A DNA stretch of 64,000 nt from Phyllobacterium myrsinacearum. GTDB lineage: Bacteria > Pseudomonadota > Alphaproteobacteria > Rhizobiales > Rhizobiaceae. Numbering within the stretch: the stretch's first letter is position 1; every line of letters starts with the position of its first letter. Location: NCBI RefSeq assembly GCF_002980555.1, contig NZ_PVBT01000005.1, forward strand, positions 62,001 through 126,000, read 5' to 3'. Shown piece after piece: positions 1 to 64,000 of this stretch. The translations under genes and the position numbers were made by a program. The notes beneath the pieces were generated by a model. That model saw nothing but the letters and a program-made list of their open reading frames with translations, had not been told where the DNA came from and did not search any database.

Positions 1-2263
1 AAGCAGCGCTCCTTTCAGACTTTGCCGCGATGAAGGGCGCAACCGTGTCTTGCGCCGCTTCATCACGGTACGTCGTCATCAATTCCGTTATGTCGTCGTT
101 CCAGCGCTGGGTGTGCAGCCATGAATTGTACTGGCTTGCCAGCCCCCGCATGTAATCGGCACTGCGGCGGATGGACCGCCGCTCGAAGTGATAGAGGGAC
201 ACATCAGGCGCATAGGCGATGTGGAAGCCGATCTGACGAATTTTCAGGCACAGGTCGCTGTCTTCGTAGTCGCCGATAATGTAGTCCTCGGTAAAACCGC
301 CGACGAGATCGTAGATGTCCTTGCGTGTCACAAGGCAGGCTCCGGTCACTCCCGGCACGGTGCGGGGGACCCGCGCCGGCGCATAGGCGCCCGGCATGCC
401 CTTGTAGAAATGATGGTTGAGCCAGATACCTTTCTGGTCGCGGGCAAAGTAAAGCCCGGCGTGCTGCAGCGAACCATCCTCGAACAACAGGCGCGGTCCG
501 ATGGCACCCAGCTTCTTCTGGTCGAGCAGCGGCTGCGTCAGGGCCTGGAGCCAGCCATTGGCACAGGGCACCACATCGGAATTGAGCATGACCAGCATGG
601 TCCCGTTGGCGAAGCCCGCTCCGGCATTGCAGGCACGGGCATAGCCGCTGTTGCGGTTCATCGTCACCAGCCGGAAGGGCAGGCCGTGCAAGATGTGCAG
701 CCCGCCCAGCATGTGCTCCGTATCGTCCTGGATTTCCGGGGAATCGAGCACAAAGATCAGCTCGGCATTGGCAACGAGCCACGGATCGGTGGCCATCGCC
801 GAAAACTGGAAGCGCAGGAAATCCAGGTTGCGATAGAGCGGAATGACAATCGACACGGCAGGCGCAGCGGGCAGGGCGCCGTATTCCTTGGTGTCGGCCA
901 CCTTCACCGTCTTGCCGAGCCTGTGTTCGACCTCCTGCAGGGCAGGGGCGAGAATATTCTCGAAGACCTGATCGCGCGCGTGCTGCGGCGGCACTGCCCG
1001 CAGAATGCGGTTGCGCTGGGCGGATGCTTCGAATGGCTGCAACGGCGGCACCAGTGCGGCCGTTGCGCCGGACGCCAGCCGCATCTGGAAGCGCGGCTGC
1101 AGCAGGGGGCCAAGGTTTTTGCTCTGGGGAAGCCAGGCGACAAAACCCGTTACATCCGCGCCGAATCCGTCTTCCCGTTCCCCTGTCTTGCCGGGAAACT
1201 TGTAGAAATTGGGCTGCAGCGGCAAAGCCCCGCTGCTGCCGGAAAGATATTCAACGCCCGACAGCATGGCGGAGGGATCGTGGCTCCAGCCGCCCACCAG
1301 CAGGCCGCCCTGAAGCGCGAGGGCAAGATCGATCTCGGCAGCCGGATGCGTTGCGGATTTTGCGATCTGGCGCACCGTCAATGGTGCGCGCGTCTGCATG
1401 TCGATGGCCGTGGCAAGCCCGGGGCCGGTCGCCTGCGCCATTTCCCGGATGAGAAACTCGCGCAGATCCATGTCCCCATGGCGCTTCGCCCACCACTTTT
1501 CAAAATCGGCGGGCTGGCCGTCCCCGTCGGAGAGCCTGCGCACCGCAACGCCGTTCCTGCCGGAAAAGACCAGATGCAAAGACTGCGGCAGCGGACGGAG
1601 AGATTCAACCAGAAGGTGACACGGTTGCCCGCCGCGTTTCGACTGGGTTCCCATGACAAGCCGCGTCGGCAGGATCGTCACCGCGCTTGGACTGATGGCA
1701 TAGATCGTGGTGATTTCGCCCAGGACCGGATCAATCGCCGTTTCCAGCAGATATTGACCGTCGATGGGTTGGCCGCACAGGCGCGCCGGGCGCGGCTCGG
1801 GTGCCAGCGCCAGCATGATTTCACGCGCCGCGCTGGCAAAGATCTGGTTTTGCGAAAGCCGGAACGTACTGCGCCACGTGCTCAGCACATTGTTGAGCAG
1901 CTTGATGTGCCCGGCAGCCGACAGATTGGCGACGGCGCTGTTGACGTCAAAGGATGCCAGCTCATCGGCGGGATACAGGATGGTCTGCGCCGTTGGCCCG
2001 AGCGATCCTGCAGACAGCGTCAGGCTCACGGGTTCATCCTTGGTGCGCATGGCCCAAAGAATGCGCTGGCCGCCGGTTTCGAGCGGAATGTTGAGGCTGA
2101 CAAGGGGAACCAGCTGTTCCGGTGCCTCAAGCGTGCATTTTGTCGAGGCTCGTATCGTACCGGGGATGTCCCAGATCACGACAGCGACATCACCACACAG
2201 GCGCGAGATGGAAATATTCTCCGTATCGCCCGCAATATCCGTCGAATGGTCGAGGTTCAACAC
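1..2263 (-). CDS. Family 2 glycosyltransferase with long N-terminal extension (3' end cut by window edge)
   Basis: The leftward frame stays open from a GTG at 2263 to base 1, so at least 754 residues are encoded and the C-terminus lies outside the window. An in-frame TGA five codons upstream limits the start to GTG 2263 or TTG 2260; a weak AAAGGG precedes it. Residues from about 470 form a GT2 (GT-A fold) domain: VSIVIPLYRN opens it, ML.MLNSD supplies the metal/nucleotide-sugar site and GDYEDSDLCLKIR follows. The first 460 residues match nothing I recognise. It follows the RTX gene after a terminator. By position it corresponds to ExpE2/WgeB of the S. meliloti galactoglucan locus (inference). 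Probable role: cytoplasmic sugar transfer in exopolysaccharide assembly. Confidence 0.8.
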   Translation of the reverse strand, partial: MLNLDHSTDIAGDTENISISRLCGDVAVVIWDIPGTIRASTKCTLEAPEQLVPLVSLNIPLETGGQRILWAMRTKDEPVSLTLSAGSLGPTAQTILYPADELASFDVNSAVANLSAAGHIKLLNNVLSTWRSTFRLSQNQIFASAAREIMLALAPEPRPARLCGQPIDGQYLLETAIDPVLGEITTIYAISPSAVTILPTRLVMGTQSKRGGQPCHLLVESLRPLPQSLHLVFSGRNGVAVRRLSDGDGQPADFEKWWAKRHGDMDLREFLIREMAQATGPGLATAIDMQTRAPLTVRQIAKSATHPAAEIDLALALQGGLLVGGWSHDPSAMLSGVEYLSGSSGALPLQPNFYKFPGKTGEREDGFGADVTGFVAWLPQSKNLGPLLQPRFQMRLASGATAALVPPLQPFEASAQRNRILRAVPPQHARDQVFENILAPALQEVEHRLGKTVKVADTKEYGALPAAPAVSIVIPLYRNLDFLRFQFSAMATDPWLVANAELIFVLDSPEIQDDTEHMLGGLHILHGLPFRLVTMNRNSGYARACNAGAGFANGTMLVMLNSDVVPCANGWLQALTQPLLDQKKLGAIGPRLLFEDGSLQHAGLYFARDQKGIWLNHHFYKGMPGAYAPARVPRTVPGVTGACLVTRKDIYDLVGGFTEDYIIGDYEDSDLCLKIRQIGFHIAYAPDVSLYHFERRSIRRSADYMRGLASQYNSWLHTQRWNDDITELMTTYRDEAAQDTVAPFIAAKSERSAA

Positions 2264-2289
2264 GTTGCCCTTTCATTCACAGCGGAAAG

Positions 2290-2320
2290 AAAAACGTGCC
2301 CGGCCGGAAAGCTGGGCACG
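2290..2320 (-). terminator. Rho-independent terminator after the RTX gene
   Basis: On the minus strand CGTGCCC (2320-2314) pairs with GGGCACG (2301-2295) and is followed by five T (2294-2290). An inner GC/GC pair extends the stem. It sits between the RTX stop (2337) and the glycosyltransferase start (2263), so the two genes are probably separate transcription units. Confidence 0.7.
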
Positions 2321-2336
2321 CCAATTTTTGTAAAAA

Positions 2337-3050
2337 TCAATGAACGACGAAGTACTGGTCGGGATGTGCCTGCACATCGTCGTAGCTGGTGTTTACGAGG
2401 GTGACGCTGTCGCCATGGCCGAGATCGACCACGACATTATTGCCAACCTGCGTAACACGATCGGCCAGATCCTCGGGAGAATGGATTTGGAGACCGTTGA
2501 TATCCTTGGAAATCTGAAGGATGTCTTCACCAGGGGTAAAGTCCAGGATGACGTCGTTGCCGCCGCCGCCGCTGAAGTGGAAGATATCGTTGCCGGCACC
2601 GCCTGAGAGGATGTCGTTGCCAGCACCGCCGTCGAGATAGTCATTACCGGCACCGCCCTGAAGGACGTCATTGCCGGCACCGCCGAACAGAATGTCATTG
2701 CCATTTCCGCCCTGCAGAATGTCATTGCCAGCGTCGCCGAACAGAATATCGTTTCCGTCGCCGCCGCTCAGGATGTCATTGCCTGTGCCGCCGTGAAGGA
2801 TGTCATCGCCTTCACCGCCATACAGGGTGTCATTGCCTTGATCGCCGAAAAGGATGTCATTACCCGTACCGCCGAACAGGGTGTCGTTACCGTGTCCACC
2901 GAAAAGGATGTCATTGCCCTCATCGCCGAAGATTATGTCGTTTCCGTTTCCGCCAAAGACGAGATCATCACCACCATGGGCGTGGATGAAATCGTCAAAA
3001 CGCGAGCCAAACAAAACGTCGTCGTAGGCGCCGCCTTCTAAAGTGGCCAT
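2337..3050 (-). CDS. Secreted RTX calcium-binding repeat protein (ExpE1/WgeA-like)
   Basis: The 237-residue protein is almost entirely glycine- and aspartate-rich nonapeptides of the form GGxGNDxLx: about 17 tandem copies from residue 6 to 158, the first three degenerate. Such repeats bind Ca2+ as a parallel beta-roll. The remaining 80 residues ([13 protein letters not shown] onward) look like the C-terminal part of type I secreted proteins. There is no N-terminal signal peptide and no catalytic domain. The next genes upstream encode a type I ABC exporter and its adaptor, so this is their likely substrate. In S. meliloti an equivalent protein, ExpE1, lies beside the equivalent exporter in the galactoglucan locus. 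The exact role is unknown; matrix binding or help with polymer secretion are possibilities. Confidence 0.88.
2577..3035 (-). repeat. 27-bp tandem coding repeats (RTX nonapeptides)
   Basis: About 17 imperfect 27-bp units encode the calcium-binding nonapeptides of the RTX protein (residues 6-158). On the plus strand the recurring core is GATGTCATTGCC with variants. Repeats of this kind can expand or contract by recombination or slippage. Confidence 0.85.
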
Positions 3051-3285
3051 CTGCTTCTCCTTCTGTCTGCTTTGAGTTTCGATCAGCCGGACACGTTCCA
3101 GCCATCGATGCTTTGACGATTGTGCGCTGCACCAAATCGAAATGCAACCTAGACTAAGAGTATAAATGTGGCATTCGCGAGTAACAAATTATTACTGAAA
3201 TGTATTACTCAACATTTTGGAAAAAGACTCTAATTTATATTTACCTATACAATAATTCATCAATAGTTGTTCTTTGATTGTAATT

Positions 3286-3304
3286 TATTTCAAAATTTGA
3301 AATA
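3286..3304. promoter_or_regulatory. 19-bp palindrome, candidate operator of the MarR/WggR-like regulator
   Basis: TATTTCAAAATTTGAAATA is a perfect inverted repeat with 9-bp arms around one central base. It lies in the 291-base AT-rich gap between the adaptor stop (3342) and the RTX start (3050), 236 bases upstream of the RTX ATG. The core TTCAAAATTTGAA recurs with one central base change at 6687-6699 and in degenerate form at 8667-8679. I see no other gene in this gap, and no clear -35/-10 pair. Confidence 0.55.
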
Positions 3305-3341
3305 TTGGTCAAAACCCTTTGTTTAAGGGAATTTATTCCAA

Positions 3342-4760
3342 TTAATCCTCTCTGAATGCTCGATTTAAGCTGTCCGATATTGGCGAAATAATATAGTCGA
3401 TCGCCTTGCGCGCCTTGTGGACGATGATGACCTCGGCGGGCATTCCGGGATAAAGTTTGACCGACGGATTGGCCGCCAGCGACTTCGGCATGATTTCCGC
3501 GCGGGCAACGAAATAGGCGGTGTCGGTCTTTTCATCCAGCACCTGGTCAGCCGCGATATAGCTGATCTTTCCATCCAGCGGCGTCAGCGAACGCTGATTG
3601 TATGCCGTCAGGCGGATTTGCGCCTGTGATCCCATGGAAACGCTGTCCACATCGCGCGGGCTGATTTTCATTTCCACCACCAGGGGTTCGTTTTCAGGCA
3701 CGATGTCCATCAGCGCCTCGCCGGCGGCCACGACGCCGCCTGGCGTCCTCAGGCGGATATTGGCGACGACGCCCGCCTGCGGCGATTTGATTTCCACGCG
3801 GCGCATGACATCCTTGGCTGCGACAATCCGCTCTTCCGTATCCGCAAGATCGGTCTGGTTGGTGGTAATCTCGCCGGCAATTTCGGATTGCAGGTCGCTT
3901 TCGATACCGATCAAGGCAAACTCCGCGCCGGCCTTGGCCTGCTCGGCCTTTGCCTTGTCTCCGGCATATTGACCGCGATTGCCCGCCAGCTCGCTCAGCT
4001 TGGTATCGATTTCGGTCAGCTTGGATTTTTGGGCAAACCCCTTGGCAACCAGCCCGGCGATGGCATTGCGCTGTTCGGTGATCAGCTCGATCTGCCGGTC
4101 CGTCGCGGCGACCTGCGCCGCGGATGATTTGGCCTGTTCGGTATATTGCTCGATGGTCTTCTTCTGCACGTCCGTGCGGCTCATTTTCTGCGCCGAGCGC
4201 TTCTGGAAGAATATGCGCTCCGCCTTGACCGCATTCTCGCCAGCCGCGTCGCCGGGCCCGCCGAAATGCTCTGGGAACGTGATTTCCGCTGCCCCTGCCT
4301 GCTCGGCACGCAGCCGGGCAAGCTTGGCGATCAGCCCCGTTCGGCGGGACTGCAGCGACTGCAATTCCGCCCGGGCTTTCGTATCGTCGAGCCGGATCAG
4401 GGGTTGGCCGACCTTGACCTCGTCGCCTTCCTGCACGAGCAGGCGATCGAGGATGCCGCCCTCCAGATGGCTGATCGTCTTGCGTTTCGAATCGACGATG
4501 ACCGTGCCCAGGGCGACAGCCGCACTTCCCAGCTCGGCGGAATAGGCCCAGCCGAAAAAGCCGCCGAACGCGATGGCGATCGTCGTGATCCCGGCAATGA
4601 TAAGCCGGCGCAGCGGCGACTTTGCATCCTCGTTCTCAAGATCGATCACCCATTCCGGGCGCACCGTTCCGAATTTGGTCAGGGCCTGCCTTTCACCCGA
4701 TTCAGCGCGCGGCGCCAGCAGCTGGGTGAAACGTTTGGAAACAATCGATTTGCCGGTCAT
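3342..4760 (-). CDS. Type I secretion periplasmic adaptor (HlyD/PrsE/ExpD2-like)
   Basis: A 472-residue membrane-fusion protein. A short cytoplasmic N-terminus precedes one membrane segment at about residues 52-75 (IIAGITTIAIAFGGFFGWAY), a biotinyl-lipoyl-like barrel region (SHLEGGILDRLLVQEGDEV), a long Ala/Gln/Lys-rich coiled coil at about 130-310, and the C-terminal HlyD signature region (SPQAGVV...PGMPAEVII). It should link the inner-membrane ABC exporter to an outer-membrane TolC channel, which is not in this window. Its start overlaps the end of the exporter gene by 4 bases, implying translational coupling. Likely cargo is the RTX protein encoded next. Confidence 0.92.
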   Translation of the reverse strand: MTGKSIVSKRFTQLLAPRAESGERQALTKFGTVRPEWVIDLENEDAKSPLRRLIIAGITTIAIAFGGFFGWAYSAELGSAAVALGTVIVDSKRKTISHLEGGILDRLLVQEGDEVKVGQPLIRLDDTKARAELQSLQSRRTGLIAKLARLRAEQAGAAEITFPEHFGGPGDAAGENAVKAERIFFQKRSAQKMSRTDVQKKTIEQYTEQAKSSAAQVAATDRQIELITEQRNAIAGLVAKGFAQKSKLTEIDTKLSELAGNRGQYAGDKAKAEQAKAGAEFALIGIESDLQSEIAGEITTNQTDLADTEERIVAAKDVMRRVEIKSPQAGVVANIRLRTPGGVVAAGEALMDIVPENEPLVVEMKISPRDVDSVSMGSQAQIRLTAYNQRSLTPLDGKISYIAADQVLDEKTDTAYFVARAEIMPKSLAANPSVKLYPGMPAEVIIVHKARKAIDYIISPISDSLNRAFRED

Positions 4761-6526
4761 GATCCTGTCGCTCCCATTTTGGGACCTGTGGGTGTGATGG
4801 AAGCCACCACGTCGGTGCGCGGGCCAAACTGGGTGATTCGGCCGTTTTCCAGCACGAGCAGCTTGTCGGCCACCTGCATGATGGTCGGGCGATGTGCGAT
4901 CATGACGACGATGGCGCCATCATCGCGCGCCTGCTCGATGGCGCGCATCAGGGCCCTTTCGCCGACGGCGTCGAGATTGGCATTCGGCTCATCCAGCACG
5001 ATCAGGCGAGGGCGGTTGTAGAGGCAGCGCGCGAGACCGATCCGCTGGCGCTGGCCGCCGGACAGTGTCAGACGGCCATCACCGACCGGCGTGTCGTAGC
5101 CCAGGGGCAGGCGGCCAACCATCTCATGCACATCGGCAAGACGCGCTGCCTCCAGAACACGGTGCGGGTCGCTTTCGCCCATCCGGGCGATATTGTCCTT
5201 GATGGTGCCGTCGAGCAGGGCCACCGACTGGGGCAGATAGCCGGCGATTTCACCGAACGAGCTGCGCTCCCACAGATAAACGTTGTTGCCGTCGAGAAAG
5301 ACCCCGCCCGAGGTTGGTTTGACGATACCGATCATCAGCCGCGCCAGCGTCGATTTGCCCGCCGCAGACGGTCCGACAATGCCAAGCACCTCCCCCGGCG
5401 AAAGGGAAAATGAAATGCCCTTGATGATCGGCATTTCGACGCCCGGAGCCGCGTAGACAAGCTTGTCGATGATCAGATCGCCATGCGGACGCGGCGTCGG
5501 CATGGTCTGGCGGACGGCGAGATTCTGCGCAAGCAGGGCCTGGATCCGCTGCCAGTTTCCGATGGCGTTGACCCATTGGCGCCATGTCTCCACCACGTGA
5601 TCGAACGGTGCGAGAAGACGGCCGACGATGATGGTCGTGGCAATCATCGCACCGGCGGTGATTTCCTGCTGCATGGCCAGGTACGTCCCGGCACCCAGGG
5701 CGCCAATCTGGATCATGAACCGCAAGGTGCGGGCGATGGTCCCCATGGCCCGGCTGCGCATGCCGCCCGCATCCATCAGGTCCAGAGCGTTCATCTGCGC
5801 CGTGCGCCAGCGCCGCGCCAATGCGGGCAGCATGCCCATGGCCTCGATCACTTCCGCATGGCGCAACGTGCTGCCGATTTTCGAGACGGCCTCGATGTTC
5901 GCCTGATTCGCATCCTTCACCAGGCTGCGCGTCAAAATGTCCGTGATGACACCGCAGGCGACCAGCACGATGACCGAGACAACGCCGATAATGCCGAAAA
6001 CCGGGTGGAGAAGGAAAAGCACGGTGAGAAAGATCGGGGACCAGGCAGCATCCAGCGGCGCACTGACGGCCGATGAGGTGAGGAATGTCCGCAGTTCCGT
6101 CAGATCGCGCAGCGCCTGGGTGGCTTTGGGCAGCCCCTGATCCACCGACGCCTGAACCGCGGCTGTCAGAATCGGCAGATTGAGCCGGCGCACAAGCGCG
6201 CTGCCCATGGCCTGAAACGACAAGGCGCGGATGAATTCGAGAATGCCGAAAACGATCAGGGCGCCCGCCGCCAGGATGCTCAGCATGACCAGCGTGTCCA
6301 TGCTCCGGCTGTTCAAAACCCTGTCATGCACCTGAAGCATATACAGGGGTACCGTGAGCTGCAGCAGATTGATGCAGGCACTCAGCAGAACCGCATAAAG
6401 GAGGCCCGACAAGAACACCCGACGCGCACGGAGAATGAGGGCCCGAGGTGCCGGAACCGCATGCGTCGCCGCATTTTTTCCAACATTGCTCTTGCCATTT
6501 GCATGGTTTTGACGAGTATCACTCAT
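4757..6526 (-). CDS. Type I secretion ABC exporter, fused permease/ATPase (PrsD/ExpD1-like)
   Basis: A 589-residue half-transporter. The N-terminal 330 residues hold the transmembrane domain (first segment near VFLSGLLYAVLLSACINLL). The C-terminal ATPase has Walker A GPSAAGKST at about residue 383, the signature LSGGQRQR at about 485 and Walker B LIVLDEPNANLD at about 505. There is no N-terminal C39 peptidase domain, as in exporters of RTX proteins and unlike bacteriocin exporters. It is the first gene of a leftward pair with the adaptor and is divergent from the MarR regulator. The shared 197-base gap contains the strongest candidate operator, so this unit is probably under that regulator. 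Confidence 0.92.
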   Translation of the reverse strand: MSDTRQNHANGKSNVGKNAATHAVPAPRALILRARRVFLSGLLYAVLLSACINLLQLTVPLYMLQVHDRVLNSRSMDTLVMLSILAAGALIVFGILEFIRALSFQAMGSALVRRLNLPILTAAVQASVDQGLPKATQALRDLTELRTFLTSSAVSAPLDAAWSPIFLTVLFLLHPVFGIIGVVSVIVLVACGVITDILTRSLVKDANQANIEAVSKIGSTLRHAEVIEAMGMLPALARRWRTAQMNALDLMDAGGMRSRAMGTIARTLRFMIQIGALGAGTYLAMQQEITAGAMIATTIIVGRLLAPFDHVVETWRQWVNAIGNWQRIQALLAQNLAVRQTMPTPRPHGDLIIDKLVYAAPGVEMPIIKGISFSLSPGEVLGIVGPSAAGKSTLARLMIGIVKPTSGGVFLDGNNVYLWERSSFGEIAGYLPQSVALLDGTIKDNIARMGESDPHRVLEAARLADVHEMVGRLPLGYDTPVGDGRLTLSGGQRQRIGLARCLYNRPRLIVLDEPNANLDAVGERALMRAIEQARDDGAIVVMIAHRPTIMQVADKLLVLENGRITQFGPRTDVVASITPTGPKMGATGS

Positions 6527-6682
6527 GTGTAATCTGCCTTGGAAATGACACAGCTGCCCGTTAGCCCGATTGAACTTGGTCTATCGCAATAGACTAGTAA
6601 AGTAATACCGTGCAGAATGTGACAGAAAAAAGTTCATATGGTGGGGAAAAAAGCAAAGGAGACCTTGGAATATACTTGTAAC

Positions 6683-6703
6683 TTACTTCAAATTTTGAAG
6701 TAA
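6683..6703. promoter_or_regulatory. 21-bp perfect palindrome between exporter and MarR genes
   Basis: The inverted repeat has 10-bp arms (TTACTTCAAA / TTTGAAGTAA) around a central T. It ends 20 bases before the likely MarR start (6724) and about 157 bases upstream of the exporter start (6526). MarR-family dimers typically bind palindromes of this size, and many autoregulate. The core is shared with 3286-3304 and 8667-8679. Confidence 0.65.
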
Positions 6704-6723
6704 AATTGATGATGGAGACAAAG

Positions 6724-7296
6724 ATGATACAGAAACTTCTACACGAAGGAGTGGAAGTCGAAACATCTATTGACGGTTATGATGCCGCCGATTTTCCTGA
6801 AATTACAGCGGAAAAACAGGGACATAGACATCCAGTTCATACCGTTGTGGTGACACACTTCGAGCTGGCCAGAATGATTGAGAGAGTAAATCGCCGGTTC
6901 GCGAGCCTGCTGAGGAGCGAGCTGACGAAGCTGGGGATTGAAGACGTTGGCCCGGCCCAGGCGATGGTTCTCCTGGCCATTGGCGACGTCGAACTTTCAG
7001 TTGGAGAACTCTTGGACCGGGGTCATTATATCGGCTCCAATATCTCCTACTACCTGAAGCAGCTCGCCGATGGGGGATACATCGACAGGGTTGCCTCCCA
7101 GCGCGACAAGCGGTCCGCAAGGATCCGCTTGACTGACAAGGGCGAACAGCTTTGCGCCAATCTGCGCAATGCTGGCGGCGCGTACAACCGCGTGCTCGCC
7201 CGGGATGATGACGATCTTCGCAATCTGGAAATCGCATTCCAGACATTGCACAGGCTCGAACTGGTTTGGGGCAATGCCGCTCGTTACGGCATCTGA
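6724..7296 (+). CDS. MarR-family regulator (ExpG/WggR-like) of the exopolysaccharide locus
   Basis: I take the ATG at 6724 (190 residues) because GGAG at 6714-6717 is correctly spaced for it; TTG/ATG codons at 6706-6712 are in frame but poorly placed. A roughly 45-residue N-terminal extension precedes a winged-helix domain: dimer helices, recognition region YIGSNISYYLKQLADGGYI and wing SQRDKRSARIRLTDKG. Together with its position between a type I exporter and glycosyltransferase genes, this matches ExpG (WggR), which activates galactoglucan genes in S. meliloti. Whether it acts here as activator or repressor cannot be read from sequence. A perfect palindrome lies just upstream of its start. 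Confidence 0.85.
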   Translation: MIQKLLHEGVEVETSIDGYDAADFPEITAEKQGHRHPVHTVVVTHFELARMIERVNRRFASLLRSELTKLGIEDVGPAQAMVLLAIGDVELSVGELLDRGHYIGSNISYYLKQLADGGYIDRVASQRDKRSARIRLTDKGEQLCANLRNAGGAYNRVLARDDDDLRNLEIAFQTLHRLELVWGNAARYGI

Positions 7297-7337
7297 GCCC
7301 CTGTCAATTCGTGTTCTGATGTCTGGAAAGGACTGAC

Positions 7338-8558
7338 ATGCATGTGGCTTTCGTTCACAGGCGCGGCCTGGGGCAATTCGCAGCCCTTGCCGAACATCTT
7401 GCAGCAAGCGGGCATGATGTCAGCCTTATCTGTGAAACAGTGGACCGGCGCCTCCCATCGGTCCGCGTGATCAGACACAGAATGGAACCTGGCCCTCGGG
7501 CGGACAGCCAGATGGCCAGGTATCTCGGCATTCCCGACCACCACGTACGGATCGGGCACCGGGTTGCTGAAACACTCGATTCCATGACCCGTCAGGGCGA
7601 ACGCCCCGACATTGTCATCGGCCATATCGGCTGGGGCAGCATGATGTTCGTCAAGGATGTCCTGCCGCAGGTTCCCGCCCTCGGCTATTGCGAATTCTTC
7701 TATCGGGCCGAAGGCGCTGATGTCGGGTTTGCGCCGGATGACAATCCGGACGCCGAAACCCGCAAAAGATTAAGGCTGCGCAACATTGCGCAGCTGATCT
7801 CCCTTGAGGCGATGAACGGCGGCATCAGCCCGACCCTCTGGCAGAAGAGCCTCTATCCGGCTGCCGCACAGAAACGCATTGCCGTCTGCCACGAAGGCGT
7901 CGATACCCGGATTTTCCGTCCCGACGCGAATGCATCGCTGAAACTGCCTGACGGGCGCATTCTCAAGGCAGGCGATCCGCCAATCATCACCTTTGTTGCC
8001 CGTGACCTCGAGCCCTATCGCGGCTTCCCGCAGGCACTCGAAGCAGCGGCAAAGGTCATCCGGAAAAATGACGACGCCCTGTTCATCTTTGTCGGCGGCG
8101 ACGGGGTAAGCTATGGCACGCCGCCGCCCGGTGGGGGCTCGTGGAAGGACGCACTGCTTTCCAAATATGATTTGCCGCCCGACAGGATCTTGTTTCCAGG
8201 AGCGATTTCCCACGATCTCCTGCGCCAGCTCTATCAGATATCGACCGCGCACATCTACCTGACCTATCCCTTTGTGCTGTCCTGGTCCGTCATCGAGGCC
8301 ATGGCGTGCGGCGCGCTGGTGATCGGCTCGGACACCAAGCCGGTTCAGGAAATCATCCGCTCGGGCCAAAATGGCTTGCTTGTTCCCTTCTATGATACGG
8401 ACGCGCTCGCCGGCACCATTCTGCGCGTGCTTTCCGGGCCGAATGATTTCATGCCGCTGCGTGCGGCAGCACGCCGCACAATCGAGCACCGTTTCCGGCT
8501 TTCCGATTGTCTTGCGCGGCAAAAATCTCTGATCGACGCGGTTTTGAGAGCCGCATAA
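7338..8558 (+). CDS. Family 4 glycosyltransferase (ExpC/WgcA position)
   Basis: A 406-residue GT-B protein. The N-terminal half starts MHVAFVHRRGLGQFAALAEH, and the C-terminal half carries the GT4 pattern PPIITFVARDLEPYRGF, then IEAMACGALVIGSDTKPVQE with the spaced glutamates that bind the nucleotide sugar. A strong ribosome site (GGAAAGGA) precedes the ATG. It follows the MarR gene by 41 bases and is followed by a terminator-like hairpin, so it may form a short unit with the regulator. It presumably adds a hexose to the lipid-linked repeat unit in the cytoplasm; the sugar is unknown. Confidence 0.87.
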   Translation: MHVAFVHRRGLGQFAALAEHLAASGHDVSLICETVDRRLPSVRVIRHRMEPGPRADSQMARYLGIPDHHVRIGHRVAETLDSMTRQGERPDIVIGHIGWGSMMFVKDVLPQVPALGYCEFFYRAEGADVGFAPDDNPDAETRKRLRLRNIAQLISLEAMNGGISPTLWQKSLYPAAAQKRIAVCHEGVDTRIFRPDANASLKLPDGRILKAGDPPIITFVARDLEPYRGFPQALEAAAKVIRKNDDALFIFVGGDGVSYGTPPPGGGSWKDALLSKYDLPPDRILFPGAISHDLLRQLYQISTAHIYLTYPFVLSWSVIEAMACGALVIGSDTKPVQEIIRSGQNGLLVPFYDTDALAGTILRVLSGPNDFMPLRAAARRTIEHRFRLSDCLARQKSLIDAVLRAA

Positions 8559-8566
8559 GCGCACCA

Positions 8567-8636
8567 CCCCAGCACTTCAATTCCCCCCGCACCGCGGGCC
8601 TACTCCGGCGCAATCCGCGGGAAATGCTGGGGTTTT
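8567..8636 (+). terminator. Rho-independent terminator after the GT4 gene
   Basis: CCCCAGCA (8567-8574) pairs with TGCTGGGG (8625-8632), followed by TTTT. The 50-base loop carries its own CCCGC/GCGGG hairpin. It separates the regulator-GT4 unit from the next genes. Confidence 0.6.
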
Positions 8637-8666
8637 ACCTCACGATCAAAAGTATAAATAAAATAA

Positions 8667-8679
8667 TTCGATTTTTGAA
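8667..8679. promoter_or_regulatory. Degenerate copy of the TTCAAAwTTTGAA operator
   Basis: TTCGATTTTTGAA matches 11 of 13 positions of the palindrome found at 3286-3304 and 6683-6703. It lies in the AT-rich 203-base gap before the main rightward glycosylation genes, 56 bases upstream of a TTGACA at 8735. Confidence 0.4.
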
Positions 8680-8734
8680 ACAATTATAATCTATATCTGT
8701 ATTACATTTTACTATAGATCGAGAAGATATTCTG

Positions 8735-8763
8735 TTGACATTACTCGGTTGATATTTTCTCAT
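8735..8763 (+). promoter_or_regulatory. Possible sigma-70 type promoter of the rightward exopolysaccharide operon
   Basis: A consensus -35 TTGACA (8735-8740) is followed after 17 bases by TCTCAT, a poor -10. If real, the transcript would start near 8770, which favours the ATG at 8822 rather than 8762 for the next gene. An activator binding at 8667-8679 could compensate for the weak -10. Confidence 0.3.
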
Positions 8764-10327
8764 GATGGGAGACGCGGTTCCCATCCGCACAATCGACCAA
8801 CTGCACTGCCAAAGACACGGGATGTCCATTTTGAACACATCACTGCCCGCAGCCGTTCATCGACAGCCTCGCCGAAGCCGCTATGCCGTCGCTTCCAGCC
8901 ATGACCAGCCGCTGCTCGAATCCTCGCCACTGGCCGATTTCATTGTTTTCGTTGAACCGGACGCGGATCAGCTCCGGCTGCTCAATGCCTTTCCGCTGAT
9001 CGGCGTGGCCGTATCGGATGAGGGGGCGGCGGAACTGCAGAATGCCTTGAAGCGCATCTACCGGTTCAGGACCGTTCCCGAAGTGCCGGTTGTCCGCCTG
9101 GATGCATCGACGCTTGCCACGCAGGCCGCGCTTGTCGCGCAAGTGCTCGAATGCGGGCTGGATCGCCTCACCAGCCACGTGACCAAGGTGCACAGCGAGC
9201 TTGTCATGCTGCGGCGCGAGCGGGAAACGCTCTTCGAAAACTACCGCGCCATCGAAAATGCCTTTCACGCCAGGAACTGGGATGCCGTGACCGAGGTTTT
9301 CGGGCACACACCCTGCATCGATCCGAAGGATGAGGGCTTTGCCAATCTGTTGCGGGAATCGGAAATCGAGCAGCTTTTCCCGGTATCGAGCTATGCGGTG
9401 TCCGGCTTTGCGCTGCATTTCCGCGGCCTGCCATCGGGGCGGTCCGGCCAGCTGATCGTCACGCTCGATTACGTTGAAAACGGCGAAGGCGTGGCGGAAT
9501 GGCTCATCCCCTATGCCAGCGTGGTTGCGGGCTGGAACTTCTTCTCGCTGCCCAAGGCCTGCGACGGCGGCCACCGCACGCTGCGGCTTCGGGTCTCGGC
9601 AACAGGCGGCATCCCGCCGGAGCTTTCGCTTGGCAACGCCATCACCAATGAACGCTATGCGGCCAGGGCACGCATACCGCATGCCGATCTCGACATGCGC
9701 CCATTGGCGTTTCGCGTCTTTACGGGCCTGCCGGGGGTACGCCCGACCTCTCTGAGCAACGTCTTCGTGCCGACATCGCTGATCGCTGGACGGCGCGTCG
9801 AAGATTACCGCCTGCCGGTGGAAATGCTGCGCAGCGTCGCCAATGTTTCGGTCCATACCGTCGAGCCCGATTTCCCCACCGTGCGCTTTCTTGAGCATGA
9901 AGACGCCATTGTCTGCCATCCACTCAGCGAGGGCATAACGGCCGGTGCGATCCGCCGTGTCGTATCACCCGGGACGGTTCGCATCTCGGCACGCGCCATC
10001 ATCGATCATCCCGAGGGCCAGCCCGGCGCGGTCGGCTTCCTGCTGACAAACCTGTCGGCGGATATCAAGGGCGAGGTCGGCGCATTGGGCCGCGCCACGG
10101 AAAAGCGGCCGGCAGCGCTGTTCAGCGGCTGGACCGACATCACCGCGGCACAGCCCGTGGACATCAATTTCATGCTCGACGCGGCAACCACCCGCGCCAT
10201 GGACCTCGTCGTCCTCAGCAAGGCGACCACCGGTTCAGTCGACTTCTCCTGGCTCAAGGTGTTCAACTTCAGGCTTGTCAAGCATATCGAGGCGCGCCCG
10301 GCCCAGGAGATGGCCAATGCCCGATAA
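8762..10327 (+). CDS. Unassigned exopolysaccharide-locus protein (ExpA1/WgaA position)
   Basis: Up to 521 residues; the alternative start ATG 8822 gives 501, and neither has a convincing ribosome site. No catalytic motif is evident. Residues about 125-165 (HSELVMLRRERETLFENYRA) look helical or coiled. The middle and C-terminal parts look beta-rich, such as SGFALHFRGLPSGRSGQL and FSGWTDITAAQPVDINFML, and could be carbohydrate-binding jelly-roll-like modules. There is no signal peptide. The 3' end overlaps the next glycosyltransferase by 11 bases, so the two are translationally linked. I do not assign a function. Confidence 0.75.
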   Translation: MMGDAVPIRTIDQLHCQRHGMSILNTSLPAAVHRQPRRSRYAVASSHDQPLLESSPLADFIVFVEPDADQLRLLNAFPLIGVAVSDEGAAELQNALKRIYRFRTVPEVPVVRLDASTLATQAALVAQVLECGLDRLTSHVTKVHSELVMLRRERETLFENYRAIENAFHARNWDAVTEVFGHTPCIDPKDEGFANLLRESEIEQLFPVSSYAVSGFALHFRGLPSGRSGQLIVTLDYVENGEGVAEWLIPYASVVAGWNFFSLPKACDGGHRTLRLRVSATGGIPPELSLGNAITNERYAARARIPHADLDMRPLAFRVFTGLPGVRPTSLSNVFVPTSLIAGRRVEDYRLPVEMLRSVANVSVHTVEPDFPTVRFLEHEDAIVCHPLSEGITAGAIRRVVSPGTVRISARAIIDHPEGQPGAVGFLLTNLSADIKGEVGALGRATEKRPAALFSGWTDITAAQPVDINFMLDAATTRAMDLVVLSKATTGSVDFSWLKVFNFRLVKHIEARPAQEMANAR

Positions 10328-13004
10328 ATCGCAGGACCTGATTGCCATCGCCATGCCGCTTTACGGCCATGCGGCCCTCGTTCCCGAAGCGCTGGAATCG
10401 GCACTGGCATCGATAACGAAATTCCGTGTTGCCATCATTGTCTCGGTCGATGGCGATCCGCGCCATGAGGTGTTCGATCAATTGGCGCTCTATGCGGCCG
10501 CCCATCCCGCCATACACGTCATCTTCGGCGCGAATGCCGGACCGGGCGGCGCGCGCAACCGGGCGATCGAATACATTCTCGAAGAATTACCCGAAGCAAA
10601 GGCAGTATATTTTCTGGATGCCGACAATCGTGTCCAACCCTATACTGTAGATACACTTTACCGCCGTCTTGCCGCTGGCAAGGCCGGGTGGATTTATACC
10701 AACATCGATACATTCTCGGTGAACTGGCGCGCCCATTACGGCGACAGCTATTCGCGGCTGATCCACTGCATCACGGACAATATCTGCGACACGGGATCGA
10801 TGATTGCGATCGACGTCTTCAAAAGCGGCGTGCGCTTCGACGAAGACCGCCAGAATGGCTTCGAGGACTGGGAATTCTGGTTGTCGGCAATCGAGGCCGG
10901 TTTTGCCGGGCAGCCATGCCACGACACCGGCTTCGAATACCGCCTGCGCGCGGAAAGCCGCTTCAAGGAAGCCAACCGCGACCGGTCATCATCGATCAAC
11001 TTCCTGCGCAAACGGCATAAGGCCCTGTTCCGGCGGCCGACCCTGGTCGGCTTCGAACATGAGGAATGCCCCCGCTACGCACTGATCCGGACAGGCGAGG
11101 GGACGCTCAGCACCTTCACCGATCCCACCCGTACACCGGGTGAGATCGGCTTTGACGACGCGATCCGCGCCTATTGGGGCAGCGTTGGCGAACCCGACAA
11201 TTTCCACTTCCCGCCCTTTGTTGCCGCATGCAGCAACGAAACCTTGAAGCTGTTGAACCGGTCACGGCTGTTTCCCAATATCCTCTGCCATCTCGAGCGC
11301 CTGGCAGAAAAGTCAAACATCGTCTTCGTCGAGTTTGGCAATGTGGATTCGGAGCGGCGCATCGAGTCCGAGATCATGCCATCCGGCACGCATCAAGGAC
11401 CGGCCGACCTGATCTTCGTTTCCACCAAGCTCATCCAGAACGTCATCGACAACGATGCACTCGACTGGTTTTCGTCCATCGGCAGCCAGCAGCTCTGGCC
11501 GACATCGTCGCGCCTGAAAGTCCGCTTTCCGTTCCCCAAGGCACGCCAGCGCCGCTCGCTGGCACGGCCGGAGCAGGCCCTCCTCAATCTCGTCACGGCC
11601 ATTGCAACCAGCCCGCTCAAGCAGACGGCATCCACACGCTGGACATGGCGCCCGCGCCGCCTGCCTGCCCTGTCGGACATGTATCAGGTCTTGAGGAAGG
11701 AACTGGGCGGATCGCCGGTGCTTCCGCTCGCCCACAACACCGCCGGGAAGAAGACGGCGGCCGTGCTCGTTCCCAATGCTTCGTTCGGCGGCGCCGAGAA
11801 GGTTGCCTATGCGGCGGGCCGCGAATTGAAACAGGAGGGGTTTGAAACCCATCTGTTCGTGCTCGGTTCAAGCCGCATGGATGTGCTCGATGAATTCGAC
11901 CAGGCCTTCGACTACATCCATTTCTGGAAGGACGGCATACCGGCCTGGGGAGACACCAACCGTTTCCTTGGCCAGGATTTTATCACCGAAGATCATCCGC
12001 TCGACTGGGAAGGGCTGCGCGGACAGCTCTCCGGCTTCGATCTGATCGTCAACAACCACGTCATGGCCGCCCATCCGCTGATGGGGAAGCTTCGCTCGGA
12101 AGGCACGCGCACCGCCTGCTACCTCCATGTCGTGGATGAAACCGTCTTCCGCCGCCGCGCCGGGCAGCCCTATGCCGCCATTGCATTCGAACATGCCTAT
12201 GACGCGTTTCTCACCTGTTCCGAGCAGCTGAAAACCTACCTGCATAGCTTCGGCGTACCGTTTGAGAAAATCTTTGCCGTCCCGAACGCCGCCAGCTTTT
12301 CCATCGATGCGAAGCTGCGCGCCCAGGTCACCGGCGCCCGCAAGACGCAGCAGCCGGATGAACCGCTGCGCATCCTCTACATGGGGCGCCTGGACCGGCA
12401 GAAGGGCATTGACCGCTTGCACGATGCCATCATCAAACTGCGCGAGCGCGGCATCGCCTTCGAAGCCCAGGCCATCGGCGGCGAGATTCTCTCCGACGAT
12501 CCGAGTTCCTCATGGATGGCGCGCCTCAAGGAGGCCGGTGTCCGTGTTTCGCCGCCGGTTTTCAGCGGCAGGGATATCGCAACCCAGCTCGCCTGGGCCG
12601 ACGTGCTGCTGATGCCGTCACGCTGGGAAGGGGCGCCATTGATGATTGCCGAGGCGCAGCAGCTTGGTTGCGTTCCCGTGGCAACCGCCGTCGGTGCGGT
12701 CGATGAGCTGATCGTCCATGGCCAGGACGGCATCCTGATCAAGAATGGCAATGATGCGCAGATCGTGTCGGATATCGCCCGGCTGCTCACCATTCTCGCC
12801 CAGGACCGCGCGGCACTTGCCCGCACCGCGCAGGGCGCGCTTGCCACCGCTGCCGGGCGGTCCTGGACGTCCTCCTTTGCCAGCTTCATTCACTGGAGCA
12901 ACACCATCGAACCGGCTGTTCCTCTCGAGCGGAATGCCGGTGCGCCGGAAATCACCCCAGAATTCGATGCCACCGCCGTGCTTCCCGGCCGTGCAGTCGC
13001 GTGA
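10317..13004 (+). CDS. Two-domain GT2-GT4 glycosyltransferase
   Basis: The start is ATG 10317, with AGGAGA six bases upstream, giving 895 residues; a longer in-frame reading would have no ribosome site. Residues about 5-260 are a GT2 domain: IAIAMPLYGHAALVPEALES, then VYFLDADNRVQPYTVDTLYR with a DAD metal site, then GFEDWEFWLSAIEAG. A linker of about 230 residues precedes a GT4 domain from about residue 480: NASFGGAEKVAYAAG, LRILYMGRLDRQKGIDRL and PSRWEGAPLMIAEAQQLG. One polypeptide can therefore catalyse two transfers. By position it matches ExpA23/WgaB of S. meliloti. It is cytoplasmic or peripheral to the membrane. Confidence 0.9.
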   Translation: MPDKSQDLIAIAMPLYGHAALVPEALESALASITKFRVAIIVSVDGDPRHEVFDQLALYAAAHPAIHVIFGANAGPGGARNRAIEYILEELPEAKAVYFLDADNRVQPYTVDTLYRRLAAGKAGWIYTNIDTFSVNWRAHYGDSYSRLIHCITDNICDTGSMIAIDVFKSGVRFDEDRQNGFEDWEFWLSAIEAGFAGQPCHDTGFEYRLRAESRFKEANRDRSSSINFLRKRHKALFRRPTLVGFEHEECPRYALIRTGEGTLSTFTDPTRTPGEIGFDDAIRAYWGSVGEPDNFHFPPFVAACSNETLKLLNRSRLFPNILCHLERLAEKSNIVFVEFGNVDSERRIESEIMPSGTHQGPADLIFVSTKLIQNVIDNDALDWFSSIGSQQLWPTSSRLKVRFPFPKARQRRSLARPEQALLNLVTAIATSPLKQTASTRWTWRPRRLPALSDMYQVLRKELGGSPVLPLAHNTAGKKTAAVLVPNASFGGAEKVAYAAGRELKQEGFETHLFVLGSSRMDVLDEFDQAFDYIHFWKDGIPAWGDTNRFLGQDFITEDHPLDWEGLRGQLSGFDLIVNNHVMAAHPLMGKLRSEGTRTACYLHVVDETVFRRRAGQPYAAIAFEHAYDAFLTCSEQLKTYLHSFGVPFEKIFAVPNAASFSIDAKLRAQVTGARKTQQPDEPLRILYMGRLDRQKGIDRLHDAIIKLRERGIAFEAQAIGGEILSDDPSSSWMARLKEAGVRVSPPVFSGRDIATQLAWADVLLMPSRWEGAPLMIAEAQQLGCVPVATAVGAVDELIVHGQDGILIKNGNDAQIVSDIARLLTILAQDRAALARTAQGALATAAGRSWTSSFASFIHWSNTIEPAVPLERNAGAPEITPEFDATAVLPGRAVA

Positions 13005-13032
13005 CGATCACCAGAAAGGTTTTGTGACCCCC

Positions 13033-14208
13033 ATGAGCCCCAGAATTCTCCTTACAGGCATCCCAGGCCACGTAACACGCCTCATCCAGCGCGCTGAAGA
13101 CGCCCGTGTGTTTTACTCGGAGAAACAGCCGCAGCCGGAAAGCAAGGATGCTTACCTGCGCGAACTCAAGAACATCAGCAACACGGGCAATTATCTGATC
13201 GGGGAGGGCGCCTTGCGCGCATTGTCGCCGGATGCCACCCATATTCCGTTCTGGCATCTCTACAATGCCGTCAACAATGGCACCGGCCTTGATTCCATCA
13301 ACAAGCAGTTTGATATCTGCGTGTTCACCTGCGCCAACCTCCTGCGCAAAAGCCTGTCGGCCGATGCGGAAGCACAGGTCCTGTCCAAGCTCGACATGCC
13401 CGTGGTCATGCTGGGTATCGGCATTCAGAACCGCCCGGACCTTGAAGAGTCCTTGCCGGAAGGCACCCAGCGCCTGCTGCAGGTGCTGAAGGAAAAGGAA
13501 CATTATTTCCTCACCCGCGGCGATGAAACCGCCTCCTATCTCAAGGACCAGGGCTTTTCGTTCGTGCGGCCCGTCGGCTGCCCGTCGATGTATTTCATGC
13601 CCGCCAATGTGCGCAAGGCCATTCGCCGTCTGCCCGATGTGAAGGTGGGCGAGGGGCGAACCGTGTTCACCGGCTATATGGGCGCCGCGCTGGATACGAT
13701 CGGCGACATGAATGCGCTGTCGTCGGATGACGGCCGGTCGGCCTATGTCATCCAGGACGAGCCCCTGCATTTCGACATGCAGGTCGAGCCCAACGAGGAT
13801 GGCCGCGTCTACGATTCAACCTCGGGCGAGATGATCGGCGACCTCACGTTCAAGGGCTCCGGCGAACTGAAGAAAAAGATCAAGGTTCACACATTTTTCG
13901 ACACCAACCAGTGGCGGGCCTGGACGTCCTCGATGGACTTCTCGTTCGGCCGGCGGTTTCACGGCAACATCATTGCGCTCCAGTCCGGGGTGCCGAGCCT
14001 GATCGTTGCCGTCGACGACCGCATGCGCGAAATGCTGAACTTTTCCGGATTGCCGAAAGTCGAGGCCAATGACCTCAATTCTGCAAATGACCGCTCGGCT
14101 TTCATCTCCGACCACCTGGCGCAGATGAACATTCCGCAGGTCATCGAAAAATACTCTGACCGTGAACGCAGCTTCCGCTCGGTCCTGACCGAGATCGGCA
14201 TCGGATAA
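13033..14208 (+). CDS. Polysaccharide pyruvyl transferase family protein, copy 1
   Basis: This 391-residue protein aligns with its downstream neighbour over the full length. ATG 13033 aligns best with that paralog (LLTGIPGHVTRL against MITGIPSYLMRT). A GTG at 13024 has the better ribosome site (AAAGG at 13015-13019) and would add three residues. Motifs of the family (CsaB/ExoV-like) include NISNTGNYLIGEGALRAL, a sialyltransferase-like donor region, VVMLGIGIQNRPDLEESLPE, DYFLTR-like EHYFLTRGDETASYL, and the C-terminal FGRRFHGNIIALQSGVPSL with the conserved arginine and histidine. The expected reaction is transfer of pyruvate from PEP to a sugar, forming an acidic ketal; galactoglucan is pyruvylated. 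Confidence 0.87.
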   Translation: MSPRILLTGIPGHVTRLIQRAEDARVFYSEKQPQPESKDAYLRELKNISNTGNYLIGEGALRALSPDATHIPFWHLYNAVNNGTGLDSINKQFDICVFTCANLLRKSLSADAEAQVLSKLDMPVVMLGIGIQNRPDLEESLPEGTQRLLQVLKEKEHYFLTRGDETASYLKDQGFSFVRPVGCPSMYFMPANVRKAIRRLPDVKVGEGRTVFTGYMGAALDTIGDMNALSSDDGRSAYVIQDEPLHFDMQVEPNEDGRVYDSTSGEMIGDLTFKGSGELKKKIKVHTFFDTNQWRAWTSSMDFSFGRRFHGNIIALQSGVPSLIVAVDDRMREMLNFSGLPKVEANDLNSANDRSAFISDHLAQMNIPQVIEKYSDRERSFRSVLTEIGIG

Positions 14209-14254
14209 CTCCCATATCCGGTGCGCCGGAAGCTCCAACCCAAGATGGACGAAC

Positions 14255-15430
14255 ATGCGAATAATGATCACAGGCATCCCATCATATCTGATGCGGACCG
14301 TCGAAAGCGTTTCCGGGGCAACGGTCAAGCACCGTCCCTATTTCGAGAACATCCGCACGAAGAAGGATGTCATCGACCAGGTCAAGCGGATTGCCAATAC
14401 TGGCAATTATCTCATCGGTGAAGGCGCCGCCAACAGCGTGCGCGGCCACGACGTCACCTATATTCCATTCTGGCACCTGGCCAACAGCATCCATTCGCCC
14501 GAAACCTATGCACGGCTGAACGAGAGCTTTGATCTGTGCCTGTTCGCATCGGCCAACCTGCTCCGGCCCGGCTATGCAGCGGCGACGGAATCCCATGTGT
14601 TCGAACGCCTCAACATGCCGATCGTCATCATGGGCATTGGCATCCAGAAGAAGGAAAATTTGAAAGCCGAACTGCCGGAAGGCACGCAGCGCTTTCTCAA
14701 CGTCTTGAAGAAAAAGGAAACCTTCTTCCTCACCCGCGGGCACTTCACGGCAGAATTCCTGAAAGCCGAGGGCATGAAATATGTGCGCCCGACCGGCTGT
14801 CCCTCGCTCTATTACGATCCGGCCCAGATGAAGCGCTCGCTCAGCCGCCTCGCCGATCCGGGTCTGGCTGACTCGCAGAAGATCGCCTTTGGCGGTTATC
14901 TCGGCAGCGTTCCCGACACCATCGTCGATGCCCATGCGCTCCTGCACAAGGACAGCACGGCAAGCTACGTCATCCAGGACGAGGTCATCGTCTACAACAT
15001 GAACATGGTGGGCGACGAAGGCAGCGAAGCCTATGATCCGGCGGCCAGCCGCATCACCGCGGCCACCGAGTACAAGCATGCGGAGAAATGGCAGCGCAAG
15101 CGTGACTATCTCGTATTCTTTGACACGCATAAGTGGCGCAGCTGGGTCTCCGGCCAGGATTTCTGCTTTGGCCGCCGGTTCCATGGCTCCATCATCGGCA
15201 TGCAGTCGGGCATTCCGGCGCTGATGATCGCCGTCGACGACCGGATGCGCGAAATGCTCGACTTTGTCGGTTTCCCCCATATCGAGGCATCGGTGTGGAA
15301 CCGCGAACCGCAAAAGAAGGCTTTCTTGCAGGATTTCCTGTCGAAGATCGACGTTCCCGCCGCCATTCACCGCTATTCCGACTGCGAGGCCAATTTCAAC
15401 GCCGCGTTGAAAGATATTGGAATCCGGTGA
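14255..15430 (+). CDS. Polysaccharide pyruvyl transferase family protein, copy 2
   Basis: A 391-residue tandem paralog of the preceding gene, 46 bases downstream. It shares RIANTGNYLIGEGAANS, IVIMGIGIQKKENLKAELPE, FFLTRGHFTAEFLKAEG and FGRRFHGSIIGMQSGIPAL. The catalytic-region Arg and His of the C-terminal motif are kept in both copies, so neither looks degenerate. Divergence between the copies is high, pointing to an old duplication and separate acceptors rather than dosage. They may ketalate different sugars in the same repeat unit, or act as a heterodimer. Confidence 0.87.
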   Translation: MRIMITGIPSYLMRTVESVSGATVKHRPYFENIRTKKDVIDQVKRIANTGNYLIGEGAANSVRGHDVTYIPFWHLANSIHSPETYARLNESFDLCLFASANLLRPGYAAATESHVFERLNMPIVIMGIGIQKKENLKAELPEGTQRFLNVLKKKETFFLTRGHFTAEFLKAEGMKYVRPTGCPSLYYDPAQMKRSLSRLADPGLADSQKIAFGGYLGSVPDTIVDAHALLHKDSTASYVIQDEVIVYNMNMVGDEGSEAYDPAASRITAATEYKHAEKWQRKRDYLVFFDTHKWRSWVSGQDFCFGRRFHGSIIGMQSGIPALMIAVDDRMREMLDFVGFPHIEASVWNREPQKKAFLQDFLSKIDVPAAIHRYSDCEANFNAALKDIGIR

Positions 15431-15474
15431 CTGGTGCTTGTCCCGGCGTCCACCTTATGAGGAGGCATGAAACC

Positions 15475-16581
15475 ATGGGTTGGAAAGTGCAAATGCGTAA
15501 GTTGGCCGCCGGCGCTGCCGGTATCGTGGCAGCAATGGCTGTCGGTGCCCTGCCAGCCCATGCGGCGGGCGATACGCGCTTTGGCGTCAACCGGGTCAAT
15601 CTGGCCTGGCTTTCGCCCGCCGAACGGGAGAAGGTTCTTGATCTCATGGTCAAGAACGGCGTCGTTGCGGTGCGGCTGTCGCTGACCAAACCGATCGACC
15701 AGAGCATTGATGCGGTGCGCGTCGCCCACGCCAAGGGCCTCGCCATCCTTCTGGAAATATCGCTCAACAATCCGGCGTTCTACCCCGAGGGCACGAAACC
15801 CCGTCCCGGTCTTGGCCGGATATGGGACATGTACCGGCTTTCCGATATTTCGCCGGATCAGTTCCGTTCCGTCGTCAGCGACGCTCTGCGCAAGATCGAT
15901 GCGCTCAAGATTCCGCTCGTGGCCGTTGAGGCCGGAAACGAGATCAACTGGGGCGCCTATAATGGCGATCTCGAAGTGAAGACAAAGGCCAAAAGCCGTA
16001 CCGCCCGCTCACTGGCGGATCTCGACAATTTGCCGGCCGTCGAGCAGGGCGCGGCCCGCTACGTCCAGCTTGCCGCGGTGGTCCGTAAGGAATTGCAATC
16101 AACCCAATACAGCCGCACCGCCAAGGTCGTTTCGGCGGGACTGTCCGATATCCCGGTGGCCGACGCCGACCGGCGCGGCATCGACAGCATCGATCCCGCA
16201 AGCTTTACCAATCTCATGCGCAAGCATGGGCTGGACAAGGTTGTGGATGGCTACGGCATTCATATCTATCCCGGCAGCAACGGCACGGCGGCGGCCCGCG
16301 CGGCGCATGTCAGCCAGGCGCTGTCCATCTGCCGCTCGGAGCCGGACGGCAAACCCTGTTGGATCACCGAATGGGGCTTTTCCAACACCTCGACCACATG
16401 CCCGGCCAATGACGGCTCGCGCGAACAGCTGGTCGAAGCGGCGCGCAGCCGCTTCGCCGAACTGATGGGAACGGGCCGCGTGGCGGCCGCCTACTACTTC
16501 GATTGGGATGCAAAGGGATATGGGGTCTGGCGCTGCGGGGGACTTTCTCCGGCGGGCCGGGCAGCAGTGGTGACACCATGA
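15475..16581 (+). CDS. Secreted clan GH-A-like glycoside hydrolase of the exopolysaccharide locus
   Basis: GGAGG at 15461-15465 selects ATG 15475, giving 368 residues. A signal peptide (LAAGAAGIVAAMAVGALPAHA, cleavage after AHA) directs export. The body resembles a TIM-barrel glycosidase: VEAGNEINWG would carry the acid/base glutamate, DGYGIHIYPGS the conserved His/Tyr, and CWITEWGFS the nucleophile glutamate. A periplasmic glycosidase in a polymer locus usually trims or clears the polymer, as PslG and AlgL-type enzymes do. It overlaps the next gene by 4 bases (ATGA). The substrate is unknown; the locus polymer is the obvious candidate. Confidence 0.8.
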   Translation: MGWKVQMRKLAAGAAGIVAAMAVGALPAHAAGDTRFGVNRVNLAWLSPAEREKVLDLMVKNGVVAVRLSLTKPIDQSIDAVRVAHAKGLAILLEISLNNPAFYPEGTKPRPGLGRIWDMYRLSDISPDQFRSVVSDALRKIDALKIPLVAVEAGNEINWGAYNGDLEVKTKAKSRTARSLADLDNLPAVEQGAARYVQLAAVVRKELQSTQYSRTAKVVSAGLSDIPVADADRRGIDSIDPASFTNLMRKHGLDKVVDGYGIHIYPGSNGTAAARAAHVSQALSICRSEPDGKPCWITEWGFSNTSTTCPANDGSREQLVEAARSRFAELMGTGRVAAAYYFDWDAKGYGVWRCGGLSPAGRAAVVTP

Positions 16582-17762
16582 AACTGAAAACCGTTATCAT
16601 CGGCGGCTCCAACACCGTCATGCTGCCCGGCTACCTGCCGTCTCTTCTGGCGACCATGGCCCGGCGCGGCATCGACCTCGACATTGCCGCCGACCTCGCC
16701 GTGGGCGGGACGACCAGCGCCTTCGGCCTCTACCAGCTCAAGACCTATGAAGCGCTTGCCGATTGCGATCTGCTGCTGATCGAATACGCGCTCAATGATG
16801 CTTTTGTCTATGGCGACGAGCGGCGGCCTTTTCGCCACTGGGCGCGGTTTTATGAGGGGATTATCCGCTATGCTCTTGAGCAGAACCCCAACCTGCGCAT
16901 CGCCACCCTTGTCTTCGGCGCCCGCAACGGCTCCTTCCTCAGCGCTGTGCCATCCATCGATGCGGGGATCAATTACATCTCGCAGTGGTACGGCACCATC
17001 TGCGTCGACGTTTCGCGCCACCTGATGCAGCGGCTGGGCCGCGATGTGGTCGGCCACCCCAGCTTCTATTCCGATCAGGGGCATTATGCCCGGCCGGTCG
17101 CAACGACCATCGTTGCCAACCTCATTGCCGATGAACTGGAACCGGCATTGCTGCGCCCGCACAAGGCGTCTGCCCTGCAGCCACCCATCGACCCCGATCA
17201 TTTTGCCGGCGCACGCGCGCTCGACGGCGTGCAACTGGGCAAAAGGCTTGGACGATTGCCGGTCGAATACAGCAACCGGCGTTTCTCCGTCTCGGCCCTC
17301 GATCTTGGCCGCGACCGTTTGAAATTCGAGGTGGACAAGGGGCAGCTCCTGGCCATGGCCTATGTCTGCGAGCCGCGTATTCCGCCGCTCGATGTGCACA
17401 TGGGCGAGGAGACGCACCGCGCGGCCCTGCTCAAGGGCGGCGTGCGCGACGGCACCTACAAATTTCTGGTGTCGATGCTGAGCTTCGAATTCCTCTACGG
17501 CGTGACGCTCCTGCAGACCCAGCCATCTCTCGCGCTCACGCTCGGGGGCGGTGGCGAAGGCGGCGAACACAAGCTGCATGTGCCCAAGGACAGCATCAGG
17601 CATGAAACATTCCCGGCCGAACCGGCGCTGCCGATCAGCGGCATTCTCTTCACCGGTAACCTGAAGGTCTGCGCCATCGAGAAGGCCGGAAGCGCGGTCA
17701 ACGGTTCTGCCGCTGCCGCACAACCGGTGGCCACAGTGGAAGCGCCAGCGCCAAGCGCCTGA
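16578..17762 (+). CDS. SGNH/GDSL-like hydrolase or acyl-editing enzyme
   Basis: The start ATG 16578 overlaps the glycosidase stop; the protein has 394 residues and no signal peptide. SGNH-like blocks are visible: VIIGGSNTVMLPG near the N-terminus (block I, with the candidate serine), LIEYALNDAF (G/N block III) and SDQGHYARP at about residue 175 (block V, Asp and His). About 200 further residues form a beta-rich tail. Such enzymes add or remove acyl esters on polysaccharides. Without an export signal it probably acts on a cytoplasmic intermediate. The assignment rests on motifs only. Confidence 0.65.
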   Translation: MKLKTVIIGGSNTVMLPGYLPSLLATMARRGIDLDIAADLAVGGTTSAFGLYQLKTYEALADCDLLLIEYALNDAFVYGDERRPFRHWARFYEGIIRYALEQNPNLRIATLVFGARNGSFLSAVPSIDAGINYISQWYGTICVDVSRHLMQRLGRDVVGHPSFYSDQGHYARPVATTIVANLIADELEPALLRPHKASALQPPIDPDHFAGARALDGVQLGKRLGRLPVEYSNRRFSVSALDLGRDRLKFEVDKGQLLAMAYVCEPRIPPLDVHMGEETHRAALLKGGVRDGTYKFLVSMLSFEFLYGVTLLQTQPSLALTLGGGGEGGEHKLHVPKDSIRHETFPAEPALPISGILFTGNLKVCAIEKAGSAVNGSAAAAQPVATVEAPAPSA

Positions 17763-17835
17763 CGTCCGGCTGCTGCCATCTTTGTCAAACGGCGCGGACG
17801 TGATACCCGTTCAGACGGACAAGTGAGCGGGAATC

Positions 17836-19053
17836 ATGACCGAAGCCGACATAGTTGCGATTGAAGAATGGCTCGATGCACAAGGACTGGCCGGCGCCAG
17901 CGAAACCGAGCTGCTGAACGGTTTCTGCGTGCGGTGCTGCGGACTTGGCATGACACTTGAGCGTGCCCTGACCTTTGTCGATACGCTGCATCCCATTTAC
18001 GAGGGCAGGGCATTCCACTGGCGCCAGCGCGAAGAGGTGGAAAAGCCGGTGATCGAGTATGGATCGAGCACCCAGGGCGCCGGTGCGGAAAGCTGGCAGC
18101 GGACCACGTTTTACCACCTGCTGCAGTCGGGCGAGGATTCGCTGCGCCGCCGTATCGGCGAAATGGACGAACCGGGCTTTCTGCATCTGGAAAACCTCAA
18201 GGCGGAAGGGCTCACCGATTATCTCGCGCTGGTCCACCGGTTTTCGACCCAGGGCAGCATTGGCGAAATGGACTGTTTCTATTCGCAATGGTCGACGGCG
18301 CATGCCGACGGCTTTACGGATCGCGATATCGCAACCCTGAAACGTCTGGTGCGGGGGCTGGCGCTTGCGATCAAGTGCTCCTCGCTGGCGCGGATCGTGC
18401 GCACGGTGGCCGAGGTCTATCTCGGGCATGATGCGGGCGAACGCGTGCTGGCCGGGCGCATCAATCGCGGCGCCGCCGACCGGATCGAAGCGGTTCTCTG
18501 GTATTCGGACCTGCGCGACTATACGCGTATTTCCGATGCGGCCGGACCGGATGCCATTATCCCGATGCTGAACGATTATGCCGATGCGGTCATCTCGTCG
18601 ATCCAGGAAGCGGGCGGCGATGTGCTGAAGCTCATTGGCGACGGCACGCTGGCCATCTTCACCGATGGCGGGCCGCAGACGGCCTGCGCCGCGGCACTGA
18701 AGGCCGAGGCTCTCCTGCGCAAGCGGCTGGTCATGCTGAATGAACGGCGCGCCGCCGAGAGGCAGCCCATCACCAATGTCTATCTCGGCGTGCATGTGGG
18801 CGAGGTGTTCTTTGGCAATATCGGCAGCGACACGCGTCTGGATTTTACCGTGGTCGGCCCGGCAGTCAACGAAGTCAGCCGCATCGCATCCATGTGCCGT
18901 TCCGTCGATCAGGATGTCCTGATCTCGGACCGCTTCGCCGCATTCCTGCCGGAGAAGCTTCGTTCCAAGCTGGTTTGCGTCGGGCGGTTCGCCTTGCGCG
19001 GTGTCGGGCGGGCGCAGGAATTGTTCACCCTCGACCCCGCTGAGAAACACTGA
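17836..19053 (+). CDS. Class III adenylate/guanylate cyclase with N-terminal sensor region
   Basis: 405 residues. The C-terminal half (about 215-400) is a class III cyclase: WYSDLRDYTRIS and LKLIGDGTLAIF give the two metal-binding aspartates, and LDFTVVGPAVNEVSRIASMC carries the adenine-recognition and transition-state residues. The N-terminal 210 residues (start TEADIVAIEEWLDAQGL) are common in rhizobial cyclases and have no membrane segment. It closes the rightward block 73 bases after the hydrolase and before a perfect terminator. Product cAMP is more likely than cGMP but is not proven. A link to polymer regulation is only suggested by position. Confidence 0.85.
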   Translation: MTEADIVAIEEWLDAQGLAGASETELLNGFCVRCCGLGMTLERALTFVDTLHPIYEGRAFHWRQREEVEKPVIEYGSSTQGAGAESWQRTTFYHLLQSGEDSLRRRIGEMDEPGFLHLENLKAEGLTDYLALVHRFSTQGSIGEMDCFYSQWSTAHADGFTDRDIATLKRLVRGLALAIKCSSLARIVRTVAEVYLGHDAGERVLAGRINRGAADRIEAVLWYSDLRDYTRISDAAGPDAIIPMLNDYADAVISSIQEAGGDVLKLIGDGTLAIFTDGGPQTACAAALKAEALLRKRLVMLNERRAAERQPITNVYLGVHVGEVFFGNIGSDTRLDFTVVGPAVNEVSRIASMCRSVDQDVLISDRFAAFLPEKLRSKLVCVGRFALRGVGRAQELFTLDPAEKH

Positions 19054-19081
19054 AACCCGCAATGCCGGGCATTGCGGGTTT
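19053..19081. terminator. Strong bidirectional terminator hairpin
   Basis: AAACCCGCAATGC (19053-19065) and GCATTGCGGGTTT (19069-19081) form a perfect 13-bp stem with a 3-base loop. A- and T-rich stem ends allow use on both strands: for the cyclase gene and for the leftward small ORF at 19116. Confidence 0.8.
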
Positions 19082-19115
19082 CCTCTGCTTTCACAAGCGC
19101 ATCAAAAGGCGCTGA

Positions 19116-19259
19116 TTATCCGTTTAAATATCGCTTTGCCAGTTCCGCCATATCGCGATCCTTCTTGGTCTTGATCGGATGCAGCACGCGTGAAAGAAGT
19201 TTCAGCGTTGAAAAACTCGGCTTGAGATACGGTGAAAGGGTGGGGAGTTGGATGTTCAT
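19116..19259 (-). CDS. 47-residue basic small protein
   Basis: An ORF from ATG 19259 to TAA 19116 is preceded on the minus strand by AAAGAAAGGG about 9 bases upstream, a good ribosome site. The product is basic (RVLHPIKTKKDRDMAELAKR) with no membrane segment. Its C-terminal half recalls the short rhizobial proteins with a KxxxDRxMxYLN-like helix, but this is not a firm family match. It ends next to a bidirectional terminator. An overlapping 84-codon frame (19102-19356) lacks a ribosome site and is less likely. Confidence 0.5.
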   Translation of the reverse strand: MNIQLPTLSPYLKPSFSTLKLLSRVLHPIKTKKDRDMAELAKRYLNG

Positions 19260-19414
19260 TGCAAATATCCCTTTCTTTTAAGTGATTTGAATAGCGGGGG
19301 TTTATTCCCAGTCTGAATATCGCATGGCGGAAGGGCGAGGCGGTATACCGATCCACCGAGGTGATTGCCTATTTCTCCGGGAAGATCGTGTTGATCTCTG
19401 GGCAGAAAAGCGGC

Positions 19415-20251
19415 TCAAAAATTACCATCCGTGGAAATCGACAGAGATCGCCATTTGTTGATCTCCGCGTGAACCGAATCCAGCTTCGTCGCAATGCCCT
19501 GGACCGCATCGGAACCGGCGGCGTAACGCAGCGGCGGCTCCTGCGAGGCGGCCAGTTCGATCAGTGCCGATCCAAGCTTAGCCGGATCACCCGCCTGCTT
19601 GTAGCTGTACCCGTCATAGGTCGTGCGTGTTTCGCGCGAGGCTTCGGCATAGTCCTCAATGCTTTTGTTGCCATAGCGGACCGAACTCTGGTCGAGGAAA
19701 TCCGTGCGGAAGAACCCCGGTTCGACGATGGTCACGTGGATGCCGAAACGGGCCACTTCCATGGCCAGCGATTCGGAGAAGCCTTCGACCGCAAACTTCG
19801 TCGAACAATAGACGGAAGCACCGGCATACCCGACCATGCCGCCTATGGAGGACAGATTGAAGATGCGGCCCGCTCTCTGCCAGCGCATCACAGGCAGGAC
19901 CGCACGGGTCACATGCAACAGGCCGAATACATTGGTGGCGAACTGCCGTTCGATGTCGTCGGCACCGTTTTCCTCGAAGGGGCCCAGCTGGCCATAGCCG
20001 GCATTGTTGACGAGAACGTCGATGCCGCCGAAATGGGTGACGGCAGCGTCCACCGCCTGATCCGCCTGATCCGGCTTGGTCACGTCCAGCTCAACAATCA
20101 GCAATTGCCCCTCAACGCCCGCGAACGCCTCTTGCACCTGCTTGCGATTGCGGCCGGTCGCGACCACATTGTCACCGGCTGCCAGCGCAGCCTTGGCAAC
20201 TTCCGCGCCGATACCCCGTCCGGCACCGGTGATAAACCATGTCTTGCTCAT
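19415..20251 (-). CDS. SDR-family oxidoreductase
   Basis: 278 residues with all classical short-chain dehydrogenase features: cofactor motif TGAGRGIG near residue 8, LVNNAGYGQLG near 84, catalytic serine in LSSIGGMVG and the YCSTK Tyr/Lys motif near 152. The TGRNRK segment after the second strand suggests NADP(H) preference. The C-terminal part (ESLAMEVARFGIHVTIVEPG) matches the subgroup of broad-substrate ketone/alcohol reductases. It is a single gene, 176 bases downstream of another SDR on the same strand, with no obvious shared operon. The substrate cannot be inferred. Confidence 0.85.
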   Translation of the reverse strand: MSKTWFITGAGRGIGAEVAKAALAAGDNVVATGRNRKQVQEAFAGVEGQLLIVELDVTKPDQADQAVDAAVTHFGGIDVLVNNAGYGQLGPFEENGADDIERQFATNVFGLLHVTRAVLPVMRWQRAGRIFNLSSIGGMVGYAGASVYCSTKFAVEGFSESLAMEVARFGIHVTIVEPGFFRTDFLDQSSVRYGNKSIEDYAEASRETRTTYDGYSYKQAGDPAKLGSALIELAASQEPPLRYAAGSDAVQGIATKLDSVHAEINKWRSLSISTDGNF

Positions 20252-20427
20252 CCTGCATTTCCTTGTCGTGCTAAAACAGAGCCCCTTAGGGCCACGACGT
20301 GAAAATAGGACGGGAGCGGAAGAACACGTAGACCGGAACTCCGGATGGATTGCCTGATCCTCCAGATTTCACGATGCCGACAGTTGCATAAGTTTAATTA
20401 TGGAACTGTCTGTATTGATGCATGCTT

Positions 20428-21210
20428 TCATCCCAGCGTCGAATTGAAGGCGCCGCCATCAAGCAGAAGGTTCTGCCCAACGATAAAGCCGGCATACTGG
20501 CTGCACAGGAATGCGGCGGCGGCGCCGAATTCCTCCTTGGTGCCGAAACGGCCGGTCGGATTGGCAGCATGGGCTTCAGCGCGCGCCTCATCGATGGAGA
20601 TGCCCTTGGTTTCCGAAGTCTTTTCCAAAAATCCCTTGATCCGGTCGGTCTCGTGCGAGCCCGGCAGCAGGTTGTTGATGATCACGCCGTGGCGCGCCAC
20701 CTGCCGGGCGGTTCCGGCGACAAAGCCGGTCAGGCCGCTGCGCGCGGCATTCGACAGGCCGAGCTGGGCAATGGGAGATTTCACCGAACCGGACGTGATG
20801 TTGACCACGCGGCCCCATTTGCGCTCGATCATGCCGGGCAGGATTGCGTTCATCAGATAGATCGGCGTCAGCATGTTGGCATTGACCGCCTTCAGCCATT
20901 CTTCCTCGTGCCAGTCGGACCAGAGGCCGGCAGGCGGCCCGCCGGCATTGTTGACGAGGATATCCGGCTGCGGTTCGGCGGCCAGTAGTTCTTTGCGGCC
21001 GTCCTCCGTCGTCACATCTGCCGCAACGATCTGCACCTTGACGTCGTAGGTATCGGCAATCTCCTTTGCCGTCTCGCGCAGCACTGCTTCCGTTCGGGCG
21101 TTCAACGTCAGGTCGACGCCTGCTTCCGCCAGCTTTTCCGCAACGCCGCGGCCCAGTCCCTTCGAACTCGCGCAGACGATTGCCCGCTTGCCCCTGATTC
21201 CCAGATCCAT
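20428..21210 (-). CDS. Atypical SDR-like protein lacking the usual catalytic Tyr/Lys
   Basis: 260 residues of Rossmann fold, with start supported by GAGGACAGG. The cofactor loop reads CASSKGLGRG instead of TGxxxGxG, and where YxxxK is expected the sequence is LGLSNAARSGLTG, with no Tyr or Lys in place. NNAGGPPAGLW and the C-terminal LLLDGG are typical. These deviations fit the SDR-like subgroup often annotated as 3-oxoacyl-ACP reductase-like, whose chemistry is unclear. The gene lies 26 bases after the PLP-enzyme gene on the same strand, so it is probably in an operon with it and RidA. Confidence 0.8.
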   Translation of the reverse strand: MDLGIRGKRAIVCASSKGLGRGVAEKLAEAGVDLTLNARTEAVLRETAKEIADTYDVKVQIVAADVTTEDGRKELLAAEPQPDILVNNAGGPPAGLWSDWHEEEWLKAVNANMLTPIYLMNAILPGMIERKWGRVVNITSGSVKSPIAQLGLSNAARSGLTGFVAGTARQVARHGVIINNLLPGSHETDRIKGFLEKTSETKGISIDEARAEAHAANPTGRFGTKEEFGAAAAFLCSQYAGFIVGQNLLLDGGAFNSTLG

Positions 21211-21236
21211 CCTGTCCTCACCTGTCCTTCATTCCG

Positions 21237-22430
21237 TCACGCGGCCTGCCGTGCAATCACAGCGACACTGCCGCAAAGATGGTCAATTTCGTCCGTTGTG
21301 TTCAGATAGCTCACTGACGCACGCGCAATCTCGCTGAGACCGCGCGCCGTCATGTCGAGCGGCGTGTAGGGTATCCCATTTGCCGCGATTGTAATCCGTT
21401 TTTGCGCAAGTTTGCCGCGAAGCGCCTGCGGCGCAATGCCCGCCACCGTAAACGAGACCAATCCGGATTTCTCCGTGCCGAGGTCGTGAACCGCAACACC
21501 GGGAATGGCAGCCAGCTGATCGCGCAATTGCCCGGAAAGTTCCCTGATCCGCTGGCGGATTGTATCCACGCCGAGGCTGCGCGCCTGTTTCAGCGCCGCT
21601 CCCAATCCGAGCAGCAGGGCAATGGGTTTTTCACTCGTCTCGAAGCGCTGCGCATCGGTCCGCACATGCGGACCGTCCTCACCCCATGCCGACGACAGGA
21701 CATCGAGATAGGCCGGTTCCAGCGTTTCAAGAAAGGCTTTGCGCAGATAGAGGATGGCCGCGCCGCGCGGACCGCGCAGAAACTTCCGGCCCGATCCCTT
21801 CAGCATGTCGCAGCCGATGGCGGCGACATCCACGGGAAGCTGGCCGAGCGCCTGCGCCGCATCGATGAAATAGGGAATGCCCGCCGCACGCGTGACCTTG
21901 CCGATGGCGGCGGCATCGTTGATGAGCCCGCCATTGGCGGGAAGCCAGGTCAAGGCAACAAGGCGAACACGGTCGTCGATCATGGCAGCAAGCGCATTGG
22001 CATTCACGCTGCCGTCCTCATTCACGGGGATGGTCTCGATGCGCGCACCCGCCCTTTTGGCCGCCGCCTGCATCGTCGACAGATTGCCGCCCCATTCCTG
22101 ACGGCCGACCAGAATGCGATCCCCTGCCGCAATCGGCGGCAGGGCAGCAAAGGCCAGTCCCCAGGCGGCCGAGCCACTGCTGGAGAAAGCGATCTCCGCA
22201 GGCATTGCACCGATGAGACCGGCGGCATCCGCCCGCGCTTCATCGACCAGGCCCGTCGCATTGGCCGCGGCTTCCATGGGGCCGTAGAGCGATTCGCGCT
22301 GCAGATGTTCGGTCACCGCCGCCAGCACCGCATTTGACGGCAGCGACGAGCCGGAGTGGTTGAAGTGGGTGCTGATGGCACAGCCCGGCGTCTGCGCGCG
22401 CAGCTGTTCAATATCAAGCGTTTGGATCAC
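21237..22430 (-). CDS. Class V-fold PLP-dependent enzyme
   Basis: 397 residues from a GTG at 22430, with GAGGG in the end of the RidA gene as ribosome site. It has the fold of cysteine desulfurase/serine-pyruvate aminotransferases: FSSSGSAAWGLAFAAL (phosphate-binding region), YFIDAAQALGQLPVDV (aspartate pairing with the PLP nitrogen) and KGSGRKFLRGPRG with the Schiff-base lysine. No desulfurase cysteine loop is evident at the usual C-terminal place, so it is more likely an aminotransferase, lyase or deaminating enzyme than a housekeeping NifS/SufS. The neighbouring RidA protein would clear reactive enamine/imine products. Confidence 0.85.
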   Translation of the reverse strand: MIQTLDIEQLRAQTPGCAISTHFNHSGSSLPSNAVLAAVTEHLQRESLYGPMEAAANATGLVDEARADAAGLIGAMPAEIAFSSSGSAAWGLAFAALPPIAAGDRILVGRQEWGGNLSTMQAAAKRAGARIETIPVNEDGSVNANALAAMIDDRVRLVALTWLPANGGLINDAAAIGKVTRAAGIPYFIDAAQALGQLPVDVAAIGCDMLKGSGRKFLRGPRGAAILYLRKAFLETLEPAYLDVLSSAWGEDGPHVRTDAQRFETSEKPIALLLGLGAALKQARSLGVDTIRQRIRELSGQLRDQLAAIPGVAVHDLGTEKSGLVSFTVAGIAPQALRGKLAQKRITIAANGIPYTPLDMTARGLSEIARASVSYLNTTDEIDHLCGSVAVIARQAA

Positions 22431-22432
22431 GG

Positions 22433-22903
22433 TCAGCCCTCCAGCTCGACCAGCGCATCCACCTCGACGGCAACACCGCGCGGTAGCGAGCTGACGCCCA
22501 CGGCGGCGCGGCTGTGACGCCCGGCATCGCCGAACACCGCAACCATCAGATCCGATGCGCCATTGGCCACCTGCGGATGCTGGGTAAAATCCGGTGTCGC
22601 CGCCACAAAAACACCGAGGCGGACAATACGGCGCACGCTGGCGATCGTCCCGTCGGTGGCCGCTGCAATCTGCGACAGCACATTGAGTGCCGCGATCTCG
22701 GCGGCTCTGCGGCCTTCCTCCGGCGAAACGGATGCACCGGCGACGCCAAGGACGGCATTCGCGTCATCGATGCGGCTGATCTGGCCCGATATGCTCAACA
22801 GGGTGCCGACGCGGACGACCGATACGTAATTGGCAACGGGGACGGACGCGACCGGCAGGTCGTGACCGAGACGTGCAAGTTTCTCTGCTATGGTGGCTGA
22901 CAT
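22433..22903 (-). CDS. RidA-family (YjgF-like) protein
   Basis: Three consecutive ATG codons start the frame; the third (22903) is correctly spaced from GGAG (22913-22910), giving 156 residues. The family pattern is GTLLSISGQISRID near residue 34, ALNVLSQIAAA, and VAVEVDALVELEG at the C-terminus. The longer form (about 155 residues) with GRHSRAAVGVSSLPRGVAVEVDA belongs to the subgroup often placed beside amino-acid-transforming enzymes. The usual RidA arginine is at HSRAAVG. Probable role: hydrolysis of enamine/imine intermediates released by the PLP enzyme encoded immediately downstream. Confidence 0.88.
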   Translation of the reverse strand: MSATIAEKLARLGHDLPVASVPVANYVSVVRVGTLLSISGQISRIDDANAVLGVAGASVSPEEGRRAAEIAALNVLSQIAAATDGTIASVRRIVRLGVFVAATPDFTQHPQVANGASDLMVAVFGDAGRHSRAAVGVSSLPRGVAVEVDALVELEG

Positions 22904-23046
22904 CATCATCTCCGGCTGACTATTCCGGCATCATCGGCCGCCCTGCGCGGCAGGTCCAATTCAAAACAGCGGCGTCACTGATCGATCTGGCTAATGTCTG
23001 AAAACCCGGATAAGCTGCTCGTAGGCTATCGAAAGCATGAGGCGAA

Positions 23047-23976
23047 ATGCGCTCCTCCACCACCTTGCCGCCGTTGCAGGCGCTGCGGGCCTTCGAGGCC
23101 GTCGCCAGGCTGATGAGTTTTCGCCGCGCAGGCGAAGAACTGCTCATCACGCAAAGTGCCGTCAGCCATCACATCCGCCAGCTGGAAGCGTTTCTCGGCC
23201 TGCCGCTGTTTGTGCGCAAGGCACGCAGCATCACCCTGACACCCGAGGGCGAAGACTATCGCGCCCGCACCGCCGATGCGTTCCGCCTCATCGCCGCCGC
23301 CACCGCGGACCTGCGCGGCAGGAGCAGGCGCAGCACCGTCCGCATCAGCCTGCTGCCCTCCTTTGCCGCCAACTGGCTCGTATCGCGCCTGCATGGGTTT
23401 CAATCGCAGCATCCCGGCATCGATCTTGAGCTCGATCCCACCCTGCGCAGCGCGGACATTGCCGCCGGGGAGGCCGATATCGCCATCCGCTATGGCGACG
23501 GAAACTGGCCTGGGGTCGATGCGCGCCTGCTCATGGCCGAAGAGCTCAGCCCCGTTATCAGCCCGGCGCTTCTGCAATCGGACAAAGCCATCACCGCGCC
23601 GGAGGATGTGCTGCGCCACACATTGCTGTTCGCCAGAAAGCCGGTCGACTGGCAGGTCTGGGCCGACGCCATGGGCCTTGATCTGGCCGGCGCCCGCACC
23701 ATCCAGCTGACCGACTACAACATCACCCTGCAGGCCGCGCTGGACGGTCAGGGCATCGCCATCGGCCGTATGCTGCTGATCCGCGACCATGTGCGGACCG
23801 GACGCCTGATGCAGCCGTTTGCACGGACGATCACCTCCACCAGAACCGCCCATTGGCTGGTGACACCCCAAAAAGGCCGGATCACACCGGCCGCCCAGAC
23901 GTTTATCAATTGGCTGATCACGGAAACCCAAGCCGTGTCCGCCCACCACCATGGAGAAACCGGCAATGGCCTATGA
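23047..23976 (+). CDS. LysR-family transcriptional regulator (GcvA-like)
   Basis: 309 residues; GAGG precedes ATG 23047. The N-terminal helix-turn-helix reads LRAFEAVARLMSFRRAGEEL then TQSAVSHHIRQLEAFLGLPL. An effector domain follows from about residue 90, with ISLLPSFAANWLVSRL and ADIAIRYGDGNWPGVDA typical of the GcvA branch. It is divergent from the RidA/PLP/SDR operon across 137 bases and overlaps the GST gene downstream by 11 bases, so it probably controls one or both. I see no decisive T-N11-A box in the gap. Confidence 0.9.
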   Translation: MRSSTTLPPLQALRAFEAVARLMSFRRAGEELLITQSAVSHHIRQLEAFLGLPLFVRKARSITLTPEGEDYRARTADAFRLIAAATADLRGRSRRSTVRISLLPSFAANWLVSRLHGFQSQHPGIDLELDPTLRSADIAAGEADIAIRYGDGNWPGVDARLLMAEELSPVISPALLQSDKAITAPEDVLRHTLLFARKPVDWQVWADAMGLDLAGARTIQLTDYNITLQAALDGQGIAIGRMLLIRDHVRTGRLMQPFARTITSTRTAHWLVTPQKGRITPAAQTFINWLITETQAVSAHHHGETGNGL

Positions 23977-24700
23977 ACTCTATTACTGGGACGGCATACA
24001 GGGACGCGGCGAGTTCATCCGGCTGGCGCTCGAAGAAGCCGGCGCCGCCTATATCGACATCACCCGCGAAACCGACAGCGGACGCGGCACGGCGGCGATG
24101 ATGCAGAAGCTCAAGGGTATGGGCGGTCTGCACACACCATTCGCCCCGCCCTTTGTGAAAGACGGGGAACTGCTTGTTTCGCATGTCGCCAACATCCTCT
24201 TTTATCTCGGCCCCAAACTCGGCCTGGCGCCGGAGGATGAGGGATTGCGCTATGCCGCCAATGGCCTGCAACTGACCATCACCGACTTTGTCTGCGAGGT
24301 GCACGACACGCATCACCCCATCGCAACCGACCTCTATTATGAAGACCAGAAAGAAGCGGCGAAGGCGCGCTCAGTCAGCTTCATCGAGCACCGCATCCCG
24401 AAATATCTCGGATATTTCGAGCGCAACCTTGCCAATAATCCCGGCGGTGACAGGCACAGTATCGGCAACGGGCTCAGCTATGTCGACCTCTCGCTGTTTC
24501 AGGTGATCGAGGGGCTGAGATATGCCTTTCCCCGCGCCACGCGGTTATTCGATCGCCAGTATCCCCTGCTGATGGCATTGCACGACCGGGTGCGGGAGCA
24601 GCCCAACATTGCCCGCTATCTCGCCTCGCCGCGGCGTATTCCCTTCAACGAGTCAGGCATTTTCCGCCACTACCCGGAACTCGATCAGGACGCAGCGTAA
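23966..24700 (+). CDS. Glutathione S-transferase
   Basis: ATG 23966 (244 residues) is chosen because GGAGA lies about 8 bases upstream; an in-frame ATG at 23951 would lack this. The N-terminal thioredoxin-like domain reads ELYYWDGIQGRGEFIRLALEE with the sigma/alpha-class-like YY and RGEFIR pattern. SH is replaced by LLVSHVANILFYLG at the glutathione gamma-glutamyl site. The all-helical C-terminal domain follows (YVDLSLFQVIEGLRYAFPRA). Its start overlaps the LysR gene, so it is probably co-transcribed. The physiological substrate is unknown. The 3' end overlaps the convergent siroheme gene by 16 bases. Confidence 0.87.
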   Translation: MAYELYYWDGIQGRGEFIRLALEEAGAAYIDITRETDSGRGTAAMMQKLKGMGGLHTPFAPPFVKDGELLVSHVANILFYLGPKLGLAPEDEGLRYAANGLQLTITDFVCEVHDTHHPIATDLYYEDQKEAAKARSVSFIEHRIPKYLGYFERNLANNPGGDRHSIGNGLSYVDLSLFQVIEGLRYAFPRATRLFDRQYPLLMALHDRVREQPNIARYLASPRRIPFNESGIFRHYPELDQDAA

Positions 24701-25632
24701 GACCGCCGGAGAACGGCCACCTGTTTTCCCTCGGCGCAAAGACGTTCCGCCATGGCATCATGAAACGTTTCATCACTCAATAAAATGCGCCTGGCTTCAC
24801 GCCGCGCCATCTGCAGAATCGCGGGTGGAACATCTCTGCCGTAAAATACGACATCGGCCATTTGCAGCAGGCGCATGGCCTTGAGTGTCAGAAGCTCGGG
24901 GTCATCGCTCCCGACCGGGATGACAGTCACGGTGCCCGTGCGTGTATTGCCATCATTGGCTATATCCACTGCCCGTGCCTGCAGCTTGGCCTCTTCGTCG
25001 GGCAATGGGTCCACGCCAAAGGCGCGATTGACAAAATCCTCCCAGAACAGCCTTCGCTGGCGGCCGGGCTGGAGCGTTTGCGCAATATAATAGCGCAATT
25101 GTTGCGCCAGTTGCGCCCATACTGCCAATGATACGGGCAGGATCGTCTCGATCCGCCGCCGGATTGCCTGTGCCAGAATGGGCGCGGCGCCATCGGTAGA
25201 AATGCCGATCACCACGGGCGAGCGATTGACGATGGCGCCAAATTGAAACCCGCAGAATGCCGGTTTGTCGATGACATTGCACGGCACACCGGCTTGCGTG
25301 GACGCATGCAGAAATGCTTCAGCCTCCTGTTCCGTTGCAGCATCGGCGACGGCAATGGCAGCACCGTGCAAATCCACCGCTGCCCACCGGCGCGCATGAT
25401 GAATGAACGGTCCCGCCGCAATCAGCGCGGACATTTCCTCGCTCATGGCTTCGGCGTAGACATGCACCTCGGCACCCGAAGCGGCCAGCAGTTCGGCTTT
25501 CCACGCGGCGGCGGCCGTCCCACCGGCAACGACACCGCGCTTGCCCTGAAGGCTGAAAAACACCGGCAACACCGCCAGCTGCCCGATACCGTCGGGGCGC
25601 GGGCTATTCTGCGGCCTGGAGACGATTTGCAT
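24685..25632 (-). CDS. cysG: Siroheme synthase, CysG-like, with truncated methyltransferase domain
   Basis: ATG 25632 has AGGGGG 7 bases upstream and overlaps the end of nasA by 29 bases; the product has 315 residues. Residues about 15-215 are the precorrin-2 dehydrogenase/ferrochelatase module (LPVFFSLQGKRGVVAGGTAA, SPVVIGISTDGAAPILAQAI). Residues about 235-315 begin a uroporphyrinogen-III methyltransferase domain (VIPVGSDDPELLTLKAMRLL, ADVVFYGRDVPPAIL) but stop after about 80 residues, where the family continues for roughly 170 more. The glycines of the SAM loop are also changed. It should make siroheme for NirB from precorrin-2 supplied by another SUMT elsewhere. Confidence 0.85.
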   Translation of the reverse strand: MQIVSRPQNSPRPDGIGQLAVLPVFFSLQGKRGVVAGGTAAAAWKAELLAASGAEVHVYAEAMSEEMSALIAAGPFIHHARRWAAVDLHGAAIAVADAATEQEAEAFLHASTQAGVPCNVIDKPAFCGFQFGAIVNRSPVVIGISTDGAAPILAQAIRRRIETILPVSLAVWAQLAQQLRYYIAQTLQPGRQRRLFWEDFVNRAFGVDPLPDEEAKLQARAVDIANDGNTRTGTVTVIPVGSDDPELLTLKAMRLLQMADVVFYGRDVPPAILQMARREARRILLSDETFHDAMAERLCAEGKQVAVLRRSYAAS

Positions 25633-28258
25633 CGACAATCCCCCTGATCTCGGCGCGGCACGAACCGCAATTCGTTCCGGCCTGCAAAGCCTCGCCGATG
25701 GCGGCGACGGTCCGGCAGCCGCCGCGTGCGGCACTGGCGATCTCGTTGCGGCCGACGGAAAAGCAGGAGCAGACAATCGCGCCCTTGTCGGGCATATCTC
25801 CACCGGGTCGTCCCGCCAGAAGCTGGAAGCGGTTCTGCACCGCGGGAAAGCGCTGCGACAGCTGTTCGCTGGCCCAACTGCGCGACACGGCGACGGGCTG
25901 GCGGGCGATATAGAGCGCGCCGGTCAGGGCATCGCCTGAAAAAGCGGCCATGCGCTGCTGGCCATTCCTTGCATCGTGGTAACGCAGCAGCGGCGCATCA
26001 TCGCCACAGCCAAAAAGTTCTCCGGCAAACACCGCCCAATTGTCCGGCTCCCGAAGACCGGCCAATTCGATCCGGTATCCGCCATGCGCCTTGGCGAGTG
26101 CCCAGTAATCCGTGGCAATCGCCCGGGGCTTGTTGCGCAGGACCGCGAACCCGTACCAGAGAGCTTCGAAAGGCTGGACATCCACCCTTGCCATCTTCAG
26201 TGCAGGCTGGCCGGAGACCGGATCGGTTCGCGATGTCACCAATGTGTCCACCCGGGCACTCCTGGCGAACTGATTGGTCCAGTGCATGGGCACGAACACG
26301 CTGCCGCGCGCCTGCCTGTCGGTCAGCAATGCCCGAACGACGATATCACCGTAGTCGTTGTTCAGCCGGACAAGGCTCGCATCGGCAATCCCCCGCCCGG
26401 CGGCATCGAGCGGATGCATTTCTACAAAGGGTTCGGCGAAATGCGCTGACAGGCGCGCGCTCTTTCCCGTGCGCGTCATCGTGTGCCAGTGATCGCGCAC
26501 ACGCCCGGTGTTCAGCGTGAATCGTTGATCGATCACGCCGGTATCGGCCGGAGGCACCGCAACGAACCGCGCACGGCGATCGGGGGTGAAGAAGCCTCCA
26601 TCCGCAAAAAACCGCCCGCCACCTGTCGCCGCGTGCTGGCTCTGCGGCCATTGAAATGGGGCAAGGTTGTCATAGGCGCGCGCGGATATGCCGGCATGGG
26701 CAGCGATATCGAAATCGCGGCTGCCCTTGTTCTCCACTCCCGACAAAGCCGCGTGTTCGGCAAAGATCTGCGCGGGATTCTGATAGGTGAATGCGGCGGC
26801 AAAGCCCATGCGTCTTGCCACTTCGGTGATGATCCACCAGTCCGGTTTGGCCTTATCAGGCAGGGGCAGGAACGGCCGCTGCCGGCTGATGCGCCGTTCC
26901 GAATTGGTGACCGTTCCGTCTTTCTCGCCCCATCCGGCCGCGGGCAGAAGCACATGGGCATAAGCGGTCGTGTCGGTTTCCGCATTGATGTCGGAGACCA
27001 CGACAAACGGGCAGGCTTTCAGCGCCTTCGCCACGTGATCGGCTTCCGGCATGGAATCGGCCGGGTTGGTCGCCATGATCCACAGGGCCTTGATCCGGCC
27101 ATCGCCAACCGCCTTGAACAGATCGACCGCCTTCAGCCCCGGGCGCGCCGCGATAGCCGGAGAAGCCCAGAAATCCTGCACCAGCCGCCGGTGCCCGGCA
27201 TTCTCGATCTGCATGTGGCTTGCCAGCATATTGGCAAGCCCGCCCACCTCGCGCCCGCCCATGGCATTGGGCTGTCCGGTGACCGAGAACGGACCCATGC
27301 CGGGGCGGCCGATGCGGCCCGTTGCCAGGTGGCAGTTGATGATGGCATTGACCTTGTCCGTGCCGGATGCCGACTGGTTGACACCCTGGCTGTAGACCGT
27401 CACGCAACGCTCCGTCCGGGCAAACAGCGTGAAAAAGGCAAGCAATTGGTCCGGCGCTATGCCGGTGTGCTGCGAAATCACATCCAGATCGCAGAAACTG
27501 GCTAGGCCCAGCGCCGCCGCAAAACCTGTTGTGTGCCGCTCGATATAGGCATGGTCCAAGGCCCCCTCTTTGGCGAGAAATCCGAGCAAGCCCACAAACA
27601 GCGCCGTGTCGCCGTCGGCACGGATCGGCAGGTGCATGTCGGCGATATCGGCGGTCATGGTGCGGCGCGGATCGATAAGGACAACACGCATCTGCGGACG
27701 CCTGACCTTGGCCGCGGCAATCCGCTGATAGAGCACCGGATGGCACCAGGCGAGATTGGACCCGGTCAGCACGATGAGATCGGCAAGCTCCAGGTCTTCA
27801 TAGGTCCCCGGAACGGTATCCGACCCGAAGGCCCGCATATGCCCCGCCACCGACGACGACATGCACAGCCGCGAATTGGTATCGATGTTCGCCGAACCGA
27901 TGAAACCTTTCATTAGCTTGTTAGCGACGTAATAATCCTCCGTCAGAAGCTGCCCCGAAACATAGAAAGCAACACTGTCCGGCCCATGCTCCCTGATTAC
28001 AGCGTTGAAACGGCTGGCAACGAGATCCAGCGCCTCGTCCCAGCTCGCCGCCTTGCCGCCGATCTGCGGTTCGAGCAGCCGACCATCCAGATGAACCGTT
28101 TCACCGAGCGCCGACCCTTTGGAACAGAGCCGTCCGAAATTGGCGGGATGCTCCGGGTCCCCGGCAATGGCAACCGTCCCGTCATCACGGGGTGTTGCGA
28201 GCACGCCACATCCGACGCCGCAATAGGGACAGGTGGTGCGAACCGCCGGGGTGTCCAT
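25604..28258 (-). CDS. nasA: Assimilatory nitrate reductase, molybdenum catalytic subunit
   Basis: 884 residues, cytoplasmic (no Tat signal). C10, C13, C17 (CPYCGVGC) and C45 (LCSKG) bind the [4Fe-4S] cluster. LIVLTGSNLAWCHPVL and SASGTDKVNAIIN lie in the bis-MGD domain, and GRVRDHWHTMTRTGKS in the C-terminal molydopterin-dinucleotide domain. A BFD-type [2Fe-2S] domain closes the protein (IVCSCFSVGRNEI, GTNCGSCRAEIRGI), as in NasA/NasC of proteobacteria where it receives electrons from an NADH or ferredoxin donor. It reduces nitrate to nitrite. The gene follows nirD by 6 bases. Confidence 0.95.
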   Translation of the reverse strand: MDTPAVRTTCPYCGVGCGVLATPRDDGTVAIAGDPEHPANFGRLCSKGSALGETVHLDGRLLEPQIGGKAASWDEALDLVASRFNAVIREHGPDSVAFYVSGQLLTEDYYVANKLMKGFIGSANIDTNSRLCMSSSVAGHMRAFGSDTVPGTYEDLELADLIVLTGSNLAWCHPVLYQRIAAAKVRRPQMRVVLIDPRRTMTADIADMHLPIRADGDTALFVGLLGFLAKEGALDHAYIERHTTGFAAALGLASFCDLDVISQHTGIAPDQLLAFFTLFARTERCVTVYSQGVNQSASGTDKVNAIINCHLATGRIGRPGMGPFSVTGQPNAMGGREVGGLANMLASHMQIENAGHRRLVQDFWASPAIAARPGLKAVDLFKAVGDGRIKALWIMATNPADSMPEADHVAKALKACPFVVVSDINAETDTTAYAHVLLPAAGWGEKDGTVTNSERRISRQRPFLPLPDKAKPDWWIITEVARRMGFAAAFTYQNPAQIFAEHAALSGVENKGSRDFDIAAHAGISARAYDNLAPFQWPQSQHAATGGGRFFADGGFFTPDRRARFVAVPPADTGVIDQRFTLNTGRVRDHWHTMTRTGKSARLSAHFAEPFVEMHPLDAAGRGIADASLVRLNNDYGDIVVRALLTDRQARGSVFVPMHWTNQFARSARVDTLVTSRTDPVSGQPALKMARVDVQPFEALWYGFAVLRNKPRAIATDYWALAKAHGGYRIELAGLREPDNWAVFAGELFGCGDDAPLLRYHDARNGQQRMAAFSGDALTGALYIARQPVAVSRSWASEQLSQRFPAVQNRFQLLAGRPGGDMPDKGAIVCSCFSVGRNEIASAARGGCRTVAAIGEALQAGTNCGSCRAEIRGIVDANRLQAAE

Positions 28259-28264
28259 GCCGCT

Positions 28265-28594
28265 CTACTCCGCCGCCATGGCGGTGACCGCCAGCCGGGC
28301 CAGAATGCGGTCGCCATCCAGCCGGATCGCGATGGTTTTCACGCTGCCCTCGTCTGCGCCAAGTGCCTTGCCCGTCTCCAGCGAAATGACCCAATTGTGC
28401 AAGGGACAGGTCACCGCCGCGCCATGGACGATGCCCTGGCTGAGCGGTCCGCCCTTGTGCGGGCACTGATCGTCAATGGCAAAAATCTGGTCTTCCATGG
28501 TGCGGAAAACCGCGATCCTGCCATCGGGTGTGTTCACGCAGCGGGCACCACGGCGCGGAATGTCGTTGATTGTTCCAATCTCAACCCAGTTCAT
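28265..28594 (-). CDS. nirD: Nitrite reductase (NADH) small subunit
   Basis: 109 residues from ATG 28594 (MNWVEIGTINDIP); longer in-frame readings run into nirB. Rieske-type [2Fe-2S] ligands are visible as CPHKGGPL and TCPLHNW, so this NirD keeps the cluster residues that many enterobacterial NirD proteins lack. It lies 4 bases after nirB and before nasA. It partners NirB in six-electron reduction of nitrite to ammonium in the cytoplasm. Confidence 0.95.
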   Translation of the reverse strand: MNWVEIGTINDIPRRGARCVNTPDGRIAVFRTMEDQIFAIDDQCPHKGGPLSQGIVHGAAVTCPLHNWVISLETGKALGADEGSVKTIAIRLDGDRILARLAVTAMAAE

Positions 28595-28598
28595 CACT

Positions 28599-31064
28599 CT
28601 ACTCCGCTGCCTGCTGGTAACCGATTTTGGCCATGGGCTGGAATTCATGCTTGTCGACGCCGGAAACACGCTCCGACCACGGATCGACCTGCGCAAAAGT
28701 CTGGCTGAAGACAAAGCGGTCGAAATAACCGCGGCGCTTCACCGCGTCCTGCATGATCTGGCGGCGGATTTCCTCGAGACCGACGCGTTTGGCCCATTTA
28801 TAGATGCGTTCGAGATAGCGGCCCTGCTCGCGGTACATCTGCGTCAACGCCACCACATGTTCGAGCGCCTCATCCTCGGTCTTGACCAGCCCCAGAACTT
28901 CCGTCCCCTTGATGTCGAGACCCGCCGCCCCGGCGAAATGAATCTCGTATCCGGAATCGACACAGATGATGCCGACATCCTTGCAGGTGGCTTCGGCGCA
29001 ATTGCGCGGACAGCCCGACACCGCCATCTTGACCTTGGCGGGCGTCCACGATCCCCACATGAATTTTTCGATGCGAATGCCAAGCCCGGTCGAATCCTGC
29101 GTGCCGAAGCGGCACCAGTCGGTCCCGACACAGGTTTTTACCGTGCGCAGCCCCTTGGCATAGGCCTGCCCCGAGACAAATCCCGCCTTGCCGAGATCGG
29201 CCCAGACGGCCGGCAAGTCTTCCTTCTTGACGCCCAGCATGTCGATGCGCTGGCCGCCGGTGACTTTGACAGCCGGAATGGCGAATTTGTCGACCACATC
29301 GGCGATGGCCCGCAATTCCTTCGCATTGGTGACGCCGCCCCACATGCGCGGCACGACGGAATAGGTCCCATCCTTCTGGATATTGGCATGCACCCGTTCA
29401 TTGATGAAGCGCGACTGGTAGTCGTCGGCATATTCATCCGGCCAGTCGGCAACGAGATAATAGTTCAAGGCCGGGCGGCACTTGGCGCAGCCGCACGACG
29501 TCTTCCATTCCAGTTCCTGCATCACGGCCGGAATGGATTTCAGCTTCTTCGCCTTGATCAGCCGCCTGATATCGTCATGGCCAAGATCGGTGCAACTGCA
29601 CATGGGCGTCACCGCCGATGGGTTGTAGGATTCGCCCAGCGTCAGGGCCAGAAGCTGTTCGACCAGCCCGGTGCAGCTGCCGCAGGAGGCGGAGGCCTTG
29701 GTATGGGACCGCACATCATCCAGCGAGGTCAGCCCCTTGCCCGCTATGGCGCCGGTGATCTTGCCCTTGCATATGCCGTTGCAGCCGCAGATTTCCGCAT
29801 CATCTGGCAAGGCTGCAACGGCCGCCATAGGGTCCAGCGGGGACCCTCCCTGGTAGGACTGGCCGAAAATCAATGTGTCGCGCATCTGCGAAATGTCGGT
29901 GCGTTTTTTGGTCAGGTCATGGAACCAGGCACCGTCGGATGTCTCGCCGTAGAGCACCGTGCCGATGATGCGGTCATCCCTGAGCACCAGCCGCTTGTAA
30001 ACACCGGCGGCGGCATCGCGCAGGACGATCTCCTGCCGGTCGTCGCCCTCGCCAAGATCGCCGACCGAGAACAGGTTGATGCCCGTCACCTTCAGCTTGG
30101 TCGGCGTCTCGCTGTGTACGAATTTCGCCTCCGCATCATCGGCCAGTTGTGCCGACACCACCCGCGCCATTTCATAGAGCGGCGCGACCAGCCCGTAGCA
30201 TTGCCCGCCCACCTCGGCACACTCGCCGATGGCGAAAATATCGGGATCGGAGGTCCGCATGCCGGCGTCGACAACGATGCCGCGATTGGTTTCAAGCCCG
30301 GCTTCCCTGGCAAGCAGGGCATTGGGGCGGATACCCGCCGCCATGACCACCAGATCGGCGGGAAGTGTCGTGCCATCGGCCAGCAGGACGCCTTCCACCC
30401 TGTTCTGACCGGTGATCTCCTTGGTGCTGGCTTTGGTCATCACGCGGATGCCGCGCGCTTCCACCGCCTGTTCGAGCAGATAGCCCGCAGCGGGGTCGAG
30501 CTGGCGCTCCATCAGCGTCGGCATGATGTGCAGGACCGTCACATCCATGCCGCGTGATTTCAGGCCAGCGGCGGCTTCCAGACCCAGCAACCCGCCGCCG
30601 ATCACCACGGCGCGCGCGCGGGACTGGGCGGCAAGCAGCATGGCGTTCACATCGTCGAGATCGCGATAGGTCAGGACCCCCGGCAGGTCGTTGCCGGGAA
30701 CAGGCAGAACGAAGGGAACCGAACCCGTTGCGATCAAAAGCTTGTCGTAGCTTTCGGTCGTCCCGGCATCGGAGGTGACCGTCTTGGCCTCCCGATCGAT
30801 CCCGATGATCCTGTGGCCCTTGTAAAGCGTGATGCCGTGCTTGATGTACCAGCCATCGCCATGGATGATGATTTCCTCGAATTCCTTCTCACCTGACAGC
30901 ACCGGCGACAGCATGATCCGGTCATAATTGACGCGCGGCTCGGCATTGAAAATGGTGACATCATAGGTGTCGGGCGCCATCTCGAAGAGATGTTCGAGCG
31001 CCCTGCCCGGTGCCATGCCATTGCCGATGACGACGAGTTTCTGTTTTTTCGCGGCTGTTTGCAT
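28599..31064 (-). CDS. nirB: Nitrite reductase (NADH) large subunit
   Basis: 821 residues from ATG 31064 (GGAGG 9 bases upstream). Order of domains: FAD/NADH oxidoreductase (LVVIGNGMAPGRALEHL, VVIGGGLLGLEAAAGL), BFD-like [2Fe-2S] region (CGCNGICKGKI, CGSCTGLVEQL, a second CxC...CxxC set near MCSCTDLGHDD and SCGCAKCRP), then sulfite/nitrite reductase half-domains with the siroheme-[4Fe-4S] cysteines in KTCVGTDWCRFGTQDS and SGCPRNCAEATCKD. It catalyses NADH-dependent reduction of nitrite to ammonium. One base separates it from the transporter ATPase gene, showing a tight operon. Confidence 0.95.
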   Translation of the reverse strand: MQTAAKKQKLVVIGNGMAPGRALEHLFEMAPDTYDVTIFNAEPRVNYDRIMLSPVLSGEKEFEEIIIHGDGWYIKHGITLYKGHRIIGIDREAKTVTSDAGTTESYDKLLIATGSVPFVLPVPGNDLPGVLTYRDLDDVNAMLLAAQSRARAVVIGGGLLGLEAAAGLKSRGMDVTVLHIMPTLMERQLDPAAGYLLEQAVEARGIRVMTKASTKEITGQNRVEGVLLADGTTLPADLVVMAAGIRPNALLAREAGLETNRGIVVDAGMRTSDPDIFAIGECAEVGGQCYGLVAPLYEMARVVSAQLADDAEAKFVHSETPTKLKVTGINLFSVGDLGEGDDRQEIVLRDAAAGVYKRLVLRDDRIIGTVLYGETSDGAWFHDLTKKRTDISQMRDTLIFGQSYQGGSPLDPMAAVAALPDDAEICGCNGICKGKITGAIAGKGLTSLDDVRSHTKASASCGSCTGLVEQLLALTLGESYNPSAVTPMCSCTDLGHDDIRRLIKAKKLKSIPAVMQELEWKTSCGCAKCRPALNYYLVADWPDEYADDYQSRFINERVHANIQKDGTYSVVPRMWGGVTNAKELRAIADVVDKFAIPAVKVTGGQRIDMLGVKKEDLPAVWADLGKAGFVSGQAYAKGLRTVKTCVGTDWCRFGTQDSTGLGIRIEKFMWGSWTPAKVKMAVSGCPRNCAEATCKDVGIICVDSGYEIHFAGAAGLDIKGTEVLGLVKTEDEALEHVVALTQMYREQGRYLERIYKWAKRVGLEEIRRQIMQDAVKRRGYFDRFVFSQTFAQVDPWSERVSGVDKHEFQPMAKIGYQQAAE

Positions 31065-31065
31065 C

Positions 31066-31863
31066 TCACGCGGCCTCCACAAGACGGTGCCGCTCGTAGA
31101 GGAATTTCAGCACGGACGAACGGCAGCGGATATAGGTGGCATCGGCGGCAAGTTCGATGCGGCGGCGCGGGCGATCCAGCGGCACGTCAAGAATTTCGCC
31201 GATTCTGGCGGACGGGCCATTGGTCATCATGACGATACGATCAGAGAGCAGCACGGCTTCATCCACATCATGGGTGATCATCAGAACCGTATTGGCAAGC
31301 TCCGTATGGATCTGCATGACCTGATCCTGCAGATGCGCACGGGTGAGCGCATCCAGCGCACCGAATGGCTCATCCAGCAGCAGCACCTTGGGTTCCATGG
31401 CCAGCGCCCGGGCAATGCCGACGCGCTGCTTCATGCCGCCGGAGACTTCCGAGGGGTGCTTGTCCCTCGCATGCACCATCTGCACCAGTTCCAGATTGCG
31501 CATGGTCCATTCATGCCGTTCCGCCCGGCTCTTGCTGGCGGAAAAGACCTTGTCGACCGCCAGCTTGACGTTTTCATAGACCGTCAGCCAGGGCAGCAGC
31601 GAATGGTTCTGGAACACCACGGCACGGTCGGGTCCCGGTGTGTCGACGACAGTGCCTTCGAGAAACACCACGCCGCGCGTCGCCTGTGTCAGCCCGGCAA
31701 CGATGTTGAGCAGCGTGGATTTTCCGCAGCCGGAATGGCCGATGATCGAGATGAATTCGCCTTTTTCAACGCTCAGCGAGACCTGATTGAGAACCTGTGT
31801 GCTGGCACCGCCACGGCTGAACACCATGTCGATCTGTTCGAGGGAGAGATAGGGTTTCGACAT
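31066..31863 (-). CDS. nrtD: Nitrate ABC transporter ATP-binding subunit
   Basis: 265 residues from ATG 31863 (MSKPYLSLEQIDMVFSR). Walker A GHSGCGKST, Q-loop FQNHSLLPWLTV, signature SGGMKQRVGIARALA, Walker B VLLLDEPFGALD and the switch histidine ITHDVDEA are intact. The C-terminal PSARIGEILDVPLDRPRRR is typical of the nitrate/sulfonate/taurine ATPases. It has no fused sensor domain, so it corresponds to NrtD, not NrtC. It powers uptake with the permease and binding protein encoded just upstream. Confidence 0.93.
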   Translation of the reverse strand: MSKPYLSLEQIDMVFSRGGASTQVLNQVSLSVEKGEFISIIGHSGCGKSTLLNIVAGLTQATRGVVFLEGTVVDTPGPDRAVVFQNHSLLPWLTVYENVKLAVDKVFSASKSRAERHEWTMRNLELVQMVHARDKHPSEVSGGMKQRVGIARALAMEPKVLLLDEPFGALDALTRAHLQDQVMQIHTELANTVLMITHDVDEAVLLSDRIVMMTNGPSARIGEILDVPLDRPRRRIELAADATYIRCRSSVLKFLYERHRLVEAA

Positions 31864-31873
31864 GATGGCTTCC

Positions 31874-32764
31874 TCAAGCGCTTGCAGTGTTGCGGGTGAC
31901 GGTCCGGGCGACGAAGGCGATGGCGCGGTCGAGCAGATAGCCGACGATGCCGACATAGATCAGGGCCAGGATGATGTCGCTGATGCGCGACGAGTTCCAC
32001 GCGTCCCAGATGAAGAACCCGATGCCGACGCCGCCGATCAGCATCTCGGCGGCGACGATGGCCAGCCACGACAGGCCGATGCCGATGCGCAGACCGGTGA
32101 AGATGTAGGGCGCCGCGGCGGGGATCATGATCTTGGTGAAATATTCGAACTGGTTGAGACGCAGCACCCGCGCGACATTCTGGTAATCCTGCGGAATGTT
32201 CCTGATGCCCACGGCGGTGTTGATGATGATCGGCCAGATCGCCGTGATGAAAATCACGAAAATCGCAGAGGGGTTGCCGTCCTTGAAGGCAGCCAGGGAG
32301 AGCGGCAGCCAGGCCAGCGGCGGCACCGTGCGCAGCACCTGAAAGATCGGGTCAAGCCCGCGCATCGCCCATTCGCTCTGGCCGACAAGGGTGCCGAGCG
32401 CAATGCCCGCAACCGCCGCAAGACAATACCCCAGTGCCACACGCTTCAGACTGGCGAGGATATGCCAGAACAGCCCCTGATCGACACCCTGTCCGGCATA
32501 GAACGGATGGACGATCAGCTCCCATGTTTCCGAGACCACCCGTGAGGGCGGCGGCACGCTTGCCGTCGGCGAGGAACAGAGGATTTCCCACAGCACCAGC
32601 AGGAAGACGAGCGTGATGATGGGCGGTACCACATGCGCCGCCAGCGAGGTCAGCCATGGCGGCAGACGGCGGGGAGAACCTGTCTTCGGCGGGATGGAAA
32701 GGGTCATGATTTTGGCCGCCTGGGGCTTTTCGGTCGGACGGATGGGAACAGGGCTGGCTGTCAT
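31874..32764 (-). CDS. nrtB: Nitrate ABC transporter permease
   Basis: 296 residues from ATG 32764 (GAGGAAA upstream). The membrane part starts at HVVPPIITLVFLLVLWEIL, and the BPD_transp_1 domain contains the EAA-type loop (NQFEYFTKIMIPAAAPYIFTG, written across the cytoplasmic loop). Segments such as GLSWLAIVAAEMLIG follow. It fits the NrtB/SsuC/TauC family, and the flanking NrtA and nitrite reductase genes specify nitrate. It forms a homodimeric inner-membrane channel. Confidence 0.93.
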   Translation of the reverse strand: MTASPVPIRPTEKPQAAKIMTLSIPPKTGSPRRLPPWLTSLAAHVVPPIITLVFLLVLWEILCSSPTASVPPPSRVVSETWELIVHPFYAGQGVDQGLFWHILASLKRVALGYCLAAVAGIALGTLVGQSEWAMRGLDPIFQVLRTVPPLAWLPLSLAAFKDGNPSAIFVIFITAIWPIIINTAVGIRNIPQDYQNVARVLRLNQFEYFTKIMIPAAAPYIFTGLRIGIGLSWLAIVAAEMLIGGVGIGFFIWDAWNSSRISDIILALIYVGIVGYLLDRAIAFVARTVTRNTASA

Positions 32765-32774
32765 GCCGGTTTCC

Positions 32775-34073
32775 TCACGCAAAACGTTTGATTTCAAGAC
32801 TGGCGAGATAGGTTTGCGGAGCGTCCGGATCGAACACCTTGCCATCGAAGAAAGTCTCCGGACCGCGCGACGGCGACGCCGGAATATCGGCGGCGGCAAC
32901 GCCAAGCTCCCTGGCGGCGTCGCGCCAGATGTCCTCGCGGTTCACCTTGCCGACCAATGCGGCAATATCGGTGTCCGGCGCAAATTTGCCCCAGCGGATA
33001 TTCTCGGTCAGGAACCATTTTTCGTGGCTCTGGAAGGGATAGGATGTGTGATCGCGCCAGAACTTCATCAGATGCGGGCTGGCTGTTTCGACCCGGCCGG
33101 AACCGTAGTCGTAGTCGCCTTTCAATCGCCCAGCGATATCGGTTGCGGGCACATTGAACCAGGCGCGCTTGCCGACCATGGCCGCCAGCTCGTCTTTGTT
33201 GGCGAGATCATCAGCCCATTGCTGCGCTTCCATCACCGCCATCAGCAGGGCCTTGGTGGCATTCGGGTTCTTCTCCACCCAGTCCGCCCGCATGGCGAAG
33301 GATTTTTCCGGGTGTTTGGCCCAGATTTCGGCGGTGTTGACGGCGGTGTAGCCGATGCCCTGATTGACGAGCTGGGCATTCCACGGCTCGCCGACACAGA
33401 AGCAGTCCATGGTGCCGACCTTCATGTTGGCCACCATCTGCGGGGGTGGAACCACGATGGTTTCCACGTCCTTGTCCGGGTCGATCCCGCCTGCGGCCAG
33501 CCAATAGCGGATCCACAGATCGTGCGTGCCGCCGGGGAAGGTCATCGCCGCCTTTGCCGCATTGCCTTGCGCCTTCTTCCGGGCAAAAGCCTCCTTGAGC
33601 ACACCCGCATTGACCCCGGCTTTCAGGCCGGCATAGGCCGAACCCACCGAAATGCCCTGCGCATCGAGATTGAGGCGCGCGAGGATGACCATTGGCAGGG
33701 GCTGGTTGTTCTGGGTGACCTTGCCGGTGCTGATCAGGTACGGCATCGGTGTCAGGATATGCGCGCCATCAATGCCGTTGCCCGCCGAACCGAGCACCAG
33801 ATTGTCGCGCGTCGTGCCCCACGACGCCTGCTTGACCACCTCGACATCGGGCATGCCGTGCTTGGCAAAAAGGCCCCTTTCCTTGGCAACGATCAGCGGC
33901 GCGGCGTCGGTCAGCGCAATGAACCCGAGCGTCGCCTTGGTGGTCTCGGGTCCGGCAGCGGCCGCATGGGCGCCGCCGGGAAGCGCAGCCTTTGCCGCCG
34001 CCAGCAGCGCCAGCGTGCCCCCTGCCCGCAAAAGCGTTCGTCTCGTCAAGCCTGTCGGCAAAATCACCTTCAT
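32775..34073 (-). CDS. nrtA: Nitrate ABC transporter substrate-binding protein
   Basis: 432 residues from ATG 34073, with AAGGGGA upstream. A Tat-type signal (LTRRTLLRAGG then a hydrophobic stretch ending GGAHA) exports it folded. The body is the NrtA/CmpA fold: GFIALTDAAPLIVAKERGLF, GAHILTPMPYLISTG, WIRYWLAAGGIDPDKDVE and CFCVGEPWNAQLV, where nitrate-contacting residues cluster. It is the first structural gene of the operon, behind a sigma-54 promoter and an ANTAR-type leader. It is homologous to the NasS protein encoded upstream, which lacks an export signal. Confidence 0.94.
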   Translation of the reverse strand: MKVILPTGLTRRTLLRAGGTLALLAAAKAALPGGAHAAAAGPETTKATLGFIALTDAAPLIVAKERGLFAKHGMPDVEVVKQASWGTTRDNLVLGSAGNGIDGAHILTPMPYLISTGKVTQNNQPLPMVILARLNLDAQGISVGSAYAGLKAGVNAGVLKEAFARKKAQGNAAKAAMTFPGGTHDLWIRYWLAAGGIDPDKDVETIVVPPPQMVANMKVGTMDCFCVGEPWNAQLVNQGIGYTAVNTAEIWAKHPEKSFAMRADWVEKNPNATKALLMAVMEAQQWADDLANKDELAAMVGKRAWFNVPATDIAGRLKGDYDYGSGRVETASPHLMKFWRDHTSYPFQSHEKWFLTENIRWGKFAPDTDIAALVGKVNREDIWRDAARELGVAAADIPASPSRGPETFFDGKVFDPDAPQTYLASLEIKRFA

Positions 34074-34118
34074 CGCAATTCCCCTTTGCAGCGCTGCTTC
34101 TGGTGCAGCTTGAGCCAT

Positions 34119-34181
34119 AAAAAAACGCCGCCGGATGAAGTGCATTCACCCGATCCGGTGAATGAACTCGCCCAAGCGACG
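34119..34181 (-). terminator. Leader terminator of the nitrate operon (regulated by antitermination)
   Basis: On the minus strand CGTCGC (34181-34176) can pair, with one G-U, with GCGGCG (34131-34126), directly followed by seven T (34125-34119). Inside the loop a further hairpin (34164-34143) and CCGGAT/ATCCGG pairing are possible. The 5' arm CGTCGC overlaps the 3' side of the second hexaloop hairpin, so the two structures exclude each other. It lies 46 bases before the nrtA start. Confidence 0.6.
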
Positions 34182-34241
34182 TCTGTGTCTTTGAAAGCAT
34201 CCGATGGCGATGCTCGCGGTTCCTGTCTTCGTTGACGGAAC
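34171..34241 (-). promoter_or_regulatory. ANTAR-type (NasT-binding) two-hairpin RNA leader
   Basis: Read on the minus strand, hairpin P1 (34241-34219) has stem GTTCC/GGAAC plus GTC/GAC with one bulged A and hexaloop AACGAA (34233-34228). Hairpin P2 (34195-34171) has stem TTCAA/TTGGG plus GAC/GTC and hexaloop ACAGAC (34186-34181). Both loops have A at position 1 and G at position 4, the known hallmark of RNAs bound by ANTAR proteins such as NasT and NasR. P1 begins about one base after the predicted transcription start. NasT binding would favour P2 and block the downstream terminator. Confidence 0.8.
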
Positions 34242-34252
34242 GGTTTTATAAA

Positions 34253-34268
34253 AGCAATAAGCGTGCCA
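34253..34268 (-). promoter_or_regulatory. Sigma-54 (RpoN) promoter of the nrt-nir-nas operon
   Basis: The minus strand reads TGGCACG-CTTA-TTGCT from 34268 to 34253, a full match to the -24/-12 consensus with exactly 10 bases between GG and GC. The predicted start is about 34242. No other element of this quality was found in the window. Confidence 0.88.
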
Positions 34269-34387
34269 ACCGGGTCTTATATTTATAAGTTATTGTAATT
34301 AATGTATATTTTTATAGTCCAGATATTTTTCATTGCAGGCAATCGAAGGGCAGCGCAGGCGAAATGAGCAGAACGGCCATCAGAACC

Positions 34388-34402
34388 GCACATTTATTGT
34401 GC
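34388..34402. promoter_or_regulatory. NtrC-like enhancer box
   Basis: GCACA-TTTAT-TGTGC is a perfect 5-bp inverted repeat with a 5-base spacer, close to the NtrC consensus GCACC-N5-GGTGC. It is centred about 153 bases upstream of the predicted sigma-54 start, a normal enhancer distance, with AT-rich, bendable DNA between. The rest of the 348-base gap 34074-34421 is the leader described in adjacent entries. Confidence 0.55.
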
Positions 34403-34421
34403 AGAGCACAAATTCTGCCCA

Positions 34422-35672
34422 TCAGGCCTCGTCCCGGGTTGCGGCGGGATTTTCAAGATTGTGGACATCAAAGCCCTTGACATAGGCGGGAATGTCCTGG
34501 GGATCGAACACGGCGCCGTCGATGAACCCGTCCTGGCGCTGGCCACCCTCCACGCGCACATCCGCCACGGGAATACCGGCGCGAGGTCCGAGCGCATGGC
34601 GGTAGAGATCTGGACGGAAGGCGGTCGCGACCCTCGCCTGCTTGTCCGGCGAATGATCCACCTGTCCCCACCGCACCATCTGGCTGAATATCCATTGCGC
34701 CTGGCTGACCCAAGGGAAGTTTGCGCCGTCGCGGTGGAAGGTGAAATAGTCGGAGACCGTCCGCTCGTGCCCGTCGGGGTCGGTGGTGAACCTGCCCATG
34801 AGAACCCGGTGCAGGATGTCCACCGGCGCATCGATATAACGCGGCTCGGCGAGAATCTCGGCAAGCACGCGGCGATTGTCCGGCACATCGCACCACGCAG
34901 CCGCGCGATCCAGCGCAACGATCAGCCGCGCCAATGTTTCAGGATTGGCATCCGCCCATTCCGGCCGCACGCCGATGACCTTTTCCGGGCTGGACGGCCA
35001 GATGTCCTCCTTGACCGCAACGATGCGTCCGACTTCGCGGGCGACGGCCACCATGTTCCATGGCGCGCCGACGCAGAAACCGTCAATGGCGCCCGCCGAC
35101 AGGGCATCGGATGTCATGGGCGGCGGCACGACCACCAGTTTGACGTCGCGGTCCGGATGGATGCCGCCTGCCGCCAGCCAATAGCGCAGCTCATAATTGT
35201 GCGAGGAAAACGGATAGGTCGTGCCAAGCACCGGCAATGGCTCGCCGCGCTCTTTCATATCGTCGATCACGCGCTTGAGAGCCTCGGCATTGGCAAGCGC
35301 GTCCTCATTACCGGCAAGACCGGTCAGCGCCTGCATGCGGCGATACAGCTTCACCGACAGGGTAATGGCATTGCCGCCGCGCCCGAGCGTGAACGGCGTG
35401 ATGACAGCCGAGGGATTGGAACCGAGCCCCAAGGCGGAGGCGACCGGCATGGGCGCCAGCATGTGGGCGGCATCGAACTGCCGGAAGGCCAGCCGATCCC
35501 GGATATTGGCCCAGGACACGTCTTTCACCAGTTCAAGCTGAATGCCTTCACGCGCGGCGAAACCAAATTCGGCCGCCGCGATGAGAACGGAAGCATCGAC
35601 AAGCGGAATGAAGCCCGCGCGAACGACACGGACGCCCATATCCTGGCCATTGTCCATCCGGATAAAACTCAC
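34422..35672 (-). CDS. nasS: Nitrate sensor NasS (NrtA-like, cytoplasmic)
   Basis: 416 residues from GTG 35672, with AGAGAGG upstream (a TTG two codons earlier is also in frame). It is homologous to NrtA (VRAGFIPLVDASVLIAAAE, RYWLAAGGIHPDRDVKLVV, GFCVGAPWNMVAV) but has no signal peptide or Tat motif, so it stays in the cytoplasm. In known systems NasS sequesters NasT and releases it when nitrate binds. It lies 15 bases downstream of nasT and just before the regulated leader. It could be mistaken for a transport protein on homology alone. Confidence 0.9.
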   Translation of the reverse strand: MSFIRMDNGQDMGVRVVRAGFIPLVDASVLIAAAEFGFAAREGIQLELVKDVSWANIRDRLAFRQFDAAHMLAPMPVASALGLGSNPSAVITPFTLGRGGNAITLSVKLYRRMQALTGLAGNEDALANAEALKRVIDDMKERGEPLPVLGTTYPFSSHNYELRYWLAAGGIHPDRDVKLVVVPPPMTSDALSAGAIDGFCVGAPWNMVAVAREVGRIVAVKEDIWPSSPEKVIGVRPEWADANPETLARLIVALDRAAAWCDVPDNRRVLAEILAEPRYIDAPVDILHRVLMGRFTTDPDGHERTVSDYFTFHRDGANFPWVSQAQWIFSQMVRWGQVDHSPDKQARVATAFRPDLYRHALGPRAGIPVADVRVEGGQRQDGFIDGAVFDPQDIPAYVKGFDVHNLENPAATRDEA

Positions 35673-35687
35673 GGCCAACCTCTCTTT

Positions 35688-36275
35688 CTAGCTTCCCAGC
35701 ATGGCAGCCGCCATGACGACGCTCTGTGCGATATCGGCGAGCTTCTTCTTCTCGTTCATGGCCGCCTGCCGCAGCAGCGCATAGGCCTCGTCTTCCGATA
35801 TTGTGCGCGATTTCATCAAAATACCCTTGGCGCGCTCGACGACCTTGCGCTCTTCCAGGGCGCTTTTTGCCTCGGCCAGTTCCTGCTGCAGCCGGCTGAA
35901 AGCCTTGAAGCGGCTGACCGCCATGTCGAGAATGGGCTTGACGCGCTCCTTCTTCAAACCATCCACCACATAGGCGGACACGCCGGCATCCACGGCCGCC
36001 TCGATCGACGCGGTATCGGAGCTGTCGACAAACATGGCGATCGGCTTGCGCACGGAGCGGCTGAGCTGGAACAGATGCTCCAGCATATCGCGATTGGGGG
36101 TTTCGATATCGATGACGATGACATCGGGCGCGATCCGCTCGATCTGCCGGGCAAGCCCGACAATGTCATGCAGAACAACGACGCGGTCATGGCCCGCCTC
36201 CCGCAAGCCTTCCTCGATAATGGAAGCGCGGATGCGGTTTTCGTCGAAGACCATGATGGTGAGCGCAGCGGACAT
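35688..36275 (-). CDS. nasT: ANTAR-domain response regulator NasT (RNA-binding antiterminator)
   Basis: 195 residues. A pseudo-receiver domain (TIMVFDENRIRASIIEEGL, VIVIDIETPNRDMLEHL) is followed by a coiled coil and a C-terminal ANTAR domain (about 130-190: LEERKVVERAKGILMKSR, SEDEAYALLRQAAM). ANTAR proteins bind paired hexaloop RNA hairpins and prevent termination; such hairpins are present before nrtA. The gene is first in a nasT-nasS pair, and an NtrC-like box (36292-36308) lies just upstream of its start. Confidence 0.94.
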   Translation of the reverse strand: MSAALTIMVFDENRIRASIIEEGLREAGHDRVVVLHDIVGLARQIERIAPDVIVIDIETPNRDMLEHLFQLSRSVRKPIAMFVDSSDTASIEAAVDAGVSAYVVDGLKKERVKPILDMAVSRFKAFSRLQQELAEAKSALEERKVVERAKGILMKSRTISEDEAYALLRQAAMNEKKKLADIAQSVVMAAAMLGS

Positions 36276-36291
36276 GCCTTAATTTTGCGCA

Positions 36292-36308
36292 TGCACCAAA
36301 ATTGTGCA
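36292..36308. promoter_or_regulatory. NtrC-like box upstream of nasT
   Basis: TGCACCAAAATTGTGCA pairs TGCACC with TGTGCA around a 5-base spacer, one mismatch from a perfect TGCACC-N5-GGTGCA palindrome. It starts 17 bases upstream of the nasT ATG. No sigma-54 -24/-12 pair is visible in this 111-base gap, so the box could repress, autoregulate or act from a distance. Confidence 0.5.
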
Positions 36309-36386
36309 ATGCTACATTAGGACACATCGGCAAAGGCAGGGATAGGAGGCCATTTCCCGGCGGAAACAGCCTCCCATTGCGATTGA

Positions 36387-37475
36387 TCAGGCCTTGAAAG
36401 CAGCCCTCGGCAGTTCGGACAGCACTTCCGCCCTGTTGCCGCGCATGATGACGATCTCCTCGAGGCGGATGCCGAATTTGCCGTTGAGATAAATTCCCGG
36501 CTCGATCGAGAACACATGCCCGTCCTCGAGAATGGCCTCGGACGTTGCGGTGATATAGGGCGGCTCGTGAATGTCGATGCCCATGCCATGGCCGGTGCGA
36601 TGCAGGAAATATGCGCCGTAACCCGCCTGGGTGATCACATCGCGCGCCGCCTTGTCGACCTCCTTGGCGACGACACCCGGCTTGGCCGCGGCCAGCGCCG
36701 CCTTGACGGCCGCATCGAGAACCGCATGCACCTTGTCGAAATCTTCAGGCGTTTCACCACAGACGGCAACGCGGGTCATGTCGCTGGGATAGCCGTCGCT
36801 GCGCCCGCCAATGTCAATCAGCACGGCTTCATTGGCCTTGAGCACACGCTCGCCGGTGTGATGGTGCGGAAACGCCCCATTCTCGCCGAAACAGACGCTG
36901 GTGAATTCCGGCTTTGCATTGTTTGCCTTGTAGTAGTCCCGGACAACACCGGCAATCTCAAGCTCCGTTACACCGGGCTTCAACGCGGCAAATGCCGCAC
37001 GCATCGCGCCATCATTGATGAGCGCATTGGCCTTGAGCGCGGCATATTCCGCATCATCCTTGCGCGCCCGCAGATAGCCGACGGTATCGCTCAGGAAGGT
37101 GCGTTTGGCACCAGGCAGCGCATCGATCACCAGCAGGGCGAAATCCGCCCGCATCGTTTCATCCAGCGCGATCCTGATATCCTGCTTTGTCCCGACGACG
37201 TCTTTCAAAACGGCGGCGAGCGCCGCATCGGGACCCTCGCCGTCCGTCCATGGATAGAACGGAAGGTCGGTGTGCTGGCGCGAGCTGTCGGCATTGAGCG
37301 CCGGCATCAAAATCCCGGCATGATCCCTGCCGACAAACAGCATGACCGGCCGCTCGTCGCCATGCGGCGAGAGCCCGGCAAGCCAGACCATATGCGAGGA
37401 AGGACCGACAACGACCAGATCGGTTGCGGTTTCAGCCATGCGCTCCCGCAGGCGCGCCATCCGAAGTTCAGACAT
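36387..37475 (-). CDS. M24-family aminopeptidase P/prolidase-like metallopeptidase
   Basis: 362 residues. The N-terminal creatinase-like domain (VVVGPSSHMVWLAGLSPHGDE) precedes the pita-bread catalytic domain, whose five metal ligands are all visible: Asp in VLIDIGGRSDG, Asp in YPSDMTRVA, His in HRTGHGMGIDIHE, Glu in FSIEPGIYL and Glu in IRLEEIVIM. It should cleave Xaa-Pro bonds in imported peptides. It lies 74 bases downstream of a peptide-binding protein gene on the same strand, consistent with use of transported peptides; a specialised dipeptide or guanidino substrate is possible. Confidence 0.88.
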   Translation of the reverse strand: MSELRMARLRERMAETATDLVVVGPSSHMVWLAGLSPHGDERPVMLFVGRDHAGILMPALNADSSRQHTDLPFYPWTDGEGPDAALAAVLKDVVGTKQDIRIALDETMRADFALLVIDALPGAKRTFLSDTVGYLRARKDDAEYAALKANALINDGAMRAAFAALKPGVTELEIAGVVRDYYKANNAKPEFTSVCFGENGAFPHHHTGERVLKANEAVLIDIGGRSDGYPSDMTRVAVCGETPEDFDKVHAVLDAAVKAALAAAKPGVVAKEVDKAARDVITQAGYGAYFLHRTGHGMGIDIHEPPYITATSEAILEDGHVFSIEPGIYLNGKFGIRLEEIVIMRGNRAEVLSELPRAAFKA

Positions 37476-37549
37476 TTTACTATTCCCGTTGTTATGGATG
37501 CCAGATACCGGCCGCCCGGCGATCCGGGCAGCCTTTTGAGGAGTTCAGA

Positions 37550-39139
37550 TCAGTTCTTTTTCACGAGACGGTAGAAGACGAAGTCCGAGGTCGCGCCGTT
37601 GACATAGCCCGAAACAGTCTTGGCAAGCGCAACCTGCGTTGCCGCCTGGAACATGACGATGATCGGCGATTTCGCCTGCACCTGCTTCTGCAGATCGACA
37701 TACATCTGGTTGCGCTTGGACGGATCGGCTTCCGCCCGCGCCGCCTTCGTTGCGGCGTTGAGTTCGGCAGGCACCGCCCAGCCATTGCGCCACGTGGTGG
37801 TCGACTGGTAGTTGCCGTCGGAATTGTCCTCGTTGAAGGCAAATGCCTTGGCGTTCGAATCCGGATCCATGAAATCCGGGCCCCAATAGAGCAGCATGGC
37901 TTCATGCGTGCGGGCACGGTATTTGGTGATGACCTGGCTGCCCGTCCCCGGAATGATGTTGAAGTTGATCCCGGCTTCGGCAAAGCCCGCCTGCAGCGAT
38001 TGCGCCATGTCGGTGAACGGCGTTGAATTGATCACGTCGAGCGTCACCTTGATCGGGGTTTTCACACCGGCATCGGCAAGGATCTTCTTCGCCTTGGCCG
38101 GATCATAGGCATAGGGCGTCTCATCGAGCGATCCGGGGAAACCCGCCGGCCAGAATGCCTGATGCACCTGCATCTGGCCCTTGAGGAACGAGTCCGTCAT
38201 GCCCTTGTAGTTGACGAGATAGCGCGCAGCTTCCCAGATGGCCGGATTGGTCAGCGCCTCGTCCTTCTGGTTGAGGCTCAGGAAATGCACGGCGGCCTGC
38301 GGATAGGTTTCCACATTGACCGTACCCTTGGTCGAAAGGCTGGCGATCTGATCCGGCGTCAGGTTCTTGGCAATATCCACATCGCCGGATTCGAGCAGCA
38401 ATTGCTGCGTCGCGGCTTCCGCCACATGGCGGATGATGACCGACTTCATGGCCGGAGCGCCGGCGAAATAGTTGGGATTGCCGGCAAGGTTGATGATCTC
38501 GGCCGGACGGAAAGCCTTCAGGACAAAGGGGCCTGTCCCGGCGGAATTCGACTTGAGCCAGGCATTGCCCATGTCGCCATTGGTTGCGTGGCCCTGTACC
38601 GTGACGGCATCGATGATCGAGGCCGGGCGGGCGGCGAGAACATTGAGCACAAAGGCGGACGAGAAATCGCCATCATATTTGACGACGACCGTATTGCCCG
38701 ACGCCGTGACCATCTTGTCATAGTTTTCAGGGGTCCAGCCCAGCTGCGCCAGGATGAAGGCAGGCGCCTTGTTCAGCGCAATGACGCGTTTCCAGGAATA
38801 AACCACATCTTCCGCGCGCAGCGGATTGCCGGATGTGAATTTCACCCCGTCCCGCAGGGTGAAGGTGATGGTCTTGGCGGCATCATCCGCCGTCCATGCC
38901 GTTGCCAGGCCCGGTGCCAGCGTCTTCACATCGGGTGCATCATACTGCACCAGACGGTCATAGGTCTGGGTCACATATTCGCCCGAGGTGAACTCATAGG
39001 CCTCGGCCGGATCGATGCTGACGATATCGTCGATGTTCTGGGCCACGACAAGCGCATTGCCGGGCGTTGCCGCATGGGCAAACGGCGCTGCCGGTATGAT
39101 CATGGAAGCGGCCAGCAGTGCCGCCTTGAACAGTTTCAT
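37550..39139 (-). CDS. Family 5 solute-binding protein of a peptide/nickel-type ABC transporter
   Basis: 529 residues. A Sec signal peptide (LFKAALLAASMIIPAAPFAHA) is followed by the SBP_bac_5 pattern: QNIDDIVSIDPAEAYEFTSG, LAPGLATAWTADDAAKTITF, LRDGVKFTSGNPLRAEDVVY. A good ribosome site (GAGGAG) precedes ATG 39139. Its cognate permease and ATPase genes are divergent at 39926-43529, separated by the XRE-cupin regulator. Length and motifs suit dipeptides or short oligopeptides; the exact ligand is unknown. Confidence 0.9.
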   Translation of the reverse strand: MKLFKAALLAASMIIPAAPFAHAATPGNALVVAQNIDDIVSIDPAEAYEFTSGEYVTQTYDRLVQYDAPDVKTLAPGLATAWTADDAAKTITFTLRDGVKFTSGNPLRAEDVVYSWKRVIALNKAPAFILAQLGWTPENYDKMVTASGNTVVVKYDGDFSSAFVLNVLAARPASIIDAVTVQGHATNGDMGNAWLKSNSAGTGPFVLKAFRPAEIINLAGNPNYFAGAPAMKSVIIRHVAEAATQQLLLESGDVDIAKNLTPDQIASLSTKGTVNVETYPQAAVHFLSLNQKDEALTNPAIWEAARYLVNYKGMTDSFLKGQMQVHQAFWPAGFPGSLDETPYAYDPAKAKKILADAGVKTPIKVTLDVINSTPFTDMAQSLQAGFAEAGINFNIIPGTGSQVITKYRARTHEAMLLYWGPDFMDPDSNAKAFAFNEDNSDGNYQSTTTWRNGWAVPAELNAATKAARAEADPSKRNQMYVDLQKQVQAKSPIIVMFQAATQVALAKTVSGYVNGATSDFVFYRLVKKN

Positions 39140-39190
39140 TGTACATTCTCCTCTGGATTGTTCTTGTTGTTGGGTTGTTTATGGAAGGTT

Positions 39191-39772
39191 TTAAAGCCGG
39201 GGCCGGAATACGGGCAATGTCCCGGTCCACAGAACCCGCGCCGTCTTGCCGGTGTCGTTCCACCAGGCATGGGGCCGGTTGCCGCGAAAATGCAGGCTGT
39301 CGCCCGCGGAGATCACCACCTCCTCGTCATCGAGCCTGTGGGTGATGGCTCCTTCAAGCACGTAGAGGATTTCTTCGCCTTCGTGGCTGACCGTTTCGGA
39401 ACGATAACCCGCTGGTATGTGCATGATGACGGACGAGAGGACGTTCCCGGCAAAATCCGCAGCGATCTGCTCATAGACAATGGAGGAACCATCGACCGAG
39501 AATTTCTGCCGCTCGCCCTGGCGTGTCAGCGCATCTTCCGCCGTGGGCGTGGCAATAAAATAATCCACCCCGACGTCGAGACTGCGCGCAATCTGCGCAA
39601 GCGTTCCCAGCGACGGTGTGGCATGATCGCGCTCGACCTGGCTGAGATAGCCGACCGAAATGCCCGCGGCGTCGCAGATTTCCTGCAATGTCAGCTGTAG
39701 CTGCCGCCGGCGTGCCCGGATCATGGCCCCTACCTTAAGCTGTGGCGCAGCGTTGCGAAATTCGGACGTCAT
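39191..39772 (-). CDS. XRE-family regulator with C-terminal cupin domain
   Basis: ATG 39772 gives 193 residues; a TTG four codons earlier is possible. The helix-turn-helix lies at about residues 15-70 (MIRARRRQLQLTLQEICDAA, GISVGYLSQVERDHATPSL), and a small-ligand cupin at about 115-190 (GEEILYVLEGAITHRLDDEE, GDSLHFRGNRPHAWWND). Regulators of this type (PuuR/SutR-like) sense amines or amino-acid-like ligands. The gene is divergent from the permease operon and upstream of the binding-protein gene, so it probably controls both arms. A 12-bp palindrome sits in the divergent gap. Confidence 0.9.
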   Translation of the reverse strand: MTSEFRNAAPQLKVGAMIRARRRQLQLTLQEICDAAGISVGYLSQVERDHATPSLGTLAQIARSLDVGVDYFIATPTAEDALTRQGERQKFSVDGSSIVYEQIAADFAGNVLSSVIMHIPAGYRSETVSHEGEEILYVLEGAITHRLDDEEVVISAGDSLHFRGNRPHAWWNDTGKTARVLWTGTLPVFRPRL

Positions 39773-39810
39773 GGGCGATTCCAATCCCAGTAAAATTTCT
39801 TTGATCTAAG

Positions 39811-39822
39811 CAAAAATTTTTG
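39811..39822. promoter_or_regulatory. Palindrome in the XRE-cupin/permease divergent gap
   Basis: CAAAAATTTTTG is a perfect 12-bp inverted repeat, in the only AT-rich part of the gap between the regulator (39772) and the permease operon. It is a candidate operator for the XRE-cupin protein; a single palindrome of this composition is weak evidence. Confidence 0.35.
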
Positions 39823-39925
39823 TATGGTCCAAGCAGAATCTTCGGCATGGTCAGGGAAAGTGCCATCGCACCCCCGGCGTTCAGACCGGGATCGACGGGA
39901 ACAATCGACACGAACGGGCCGCCCA

Positions 39926-41044
39926 ATGGCCCAAAATGGGGGAAGGCTGCGGCTTTTGGCATTTGAATCCGAAACAGTGGCAGATATTGCCGCCAAGCCG
40001 GCCAGGCGGCCTGGTTTTCACAGGAGCCGTGGCGCCCGCCTGCTGGTCGGGCTCGCCGGGTTCATCGTATCGGTGCTCATCACCTTTCTCGGGCTCCTGG
40101 CAATCACCTTCTTCATTGGCCGCTTGGTCCCGATCGATCCGGTTCTCGCCGTCGTGGGCGACCGGGCGCCACGCGCTGTCTATGAGGCGGCGCGGCTGCA
40201 GATGGGACTGGACCAGCCGGTGCCCATCCAGTTCATCCGCTATGTCGCCTCGGTCCTCTCGGGCGACCTCGGCACATCCGTGTCGACGGGCAAACTCGTT
40301 CTCGATGACCTGAAGCGCGTCTTTCCGGCAACGCTGGAAATGGCGACGCTCGGCATCATCATCGGCGTCCTGCTCGGCGTGCCCATGGGCGTCTATGCGG
40401 CGAGCCGCAGGGGCAGCCTTGTCGACCAGATCATCCGCGTCATCGGGCTTTTGGGCTATGCGGTGCCCGCCTTCTGGCTTGGCCTTGTCGGCCTTGCCGT
40501 CTTCTATGCGCGGCTGAAATGGGTCGCAGGGCCCGGCCGCCTCGACATCTTCTATGACGGCCTCATCGATCCCGTCACCGGCATCGTGCTGATCGACAGC
40601 CTGCTTGCCGGTGAAACCGATATCTTCTTCAATGCGCTCTGGCATCTGGCGCTGCCCGCATCGGTGCTCGGGTTCTTCAGCCTTGCCTATATCGCGCGCA
40701 TGACGCGCTCCTTCATGCTCGACCAGCTGTCGCAGGAATATGTAACCACGGCGCGCGTCAAGGGCGTCTCGGAGCGGCTGGTGATCTGGCGCCATGCCTT
40801 CCGCCCCATTCTGGTTCCCCTGATCACCGTGATCGGCCTTTCCTATGCCGGTCTCTTGGAGGGCTCGGTGATGATCGAGACGATCTTCTCCTGGCCGGGC
40901 ATCGGCAACTATCTCACCGTGGCGCTGCTCAATGCCGACATGTCCGCCGTTCTCGGCGCCACGCTGGTGATCGGCGCCGTCTTCATCGGCATCAACAAGA
41001 TTTCCGACGTGCTCTACCGCGTCCTCGATCCCCGTGCGCGTTAG
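39926..41044 (+). CDS. dppB: Peptide ABC transporter permease, DppB-type
   Basis: From ATG 39926 the protein has 372 residues. Its start is uncertain: TTG 39956 has GGAAGG nearby, GTG 39977 is also in frame, and an ATG at 39824 would overlap the probable operator. The first membrane segment is LLVGLAGFIVSVLITFLGLL. PFAM-type permease features include DLGTSVSTGK, MGVYAASRRGSLVDQ and the EAA-like loop TTARVKGVSERLVIWRHAFR. It forms the channel with the DppC-type protein encoded 9 bases downstream. Confidence 0.87.
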   Translation: MAQNGGRLRLLAFESETVADIAAKPARRPGFHRSRGARLLVGLAGFIVSVLITFLGLLAITFFIGRLVPIDPVLAVVGDRAPRAVYEAARLQMGLDQPVPIQFIRYVASVLSGDLGTSVSTGKLVLDDLKRVFPATLEMATLGIIIGVLLGVPMGVYAASRRGSLVDQIIRVIGLLGYAVPAFWLGLVGLAVFYARLKWVAGPGRLDIFYDGLIDPVTGIVLIDSLLAGETDIFFNALWHLALPASVLGFFSLAYIARMTRSFMLDQLSQEYVTTARVKGVSERLVIWRHAFRPILVPLITVIGLSYAGLLEGSVMIETIFSWPGIGNYLTVALLNADMSAVLGATLVIGAVFIGINKISDVLYRVLDPRAR

Positions 41045-41053
41045 GAGACGGCG

Positions 41054-41959
41054 ATGACAACCATGCACAGCTGGCTGATCGATGACAGCCCCGCCTCCCG
41101 CCTGCAGGCCCGGCTTGGCCGCCTCTACCGCATATGCGGCGCCCTGTCGCGCAATCCGCTTGCCGCCGTCGGCGCGATCATCATTCTGCTGCTGATCCTC
41201 ACAGCGATCTTCGCGCCGCTGATCGCCACCCATGATCCGCTGAAGCAGGATCTGGCGCAGCGCCTGCTGCCGCCCGGCAGCATCTACTGGATGGGTACCG
41301 ACGAGCTTGGCCGGGATATCTGGTCGCGCGTCGTCTATGGCGCGCGTATCACCCTTGTCATCGTCGTGCTGGTCGCGGTGCTGGCAGCGCCCGCCGGACT
41401 GATCATCGGCGCCATATCAGGATATTTCGGCGGATGGATCGACCGGGTTCTCATGGGCGTCACCGATATTTTCCTGTCCATGCCGAAACTCATCCTGGCG
41501 CTGGCCCTTGTCGCGGCGCTCGGGCCCGGCATCGAGAACGCCATCATCGCCATCGCCATCACCTCATGGCCCGGTTATGCGCGCATCGCCCGGGCGGAAA
41601 CACTGACCTTCAAGAATGCGGAGTTCATTGCCGCCATCCGCCTGCAGGGGGCGTCGTCGCTGCGGGTCATTCTCGGCCATGTGCTGCCGCTGTGCACCTC
41701 GTCGATGATCGTGCGCGTCACGCTCGACATGGCCGGCATCATCCTGACCGCCGCGGGCCTCGGCTTTATCGGGCTCGGAGCGCAGCCACCCCTGCCCGAA
41801 TGGGGCGCCATGATTGCGCGCGGCCGTTCCTTCATCCTCGACCAGTGGTGGGTTGCCACCATGCCGGGCTTCGCCATCATCATCGTCAGCCTCGGCTTCT
41901 GCTTCCTCGGCGATGGCCTGCGGGACGTCCTTGATCCCAAGAGCGGAGAACAGCATTGA
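41054..41959 (+). CDS. dppC: Peptide ABC transporter permease, DppC-type
   Basis: 301 residues; GGAGA precedes ATG 41054. The N-terminal OppC-like segment (NPLAAVGAIIILLLILTAIF), the conserved YWMGTDELGRDIWSRVVYG and the EAA loop FIAAIRLQGASSLRVILGH identify the family. The C-terminus (GLRDVLDPKSGEQH) is typical. It overlaps the next ATPase gene by 4 bases. Confidence 0.92.
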   Translation: MTTMHSWLIDDSPASRLQARLGRLYRICGALSRNPLAAVGAIIILLLILTAIFAPLIATHDPLKQDLAQRLLPPGSIYWMGTDELGRDIWSRVVYGARITLVIVVLVAVLAAPAGLIIGAISGYFGGWIDRVLMGVTDIFLSMPKLILALALVAALGPGIENAIIAIAITSWPGYARIARAETLTFKNAEFIAAIRLQGASSLRVILGHVLPLCTSSMIVRVTLDMAGIILTAAGLGFIGLGAQPPLPEWGAMIARGRSFILDQWWVATMPGFAIIIVSLGFCFLGDGLRDVLDPKSGEQH

Positions 41960-42792
41960 GCGCGCCCCTGCTTGAGATCGAAAACCTGCGTGTCTCCTTC
42001 CCCACGCAGAAGGGTATCATCGACGTGGTGCGCGGCGTCTCCTTCACCCTTGGCCGCGAACGGCTGGGGATTGTCGGCGAAAGCGGCTCGGGCAAATCGA
42101 TGACCGGGCGCGCCATCCTCAAACTCATCCGCGCGCCCGGCACCATCCGTGCGGACACGTTCCGTTTCGATGGTATCGACCTGCTCAAACAGACAGAGAA
42201 GGCGATGCGCCGCATCCGTGGCGCCCGCATTTCCATGGTCATGCAGGACCCGAAATTCTCGCTCAACCCGGTCATGACCGTGGGCGAGCAGATTGCGGAA
42301 GCATTGCAAACCCACCAGCGCCTGTCCCGCCGGGAAACCCAAAAGCGCGTACTCACAATGCTCGAAGCGGTGCGCATCGATGATCCCGAACGGGTCGCCG
42401 GCCTTTACCCGCATGAGATTTCCGGCGGCATGGGCCAGCGGGTGATGATCGCCATGATGCTCATCCCCGAGCCCGATCTGCTGATTGCCGACGAGCCGAC
42501 CTCGGCGCTCGACGTTTCGGTGCAGGCGCAGGTTCTCGACATCATCGACGAACAGGTCAGACGCAAGGGTATGGGCCTGATCTTCATCAGCCACGATCTC
42601 AATCTCGTCTCCAGCTATTGCGACCGCATACTGGTGATGAACACCGGCGAGATTGTCGAGGAATGCCAGGCGGGCGAATTGCGCAACGCCGTGCATCCCT
42701 ATACGCGCGGGCTGATTGCCGCCATTCCGCGGCTCGATGAAACGCGTGACGAACTGCCCGTTCTCGACCGCAGCGCATGGGTGGCCAAATGA
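41956..42792 (+). CDS. dppD: Peptide ABC transporter ATPase, DppD-type
   Basis: 278 residues starting at TTG 41956, supported by GGAGA six bases upstream and by overlap with the dppC stop. Walker A GESGSGKSM (with Met rather than Thr/Ser as the last residue of the usual GKST/S motif), signature SGGMGQRVMIAMML and Walker B LLIADEPTSALD are present, followed by ISHDLNLV. Shorter than typical DppD (about 320), it lacks part of the C-terminal oligopeptide-specific segment. It works as a heterodimer with the next ATPase. Confidence 0.9.
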   Translation: MSAPLLEIENLRVSFPTQKGIIDVVRGVSFTLGRERLGIVGESGSGKSMTGRAILKLIRAPGTIRADTFRFDGIDLLKQTEKAMRRIRGARISMVMQDPKFSLNPVMTVGEQIAEALQTHQRLSRRETQKRVLTMLEAVRIDDPERVAGLYPHEISGGMGQRVMIAMMLIPEPDLLIADEPTSALDVSVQAQVLDIIDEQVRRKGMGLIFISHDLNLVSSYCDRILVMNTGEIVEECQAGELRNAVHPYTRGLIAAIPRLDETRDELPVLDRSAWVAK

Positions 42793-43529
42793 CCGCACTC
42801 TCCCTGAAGCACCTCGACATCTCCTATGGCGAGACGCAGATCACCCACGGCATCAGCCTCGACATCGCCGAAGGCGAAAGCTTCGCGCTGGTTGGCGAAA
42901 GTGGCTCCGGCAAATCGACGGTGCTGAAGGCGGTTGCCGGTCTCGCACCGCAATGGACCGGCTCGATCACCGTTTTCGGCCAGCCGCGCAGCCACGGCAT
43001 CGACCAGCATTTCGCCCGGCATTGCCAGATGGTGTTCCAGGACCCCTACGGTTCGCTGCATCCGCGCAAGACCATCGATGCCATCCTCAGTGAACCGCTG
43101 GCCATTCACGGCATTGGCAACCAGAACAGCCGGGTCGAGGACATGCTGGTCGCGGTCGGTCTCGACCGCAAATTCCGCTTCCGCTATCCCCATCAATTGT
43201 CCGGCGGCCAGCGCCAGCGCGTCGCCATCGCCCGCGCCCTGATGCTTGAACCCAAGCTGCTGCTTTTGGACGAGCCGACCTCGGCGCTCGACGTCTCGGT
43301 GCAGGCTGAGATCCTCAACCTGCTGAAGCGTCTGCGGCGCCAACAGAACCTCACCTTTCTCATGGTGACCCACAATCTGCCGGTCGTGTCCTTCCTCTGC
43401 GACCGTCTGGCGGTGATGCGCCACGGACGGATCGTCGAGATCGCCGATGTGGCCGACCTCAAGCGCGGCGCGCTCCAGGAACCCTATTCGCGTGAACTGA
43501 TGGATATCAGCGTCGCGCATGCCGGTTGA
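42789..43529 (+). CDS. dppF: Peptide ABC transporter ATPase, DppF-type
   Basis: 246 residues from ATG 42789, overlapping dppD by 4 bases (ATGA). Walker A GESGSGKST, signature SGGQRQRVAIARAL, Walker B LLLLDEPTSALD and VTHNLPVV are intact. QMVFQDPYGSLHPRKT is the family Q-loop region. Unlike its partner it has a canonical Walker A motif. It ends 23 bases before the GAF-domain gene. Confidence 0.92.
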   Translation: MTALSLKHLDISYGETQITHGISLDIAEGESFALVGESGSGKSTVLKAVAGLAPQWTGSITVFGQPRSHGIDQHFARHCQMVFQDPYGSLHPRKTIDAILSEPLAIHGIGNQNSRVEDMLVAVGLDRKFRFRYPHQLSGGQRQRVAIARALMLEPKLLLLDEPTSALDVSVQAEILNLLKRLRRQQNLTFLMVTHNLPVVSFLCDRLAVMRHGRIVEIADVADLKRGALQEPYSRELMDISVAHAG

Positions 43530-43552
43530 ACAATGACACCAAGGAAATGAAA

Positions 43553-44053
43553 ATGACACAGGATGAAGTCGCAACGGCCCTGGCCGAATTTGACGCCGGT
43601 ATCGCCAATGGCACCCATGACGAAGCGCCTTGGCAGGCATTGCAGACGCTGTCGCAAAAGATCATCGGCGCCAAGCTGTTCACCATCATGACCGTCGACA
43701 TGAAGAACGAGCTGGCCCGCCGTGAATACACATCCGACGCCGAAAGCTATCCAGTGTCCGGCACCAAGCCGATCCACTATGACCGCTGGTTCGACACGGT
43801 GCACAAGGACAGGCAGTCCTTCGTTGCCAATACCATCGCCGATATCGCGACGGTGTTTTCCGACCATGAAACCATCTGGGCGCTCGGCTGCGGCTCGGTC
43901 ATCAATATTCCCGTGGTGATTGCGGGCGAGCTGCTCGGCACGGTCAATTGCCTCGATGTCGAGCACCACTACACGCCCGAACGGGTCGAGCGCTCAAAAC
44001 TGCTGGCCATTCCGGCCAAGCTGGCATTTCTGGCGGCCAGCAAGGCCGCCTAA
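43553..44053 (+). CDS. Small GAF-domain protein at the end of the peptide-transport operon
   Basis: ATG 43553 (166 residues) is correctly spaced from AAGGA at 43541-43545. After an N-terminal helix (VATALAEFDAGIANG) the protein is a single GAF-like domain: GAKLFTIMTVDMKNELARRE, WALGCGSVINIPVVIAGELL and GTVNCLDVEHHYTPERVERS. No output domain is fused. It lies 23 bases after the DppF-type gene and before a terminator, so it belongs to the transporter operon. It could sense the imported compound or be an enzyme of the same metabolism; I cannot decide. Confidence 0.8.
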   Translation: MTQDEVATALAEFDAGIANGTHDEAPWQALQTLSQKIIGAKLFTIMTVDMKNELARREYTSDAESYPVSGTKPIHYDRWFDTVHKDRQSFVANTIADIATVFSDHETIWALGCGSVINIPVVIAGELLGTVNCLDVEHHYTPERVERSKLLAIPAKLAFLAASKAA

Positions 44054-44062
44054 ACAGTACTC

Positions 44063-44089
44063 TCCTGCCCGCGCAATCAGCGGGCAGGA
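44063..44089. terminator. Convergent terminator hairpin
   Basis: TCCTGCCCGC (44063-44072) pairs with GCGGGCAGGA (44080-44089) around a 7-base loop. It overlaps the last codons of the leftward RidA gene and lies 10 bases after the GAF gene, so it separates the two convergent operons. There is no clear T-tract. Confidence 0.6.
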
Positions 44090-44475
44090 ATGACGGCTGT
44101 CGCTTCGATTTCAACCAAAGCGCGATCTTCCAGAAGAGCAACGACCTGCACCAGGGTCATTGCCGGGTAATGACGTCCAAATACCCGGCGATAGGCTTCG
44201 CCCAGCCGCTTCTGTTCGGCCACATAGACCTTCTTGTCGGTGATGAACCAGGTCAGCCGCACGAGATCGGTTGTCTCGGCACCCGCGCTTTCCAGCACGT
44301 CGACAATGTTGCGCATGGCCTGCTCGGCCTGCCCGACGAAATCATCGGTCTCGAATGTCTGGTCCTTGGTCCAGCCGATCTGGCCGCCGACAAAGATGAC
44401 CTTCCCCTCGGCTGCCATGCCGTTGGAGTATCCCTTTGCCGCCGGCCAGCCCTGCGGATGTATGATCTCTGCCAT
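44077..44475 (-). CDS. RidA-family protein of the aromatic-acid cluster
   Basis: 132 residues from ATG 44475. RidA-like segments are AKGYSNGMAAEGKVIFVGGQ, EQAMRNIVDVLESAGAETTD and VEIEATAVIPAR. Instead of the usual catalytic arginine surroundings (NPPARS) it has HYPAMTLVQVVAL, so the imine-hydrolase residue is missing or moved. Related proteins occur in anthranilate and aminophenol clusters, where they may handle amino-group loss from ring-cleavage products (deaminase-like). It is the last gene of the leftward operon, 29 bases after the ligase. Confidence 0.85.
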   Translation of the reverse strand: MAEIIHPQGWPAAKGYSNGMAAEGKVIFVGGQIGWTKDQTFETDDFVGQAEQAMRNIVDVLESAGAETTDLVRLTWFITDKKVYVAEQKRLGEAYRRVFGRHYPAMTLVQVVALLEDRALVEIEATAVIPAR

Positions 44476-44504
44476 TCGAATGTCCTGCCTGATTATTGTA
44501 TGGG

Positions 44505-46130
44505 TTATTGCTGATATGCCTTGCGCAGTTGAAAGCGCTGTATTTTCCCGGTCGCCGTCTTGGGCAGCGCATCGAGGAATTTGATCGAACGCGGATATTT
44601 GTACGGCGCTATGACCTGTTTGACGTGGTCCTGCAAGCGCTTGACCGTTTCGCCGCTGGCGGAAACACCCGGCCGCAGCACCACATGCGCCTGGACGATC
44701 TGGCCGCGTTCCGCATCGGGCGCACCGATGACGGCGCATTCGCTGACGTCGGGATGGGCGAGCAGTGCCGCTTCCACTTCCGGCCCGGCAATGTTGTAAC
44801 CGGCCGAGATGATCATGTCGTCGGAGCGGGCGGCAAAATGGAAATAGCCGTCTTCGTCCTGAAAGAAGGAATCGCCGGTCAAATTCCAGCCGTCGCGCAC
44901 ATAATTCTTCTGGCGCTTGTCGGCGAGATAGCGGCAGCCGATCGGCCCGCGCACCGCCAGCCTGCCAATCTCGCCGCGCGGCACTTCGCGCATCGCCTCA
45001 TCGACAATAACCGCCTGGTAGCCGCTGACGGGCTTGCCCGTCTTGCCGGGCCCGGAATCCTCCAGCCGGTTGCTGATGAAGATGTGCAGCATTTCCGTGG
45101 CGCCGATACCATCGAGCAGCGGCTTGCCGGTTTTTTGCATCCAGGCCTCATAGATCGGCGCCGGCAGCGTCTCGCCCGCCGAAACCGCGATGCGCAGCGA
45201 GGAAAGGTCCGCCCCCTGGTTCATTGCCTGCAGCATGACCCGGTAGGCGGTCGGCGCGGTGAAGCTGATGGTTGCCTTGTACGTCTCGATGATGTCGATC
45301 ATCTTCGGCGGCGTGGCCTGTTCCAGAAGGGTTGCCGCCGCGCCGAACCGCAGGGGAAAGATCGCCAGCCCGCCAAGACCGAAGGTGAAGGCAAGCGGCG
45401 GCGATCCTACGAAAATATCGTCGGGGCGAACGCCCAGAACTTCCTTCGCATAGCCGTCGGCGATGATGAGAAGATCCCGATGAAAATGCATCGTCGCCTT
45501 CGGCTCGCCCGTCGTGCCCGATGTGAAGCCGAGCAGCGCGACATCGTCGCGGCCGGTTTTCACCGCCTCGAAACGCACGGATTTGTCCAGCGCGATCCGG
45601 TCCAGTTCCGCCTCGTGATTGGCCGTTCCGTCAAAGCCGACAACGCGCTTCAGGAACCGGCTGGTCTTCGCGCAGGTCTCCATGTCTTCGAGCAGCCGCG
45701 TATCGCACAGCGCCAGGGATATCTGCGCCTTGTCGACGATCTGTGTGAGTTCGCCCGCCCGCAGCATCGGCATCGTATTGACGACGACGGCCCCCACCTT
45801 GGTTGCCGCCAGCCAGCAGGCGACCATGGCCGGATTGTTGGCGGAGCGGATGAGAACGCGGTTGCCCGGCTCGACGCCGTAATTTTCGACCAGCGCATGG
45901 GCGATGCGGTTGGTCCAGTCGGTCAGTTCCTTGTAGGTGCGGCGGCGGCCATTGCCGATCAGCGCCGTATTGTCGCCAAACCCCTTGGCCACCATCGCGT
46001 CGGTCAGTTCCACGGCGGCGTTCAGCCATTCCGGATACTGGAAGTTCTCCATCAGCAGTTCCGGCCATTCCTCGAACGGAGGAAGATTATCCCGCGTAAA
46101 GTGATCCGTATGCGCCGATGGTCCCAACAT
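44505..46130 (-). CDS. Aryl-CoA ligase, probably 2-aminobenzoate-CoA ligase
   Basis: 541 residues of the ANL superfamily; AGGGGATAA precedes ATG 46130. Visible motifs are the P-loop LLGFTSGTTGEPKATM, GIGATEMLHIF (A5), YVRDGWNLTGDSFF (A8 Asp) and the C-terminal lysine in PKTATGKIQRFQL (A10). The benzoate/2-aminobenzoate-CoA ligase branch shows the same N-terminal arrangement (TRDNLPPFEEWPELL). The monooxygenase/reductase encoded in the same operon argues for anthranilate. Reaction: aryl acid + ATP + CoA to aryl-CoA, AMP and PPi. The gene is abmG in Azoarcus evansii by analogy. Confidence 0.87.
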   Translation of the reverse strand: MLGPSAHTDHFTRDNLPPFEEWPELLMENFQYPEWLNAAVELTDAMVAKGFGDNTALIGNGRRRTYKELTDWTNRIAHALVENYGVEPGNRVLIRSANNPAMVACWLAATKVGAVVVNTMPMLRAGELTQIVDKAQISLALCDTRLLEDMETCAKTSRFLKRVVGFDGTANHEAELDRIALDKSVRFEAVKTGRDDVALLGFTSGTTGEPKATMHFHRDLLIIADGYAKEVLGVRPDDIFVGSPPLAFTFGLGGLAIFPLRFGAAATLLEQATPPKMIDIIETYKATISFTAPTAYRVMLQAMNQGADLSSLRIAVSAGETLPAPIYEAWMQKTGKPLLDGIGATEMLHIFISNRLEDSGPGKTGKPVSGYQAVIVDEAMREVPRGEIGRLAVRGPIGCRYLADKRQKNYVRDGWNLTGDSFFQDEDGYFHFAARSDDMIISAGYNIAGPEVEAALLAHPDVSECAVIGAPDAERGQIVQAHVVLRPGVSASGETVKRLQDHVKQVIAPYKYPRSIKFLDALPKTATGKIQRFQLRKAYQQ

Positions 46131-46135
46131 TCGCT

Positions 46136-47290
46136 TTATCCCCTTGCAAGTTCATGCCTTGCGATGATTATTTTTTGTACGTCCGACGCACCTTCATAGA
46201 TGCGCAATGCCCTGATTTCGCGGTAGAGGCGCTCGACAACACTGCCTTTGCGCACGCCGTCGCCGCCGTGAATCTGAACCGCCTTGTCGATCACGCTCTG
46301 CGCGCGGTCGGTGGCATAGAGCTTGGCCATGGCGGCTTCCCGGCTGACCCGTTCGGCGCCGCTGTCCTTCAGCCACGCCGCCCGGTAGACGAGCAGCGCC
46401 GCCGCATCGATATCCAGCGCCATATCGGCGATGTGCCCCTGCACCATCTGCAGCTCGGACATGGGCGCGCCGAAGAGATGGCGGCCATTGGCACGTTTGA
46501 CCGATTCCTCAAGCGCCCGGCGGGCAAAGCCCAGCGCGGCCGCCGCTACGGTCGAACGGAAGACATCAAGCACCGACATGGCAATGCGAAAACCCTGCCC
46601 GGGCGAGCCAATGAGAGCGGATGCCGGTATGCGGCAATTATCGAAGACCAGCCGCGCCAGCGGATGCGGGGCGATCACCTCAAGCCGTTCGGCGATGATC
46701 AGGCCCGGCGTATCCGCAGGCACGATGAAGGCAGAAATGCCCTTGGCCCCATCGCCCTCGCCGGTGCGGGCAAACACCGTATAGACATCGGCAATGCCGC
46801 CATTGGAAATCCAGGTCTTTTCGCCATTGAGGACAAAGCTGTCGCCATCGCGCACGGCCGACAGTTCAAGATTGGCAACGTCGGATCCCGATTGCGGTTC
46901 GCTGAGCGCGAAGGCCGAGAGCGCCTTGCCTGCCCGCGTTCGCGTCAGCCATTCCCGCTTCTGCGCATCGGTCCCGAACAGCGAGAGCGCACCGGTGCCC
47001 AGCCCCTGCATGGCAAAGGCGAAATCCGCCAGACCGTCATGCCGCGCCAGCGTCTCGCGGATGATGCAAAGGCTGCGCACGTCAAGCCTGCCGCCGGCGG
47101 CGGGATCAACTGCCGTGTGTTGGAGAAGACCGGCCGCTCCAAGCCCGGCAACCAGGTTCAGGCAGGCATCGTCGACATTTTCGTGGTCGATGTGGCCGGT
47201 GTTTTCCGTGGCCCAGCGTTCCACCTCATCGGCAAGACGGCGATGCACATCGTCGAAGAACGGCCATGACAGGAAGCTGCGGTCCATCAT
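46136..47290 (-). CDS. Acyl-CoA dehydrogenase
   Basis: 384 residues from ATG 47290 (ATG 47287 also possible), one base after the upstream crotonase stop. The fold's signatures are [36 protein letters not shown] and the C-terminal [20 protein letters not shown], followed by [19 protein letters not shown] where the catalytic glutamate of many family members lies. In the proposed route it would introduce a double bond into a ring-derived or ring-opened CoA ester. It passes electrons to ETF, which is not encoded here. Confidence 0.9.
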
Positions 47291-47291
47291 C

Positions 47292-48104
47292 TCAATCGCC
47301 CTTGAATACCGGGGTCTGATGCGCAACGAAGGCATCGTAGGCCCGCTGGAAATCCTGCGTCTGCATGCACAGGGCCTGTGCCTGCGCCTCCGCTTCGATG
47401 GCCTGGTCGATGGACATGGACCATTCCTGATTGAGCATGGTCTTGGTCATCATATGGCCGAATGTCGGCCCTTCGGCGAGACGCCTTGCCAGTTTGAGCG
47501 CCTCATCGTCCAATACATCCGGCGCGACAATGCGGTTGTAAAAGCCCCAGCGCTCGCCCTCTTCGGCGGACATGCTGCGCCCGGTATAAAGCAGTTCGGC
47601 CGCGCGGCCCTGACCGATGATCCTTGGCAGGATGGCGCAGGCGCCCATGTCGCAACCGGCAAGCCCGACCCGCGTGAACAGGAAGGCGGTTTTGGCGGCC
47701 GGTGTCGCCAGACGCAGGTCGGATGCCATGGCGATGATCGCGCCTGCACCCACGCACACGCCATCCACGGCGGCGATGACCGGCTTGCCGCAATGCATGA
47801 TGGCCTTGACCAGATCGCCCGTCATGCGGGTGAATTCCAGCAGGCTTTTCATGTCCATCTTCAACAACGGTCCGATGATGTCGTGCACATCGCCGCCCGA
47901 GCAGAAATTGCCGCCATTGGAGCCGAAAACCACGGCCTTGATGTCGTCGGCATAGACGAGCGCGCGAAAACAGTCGCGCAGTTCGGCATAGCTGTCGAAG
48001 GTCAGCGGGTTCTTGCGCTCCGGCCGGTCAAGCGAGATGACCGCAATGCCATCGGTGACATGCCATTTGAAATGGGTCGCCGTGTAATGTGCCATCTCAC
48101 GCAT
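47292..48104 (-). CDS. Crotonase-fold protein lacking both hydratase glutamates
   Basis: 270 residues from ATG 48104 (GAGGGGGAA upstream), overlapping the MarR stop by 8 bases. The oxyanion-hole regions [11 protein letters not shown] and [15 protein letters not shown] are kept. The two positions that hold the catalytic glutamates of enoyl-CoA hydratase read isoleucine (GAGAIIA against GGGxELA) and phenylalanine ([11 protein letters not shown] against xFGQPEIxLGL). Simple hydration is therefore unlikely. The fold also supports ring opening, thioester hydrolysis, isomerisation and C-C cleavage. In this operon a role in opening the alicyclic CoA intermediate is an attractive possibility. Confidence 0.87.
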
Positions 48105-48600
48105 CGTGTTCCCCCTCGCTGTACAGTCCCTGCGCATGTTCAATCGTATCCAGCGTGGCAAGCAGCCCGGCTGTCACATCCACCGGCAGGCTGCCAAAAA
48201 TCTCGTTGATCCACAGCTCATGCGCGGCGGCCATCCGGGCGAATTCATCCCGGCCCCGCTGGGTCAGCCGGACCAGCATGGCGCGTTTGTCACCCGCAAC
48301 GGGCACACGCAGCACCGACCCGTCCGACACGAGCCGCTCGATAATGCCGGTGACATTGCCGTTGGAAACCCGCAGCGCCGAGGAGAGCTCACTCATTTTC
48401 AGCCCCTCCTCGAACCGGTAGAGCGCGGCCATGACATCGAAACGCGGCAGGGTCGTATCGAACTCGACCCGCAGGTTTTCGCGCACCACCGCCTCGACAT
48501 GCTTGGTCGCCTTGAGCATTTTCAGCCAGACGCGCAGGCTCTGCTTTACCTGCTCGGGCCCGGCTTTGCGGGCGGCGGACGGGCTGGTCTTGCTGCTCAT
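48097..48600 (-). CDS. MarR-family regulator of the aromatic-acid cluster
   Basis: 167 residues from ATG 48600, with AGGAGG upstream; it overlaps the SDR stop by 4 bases. The winged helix reads [40 protein letters not shown] and [20 protein letters not shown]. MarR repressors of CoA-dependent aromatic pathways commonly respond to the aryl-CoA ester (as BadR and GenR-type proteins do). Two adjacent palindromes in the divergent gap 51660-51796 are the likely targets. Being inside the operon, it would autoregulate. Confidence 0.9.
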
Positions 48601-49361
48601 ACTTCGCCTCCTGAAATGGATATGGCCTGACCGGTGACGGAGCCGGAATGCGCGCCGCACAGCCAGAGCACCGCCTGCGCGATCTCCTCCGGCTGGATCA
48701 GACGTTTCTGCGGATTGGACGCGACAAGGGCTGCAACAGCGTCCGCATGGCTCTTGCCGGTTTTCTGCATGATCGTGCTGATGGAACGCTCGAGCATCGG
48801 CGTCTCGGTGAAGCCGGGACAGACGGCATTGACGGTGACCCCGGTCTTCGCCAGTTCCAGCGCCAGCGACTGCACCAGCCCGATCACGCCGTGCTTGGCC
48901 GCGGCATAGGCGGCCACATAGGGATAGCCTTTCAGGCCCGCCGTCGAGGCAATGGCAATCAGCCGCCCGTCATTTTTCGCCAGCATGTCAGGCAATCCGT
49001 GCTGGAAGGTCAGGAACACCCCGGTCAGATTGAGGTCGATCTGGCTTTGCCATGTCGCGAGATCAAGCTTCTGGAATGGTGTGCTGACGGCCGATCCGGC
49101 ATTGGCAATGGCGATATCGAGCGGGCCGACATCGCTGCGGATGCGCTCGAACAGCTGGCGCGAGGATTCCGCACTGGTGACATCAACCGCGATGGGAACA
49201 ATGCGTTCCGACTGTGCAGCGATGGCGCTCAGCGCTTCCATCCGGCGCCCCGCGATCACCACCTTTGCCCCCTCGCCCGCCAGGGCAAGCGCAATGGCAG
49301 CGCCAACACCGGAACCGCCGCCGGTGACCAATGCGACCTTGCCTTGAAGGGATTGTGTCAT
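48597..49361 (-). CDS. SDR-family dehydrogenase of the aromatic-acid cluster
   Basis: 254 residues, classical SDR: TGGGSGVGAAIA at residue 13, AIANAGSAVS, catalytic serine in AIASTAGLKG and YAAAK. AGRRMEA after the second strand favours NADP(H), though NAD(H) is not excluded. Its start abuts the monooxygenase/reductase stop with no gap. It probably oxidises a hydroxyl of the ring-reduced or ring-opened CoA intermediate, a 3-hydroxyacyl-CoA dehydrogenase-like step, parallel to the larger dehydrogenase in the opposite arm. Confidence 0.85.
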   Translation of the reverse strand: MTQSLQGKVALVTGGGSGVGAAIALALAGEGAKVVIAGRRMEALSAIAAQSERIVPIAVDVTSAESSRQLFERIRSDVGPLDIAIANAGSAVSTPFQKLDLATWQSQIDLNLTGVFLTFQHGLPDMLAKNDGRLIAIASTAGLKGYPYVAAYAAAKHGVIGLVQSLALELAKTGVTVNAVCPGFTETPMLERSISTIMQKTGKSHADAVAALVASNPQKRLIQPEEIAQAVLWLCGAHSGSVTGQAISISGGEV

Positions 49362-51659
49362 CTACGCGCCCTCGATGGGCGCGACGATTTCGGCCCGCTC
49401 CGCCAGCCGGTACATCTGATCCCGGCCGGGATAATAGGGTTTCGGCCAGTCCACGCCCTTGTCACCCAGCCCCACGGCCGCGTGCAGGGTCCAGTAGGGA
49501 TCGGCCAGATGCGGGCGTGCAAGACACACCAGATCGGCGCGCCCGGCCAACAGAATGGAATTGGCATGGTCCGGCTCGTAGATATTGCCGACGGCCATGG
49601 TCGCCATCCCGGTCTCGTTGCGGATGCGGTCGGAGAAAGGCGTCTGGAACATGCGGCCATAGACCGGCTTTGCCTCTATCGAGGTTTGGCCTGCCGACAC
49701 GTCGCAGATATCGACACCCGCCTCCTGCAACAGCCGCGCGATCTCGACAGCATCCTGCGGCGTGATGCCTTTCTCGCCCACCCAGTCATTGGCGGAAATA
49801 CGCATGGAGATCGGCTTTCCCGATGGCCAGACGAGCCGCACCGCACGGAATATTTCAAGCGGATAGCGCATGCGGTTTTCCAGCGAGCCGCCATAGGCGT
49901 CGGTGCGGTTGTTCATGACGGGCGTTATGAAGGACGACAGGAGATAGCCGTGCGCCGCATGGATTTCCAGCATATCGAACCCGGCCCGGTCAGCCATTTC
50001 GGCCGAGGCAACGAACTGGTCCCGCACCCGGTCCATATCGGCGCGGGTCATGGCGATGGGGGTCTGGTTGTCCGGCGACCACGGCAGATCGGAGGCGGAC
50101 AGAACCGGCCAGTTGCCATCAGGCAAGGGCACATCCGTTCCCTCCCAGCCGAGGCGTGTCGAGCCCTTCGCGCCGGAATGGCCAAGCTGGCAGCTGACCT
50201 TCGCCCCCGTCTCCGCATGGATGAAACCGACAATCCGTTTCCACGCCGCTTCGTGTTCCGGCGCATACATGCCCGTGCAGCCGGGCGTGATCCGCCCCTC
50301 GGGGCTGACGCAGGTCATCTCGATGGTCACCAGACCCGCCCCGCCCTTGGCACGCTCGCCGTAGTGGACGAGATGCCAATCGGTGGGCGTTCCGTCGATA
50401 GCCTTGTACTGCGCCATCGGCGAGACCACGATGCGGTTCTTCAGGGTCATGTCGCGCAGCCTGAACGGCGCAAACATCGGCGCGCGCTGCGTTCCCTTTT
50501 TTGCACCGGCCTTTTCCTGAAACCACGCTTCGGCGCTTCCCAGCCATGTCCTGTCGCGCAGCCGCAGGTTTTCATGGCTGATGCGCTGGGAGCGGGTCAG
50601 AAGCGAATAGTTGAACTGGACGGGATCAAGATCGAAATAGCGCTCGACCTCCTCGAACCATTCGAGTGAATTGCGCGCCGCCGATTGCAGCCGCAGCACC
50701 TGCAGCCGCCGTTCATCCTCGTATTTGGCAAAGGCATCCGCGACGGACTTTTCCGAGTGGAGATAATTGGCAAGGGCAATCGCGCTTTCCAGCGCCAGCT
50801 TGGTGCCGGAACCGATGGAGAAATGCGCGGTCGCCGCCGCGTCGCCGAGCAGCACCACATTGTCGTGGGACCACTTTTCGCACAGCACACGCGGAAAACT
50901 GATCCAGGCGGAACCACGGATATGGTTGGCATTGGTCATCAGCGCATGACCACCGAGATATCTGGCGAAAATCCGCTCACAGACCGCGATCGACTCCTGC
51001 TGGCTCATGCCGCCAAAGCCGAACTTATCCCAGGTCTCCTGGCTGCATTCGACGATGAAGGTCGCCGTATCGGCATCGAACTGGTAGGCATGCGCCCAGA
51101 CCCAGCCGTGCTCCGTCTCCTCGAAAATGAAGGTGAAGGCATCGTCGAATTTCTGGTGCGTGCCAAGCCAGACGAACTTGCACTTGCGCGTGTCGATTTC
51201 CGGCTTGAAATGTGCGGCAAACGTCGAACGGGCACGGGAATTCAATCCGTCGGCGGCAACGACCAGATCGTAATCCCTGGCGAGGGCGGCGATGTCTTCA
51301 ACAGGTGTTTCAAACTGCAGCTTGACGCCGAGTTCACGCGCCCGCTCCTGCAGCAGCATCAGCAGCGTCTTGCGCCCGATGCCGCAAAAGCCATGGCCGG
51401 TCGATACCGTCTCGGTCTGCTTGAAATGAACGGCGATATCGTCCCAATAGGCGAAATGCGCACGGATCGCCTCCGCGCTGACGGGATCGTTGGCGGCAAG
51501 ATTGGACAGGGTTTCGCTCGACAGTACCACGCCCCAGCCGAACGTGTCATCGGCCCGGTTGCGCTCGATCACCGTGATGTCGTGGCCGGGATCGCGCAGC
51601 TTCATGCTGATCGCGAAATAGAGACCGGCGGGCCCTCCTCCAAGACAAGCGATCTTCAT
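49362..51659 (-). CDS. Fused flavin monooxygenase/OYE-type reductase, probable 2-aminobenzoyl-CoA monooxygenase/reductase
   Basis: 765 residues. Residues 1-390 are a group A FAD monooxygenase: [11 protein letters not shown] at residue 6, [13 protein letters not shown] (DG motif) and [18 protein letters not shown] (GD motif). Residues about 395-765 are an old-yellow-enzyme domain: [38 protein letters not shown] and [13 protein letters not shown]. Length and domain order equal the A. evansii enzyme (AbmA), which hydroxylates and then reduces 2-aminobenzoyl-CoA to a non-aromatic product. Automatic annotation often calls such fusions salicylyl-CoA 5-hydroxylase; salicylyl-CoA is the main alternative substrate. 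First gene of the leftward operon. Confidence 0.88.
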
Positions 51660-51710
51660 CAGGCATACTCCCGTTTGACCTTGCGCATCGTGTCACCGCA
51701 TCAAAATAAT

Positions 51711-51736
51711 TTCAAGCATGAAATTTCAAGCTTGAA
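51711..51736. promoter_or_regulatory. Tandem MarR-type operator palindromes
   Basis: TTCAAGCATGAA (51711-51722) and the perfect palindrome TTCAAGCTTGAA (51725-51736) are centred 14 bases apart in the 137-base gap between the divergent arms of the aromatic cluster. They differ at one base. Two MarR dimers could bind side by side, and together with the MarR gene inside the operon this suggests joint repression of both arms. Confidence 0.7.
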
Positions 51737-51796
51737 TAATTTCCGATTTATAGGGATAGTCAGGTCAAGCAGAGCAAACTGCAGGGGGGATGCGAT

Positions 51797-52561
51797 ATGG
51801 AAAACTATATCCAAACCGACGTGAAGGATGGTTATGCCATCCTGACATTGACACGCCCCGAGGCGCGCAATGCGCTGAACACCAGCATGCTCAGGCAGCT
51901 GGCCGACAGCCTCGCGCGCTTTGACCGCGACCCCGAAATCCGCACCATCATCCTCACCGGCGCCGAAGGCAATTTCGCCTCGGGCGCCGATATCGGCGAG
52001 ATCGCCGACAAGACATCCGTCGATGGCGTGCACGATCTGCGCCTGCATGCCTGGGACGCCATCGCCAGGGTGCGCAAACCGCTGATCGCGGCGGTCGAGG
52101 GCTATTGTCTCGGCGGCGGATTTGAACTGGCGCAGCGCTGCGACCTGATCGTTGCGGCCGGCAATGCCACTTTCGGACAGCCGGAAATCCGGCTCGGCCT
52201 CATTCCCGGTGCGGGCGGCATTCAGCGGCTGACAGCGCTTCTCGGCAAATCCCGGGCGATGCGGCTGCTGCTGACCGGTGAAACGATCAGCGGCACCGAC
52301 GCGTTCGACTGGGGTATTGCCTCGCACGGCACCCCTGCCGGGGAAAGCCTTGCGGCGGCTGAAGACCTTGCCGCCAAACTCGCCAGGGGCGCACCGCTGG
52401 CCCAGCAATTCGTCAAGCAGGCGGTGCTGACCGCGCTGGACGATCAGAATGCCCTGGCGCTGGAACGCCGGTCGTTCGAGCTGCTTTTGTCCACCGACGA
52501 CAAGGCCGAGGGCATCGCCGCCTTTCGCGCCAAGCGCCAGCCTGAATTCCGGGGGCGCTAG
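51797..52561 (+). CDS. Enoyl-CoA hydratase (PaaF-like)
   Basis: 254 residues. Both catalytic glutamates are present: GYCLGGGFELAQRCD (first) and FGQPEIRLGLIPGAGG (second), and the oxyanion-hole region is NFASGADIGEIADK. This contrasts with the crotonase in the opposite arm, so this one should be the true hydratase of the beta-oxidation-like stage. It is the first gene of the rightward arm and lies one base before the 3-hydroxyacyl-CoA dehydrogenase gene. Confidence 0.9.
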   Translation: MENYIQTDVKDGYAILTLTRPEARNALNTSMLRQLADSLARFDRDPEIRTIILTGAEGNFASGADIGEIADKTSVDGVHDLRLHAWDAIARVRKPLIAAVEGYCLGGGFELAQRCDLIVAAGNATFGQPEIRLGLIPGAGGIQRLTALLGKSRAMRLLLTGETISGTDAFDWGIASHGTPAGESLAAAEDLAAKLARGAPLAQQFVKQAVLTALDDQNALALERRSFELLLSTDDKAEGIAAFRAKRQPEFRGR

Positions 52562-52562
52562 C

Positions 52563-53981
52563 ATGGGGCAGCCGGTCGATATCGCAGGCGTCGCCGGTGC
52601 AGGCACCATGGGCCGGGGCATCGCGCATCTGCTGGCACGATCCGGAATAAGAACGATCCTCTACGATACGCAGGACGGCATGGCCGAGAGGGCGAAGGCG
52701 ACAATCCTTGCCGACATCGGCCAGCGCATCGCCCGCGGCAAATCAACGGAAGCCGAGCGCGAGGCCTGCGCCAGGAATATCGTCATTGCCGGCACCGTGC
52801 AGGGTATGGCACCGGCGCACCTCGTCATCGAAGCCATCATCGAGACGCTGGAGGCCAAGGCCGAGCTGTTTCAGGCACTGGAAGCGGTCTGCGCCGCGAA
52901 TTGCCTTTTTGCCACCAACACCTCTTCCCTTTCCGTCGAAGCGATTGCACGCACGATCCAACGCCCGCAGCGCTTCGCAGGACTGCATTTCTTCAACCCC
53001 GCCCCGCTGATGAAGCTGGTCGAGGTCGTCGCCGGGCCACAAACGGAAGCAGGCGTGACGGAGCGGCTGTCCGGTCTCGTCAAGACCCTGGGCAAGCAGC
53101 CCGTCGAGGTGGGCGATAGCCCCGGCTTCCTCGTCAATCGCTGTGCCCGGCCTTTTTACGGCGAAGCGCTCCAGCTGCTCGAAGACGGCGTTACCGATGC
53201 CGCAACCATCGACATGTGCCTTACATCGTCAGGCGGTTTTCCACTTGGGCCGTTCGAGCTGATCGATCTTGTCGGCGTGGACATCAACCTCGCTGCGACA
53301 ACCTCCGTATGGCAGGGGTTCGACCAGTCGCCGCGCTTCAAGCCATCGCCGCTCCTTGAGGACATGAAGGCGGCGGGCAGGCTCGGCCGCAAAACCGGAA
53401 GCGGGTTTTTCACCTATCCGCGCCAGGACAACGTGCTGGCGGGGGAAAATCATATATCCACCGCCAACGAACTGAAGCGGCAACTGGAAACACGCACCGG
53501 TGTTGCCGTGCATCTGAGCGACGGGCGGACGGCCCGCGAACTGTCCGCGGACAGCCGCCAGCCGGTTATCGTGCTTGACCGGCAGATCGGCCAGTGGCGC
53601 GGTCCCGTTTCCCTCGCCTTCGCCCAGCATGATCTGCGTGATGCCGATATCCAGTCCATAGCGCTGCAGGCCAAATCGCTCGGTGTTGAACTGCACGAGG
53701 TGACGGACACGCCAGGCCTCGTATTTCTGCGCGTGGCGGCCATGCTGGTCAACGAAGCCGCCTTCGCCTTCGAGCAGGGATTGGCCACCACAGCGGGGAT
53801 CGACACCGCCTTGAAACTCGGCCTGAATTTCCGCCACGGCCCGCACGAAATGCTGGAGGCGCTAGGCCTCCCAGCGGTCAGCAACACGCTGGAGCGCTGC
53901 GGCCGGACCCATCCTTCCGGGCGATATGATGCCTGTCCCGCTCTGGCGGACTTTGCGGAGGACGCAACAACCAAGCGTTAG
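52563..53981 (+). CDS. 3-hydroxyacyl-CoA dehydrogenase (PaaH-like)
   Basis: 472 residues from ATG 52563. NAD-binding GVAGAGTMGRGIAHLLA, TNTSSLSVEAIA, the catalytic histidine in GLHFFNPAPLMKLVEVV and the glutamate partner further on, and DSPGFLVNRCARPF identify the family. A second, partly degenerate 3HCDH C-terminal unit (FLRVAAMLVNEAAFAFEQG) gives the PaaH-type length of about 480-500. It oxidises a 3-hydroxyacyl-CoA after hydration. No thiolase gene follows, so the final thiolytic step must come from elsewhere. Confidence 0.92.
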   Translation: MGQPVDIAGVAGAGTMGRGIAHLLARSGIRTILYDTQDGMAERAKATILADIGQRIARGKSTEAEREACARNIVIAGTVQGMAPAHLVIEAIIETLEAKAELFQALEAVCAANCLFATNTSSLSVEAIARTIQRPQRFAGLHFFNPAPLMKLVEVVAGPQTEAGVTERLSGLVKTLGKQPVEVGDSPGFLVNRCARPFYGEALQLLEDGVTDAATIDMCLTSSGGFPLGPFELIDLVGVDINLAATTSVWQGFDQSPRFKPSPLLEDMKAAGRLGRKTGSGFFTYPRQDNVLAGENHISTANELKRQLETRTGVAVHLSDGRTARELSADSRQPVIVLDRQIGQWRGPVSLAFAQHDLRDADIQSIALQAKSLGVELHEVTDTPGLVFLRVAAMLVNEAAFAFEQGLATTAGIDTALKLGLNFRHGPHEMLEALGLPAVSNTLERCGRTHPSGRYDACPALADFAEDATTKR

Positions 53982-54051
53982 TTGGCACGGGCACTTGCAT
54001 CGCGAATCAATTTAGAATTGAGATGAACCATAAAATAAGGGGAACGACGCA

Positions 54052-55188
54052 ATGAAACGAATAGCAGCAGCGGCATTGATGGCAGGTTTGACTTTTGCCG
54101 GTCAGGCCATGGCAGAGCCCGTGAAGATCGGCATGATCACGACATTGTCCGGCGGCGGCGCAGGCCTTGGCATCGACATACGCGATGGCTTCCTTCTCGC
54201 CATCAACGAGTCCGGCAACAAGGACATCAAGGTCATCGTCGAGGACGATGCGCAGAAGCCGGAACTCGCCGTGCAGATCGCCGACAAGATGGTCCAGAGC
54301 GAAAAAGTCGACATCCTGACCGGCATCGTCTGGTCGAACCTCGCCATGGCTGTCGTGCCGGGTGTTGTCGGCCAGGGCACATTCTACCTCTCGACCAATG
54401 CCGGACCGTCGGCACTGGCGGGCGCCAACTGCAACCCCAATTATTTCAACGTCGCCTACCAGAACGACAATCTGCATGAGGCCATGGGCAATTATGCCAA
54501 CACGGCCAACTACAAGAAGACCTTCATTCTTGCGCCGAACTATCCCGCGGGCACCGATGCACTGACGGGCTTCAAGCGCTTCTACAAGGGTGCGCTGGCA
54601 GGCGAGCTCTACACCAAGGTCGGCCAGACCGATTATGCCACCGAGATCGCGCAGATCCGCGCCTCCGGCGCCGATTCCGTCTACTTCTTCCTGCCCGGCG
54701 GCATGGGTATTGCCTTCATGAAGCAGTATTCGCAGTCCGGCATTTCCACGCCAGTCATGGGACCCGGCTTCTCCTTCGATCAGGATGTGCTTGGCGCTAT
54801 CGGCGATGCGGCCATCGGCGTGAAGAACTCGTCGCATTGGTCGAAGGACCTCGATAATGCGGCCAACAAGAAGTATGTCGCGGCCTTCAAGGCCGAGTAC
54901 AAGCGCCTGCCGTCACTCTATGCGACACAGGGCTATGACACCGCCAACCTGATCCTCTCGGCGGTCGCCAAGGCCAGCGTCAAGGACAAGGATGCGTTCC
55001 GGGCCGCGCTCAAGGAAGCCAAGTTCGATTCGGTGCGCGGCAAGTTCAAGTTCGGCAACAACAATCACCCGATCCAGGACATTTATGTGCGCGAAGTGAT
55101 CAAGGAAGACGGCGTTCTCACCAACAAGATCGTCGCCACCAGCTTCACCGACCATCAGGATGCCTATGCGGCCAGCTGCAAGATGTGA
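54052..55188 (+). CDS. Branched-chain amino acid/aromatic acid-type ABC substrate-binding protein
   Basis: 378 residues with a Sec signal peptide (RIAAAALMAGLTFAGQAMA) and an AAGGGG ribosome site. The periplasmic binding protein type I fold shows VKIGMITTLSGGGAGLGIDI, VDILTGIVWSNLAMAVVP and DSVYFFLPGGMGIAFMKQ. Relatives of this LivK-like group bind aromatic acids in degradation clusters. Location between catabolic genes and Liv permeases suggests uptake of the aromatic substrate. A TCAATT-TAG-AATTGA inverted repeat at 54007-54021 precedes it; its meaning is unclear. Confidence 0.92.
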   Translation: MKRIAAAALMAGLTFAGQAMAEPVKIGMITTLSGGGAGLGIDIRDGFLLAINESGNKDIKVIVEDDAQKPELAVQIADKMVQSEKVDILTGIVWSNLAMAVVPGVVGQGTFYLSTNAGPSALAGANCNPNYFNVAYQNDNLHEAMGNYANTANYKKTFILAPNYPAGTDALTGFKRFYKGALAGELYTKVGQTDYATEIAQIRASGADSVYFFLPGGMGIAFMKQYSQSGISTPVMGPGFSFDQDVLGAIGDAAIGVKNSSHWSKDLDNAANKKYVAAFKAEYKRLPSLYATQGYDTANLILSAVAKASVKDKDAFRAALKEAKFDSVRGKFKFGNNNHPIQDIYVREVIKEDGVLTNKIVATSFTDHQDAYAASCKM

Positions 55189-55197
55189 ACGATAGAC

Positions 55198-55229
55198 GGG
55201 CGCGCGGACGAAAAAAACGCGCGCCCTTT
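55198..55229 (+). terminator. Attenuating terminator between binding-protein and permease genes
   Basis: GGGCGCGCG (55198-55206) pairs with CGCGCGCCC (55218-55226) around an A-rich loop, followed by TTT. In Liv-type operons such a hairpin usually gives more binding protein than membrane subunits. Confidence 0.65.
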
Positions 55230-55264
55230 CTGCCAGTGATCGTCTCATCGGATTGGATTGAACC

Positions 55265-56185
55265 TTGTCTTCGGCTCTCCTCATCGAACAAGCCCTGAAC
55301 GGCCTGCAGTTCGGCGTCATGCTGTTTCTGATGGCCGCCGGATTGACGCTGATCTTCGGCGTCATGGGCGTGATCAACCTTGCCCACGGCTCGCTTTACA
55401 TGGTGGGGGCTTTCGCCTGCGCGGCGGTGGCCGCCTATACCGGCTCGTTCTGGCTTGGCCTGGTGGCAAGCCTCATTGCCGCTGCCGCTGCCGGAGCCAT
55501 CGTCGAAATCACCGTGATCCGCCGCCTCTACAACCGCGATCATCTCGATCAGGTGCTCGCGACCTTCGCGCTCATCCTGATCTTTTCCGAGGGCACGCGC
55601 TGGGTTTTCGGCTCCTTCCCGCTCTATCTCGACATACCGAAAGTGCTGCAGGGCGCGATCAGCCTGCCGGGCGGCGGGCAATACCAGCTTTACCGGCTTG
55701 CCATTATCGGTGCCGGTCTCATCGTCGCCATCGGGCTTTATCTGCTGATTGCCAAGACGCGGCTCGGCATGCGCATCCGCGCCGGTGAATCCGACCGGGA
55801 AATGATCGGCGCACTCGGCGTCGACATCGCTTCGCTCAACACCATCGTCTTTGCCCTCGGCGCAGCGCTGGCCGGTCTTGCCGGTGCGCTGGTCGGCGCG
55901 CTGCAGTCGGTGCAGGTCGGCATGGGCGAACCGGTGCTCATTCTCGCCTTCGTCGTCATCGTCATCGGCGGCATCGGCTCCATCAAGGGCGCGCTCGCCG
56001 GTGCCATTCTTGTCGGCGTGGTCGACACCATGGGCCGTTTCCTGCTGCCGCAGCTCTTCGCCCTGTTCATGCAGCCGTCGCAGGCGGCAACCGCGGGCGC
56101 AGCCATCGCCTCGATGCTCATCTACATCGTCATGGCCTTCATTCTGGCAGTGAGGCCGAAGGGCCTCTTTGCGGTCAATGCGTGA
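55265..56185 (+). CDS. livH: Liv-type ABC transporter permease LivH
   Basis: 306 residues starting at TTG 55265. The LivH pattern is complete: LNGLQFGVMLFLMAAGLTLI, FGVMGVINLAHGSLYMVGAF, LIFSEGTRWVFG and RAGESDREMIGALGVDI in the cytoplasmic loop. About eight hydrophobic segments are visible. It pairs with LivM as the inner-membrane channel. Confidence 0.93.
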   Translation: MSSALLIEQALNGLQFGVMLFLMAAGLTLIFGVMGVINLAHGSLYMVGAFACAAVAAYTGSFWLGLVASLIAAAAAGAIVEITVIRRLYNRDHLDQVLATFALILIFSEGTRWVFGSFPLYLDIPKVLQGAISLPGGGQYQLYRLAIIGAGLIVAIGLYLLIAKTRLGMRIRAGESDREMIGALGVDIASLNTIVFALGAALAGLAGALVGALQSVQVGMGEPVLILAFVVIVIGGIGSIKGALAGAILVGVVDTMGRFLLPQLFALFMQPSQAATAGAAIASMLIYIVMAFILAVRPKGLFAVNA

Positions 56186-56193
56186 GGGGCGGG

Positions 56194-57177
56194 ATGGCTG
56201 ATCGCGAACGCCTTGTGAATATTGCCCTTGCCCTGATCGTACCGGCCTGCGCCCTTGCCGCCTATGGCATGGGCGAGCCGTTCTACGTGACCCTTGCCAC
56301 CCGCATCGCCATTCTCGCGCTTGCCGCAGTGGGGCTGAACCTTGCGCTTGGTCTTGGCGGCCTTGTCTCCTTCGGCCATGCGGCGTTTTTCGGCATTGGC
56401 GGCTATGCCGCCGGTATCTTTGCCACCCATGCCTTCAACCAGACCCCGCTGCTCGCCTCGCCCGTCGTCATCATGGCGACCAGCCAGATGCCGGTGATCT
56501 GGCTGGTGAGCGCTGTCGTCGCCGGTCTTGCCGCCTTGCTGATCGGCCTGATCAGCCTGCGCACGTCAGGCGTCTATTTCATCATGATCACCCTCGCCTT
56601 TGCCCAGATGATCTACTACTTCGCCATCTCGTGGCCCGCCTATGGCGGCGAGGACGGTCTGTCGATCACCATGCGCAACAGCTTTCCCGGTGTGAACACG
56701 CTCAATCCCCTCAGCTTTTTCCTCATCGCCTATGGCCTGCTCCTGCTGGCGCTGTTCGCCTTTTCCCGGCTCAGGGATTCGCGTTTCGGCGCGGCGCTGC
56801 AGGCCACGCGGCAGAACGAGGTGCGGGTGGCATCCATCGGCATCCGGCCGCTGCGCATCCGCCTTGTCGCCTTCATCATCTCCGGCATGATCACCGCCGT
56901 GGCGGGCGCGCTGTTTGCCGATCTCAACCGTTTTGCCGGTCCGTCCATGCTGTCATGGAGCATGTCCGGCGAACTCATCGTGCTGATCATACTGGGCGGC
57001 ACCGGCCGTCTCTTCGGCCCTGTCGCGGGCGCCATCCTGTTCGTGCTGTTCGAATTTGCCCTCGGCGGACTGACCGAGCATTGGCAGCTCTTCCTCGGCC
57101 TCATTCTGCTCGCCGTCGTCCTGTTCGGGCGCGGCGGCCTCATCGGGCTTCTGGCCGGGAAGGTGCGTCATGGCTGA
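56194..57177 (+). CDS. livM: Liv-type ABC transporter permease LivM
   Basis: 327 residues from ATG 56194 (GAGGGG just upstream); a GTG at 56182 overlapping livH is also possible. The LivM signature is present: LALGLGGLVSFGHAAFFGIG, LRTSGVYFIMITLAFAQMIY and FGAALQATRQNEVRVASIGI. It overlaps livG by 8 bases. Confidence 0.93.
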   Translation: MADRERLVNIALALIVPACALAAYGMGEPFYVTLATRIAILALAAVGLNLALGLGGLVSFGHAAFFGIGGYAAGIFATHAFNQTPLLASPVVIMATSQMPVIWLVSAVVAGLAALLIGLISLRTSGVYFIMITLAFAQMIYYFAISWPAYGGEDGLSITMRNSFPGVNTLNPLSFFLIAYGLLLLALFAFSRLRDSRFGAALQATRQNEVRVASIGIRPLRIRLVAFIISGMITAVAGALFADLNRFAGPSMLSWSMSGELIVLIILGGTGRLFGPVAGAILFVLFEFALGGLTEHWQLFLGLILLAVVLFGRGGLIGLLAGKVRHG

Positions 57178-57919
57178 ACCCGTCCTCAGCATCCGCAACC
57201 TGTGCAAATCCTTCGGCGCCCTGAAGGCCACCGACGATGTCAGCCTTGATCTGCGTCCGGGCGAAATCCACGCGCTGATCGGGCCGAACGGCGCGGGGAA
57301 ATCGACCCTCATCCACCAGATCGCCGGAACGCTGAAGCACAATAGCGGCTCGATCCATTTCATGGGCCGGGATGTCTCGGCGCTTGGCGTTTCGCCCCGC
57401 GCGCAGATGGGGCTTGGCCGCACATTCCAGATCTCCTCGCTGGCGCCGGAATTCTCGGCACTGCGCAATGTCATGCTCGCCGTGCAGGCCAATCAGGGGT
57501 CGAGTTTCCGCTTCTGGAAACCTGTCATGGCCGATGCATCGCTCAAGGACACCGCGCGGGACATGCTTCATCGGGTGGGATTGCTCGAGCGGGCCGATAT
57601 AGCCAGCGCCGCGCTTTCCCATGGCGAACGGCGGCAGCTGGAAATTGCAATGGCACTGGCGCTCGGTCCGAAAGCCTTCCTGCTCGACGAGCCGATGGCG
57701 GGCATGGGGCCGGAAGGCTCGAAACGCCTTACCGCCTTTCTCGACACGCTGCGGCACGAGGCGCCGATCCTTTTGATCGAACACGACATGGATGCCGTCT
57801 TTGCCCTCGCCGACCGCATTTCGGTGCTGGTCTATGGCCGCATCATCGCCACCGGTTCCGTCGACGACATCCGCCGCAATCCGCTGGTGCGCGAAGCCTA
57901 TCTCGGGGAGAGCGTCTGA
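57170..57919 (+). CDS. livG: Liv-type ABC transporter ATPase LivG
   Basis: 249 residues. Walker A GPNGAGKSTLIHQIAG, signature ALSHGERRQLEIAMAL and Walker B AFLLDEPMAGMGPE are LivG-type (the LSHGE and MAGM variants are characteristic). IEHDMDAVFALADRISVL follows. It shares one base with livF, so the two ATPases are translated together. Confidence 0.94.
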   Translation: MAEPVLSIRNLCKSFGALKATDDVSLDLRPGEIHALIGPNGAGKSTLIHQIAGTLKHNSGSIHFMGRDVSALGVSPRAQMGLGRTFQISSLAPEFSALRNVMLAVQANQGSSFRFWKPVMADASLKDTARDMLHRVGLLERADIASAALSHGERRQLEIAMALALGPKAFLLDEPMAGMGPEGSKRLTAFLDTLRHEAPILLIEHDMDAVFALADRISVLVYGRIIATGSVDDIRRNPLVREAYLGESV

Positions 57920-58602
57920 TGCTGCTGGAACTTGACGGGGTCGAGACCTTCTACGGCGCGTCGCAGGCACTTTTCGGCGTCGATCTTGCCATGGCGGAAG
58001 GCGAAGCCGTTGCGCTGATGGGCCGCAACGGCATGGGCAAGACCACCACCATCCGCTCGATCTTCGGGCTCTCGCCGCTGCGCCGTGGCACGGTGCGTTT
58101 TGCCGGCCATGATATCTCGTCGGCAAAACCCTATCGCATTGCCCGGCTTGGCCTCGGCCTGGTGCCGGAAGGGCGGCGCTGCTTTCCCAATCTGACGGTG
58201 GCGGAAAATCTGCTGGCTTCGGCGCGAAGGGGTTTCTGGACGATCAAGGAGGTCCACGCCCTCTTTCCGCGCCTGGCGGAACGGTCCGGGCAATATGCCA
58301 ACTCGCTGTCGGGCGGCGAGCAGCAGATGCTCGCGGTCGGGCGCGCCCTGATGGCCAACCCCAGACTTATTGTTCTCGACGAGGCGACGGAGGGCCTTGC
58401 GCCTGTTATCCGGCAGGAAATCTGGAAGGCCATCGCCGCCTTGAAGCAACAGGGCCAGTCCATTCTGGTCGTCGACAAGACCCTGTCCGAACTTCTGCCC
58501 GTGGCGGACCGCTGCTTTGTGCTGGAGCGGGGCCGCACCGTCTGGAGCGGTGTGCCGGCCGAATTGACCGGCGCGATACAGGACCGCTATCTCGGCGTCT
58601 GA
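57919..58602 (+). CDS. livF: Liv-type ABC transporter ATPase LivF
   Basis: 227 residues. Walker A GRNGMGKTT, RRCFPNLTVAENLL, signature LSGGEQQMLAVGRALM and Walker B LIVLDEATEGLAP identify LivF. It closes the rightward arm and ends inside a 15-bp perfect hairpin. Confidence 0.94.
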   Translation: MLLELDGVETFYGASQALFGVDLAMAEGEAVALMGRNGMGKTTTIRSIFGLSPLRRGTVRFAGHDISSAKPYRIARLGLGLVPEGRRCFPNLTVAENLLASARRGFWTIKEVHALFPRLAERSGQYANSLSGGEQQMLAVGRALMANPRLIVLDEATEGLAPVIRQEIWKAIAALKQQGQSILVVDKTLSELLPVADRCFVLERGRTVWSGVPAELTGAIQDRYLGV

Positions 58603-58630
58603 TGGCCTCCCCGGCGGGAGGCCATCAGAC
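58597..58630. terminator. 15-bp perfect hairpin between convergent livF and P-ATPase genes
   Basis: GTCTGATGGCCTCCC (58597-58611) and GGGAGGCCATCAGAC (58616-58630) pair fully around CGGC. It includes the livF stop codon and ends 8 bases before the ATPase stop. It probably ends transcription from both sides although no T-tract follows. Confidence 0.7.
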
Positions 58631-58638
58631 ATGATGTC

Positions 58639-60933
58639 TTACGAACGGCCCTTCCAGCCGAGAAGCCGCATGGCATTGGCCGTCACCAGCACCGTCGCGC
58701 CGGTATCGGCAAGGATCGCCGGCCACAATCCGGTCAGCCCGATGATCGTCGTTACCAGGAAGACGGCCTTCAGGCCGAGCGCAACGCCGATGTTCTGGCG
58801 GATATTGTTCATCACCGTTTTCGACAGATCGACCATGTTGGCGACATCGATCACGCGGCCGTGCAGAATGGCGGCATCGGCGGTTTCAAGCGCCACATCG
58901 GTGCCGCCGCCCATGGCAATGCCAATATCGGCCGCAGCCAGCGCCGGAGCGTCGTTGATGCCGTCGCCAACCTTGGCCACGGTCAGGCCGGAACGCTGCA
59001 TCTCGCCGACAATCCGCTGCTTGTCCTGCGGCAGCAGTTCCGCCCTCGGCTCGATCCCGAGCTTGGAAGCGATTGCCTTTGCGGTGCGGCTGTTGTCGCC
59101 AGTCAGCATGACCGCCTTGATGCCCTGCTCCTTGAGCACGGCAAGACCGCGCTCCGCATCGGCTCTTGGCTCGTCGCGCATGGCCAGCAGGCCCGCAAGA
59201 GTGCCATCGACAACCACGAGGGAAACCGTCTTCCCCTGATCGTTGAGTGCCGCGATGGCTGCTGTCTGCTCCGCGCTGAGCGGCGCCGTTGCGGCGACGG
59301 CCTGCGGTGAGCCAAGAAAGACGGCCTTGCCGCCGACGGTCCCCTCGACGCCCTTGCCCGAAACCGCCTTTGCCGCGGTGGACGGGAGAACGGCAACGGC
59401 ATCCGCCTTGGCCCGGTCGAGAATGGCCACCGCCAGAGGATGGCTCGAACCGGTTTCCAGCGCCGCGGCCAGCGACAGCACGTCCTGTTCCGGCAGGCCG
59501 AATGACACGATATCCGTGACCACGGGCTTGCCTTCGGTCAGGGTTCCCGTCTTGTCGAAGGCAACGGCCGTCACCTTGCGGAAGGTTTCAAGCACGGCGC
59601 CGCCCTTCATCAGCAGCCCGCGCCGCGCACCGGCGGAGAGGCCGGCGGCAATGGCGGCAGGGGTTGAAATGACCAGCGCGCAGGGGCAGCCAATCAGGAG
59701 AATGGCAAGACCCTTATAGACCCATTCGCTCCAGATGCCGCCCATGAACAGCGGCGGTACGATAGCGACAAGCGCCGCGACAACCATGATTCCAGGCGTA
59801 TAGTAGCGGGAGAAACCGTCGATGAACCGTTCTGTCGGCGCCTTGCTTTCCTGTGCCTCCTCAACGAGGCGGATCACGCGGGCGATGGTGTTGTCGCTTG
59901 ACGTCGCGGTGACAGCGATGCGCAGGACGCCATCTGTATTGATGGTTCCGGCGAAAACGGGATCACCGGCATTCTTGCGCTTGGGCGTGCTTTCGCCCGT
60001 GACCGGCGCTTCGTCGATCTCACTGGTTCCCTCGGTGATGTCGCCATCGGCGGGAATGCGGTCACCCGGCCGCACGAGAATGATATCGCCAACGGCCAGA
60101 GTATCGGCAGGAACCGAGACGGTGTTGCCGCCACGCTCCACCAGCGCGGTTTTGGGAACGAGATCGGCGAGCCCCTGGATGCTGGCGCGGGCGCGCCCGG
60201 CGGCAACGCCTTCGAGCAGTTCGCCGATCAGGAACAGGAAGACCACGGCGGCGGCTTCCTCACCCGCACCGATGAACACGGCGCCGATGGCGGCGATGGT
60301 CATCAGCATTTCAATGGAGAAAGGCGTGCCCGAAAACGCAGCCATGATCGCCCGGCGGGCAATCGGGACAAGACCGACGAACATCGCCACGACAAAGGCC
60401 CAGTTGGCGATATCCGGGTTAAGTTTGCCGGCGGCGTAGGCCACAACGAGGGCAACGCCGCTGATGATGGTCAGAAAACCCTTGCGGCTCTGCCACCAGC
60501 GGGCGGGCCTGGCACTTGGCACCGGCGCAGCGGCCACGGCGGTGCTTGTGTCCGCATGGGCATGCCCGGAATGATCGTGACCGGCATGGTCATGACCGTC
60601 GTGATCATGGTCTGCGTGATCATGTGCGGCATGGCCGTGATCAGCATGGTTGTGGTTGGCATGATCATGCCCGCTGCACGAGGGCGCCGCCGCGGGGGCC
60701 GGGCTCTTGGCCGTCAGCGGCGAAACCTTGTAGCCAAGACCATTCACCTTTTTCTGGACGACGCCGAGATCAGCCGTTTCATCGTGCTTGACCGTCATGG
60801 TGCCCGCTGTCACCGACACGGAAATGTCGGCCACCCCAGGCAACCGGCGCACCGCCGTATCGATCTTGGCCGCGCAGCTTGCACAGTCCATGCCCTCGAC
60901 CCGGAAGCGGGTTTGCGTTGGCGCTGCTGTCAT
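58639..60933 (-). CDS. zntA: Heavy-metal P-type ATPase, zinc/cadmium/lead type
   Basis: 764 residues. An N-terminal heavy-metal domain has GMDCASC at residues 14-20. A histidine/aspartate-rich linker follows at about 85-130 (many HDHA repeats). Then come the CPC membrane motif (about 413), the phosphorylated DKTGT (about 458), ETGSSHPLA (the HP motif) and VGDGINDAPAL. The last membrane segment contains LADTGATVLVTANAMRL, with the aspartate that marks the ZntA (Zn/Cd/Pb) branch; copper ATPases differ there. It exports divalent metal from the cytoplasm. A MerR gene is divergent. Confidence 0.92.
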   Translation of the reverse strand: MTAAPTQTRFRVEGMDCASCAAKIDTAVRRLPGVADISVSVTAGTMTVKHDETADLGVVQKKVNGLGYKVSPLTAKSPAPAAAPSCSGHDHANHNHADHGHAAHDHADHDHDGHDHAGHDHSGHAHADTSTAVAAAPVPSARPARWWQSRKGFLTIISGVALVVAYAAGKLNPDIANWAFVVAMFVGLVPIARRAIMAAFSGTPFSIEMLMTIAAIGAVFIGAGEEAAAVVFLFLIGELLEGVAAGRARASIQGLADLVPKTALVERGGNTVSVPADTLAVGDIILVRPGDRIPADGDITEGTSEIDEAPVTGESTPKRKNAGDPVFAGTINTDGVLRIAVTATSSDNTIARVIRLVEEAQESKAPTERFIDGFSRYYTPGIMVVAALVAIVPPLFMGGIWSEWVYKGLAILLIGCPCALVISTPAAIAAGLSAGARRGLLMKGGAVLETFRKVTAVAFDKTGTLTEGKPVVTDIVSFGLPEQDVLSLAAALETGSSHPLAVAILDRAKADAVAVLPSTAAKAVSGKGVEGTVGGKAVFLGSPQAVAATAPLSAEQTAAIAALNDQGKTVSLVVVDGTLAGLLAMRDEPRADAERGLAVLKEQGIKAVMLTGDNSRTAKAIASKLGIEPRAELLPQDKQRIVGEMQRSGLTVAKVGDGINDAPALAAADIGIAMGGGTDVALETADAAILHGRVIDVANMVDLSKTVMNNIRQNIGVALGLKAVFLVTTIIGLTGLWPAILADTGATVLVTANAMRLLGWKGRS

Positions 60934-60974
60934 GATTCAACCTCTCTTGACTCTGTTGCCGGCAAGGCTACATG

Positions 60975-60989
60975 CTCTAGCGACTAGAG
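60975..60989. promoter_or_regulatory. MerR-type operator in the P-ATPase promoter
   Basis: CTCTAGCGACTAGAG is a palindrome with 6-bp arms around CGA, matching the form of CadR/ZntR-type operators. On the minus strand it sits between a TTGCTC -35-like element (60995-60990 side) and a TAGCCT-like -10 about 19 bases away, the long spacer typical of MerR-regulated promoters. Confidence 0.6.
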
Positions 60990-61000
60990 GAGCAAGCGAA

Positions 61001-61426
61001 ATGTTGAAAGAAATTTCAATCGGCGAAGCAGCAAAGCGCAGCGGCGTCAAAGTGCCGACCATCCGCTACTACGAACAGATCGGGCTGCTGGCGGCGCCGG
61101 CGCGCACCGACGGCAACCGGCGGCACTACGAGGACACGGATATCCGCCGGCTGGCATTCATCCGCCACGCGCGGGAGCTGGGTTTCGAGATCGACTCGAT
61201 CCGCACCCTGCTGCACCTGCAGGATGATCCCAACCAGCCCTGCGAAACCGCCGACGGCATTGCCAATGCCCGGCTCATCGAAGTCGAGCAGCGCATCCGC
61301 AGCCTGAACGCGCTGAAGGCCGAGCTGGAACTGATGGTGGAGGGGTGCCGGCATGGCCGCGTTGCCGAATGCCGCGTCATCGAAATCCTCGCCGATCACG
61401 GCAAATGCGCGCACGCACAGCATTAG
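61001..61426 (+). CDS. MerR-family metal-responsive regulator (ZntR/CadR-like)
   Basis: 141 residues from ATG 61001 (AGGAG upstream). The N-terminal MerR helix-turn-helix reads SIGEAAKRSGVKVPTIRYYE with YYEQIGLL and RRHYEDTDIRRL; a dimerising helix follows. Metal-site cysteines are at NQPCETADG, EGCRHGRVAECRV and a C-terminal KCAHAQH, a Cys/His-rich tail as in CadR and PbrR rather than CueR. It should activate the divergent P-ATPase gene on metal binding. Confidence 0.9.
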   Translation: MLKEISIGEAAKRSGVKVPTIRYYEQIGLLAAPARTDGNRRHYEDTDIRRLAFIRHARELGFEIDSIRTLLHLQDDPNQPCETADGIANARLIEVEQRIRSLNALKAELELMVEGCRHGRVAECRVIEILADHGKCAHAQH

Positions 61427-61451
61427 GCCGCAGTCACTACCGTCTGCGGCC
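61426..61451 (+). terminator. Terminator after the MerR gene
   Basis: GGCCGCAG (61426-61433) pairs with CTGCGGCC (61444-61451) around a 10-base loop, followed by TT. It begins at the MerR stop codon and lies between convergent genes. Confidence 0.5.
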
Positions 61452-61467
61452 TTGATGGCTCCGCCGG

Positions 61468-62184
61468 TCAGATGACCAGCAATGGGGCCTTGCCGGGGAC
61501 GCGCTCATAGAGATCCATCACGTCCTGGTTGAACATGCGCACGCAGCCCGACGATGCTGACTTGCCGATGGAGTTCCAGTCCGGCGAGCCGTGAATACGG
61601 TACAGCGTGTCGACCCCGCCCTGAAAAATGTAGAGCGCACGGGAACCCAGGGGATTGTGGACGCCAGGCGGCATGCCCTGGCGCCATTTTTCCAGCTTCG
61701 GATCGCGTGAGATCATGGCCGATGGCGGTGTCCAGGTCGGCCACTTGCGCTTCCACTGAACGATGGCGCGCCCCTTCCAGGAATAGCCCTGACGGCCAAG
61801 CCCGACGCCATAGCGCATCGCCTTGCCGTTCTTCTGGACCAGATAAAGAAACTTGTCGACCGTGTTGACGACGATCGTGCCGGGCTTCTCCCCCGTCGGA
61901 TCGTCGACGACCTGCCGCAGGAATTTTTCATTGACCTTGGCAAAGGGTATCGCCGGCAGCCGGTAGCCATCCTCTTCGACAGCCTGATACATGCTGATGT
62001 AATCGGGCCTTGCCGGTGCGGCAGTCTCAACGGGCGCGGGTGCGGGCTTGTCCGCCGGGATGGCATCCTGCGAACCGGCAAGATCGAGCGACTGTTTGGG
62101 CAGCTGGGCACAGGCAGCGACGGCTGAAACGCCAAGGAGCGACAGGCCGGTCAGGAATGACCGGCGCGAAACGAGGGATGACAT
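61468..62184 (-). CDS. L,D-transpeptidase (YkuD family), exported, possibly a lipoprotein
   Basis: 238 residues from ATG 62184. The N-terminus SSLVSRRSFLTGLSLLG looks Tat-like and runs into a lipobox-like VAAC at about residue 24, so the protein is probably a lipoprotein or cleaved there. The YkuD catalytic motif is complete: YRIHGSPDWNSIGKSASSGC ending with the nucleophile cysteine, then VRM. It cross-links peptidoglycan (3-3 links) or attaches proteins to it; such enzymes are numerous in Hyphomicrobiales. It stands alone; the 192-base gap upstream holds no gene I can support. Confidence 0.9.
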   Translation of the reverse strand: MSSLVSRRSFLTGLSLLGVSAVAACAQLPKQSLDLAGSQDAIPADKPAPAPVETAAPARPDYISMYQAVEEDGYRLPAIPFAKVNEKFLRQVVDDPTGEKPGTIVVNTVDKFLYLVQKNGKAMRYGVGLGRQGYSWKGRAIVQWKRKWPTWTPPSAMISRDPKLEKWRQGMPPGVHNPLGSRALYIFQGGVDTLYRIHGSPDWNSIGKSASSGCVRMFNQDVMDLYERVPGKAPLLVI

Positions 62185-62376
62185 TCTGTATGCTTTCAAA
62201 CGATGGGACAGGCAGGGCGGACAGGCGGTCGTGGACACCGCTTGCCCCATCCTTTTAAAACGGATCGCGGCAACTATGTGTCAAAAACAAGGCAAACCGT
62301 AATGTCTGTGGCGGTGTTGCAATATGATCACAATAAATATCAACCTGTAAACTTACGTGATAAGATAACGGGACGG

Positions 62377-63096
62377 CTAATCCTTCGTGCTTCCTTCCCA
62401 GGTTCCGTGCGAAATGCCGTGCTGCTTTTCCATATGGGCAATCACCGCGTCAATCTCGTCGGGATCAATCGCGGTGCTGACCAGCGTGGCAACGATTTCC
62501 ACGGTCTCTTCGTCGCCCTGGTCGGTGATTTCCACATCGCTGACGGGATAATCCGCCTCTTCAAGCCGCTCGACCAGAAGATCGCGCATGGTCGGCATGG
62601 CCGCACGGGTCGATATCAGCTTGACCTCATAGGTGGCTTCCGCCGCTTGCTCGCTGATCGGGATGCGGTTGATGACATTGACCAGCGGGCGCAGCAGCGT
62701 GTTGCCGGCCAGGACAAACACCGTCAGCAGCGCCGCTTCGGCAAGCATGTCCGTCCCGGCACAGGCACCCACCGCCGCTGAACACCAGAGCGTCGCCGCG
62801 GTGTTCAGCCCCCGCACGTTCATCCCCTCCTTCATGATCACGCCCGCGCCGAGAAAGCCGATGCCGGAAACCACATAGGAAATGACCCGGACCGCTTCCG
62901 TCGTCCCGGCAATCCGCTGCGCCAGGTCGACGAAGGCCGCCGAACCAATGGCGACAAGCACATTGGTGCGCAGTCCGGCCGTCCGCTGCCTGTACTGGCG
63001 CTCGGCACCGATCAGCGTGCCGAAGATGAAGGCGGCGACGAAGCTGATGGTCGTATCGAGAAAGGGATAGAGATCGAATGTCTGTATGAACTTCAT
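62377..63096 (-). CDS. MgtC/SapB-family membrane protein
   Basis: 239 residues. The conserved N-terminal membrane domain has FGTLIGAERQYRQRTAGLRT, then LVAIGSAAFV, VSGIGFLGAGVIMKEGMNVR and LNTAATLWCSAAVGACAG, the family core with four to five segments. The C-terminal 85 residues form a soluble ACT-like domain. In pathogens MgtC inhibits the F-type ATP synthase and supports growth at low magnesium; here only the family is clear. The start is 21 bases after the DUF2493 gene on the same strand. Confidence 0.9.
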   Translation of the reverse strand: MKFIQTFDLYPFLDTTISFVAAFIFGTLIGAERQYRQRTAGLRTNVLVAIGSAAFVDLAQRIAGTTEAVRVISYVVSGIGFLGAGVIMKEGMNVRGLNTAATLWCSAAVGACAGTDMLAEAALLTVFVLAGNTLLRPLVNVINRIPISEQAAEATYEVKLISTRAAMPTMRDLLVERLEEADYPVSDVEITDQGDEETVEIVATLVSTAIDPDEIDAVIAHMEKQHGISHGTWEGSTKD

Positions 63097-63117
63097 GGGG
63101 TCACCGCGGCTGGCTGG

Positions 63118-63606
63118 TTATGCGAGGCTAGCATTTCTCCGGTTAACAATGATGACAGTTTCTGTCATCGCGAGACGGGCGGCTTGCCCCAGCATGTCGC
63201 CCTCCGGATTGTCGGCACAATAGGCAGCGGAAGAACCCGCCTCACCCTGCGGCAGCCGCCCGGCATAGGCCGTGATCACCGGAATATGCCTGGCATGGGC
63301 CTGCTGCACCAGTTCCTGCAGATGCCTGCCGCCGGGAAAGGCCAGCAGCGCATCGGGACGGCTGTCTTCCAGCATGAAGCGGTTGCGCTTCGTGTCCGCC
63401 TGCTTTCCCAGCAGCGACCAGTTGGCGGGATAGCGGACGATATGGACATCGTTCTGCCGGGCCCAGTCCTCGGCCACCGATCCCAGGGCAGGAAGACCGC
63501 CATGGATGAGAACCGTTACCGGACAGGCCGCATGGATGCGGTTCAGTTCGTCGAGAATGGCTTCGGCGACATCGAAATGCCGTCCGCCGGAAATCAAAAG
63601 GCGCAT
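63118..63606 (-). CDS. DUF2493/YspA-like SLOG-fold protein
   Basis: 162 residues; AAGGAGC precedes ATG 63606. The start MRLLISGGRHFDVAEAIL, then VLIHGGLPALGSVAEDWA and LLAFPGGRHLQELVQQA, fits the SLOG Rossmann-like fold of DUF2493, which is thought to bind nucleotide-derived ligands. The C-terminal 45 residues have no clear motif. Such genes are common on plasmids and chromids and sometimes beside defence or stress genes. It probably forms an operon with MgtC and the small upstream protein. Confidence 0.8.
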   Translation of the reverse strand: MRLLISGGRHFDVAEAILDELNRIHAACPVTVLIHGGLPALGSVAEDWARQNDVHIVRYPANWSLLGKQADTKRNRFMLEDSRPDALLAFPGGRHLQELVQQAHARHIPVITAYAGRLPQGEAGSSAAYCADNPEGDMLGQAARLAMTETVIIVNRRNASLA

Positions 63607-63645
63607 GATGTGCTCCTTGCAGTCTGTGTTGACATGAGAAATGTG

Positions 63646-63942
63646 CTACCAGCGCGCACGCCGCATGATGCGGATCGCGCTCTGGTTGAGGGACGACGAC
63701 CACTGAATGAGGCGCCAGCTTTGACGGCGATTGAGAACGCGCCAGCGGTGCAGCCGTGTGGCAAGCCGGAACAGCCCCTGCCCCGTCACGGCCAAAAGCC
63801 AGCAGAGCCATCGCAGAAACTGATCCCTTATCCGGGAACGGCGCGGTTCGGGGCGCCGGGATTGACGTTTGGGCGAACCGCCCCACGAACCATGGGGTGT
63901 TGCACCAGGCTGAAACGGCAGCAGAAAAGCGGTCATGACCAT
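63646..63942 (-). CDS. Small basic protein of unknown function
   Basis: 98 residues; GAGGAGA lies 9 bases before ATG 63942, supporting real translation. It is strongly basic (many Arg) with one hydrophobic stretch (FLRWLCWLLAVTGQGLF at about 43-59) that may associate with membranes. I recognise no family. It precedes the DUF2493 gene by 39 bases on the same strand. The rest of the window (63943-64000) holds only its upstream region. Confidence 0.5.
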   Translation of the reverse strand: MVMTAFLLPFQPGATPHGSWGGSPKRQSRRPEPRRSRIRDQFLRWLCWLLAVTGQGLFRLATRLHRWRVLNRRQSWRLIQWSSSLNQSAIRIMRRARW

Positions 63943-64000
63943 ATCGGATCTCCTCTGGCATCAAGGATTTGCATAGCGGCATTGGGAGAACAGCGGGCGA

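Follow-up and report, generated by a model that had tools for sequence, protein, structure and literature searches.

A nitrate-assimilation leader of Phyllobacterium myrsinacearum with two ANTAR-type hexaloop hairpins and a probable folded spacer

The nasTS-nrt locus and its leader

The window considered here is a stretch of 64 kb on contig C5 of the 5.44-Mb genome of Phyllobacterium myrsinacearum. Its minus strand carries, in this order, nasT, nasS, a gap, nrtA, nrtB, nrtC, nirB, nirD and a molybdopterin reductase gene (Table 1). The NasT protein, whose closest named relative is found in Phyllobacterium calauticae (98% identity), combines a receiver domain with a C-terminal ANTAR domain, resembles the solved ANTAR proteins Rv1626, EutV and NasR, and is encoded next to nasS. 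NasS belongs by its fold-family match to the NrtA-like nitrate-binding proteins, and no signal peptide was seen on inspection by eye; its true start codon may lie further inside the frame. An earlier note on this DNA had placed nasT and nasS directly upstream of the leader. The start of nrtA is most likely 34073, chosen by eye from a Shine-Dalgarno sequence (AGGGG) and a twin-arginine signal. Upstream of this start the frame stays open as far as the terminator (34145-34073), with in-frame ATG codons at 34145 and 34118, and an automatic gene caller may choose a start that is too early. At the other end of the cluster, the molybdopterin reductase matches the NasC and formate dehydrogenase models, in both cases below their cut-offs.

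Table 1. Positions of genes and leader features in the window
Feature	Positions	Strand	Evidence or remark
NtrC-like box TGCACAATTTTGGTGCA	36292..36308	-	10/10 letters; 33 to 17 bases before nasT start
nasT, receiver + ANTAR antiterminator, 195 aa	35688..36275	-	Pfam ANTAR 73.3 bits, Response_reg 33.7 bits
nasS, predicted nitrate/nitrite sensor, NrtA family	34422..35678	-	NMT1_2 249 bits; 2g29 NrtA E 4e-55
NtrC-like box TGCACAATAAATGTGCG before nrtA leader	34387..34403	-	9/10 letters of TGCAC-N7-GTGCA
Sigma-54 promoter TGGCACGCTTATTGCT (-24/-12)	34253..34268	-	exact consensus
Hairpin 1 (P1)	34219..34241	-	fold; hexaloop AACGAA 34233-34228, one bulged A
Middle (spacer) hairpin GAGCAUC-GCCAUCG-GAUGCUU	34195..34215	-	fold, conservation; 7-nt loop without ANTAR hexaloop
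Hairpin 2 (P2, antiterminator)	34173..34193	-	fold, conservation; hexaloop ACAGAC 34186-34181
Intrinsic terminator	34119..34182	-	overlaps 3' arm of hairpin 2; 34182-34125 plus seven U 34125-34119
nrtA, nitrate-binding protein, first controlled gene	32775..34073	-	NMT1_2 346 bits; twin-arginine signal by eye
nrtB	31874-32755	-	TIGR01183 over cut-off; nrtB + nrtC span 31066..32755
nrtC	31066-31866	-	TIGR01184 over cut-off
nirB, nirD, molybdopterin reductase resembling assimilatory nitrate reductase	25604..31064	-	TIGR02374, TIGR02378 over cut-off

The consensus of the NtrC box is TGCAC-N7-GTGCA, and sequences resembling it stand before both the nrtA leader and nasT. A sigma-54 promoter follows the first of these boxes, and counting from its -12 element gives a predicted transcription start near 34242. 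Within the 64 kb, TGGCACGCTTATTGCT is the sole exact match to TGGCACN5TTGCW; when up to one mismatch is allowed, three matches are found against 2.61 expected, which is chance level. Genome-wide, TGGCAYN5TTGCW occurs 15 times and the reversed pattern 9 times, so near chance that the pattern alone was rejected as proof of a promoter. Both motifs (sigma-54 site and NtrC box) are short and lie near chance level in a single genome; it is conservation that carries the case.

The leader itself folds better than all of 200 dinucleotide shuffles (z -3.95). The core of hairpin 2, GAC-ACAGAC-GUC (34189-34178), is extended by CAA/UUG pairs across an internal loop, and the terminator starts with the last two bases of its loop; the two structures are mutually exclusive. 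The minimum-energy form of the leader is the terminator; an RNA truncated after hairpin 2 and folded without constraint forms hairpin 1, the middle hairpin and hairpin 2. Forcing hairpin 2 in the whole leader gives -44.8 kcal/mol against -49.4 for the terminator form, a difference of just 4.6. The earlier note had described the NtrC-like inverted repeat before nrtA, the perfect -24/-12 promoter, two A1/G4 hexaloop hairpins of which the first starts at the predicted +1, and the overlapping terminator, and each was recovered where it had been placed; the middle hairpin and the perfect NtrC-like box before nasT had been overlooked. With two A1/G4 hexaloop hairpins, an intrinsic terminator overlapping the second, and a linker that exceeds the short range of ANTAR-target RNAs (29 nt here, 21-36 nt across 69 leaders) yet is folded, the leader is a variant of the ANTAR dual-hexaloop motif.

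Conservation among related nasT loci

The comparison set consisted of the best 80 of 341 loci of NasT relatives; these loci are related, and the counts given below are therefore not independent. The same leader is present in 68 of the 80, a replaced leader in 10 and none in 2. The latter (L069 and L070, from Ensifer and Sinorhizobium) possess nasTS, and no leader was found nearby. The earlier note had held that few loci show the module so compactly; this was wrong, as the module is common in rhizobia. The note's reading as NtrC/sigma-54 initiation coupled to NasT antitermination is well supported by the same comparison.

A regular expression that required both a sigma-54-like site and an AANG loop found the site, with hairpin 1 after it, in 78 of the 80 loci. 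Among the 79 leaders so selected (78 loci and the window), loop 1 invariably lies 19-21 nt from the -12 element. The loop of hairpin 2 carries A1 and G4 in all 69 complete leaders (68 and the window), neither base having been required by the search, and a matched terminator 3' arm with a T tract is present in every one of them. Base pairs of hairpin 1 show both-sided changes across the leaders, that is, covariation; the stem of hairpin 2 is invariant, so that its covariation is not assessable. An NtrC-like box with at least 8 of 10 letters lies within 260 bp upstream of 59 of the 79 leaders (9.3 in shuffles). The box before nasT keeps 8-10 of 10 letters and the same place in all 16 closest loci (L003-L018), and is scattered or absent in the remaining 64 of the best 80.

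A search of the whole genome with leader model R1 gave one convincing match, the window leader (E 6e-13, this leader being part of the model), followed by a next match at E 0.05; a type B pattern, made for short linkers, matched nowhere in the genome. Within these models, which other leader types would escape, the leader appears as a single site in the genome. R1 found matches in 39 of 151 genomes of the family. The best 24 matches besides the window, some of which may be species used in building the model, all combine a sigma-54 site at 20-22 nt with a terminator and with a long linker in which a hairpin is predicted. Eight further R1 matches (L244-L247, L273-L276) do not pass the terminator grammar and are regarded as chance. 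A type-A search pattern applied to 398 genomes was dropped, as it mixed leaders with chance matches in coding sequence.

The ten loci with a replaced leader include Rhizobium species near R. phaseoli, R. sophorae and R. lentis. They retain hairpin 1 and the sigma-54 site, and have lost hairpin 2 and the terminator. At most 140 nt downstream stands another leader, whose linker is 2 nt long, whose loops are AACGGC-like and AAAGCC, and which has a terminator of its own. Apparently, a relic of the long-linker leader precedes a complete short-linker leader brought with a replacement transporter gene. In the two of these loci with listed reading frames, nrtABC is absent and a single transporter gene comes next; in the one locus scanned it encodes an MFS protein, probably a nitrate transporter. 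As the replaced leader accompanies a changed transporter gene, the leader seems to travel with its target. The loci concerned are L047, L048, L052, L060, L061, L068, L071, L076, L078 and L081, with these features near 12.0-12.3 kb.

The middle hairpin, ANTAR regions and the narK RNA family

In the 69 complete rhizobial leaders the linker between hairpin 1 and hairpin 2 has a median length of 29 nt, that of the window. It folds at -3 kcal/mol or lower in all of them, with a mean z of -2.36 against shuffles and z below -1 in 62. In a MAFFT alignment made without fitting to structure, the 53 rows from outside Phyllobacterium have standard pairs in 82% of the cells of the spacer stem, and six of its seven pairs have changed on both sides (34 cells). 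Slid registers of the same rows reach at most 62% pairing, with five of seven pairs and 13 cells changed on both sides, and none of 500 shuffles attains the observed pairing level, the best register having been chosen on the alignment that was tested. In the Phyllobacterium group, the spacer of 13 distinct rows is paired in 99% of cells with one both-sided change, a level equalled by 1 of 500 shuffles. RNAalifold did not predict the middle hairpin from the joint alignment, because the pairing registers of the two groups differ by two columns. The loop of about 4-7 nt varies in length and sequence and has no hexaloop signature, which favours a spacer over a third NasT site. The net unpaired length of the linker was rejected as a measure since it does not discriminate: shuffled linkers have about 9 unpaired nt against 7.

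Native EutV linkers are 5-12 nt long, and induction falls drastically at lengths of 3 or 14 nt (PMC3369931). In the EutV system, 20 additional linker nucleotides abolish antitermination in vitro (PMC8934654), and an actinobacterial survey of ANTAR-target RNAs gives linkers of 2-25 nt (PMC8164766). Given this dependence of EutV on linker length, an unfolded linker of 29 nt would be expected to fail, and by analogy the middle hairpin probably serves as a folded spacer. Should it do so, natural sequences could be used to test a question about ANTAR switches, namely whether a single NasT dimer passes from hexaloop 1 to hexaloop 2, a step that requires the two to be near each other in space.

A wider survey took ANTAR genes with their surroundings, 12 kb in most cases and less in a few, from 100 genomes that were hand-picked, with preference for NasT-sized frames, from the 155 ANTAR-matching among 398 Pseudomonadota genomes. 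A grammar that combines two A1/G4 hexaloop hairpins with a terminator overlapping hairpin 2 found 56 matches in 48 of the 100 regions; with the control loop identities C/G, A/C, T/A, G/A and C/T, there were 4, 0, 0, 0 and 2 matches. In 22 of the 56, loop 1 is preceded at 17-25 nt by a sigma-54-like site with at most one mismatch (0.52 in shuffles). The 52 regions where the grammar found no match, among them all nine fetched from one genus (g12), indicate either that it misses leaders or that other ANTAR genes work otherwise. The linker measures at most 11 nt in 23 of the 56 matches and at least 22 nt in 30, of which 25 contain a predicted hairpin of -5 kcal/mol or lower. With z below -1 in 19 of the 30, the long linkers across the phylum do no more than suggest a folded spacer. 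By eye, the middle hairpin of L173, L174, L181, L185 and L193 itself seems to bear an A1/G4 hexaloop, which would make these triple-hexaloop leaders. The scan took the first hairpin with the longest stem, and in L174, L181, L185 and L193 the hexaloop-bearing middle hairpin may be the true first hairpin.

Rfam yields no match in the window at the gathering threshold. A permissive search aligns RF03032, the narK RNA, to 34267-34176 at 27.4 bits, below the gathering value of 43.2 that delimits the family. The RF03032 consensus starts with GGCaCA-gcuc-UUGCU, and its first 15 positions are readable as a -24/-12 promoter. There follows a hairpin with a loop beginning AACG (AACGnn); the 3' end, CGACAAAGACGUCGC (CGAC-AAAGAC-GUCG), reads as a second hexaloop hairpin, and is unpaired in the Rfam structure, where the first hairpin alone is marked. 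All three elements recall the window leader, unlike the linkers of the RF03032 loci, which are mostly 3-9 nt long with three longer ones (16, 31 and 46 nt). RF03032 matches occur in 29 of the 398 Pseudomonadota genomes, 16 of them above the cut-off. All 29 fall within the 155 having an ANTAR gene (hypergeometric 2e-13, kinship ignored and many being of one family), and 35 of 47 RNA matches, in 26 of the 29 genomes, lie within 10 kb of a listed ANTAR gene. Of the 30 RF03032 loci fetched (L083-L112), 18 pass the full A1/G4 grammar and 12 fail, and none passes with any of five other loop identities. Judged from these features, RF03032 is most likely the same element as the NasT leader; if so, a described RNA family that apparently lacks an assigned function would gain a protein partner and have its 5' boundary corrected. 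No paper on RF03032 or the narK RNA motif was found in the literature searched, and none joining NasT antitermination with sigma-54. The narK motif is reportedly described in a 2017 paper in NAR.

A proposed two-input switch and its alternatives

Initiation by NtrC/sigma-54 according to nitrogen status, combined with NasS-NasT control of elongation by nitrate, is an established model in related bacteria, with experimental support in Paracoccus denitrificans and Bradyrhizobium (PMC3795266, PMC5424462, PMC6759348), and agrees with all features of the locus. The main circuit being already known, finding it here is unremarkable; the new points, both computational, are the folded spacer and the RF03032 reading. 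We consider it very probable that the locus is a two-input nitrate-assimilation switch joining NtrC/sigma-54 initiation to NasS-NasT antitermination. As in the homologous systems, NtrC would act under nitrogen limitation from the upstream box or boxes on the sigma-54 promoter, and transcription would begin at the base of hairpin 1. The emerging RNA would then form hairpin 1, the spacer hairpin and hairpin 2 in turn. When nitrate is absent, NasS would hold NasT, and the polymerase would stop before nrtA as the terminator captures the 3' arm of hairpin 2. Nitrate or nitrite would cause NasS to free NasT, which would bind the A1/G4 hexaloops and stabilise hairpin 2 until the polymerase has passed, and readthrough would turn on nrtABC-nirBD and the reductase. 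With less certainty, the spacer hairpin would shorten the long linker and keep both hexaloops within the reach of NasT.

In P. denitrificans, likened here from its published description, nasT-nasS also lies directly upstream of a leader with hairpins, that of nasA; NasT binds the leader RNA and an NtrC box has been verified upstream of nasT (PMC3795266, PMC5424462). The target here is nrtABC-nirBD instead of nasA, and a sigma-54 site with an NtrC-like box is visible before the target operon, whereas the Paracoccus paper describes this site as yet to be identified (PMC3795266, PMC5424462). For Bradyrhizobium diazoefficiens, the published work reports leader antitermination by NasT, demonstrated for nos, and several targets of NasT, in contrast to the one leader found genome-wide here with model R1 (PMC6759348). 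The EutV/eutP leader of Enterococcus faecalis likewise has two A1/G4 hexaloop hairpins, the second exclusive with a terminator; its linkers are described as unstructured and span 5-12 nt, against 29 nt with a hairpin here, and EutV is controlled by a kinase where NasT is controlled by NasS (PMC3369931, PMC8934654).

A broader joint reading, to which we give an even chance, is that rhizobial NasT leaders form a three-hairpin class of ANTAR switch, in which an inserted, sequence-variable spacer hairpin preserves the reach between hexaloops by folding up an otherwise overlong linker. The narK RNA would be the short-linker version, its 5' end being sigma-54 promoter DNA and not RNA. The rigid promoter-to-hairpin spacing would put hairpin 1 at the extreme 5' end of the RNA, where it could recruit NasT immediately as the RNA emerges from the polymerase.

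The alternative that survives best keeps the switch as described and makes the middle hairpin a polymerase pause, a linker insulator or a further protein site instead of a distance keeper, a real possibility of somewhat less than even weight. The variable loop of this hairpin and its place as the first structure formed after hairpin 1 agree with such a part, and pausing there would also buy NasT time; the sharp linker-length dependence published for EutV (PMC3369931, PMC8934654) and the phylum-wide linkers, mostly either short or long with a predicted hairpin, argue instead for distance keeping. It appears very improbable that most nrtA transcripts arise at a sigma-70 promoter or as readthrough from nasTS, with an incidental -24/-12 element: a sigma-70-like site (9/12) does lie nearby on the minus strand (34321-34292), and the sigma-54 motif is near chance genome-wide, but neither the constant spacing to loop 1 in the 79 selected leaders nor the recurrence of the element in 22 of the 56 leaders found without using it would be expected. 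A plain attenuator or Rho-independent terminator, with NasT uninvolved and hexaloops arising by chance, would suit the terminator as minimum-energy form and is highly improbable in view of A1/G4 in both loops of all 69 complete leaders, the 0-4 matches given by other loop identities in ANTAR regions, and their 0 of 30 against 18 of 30 at the RF03032 loci.

Besides nasT, contig C5 carries a second ANTAR gene near 51.2 kb (L002), about 10.7 kb left of the window. It has an AmiR-type N-terminal domain, overlaps a periplasmic-binding-protein-like gene and adjoins an OppC-like permease gene, resembling an AmiC/AmiR-like pair.
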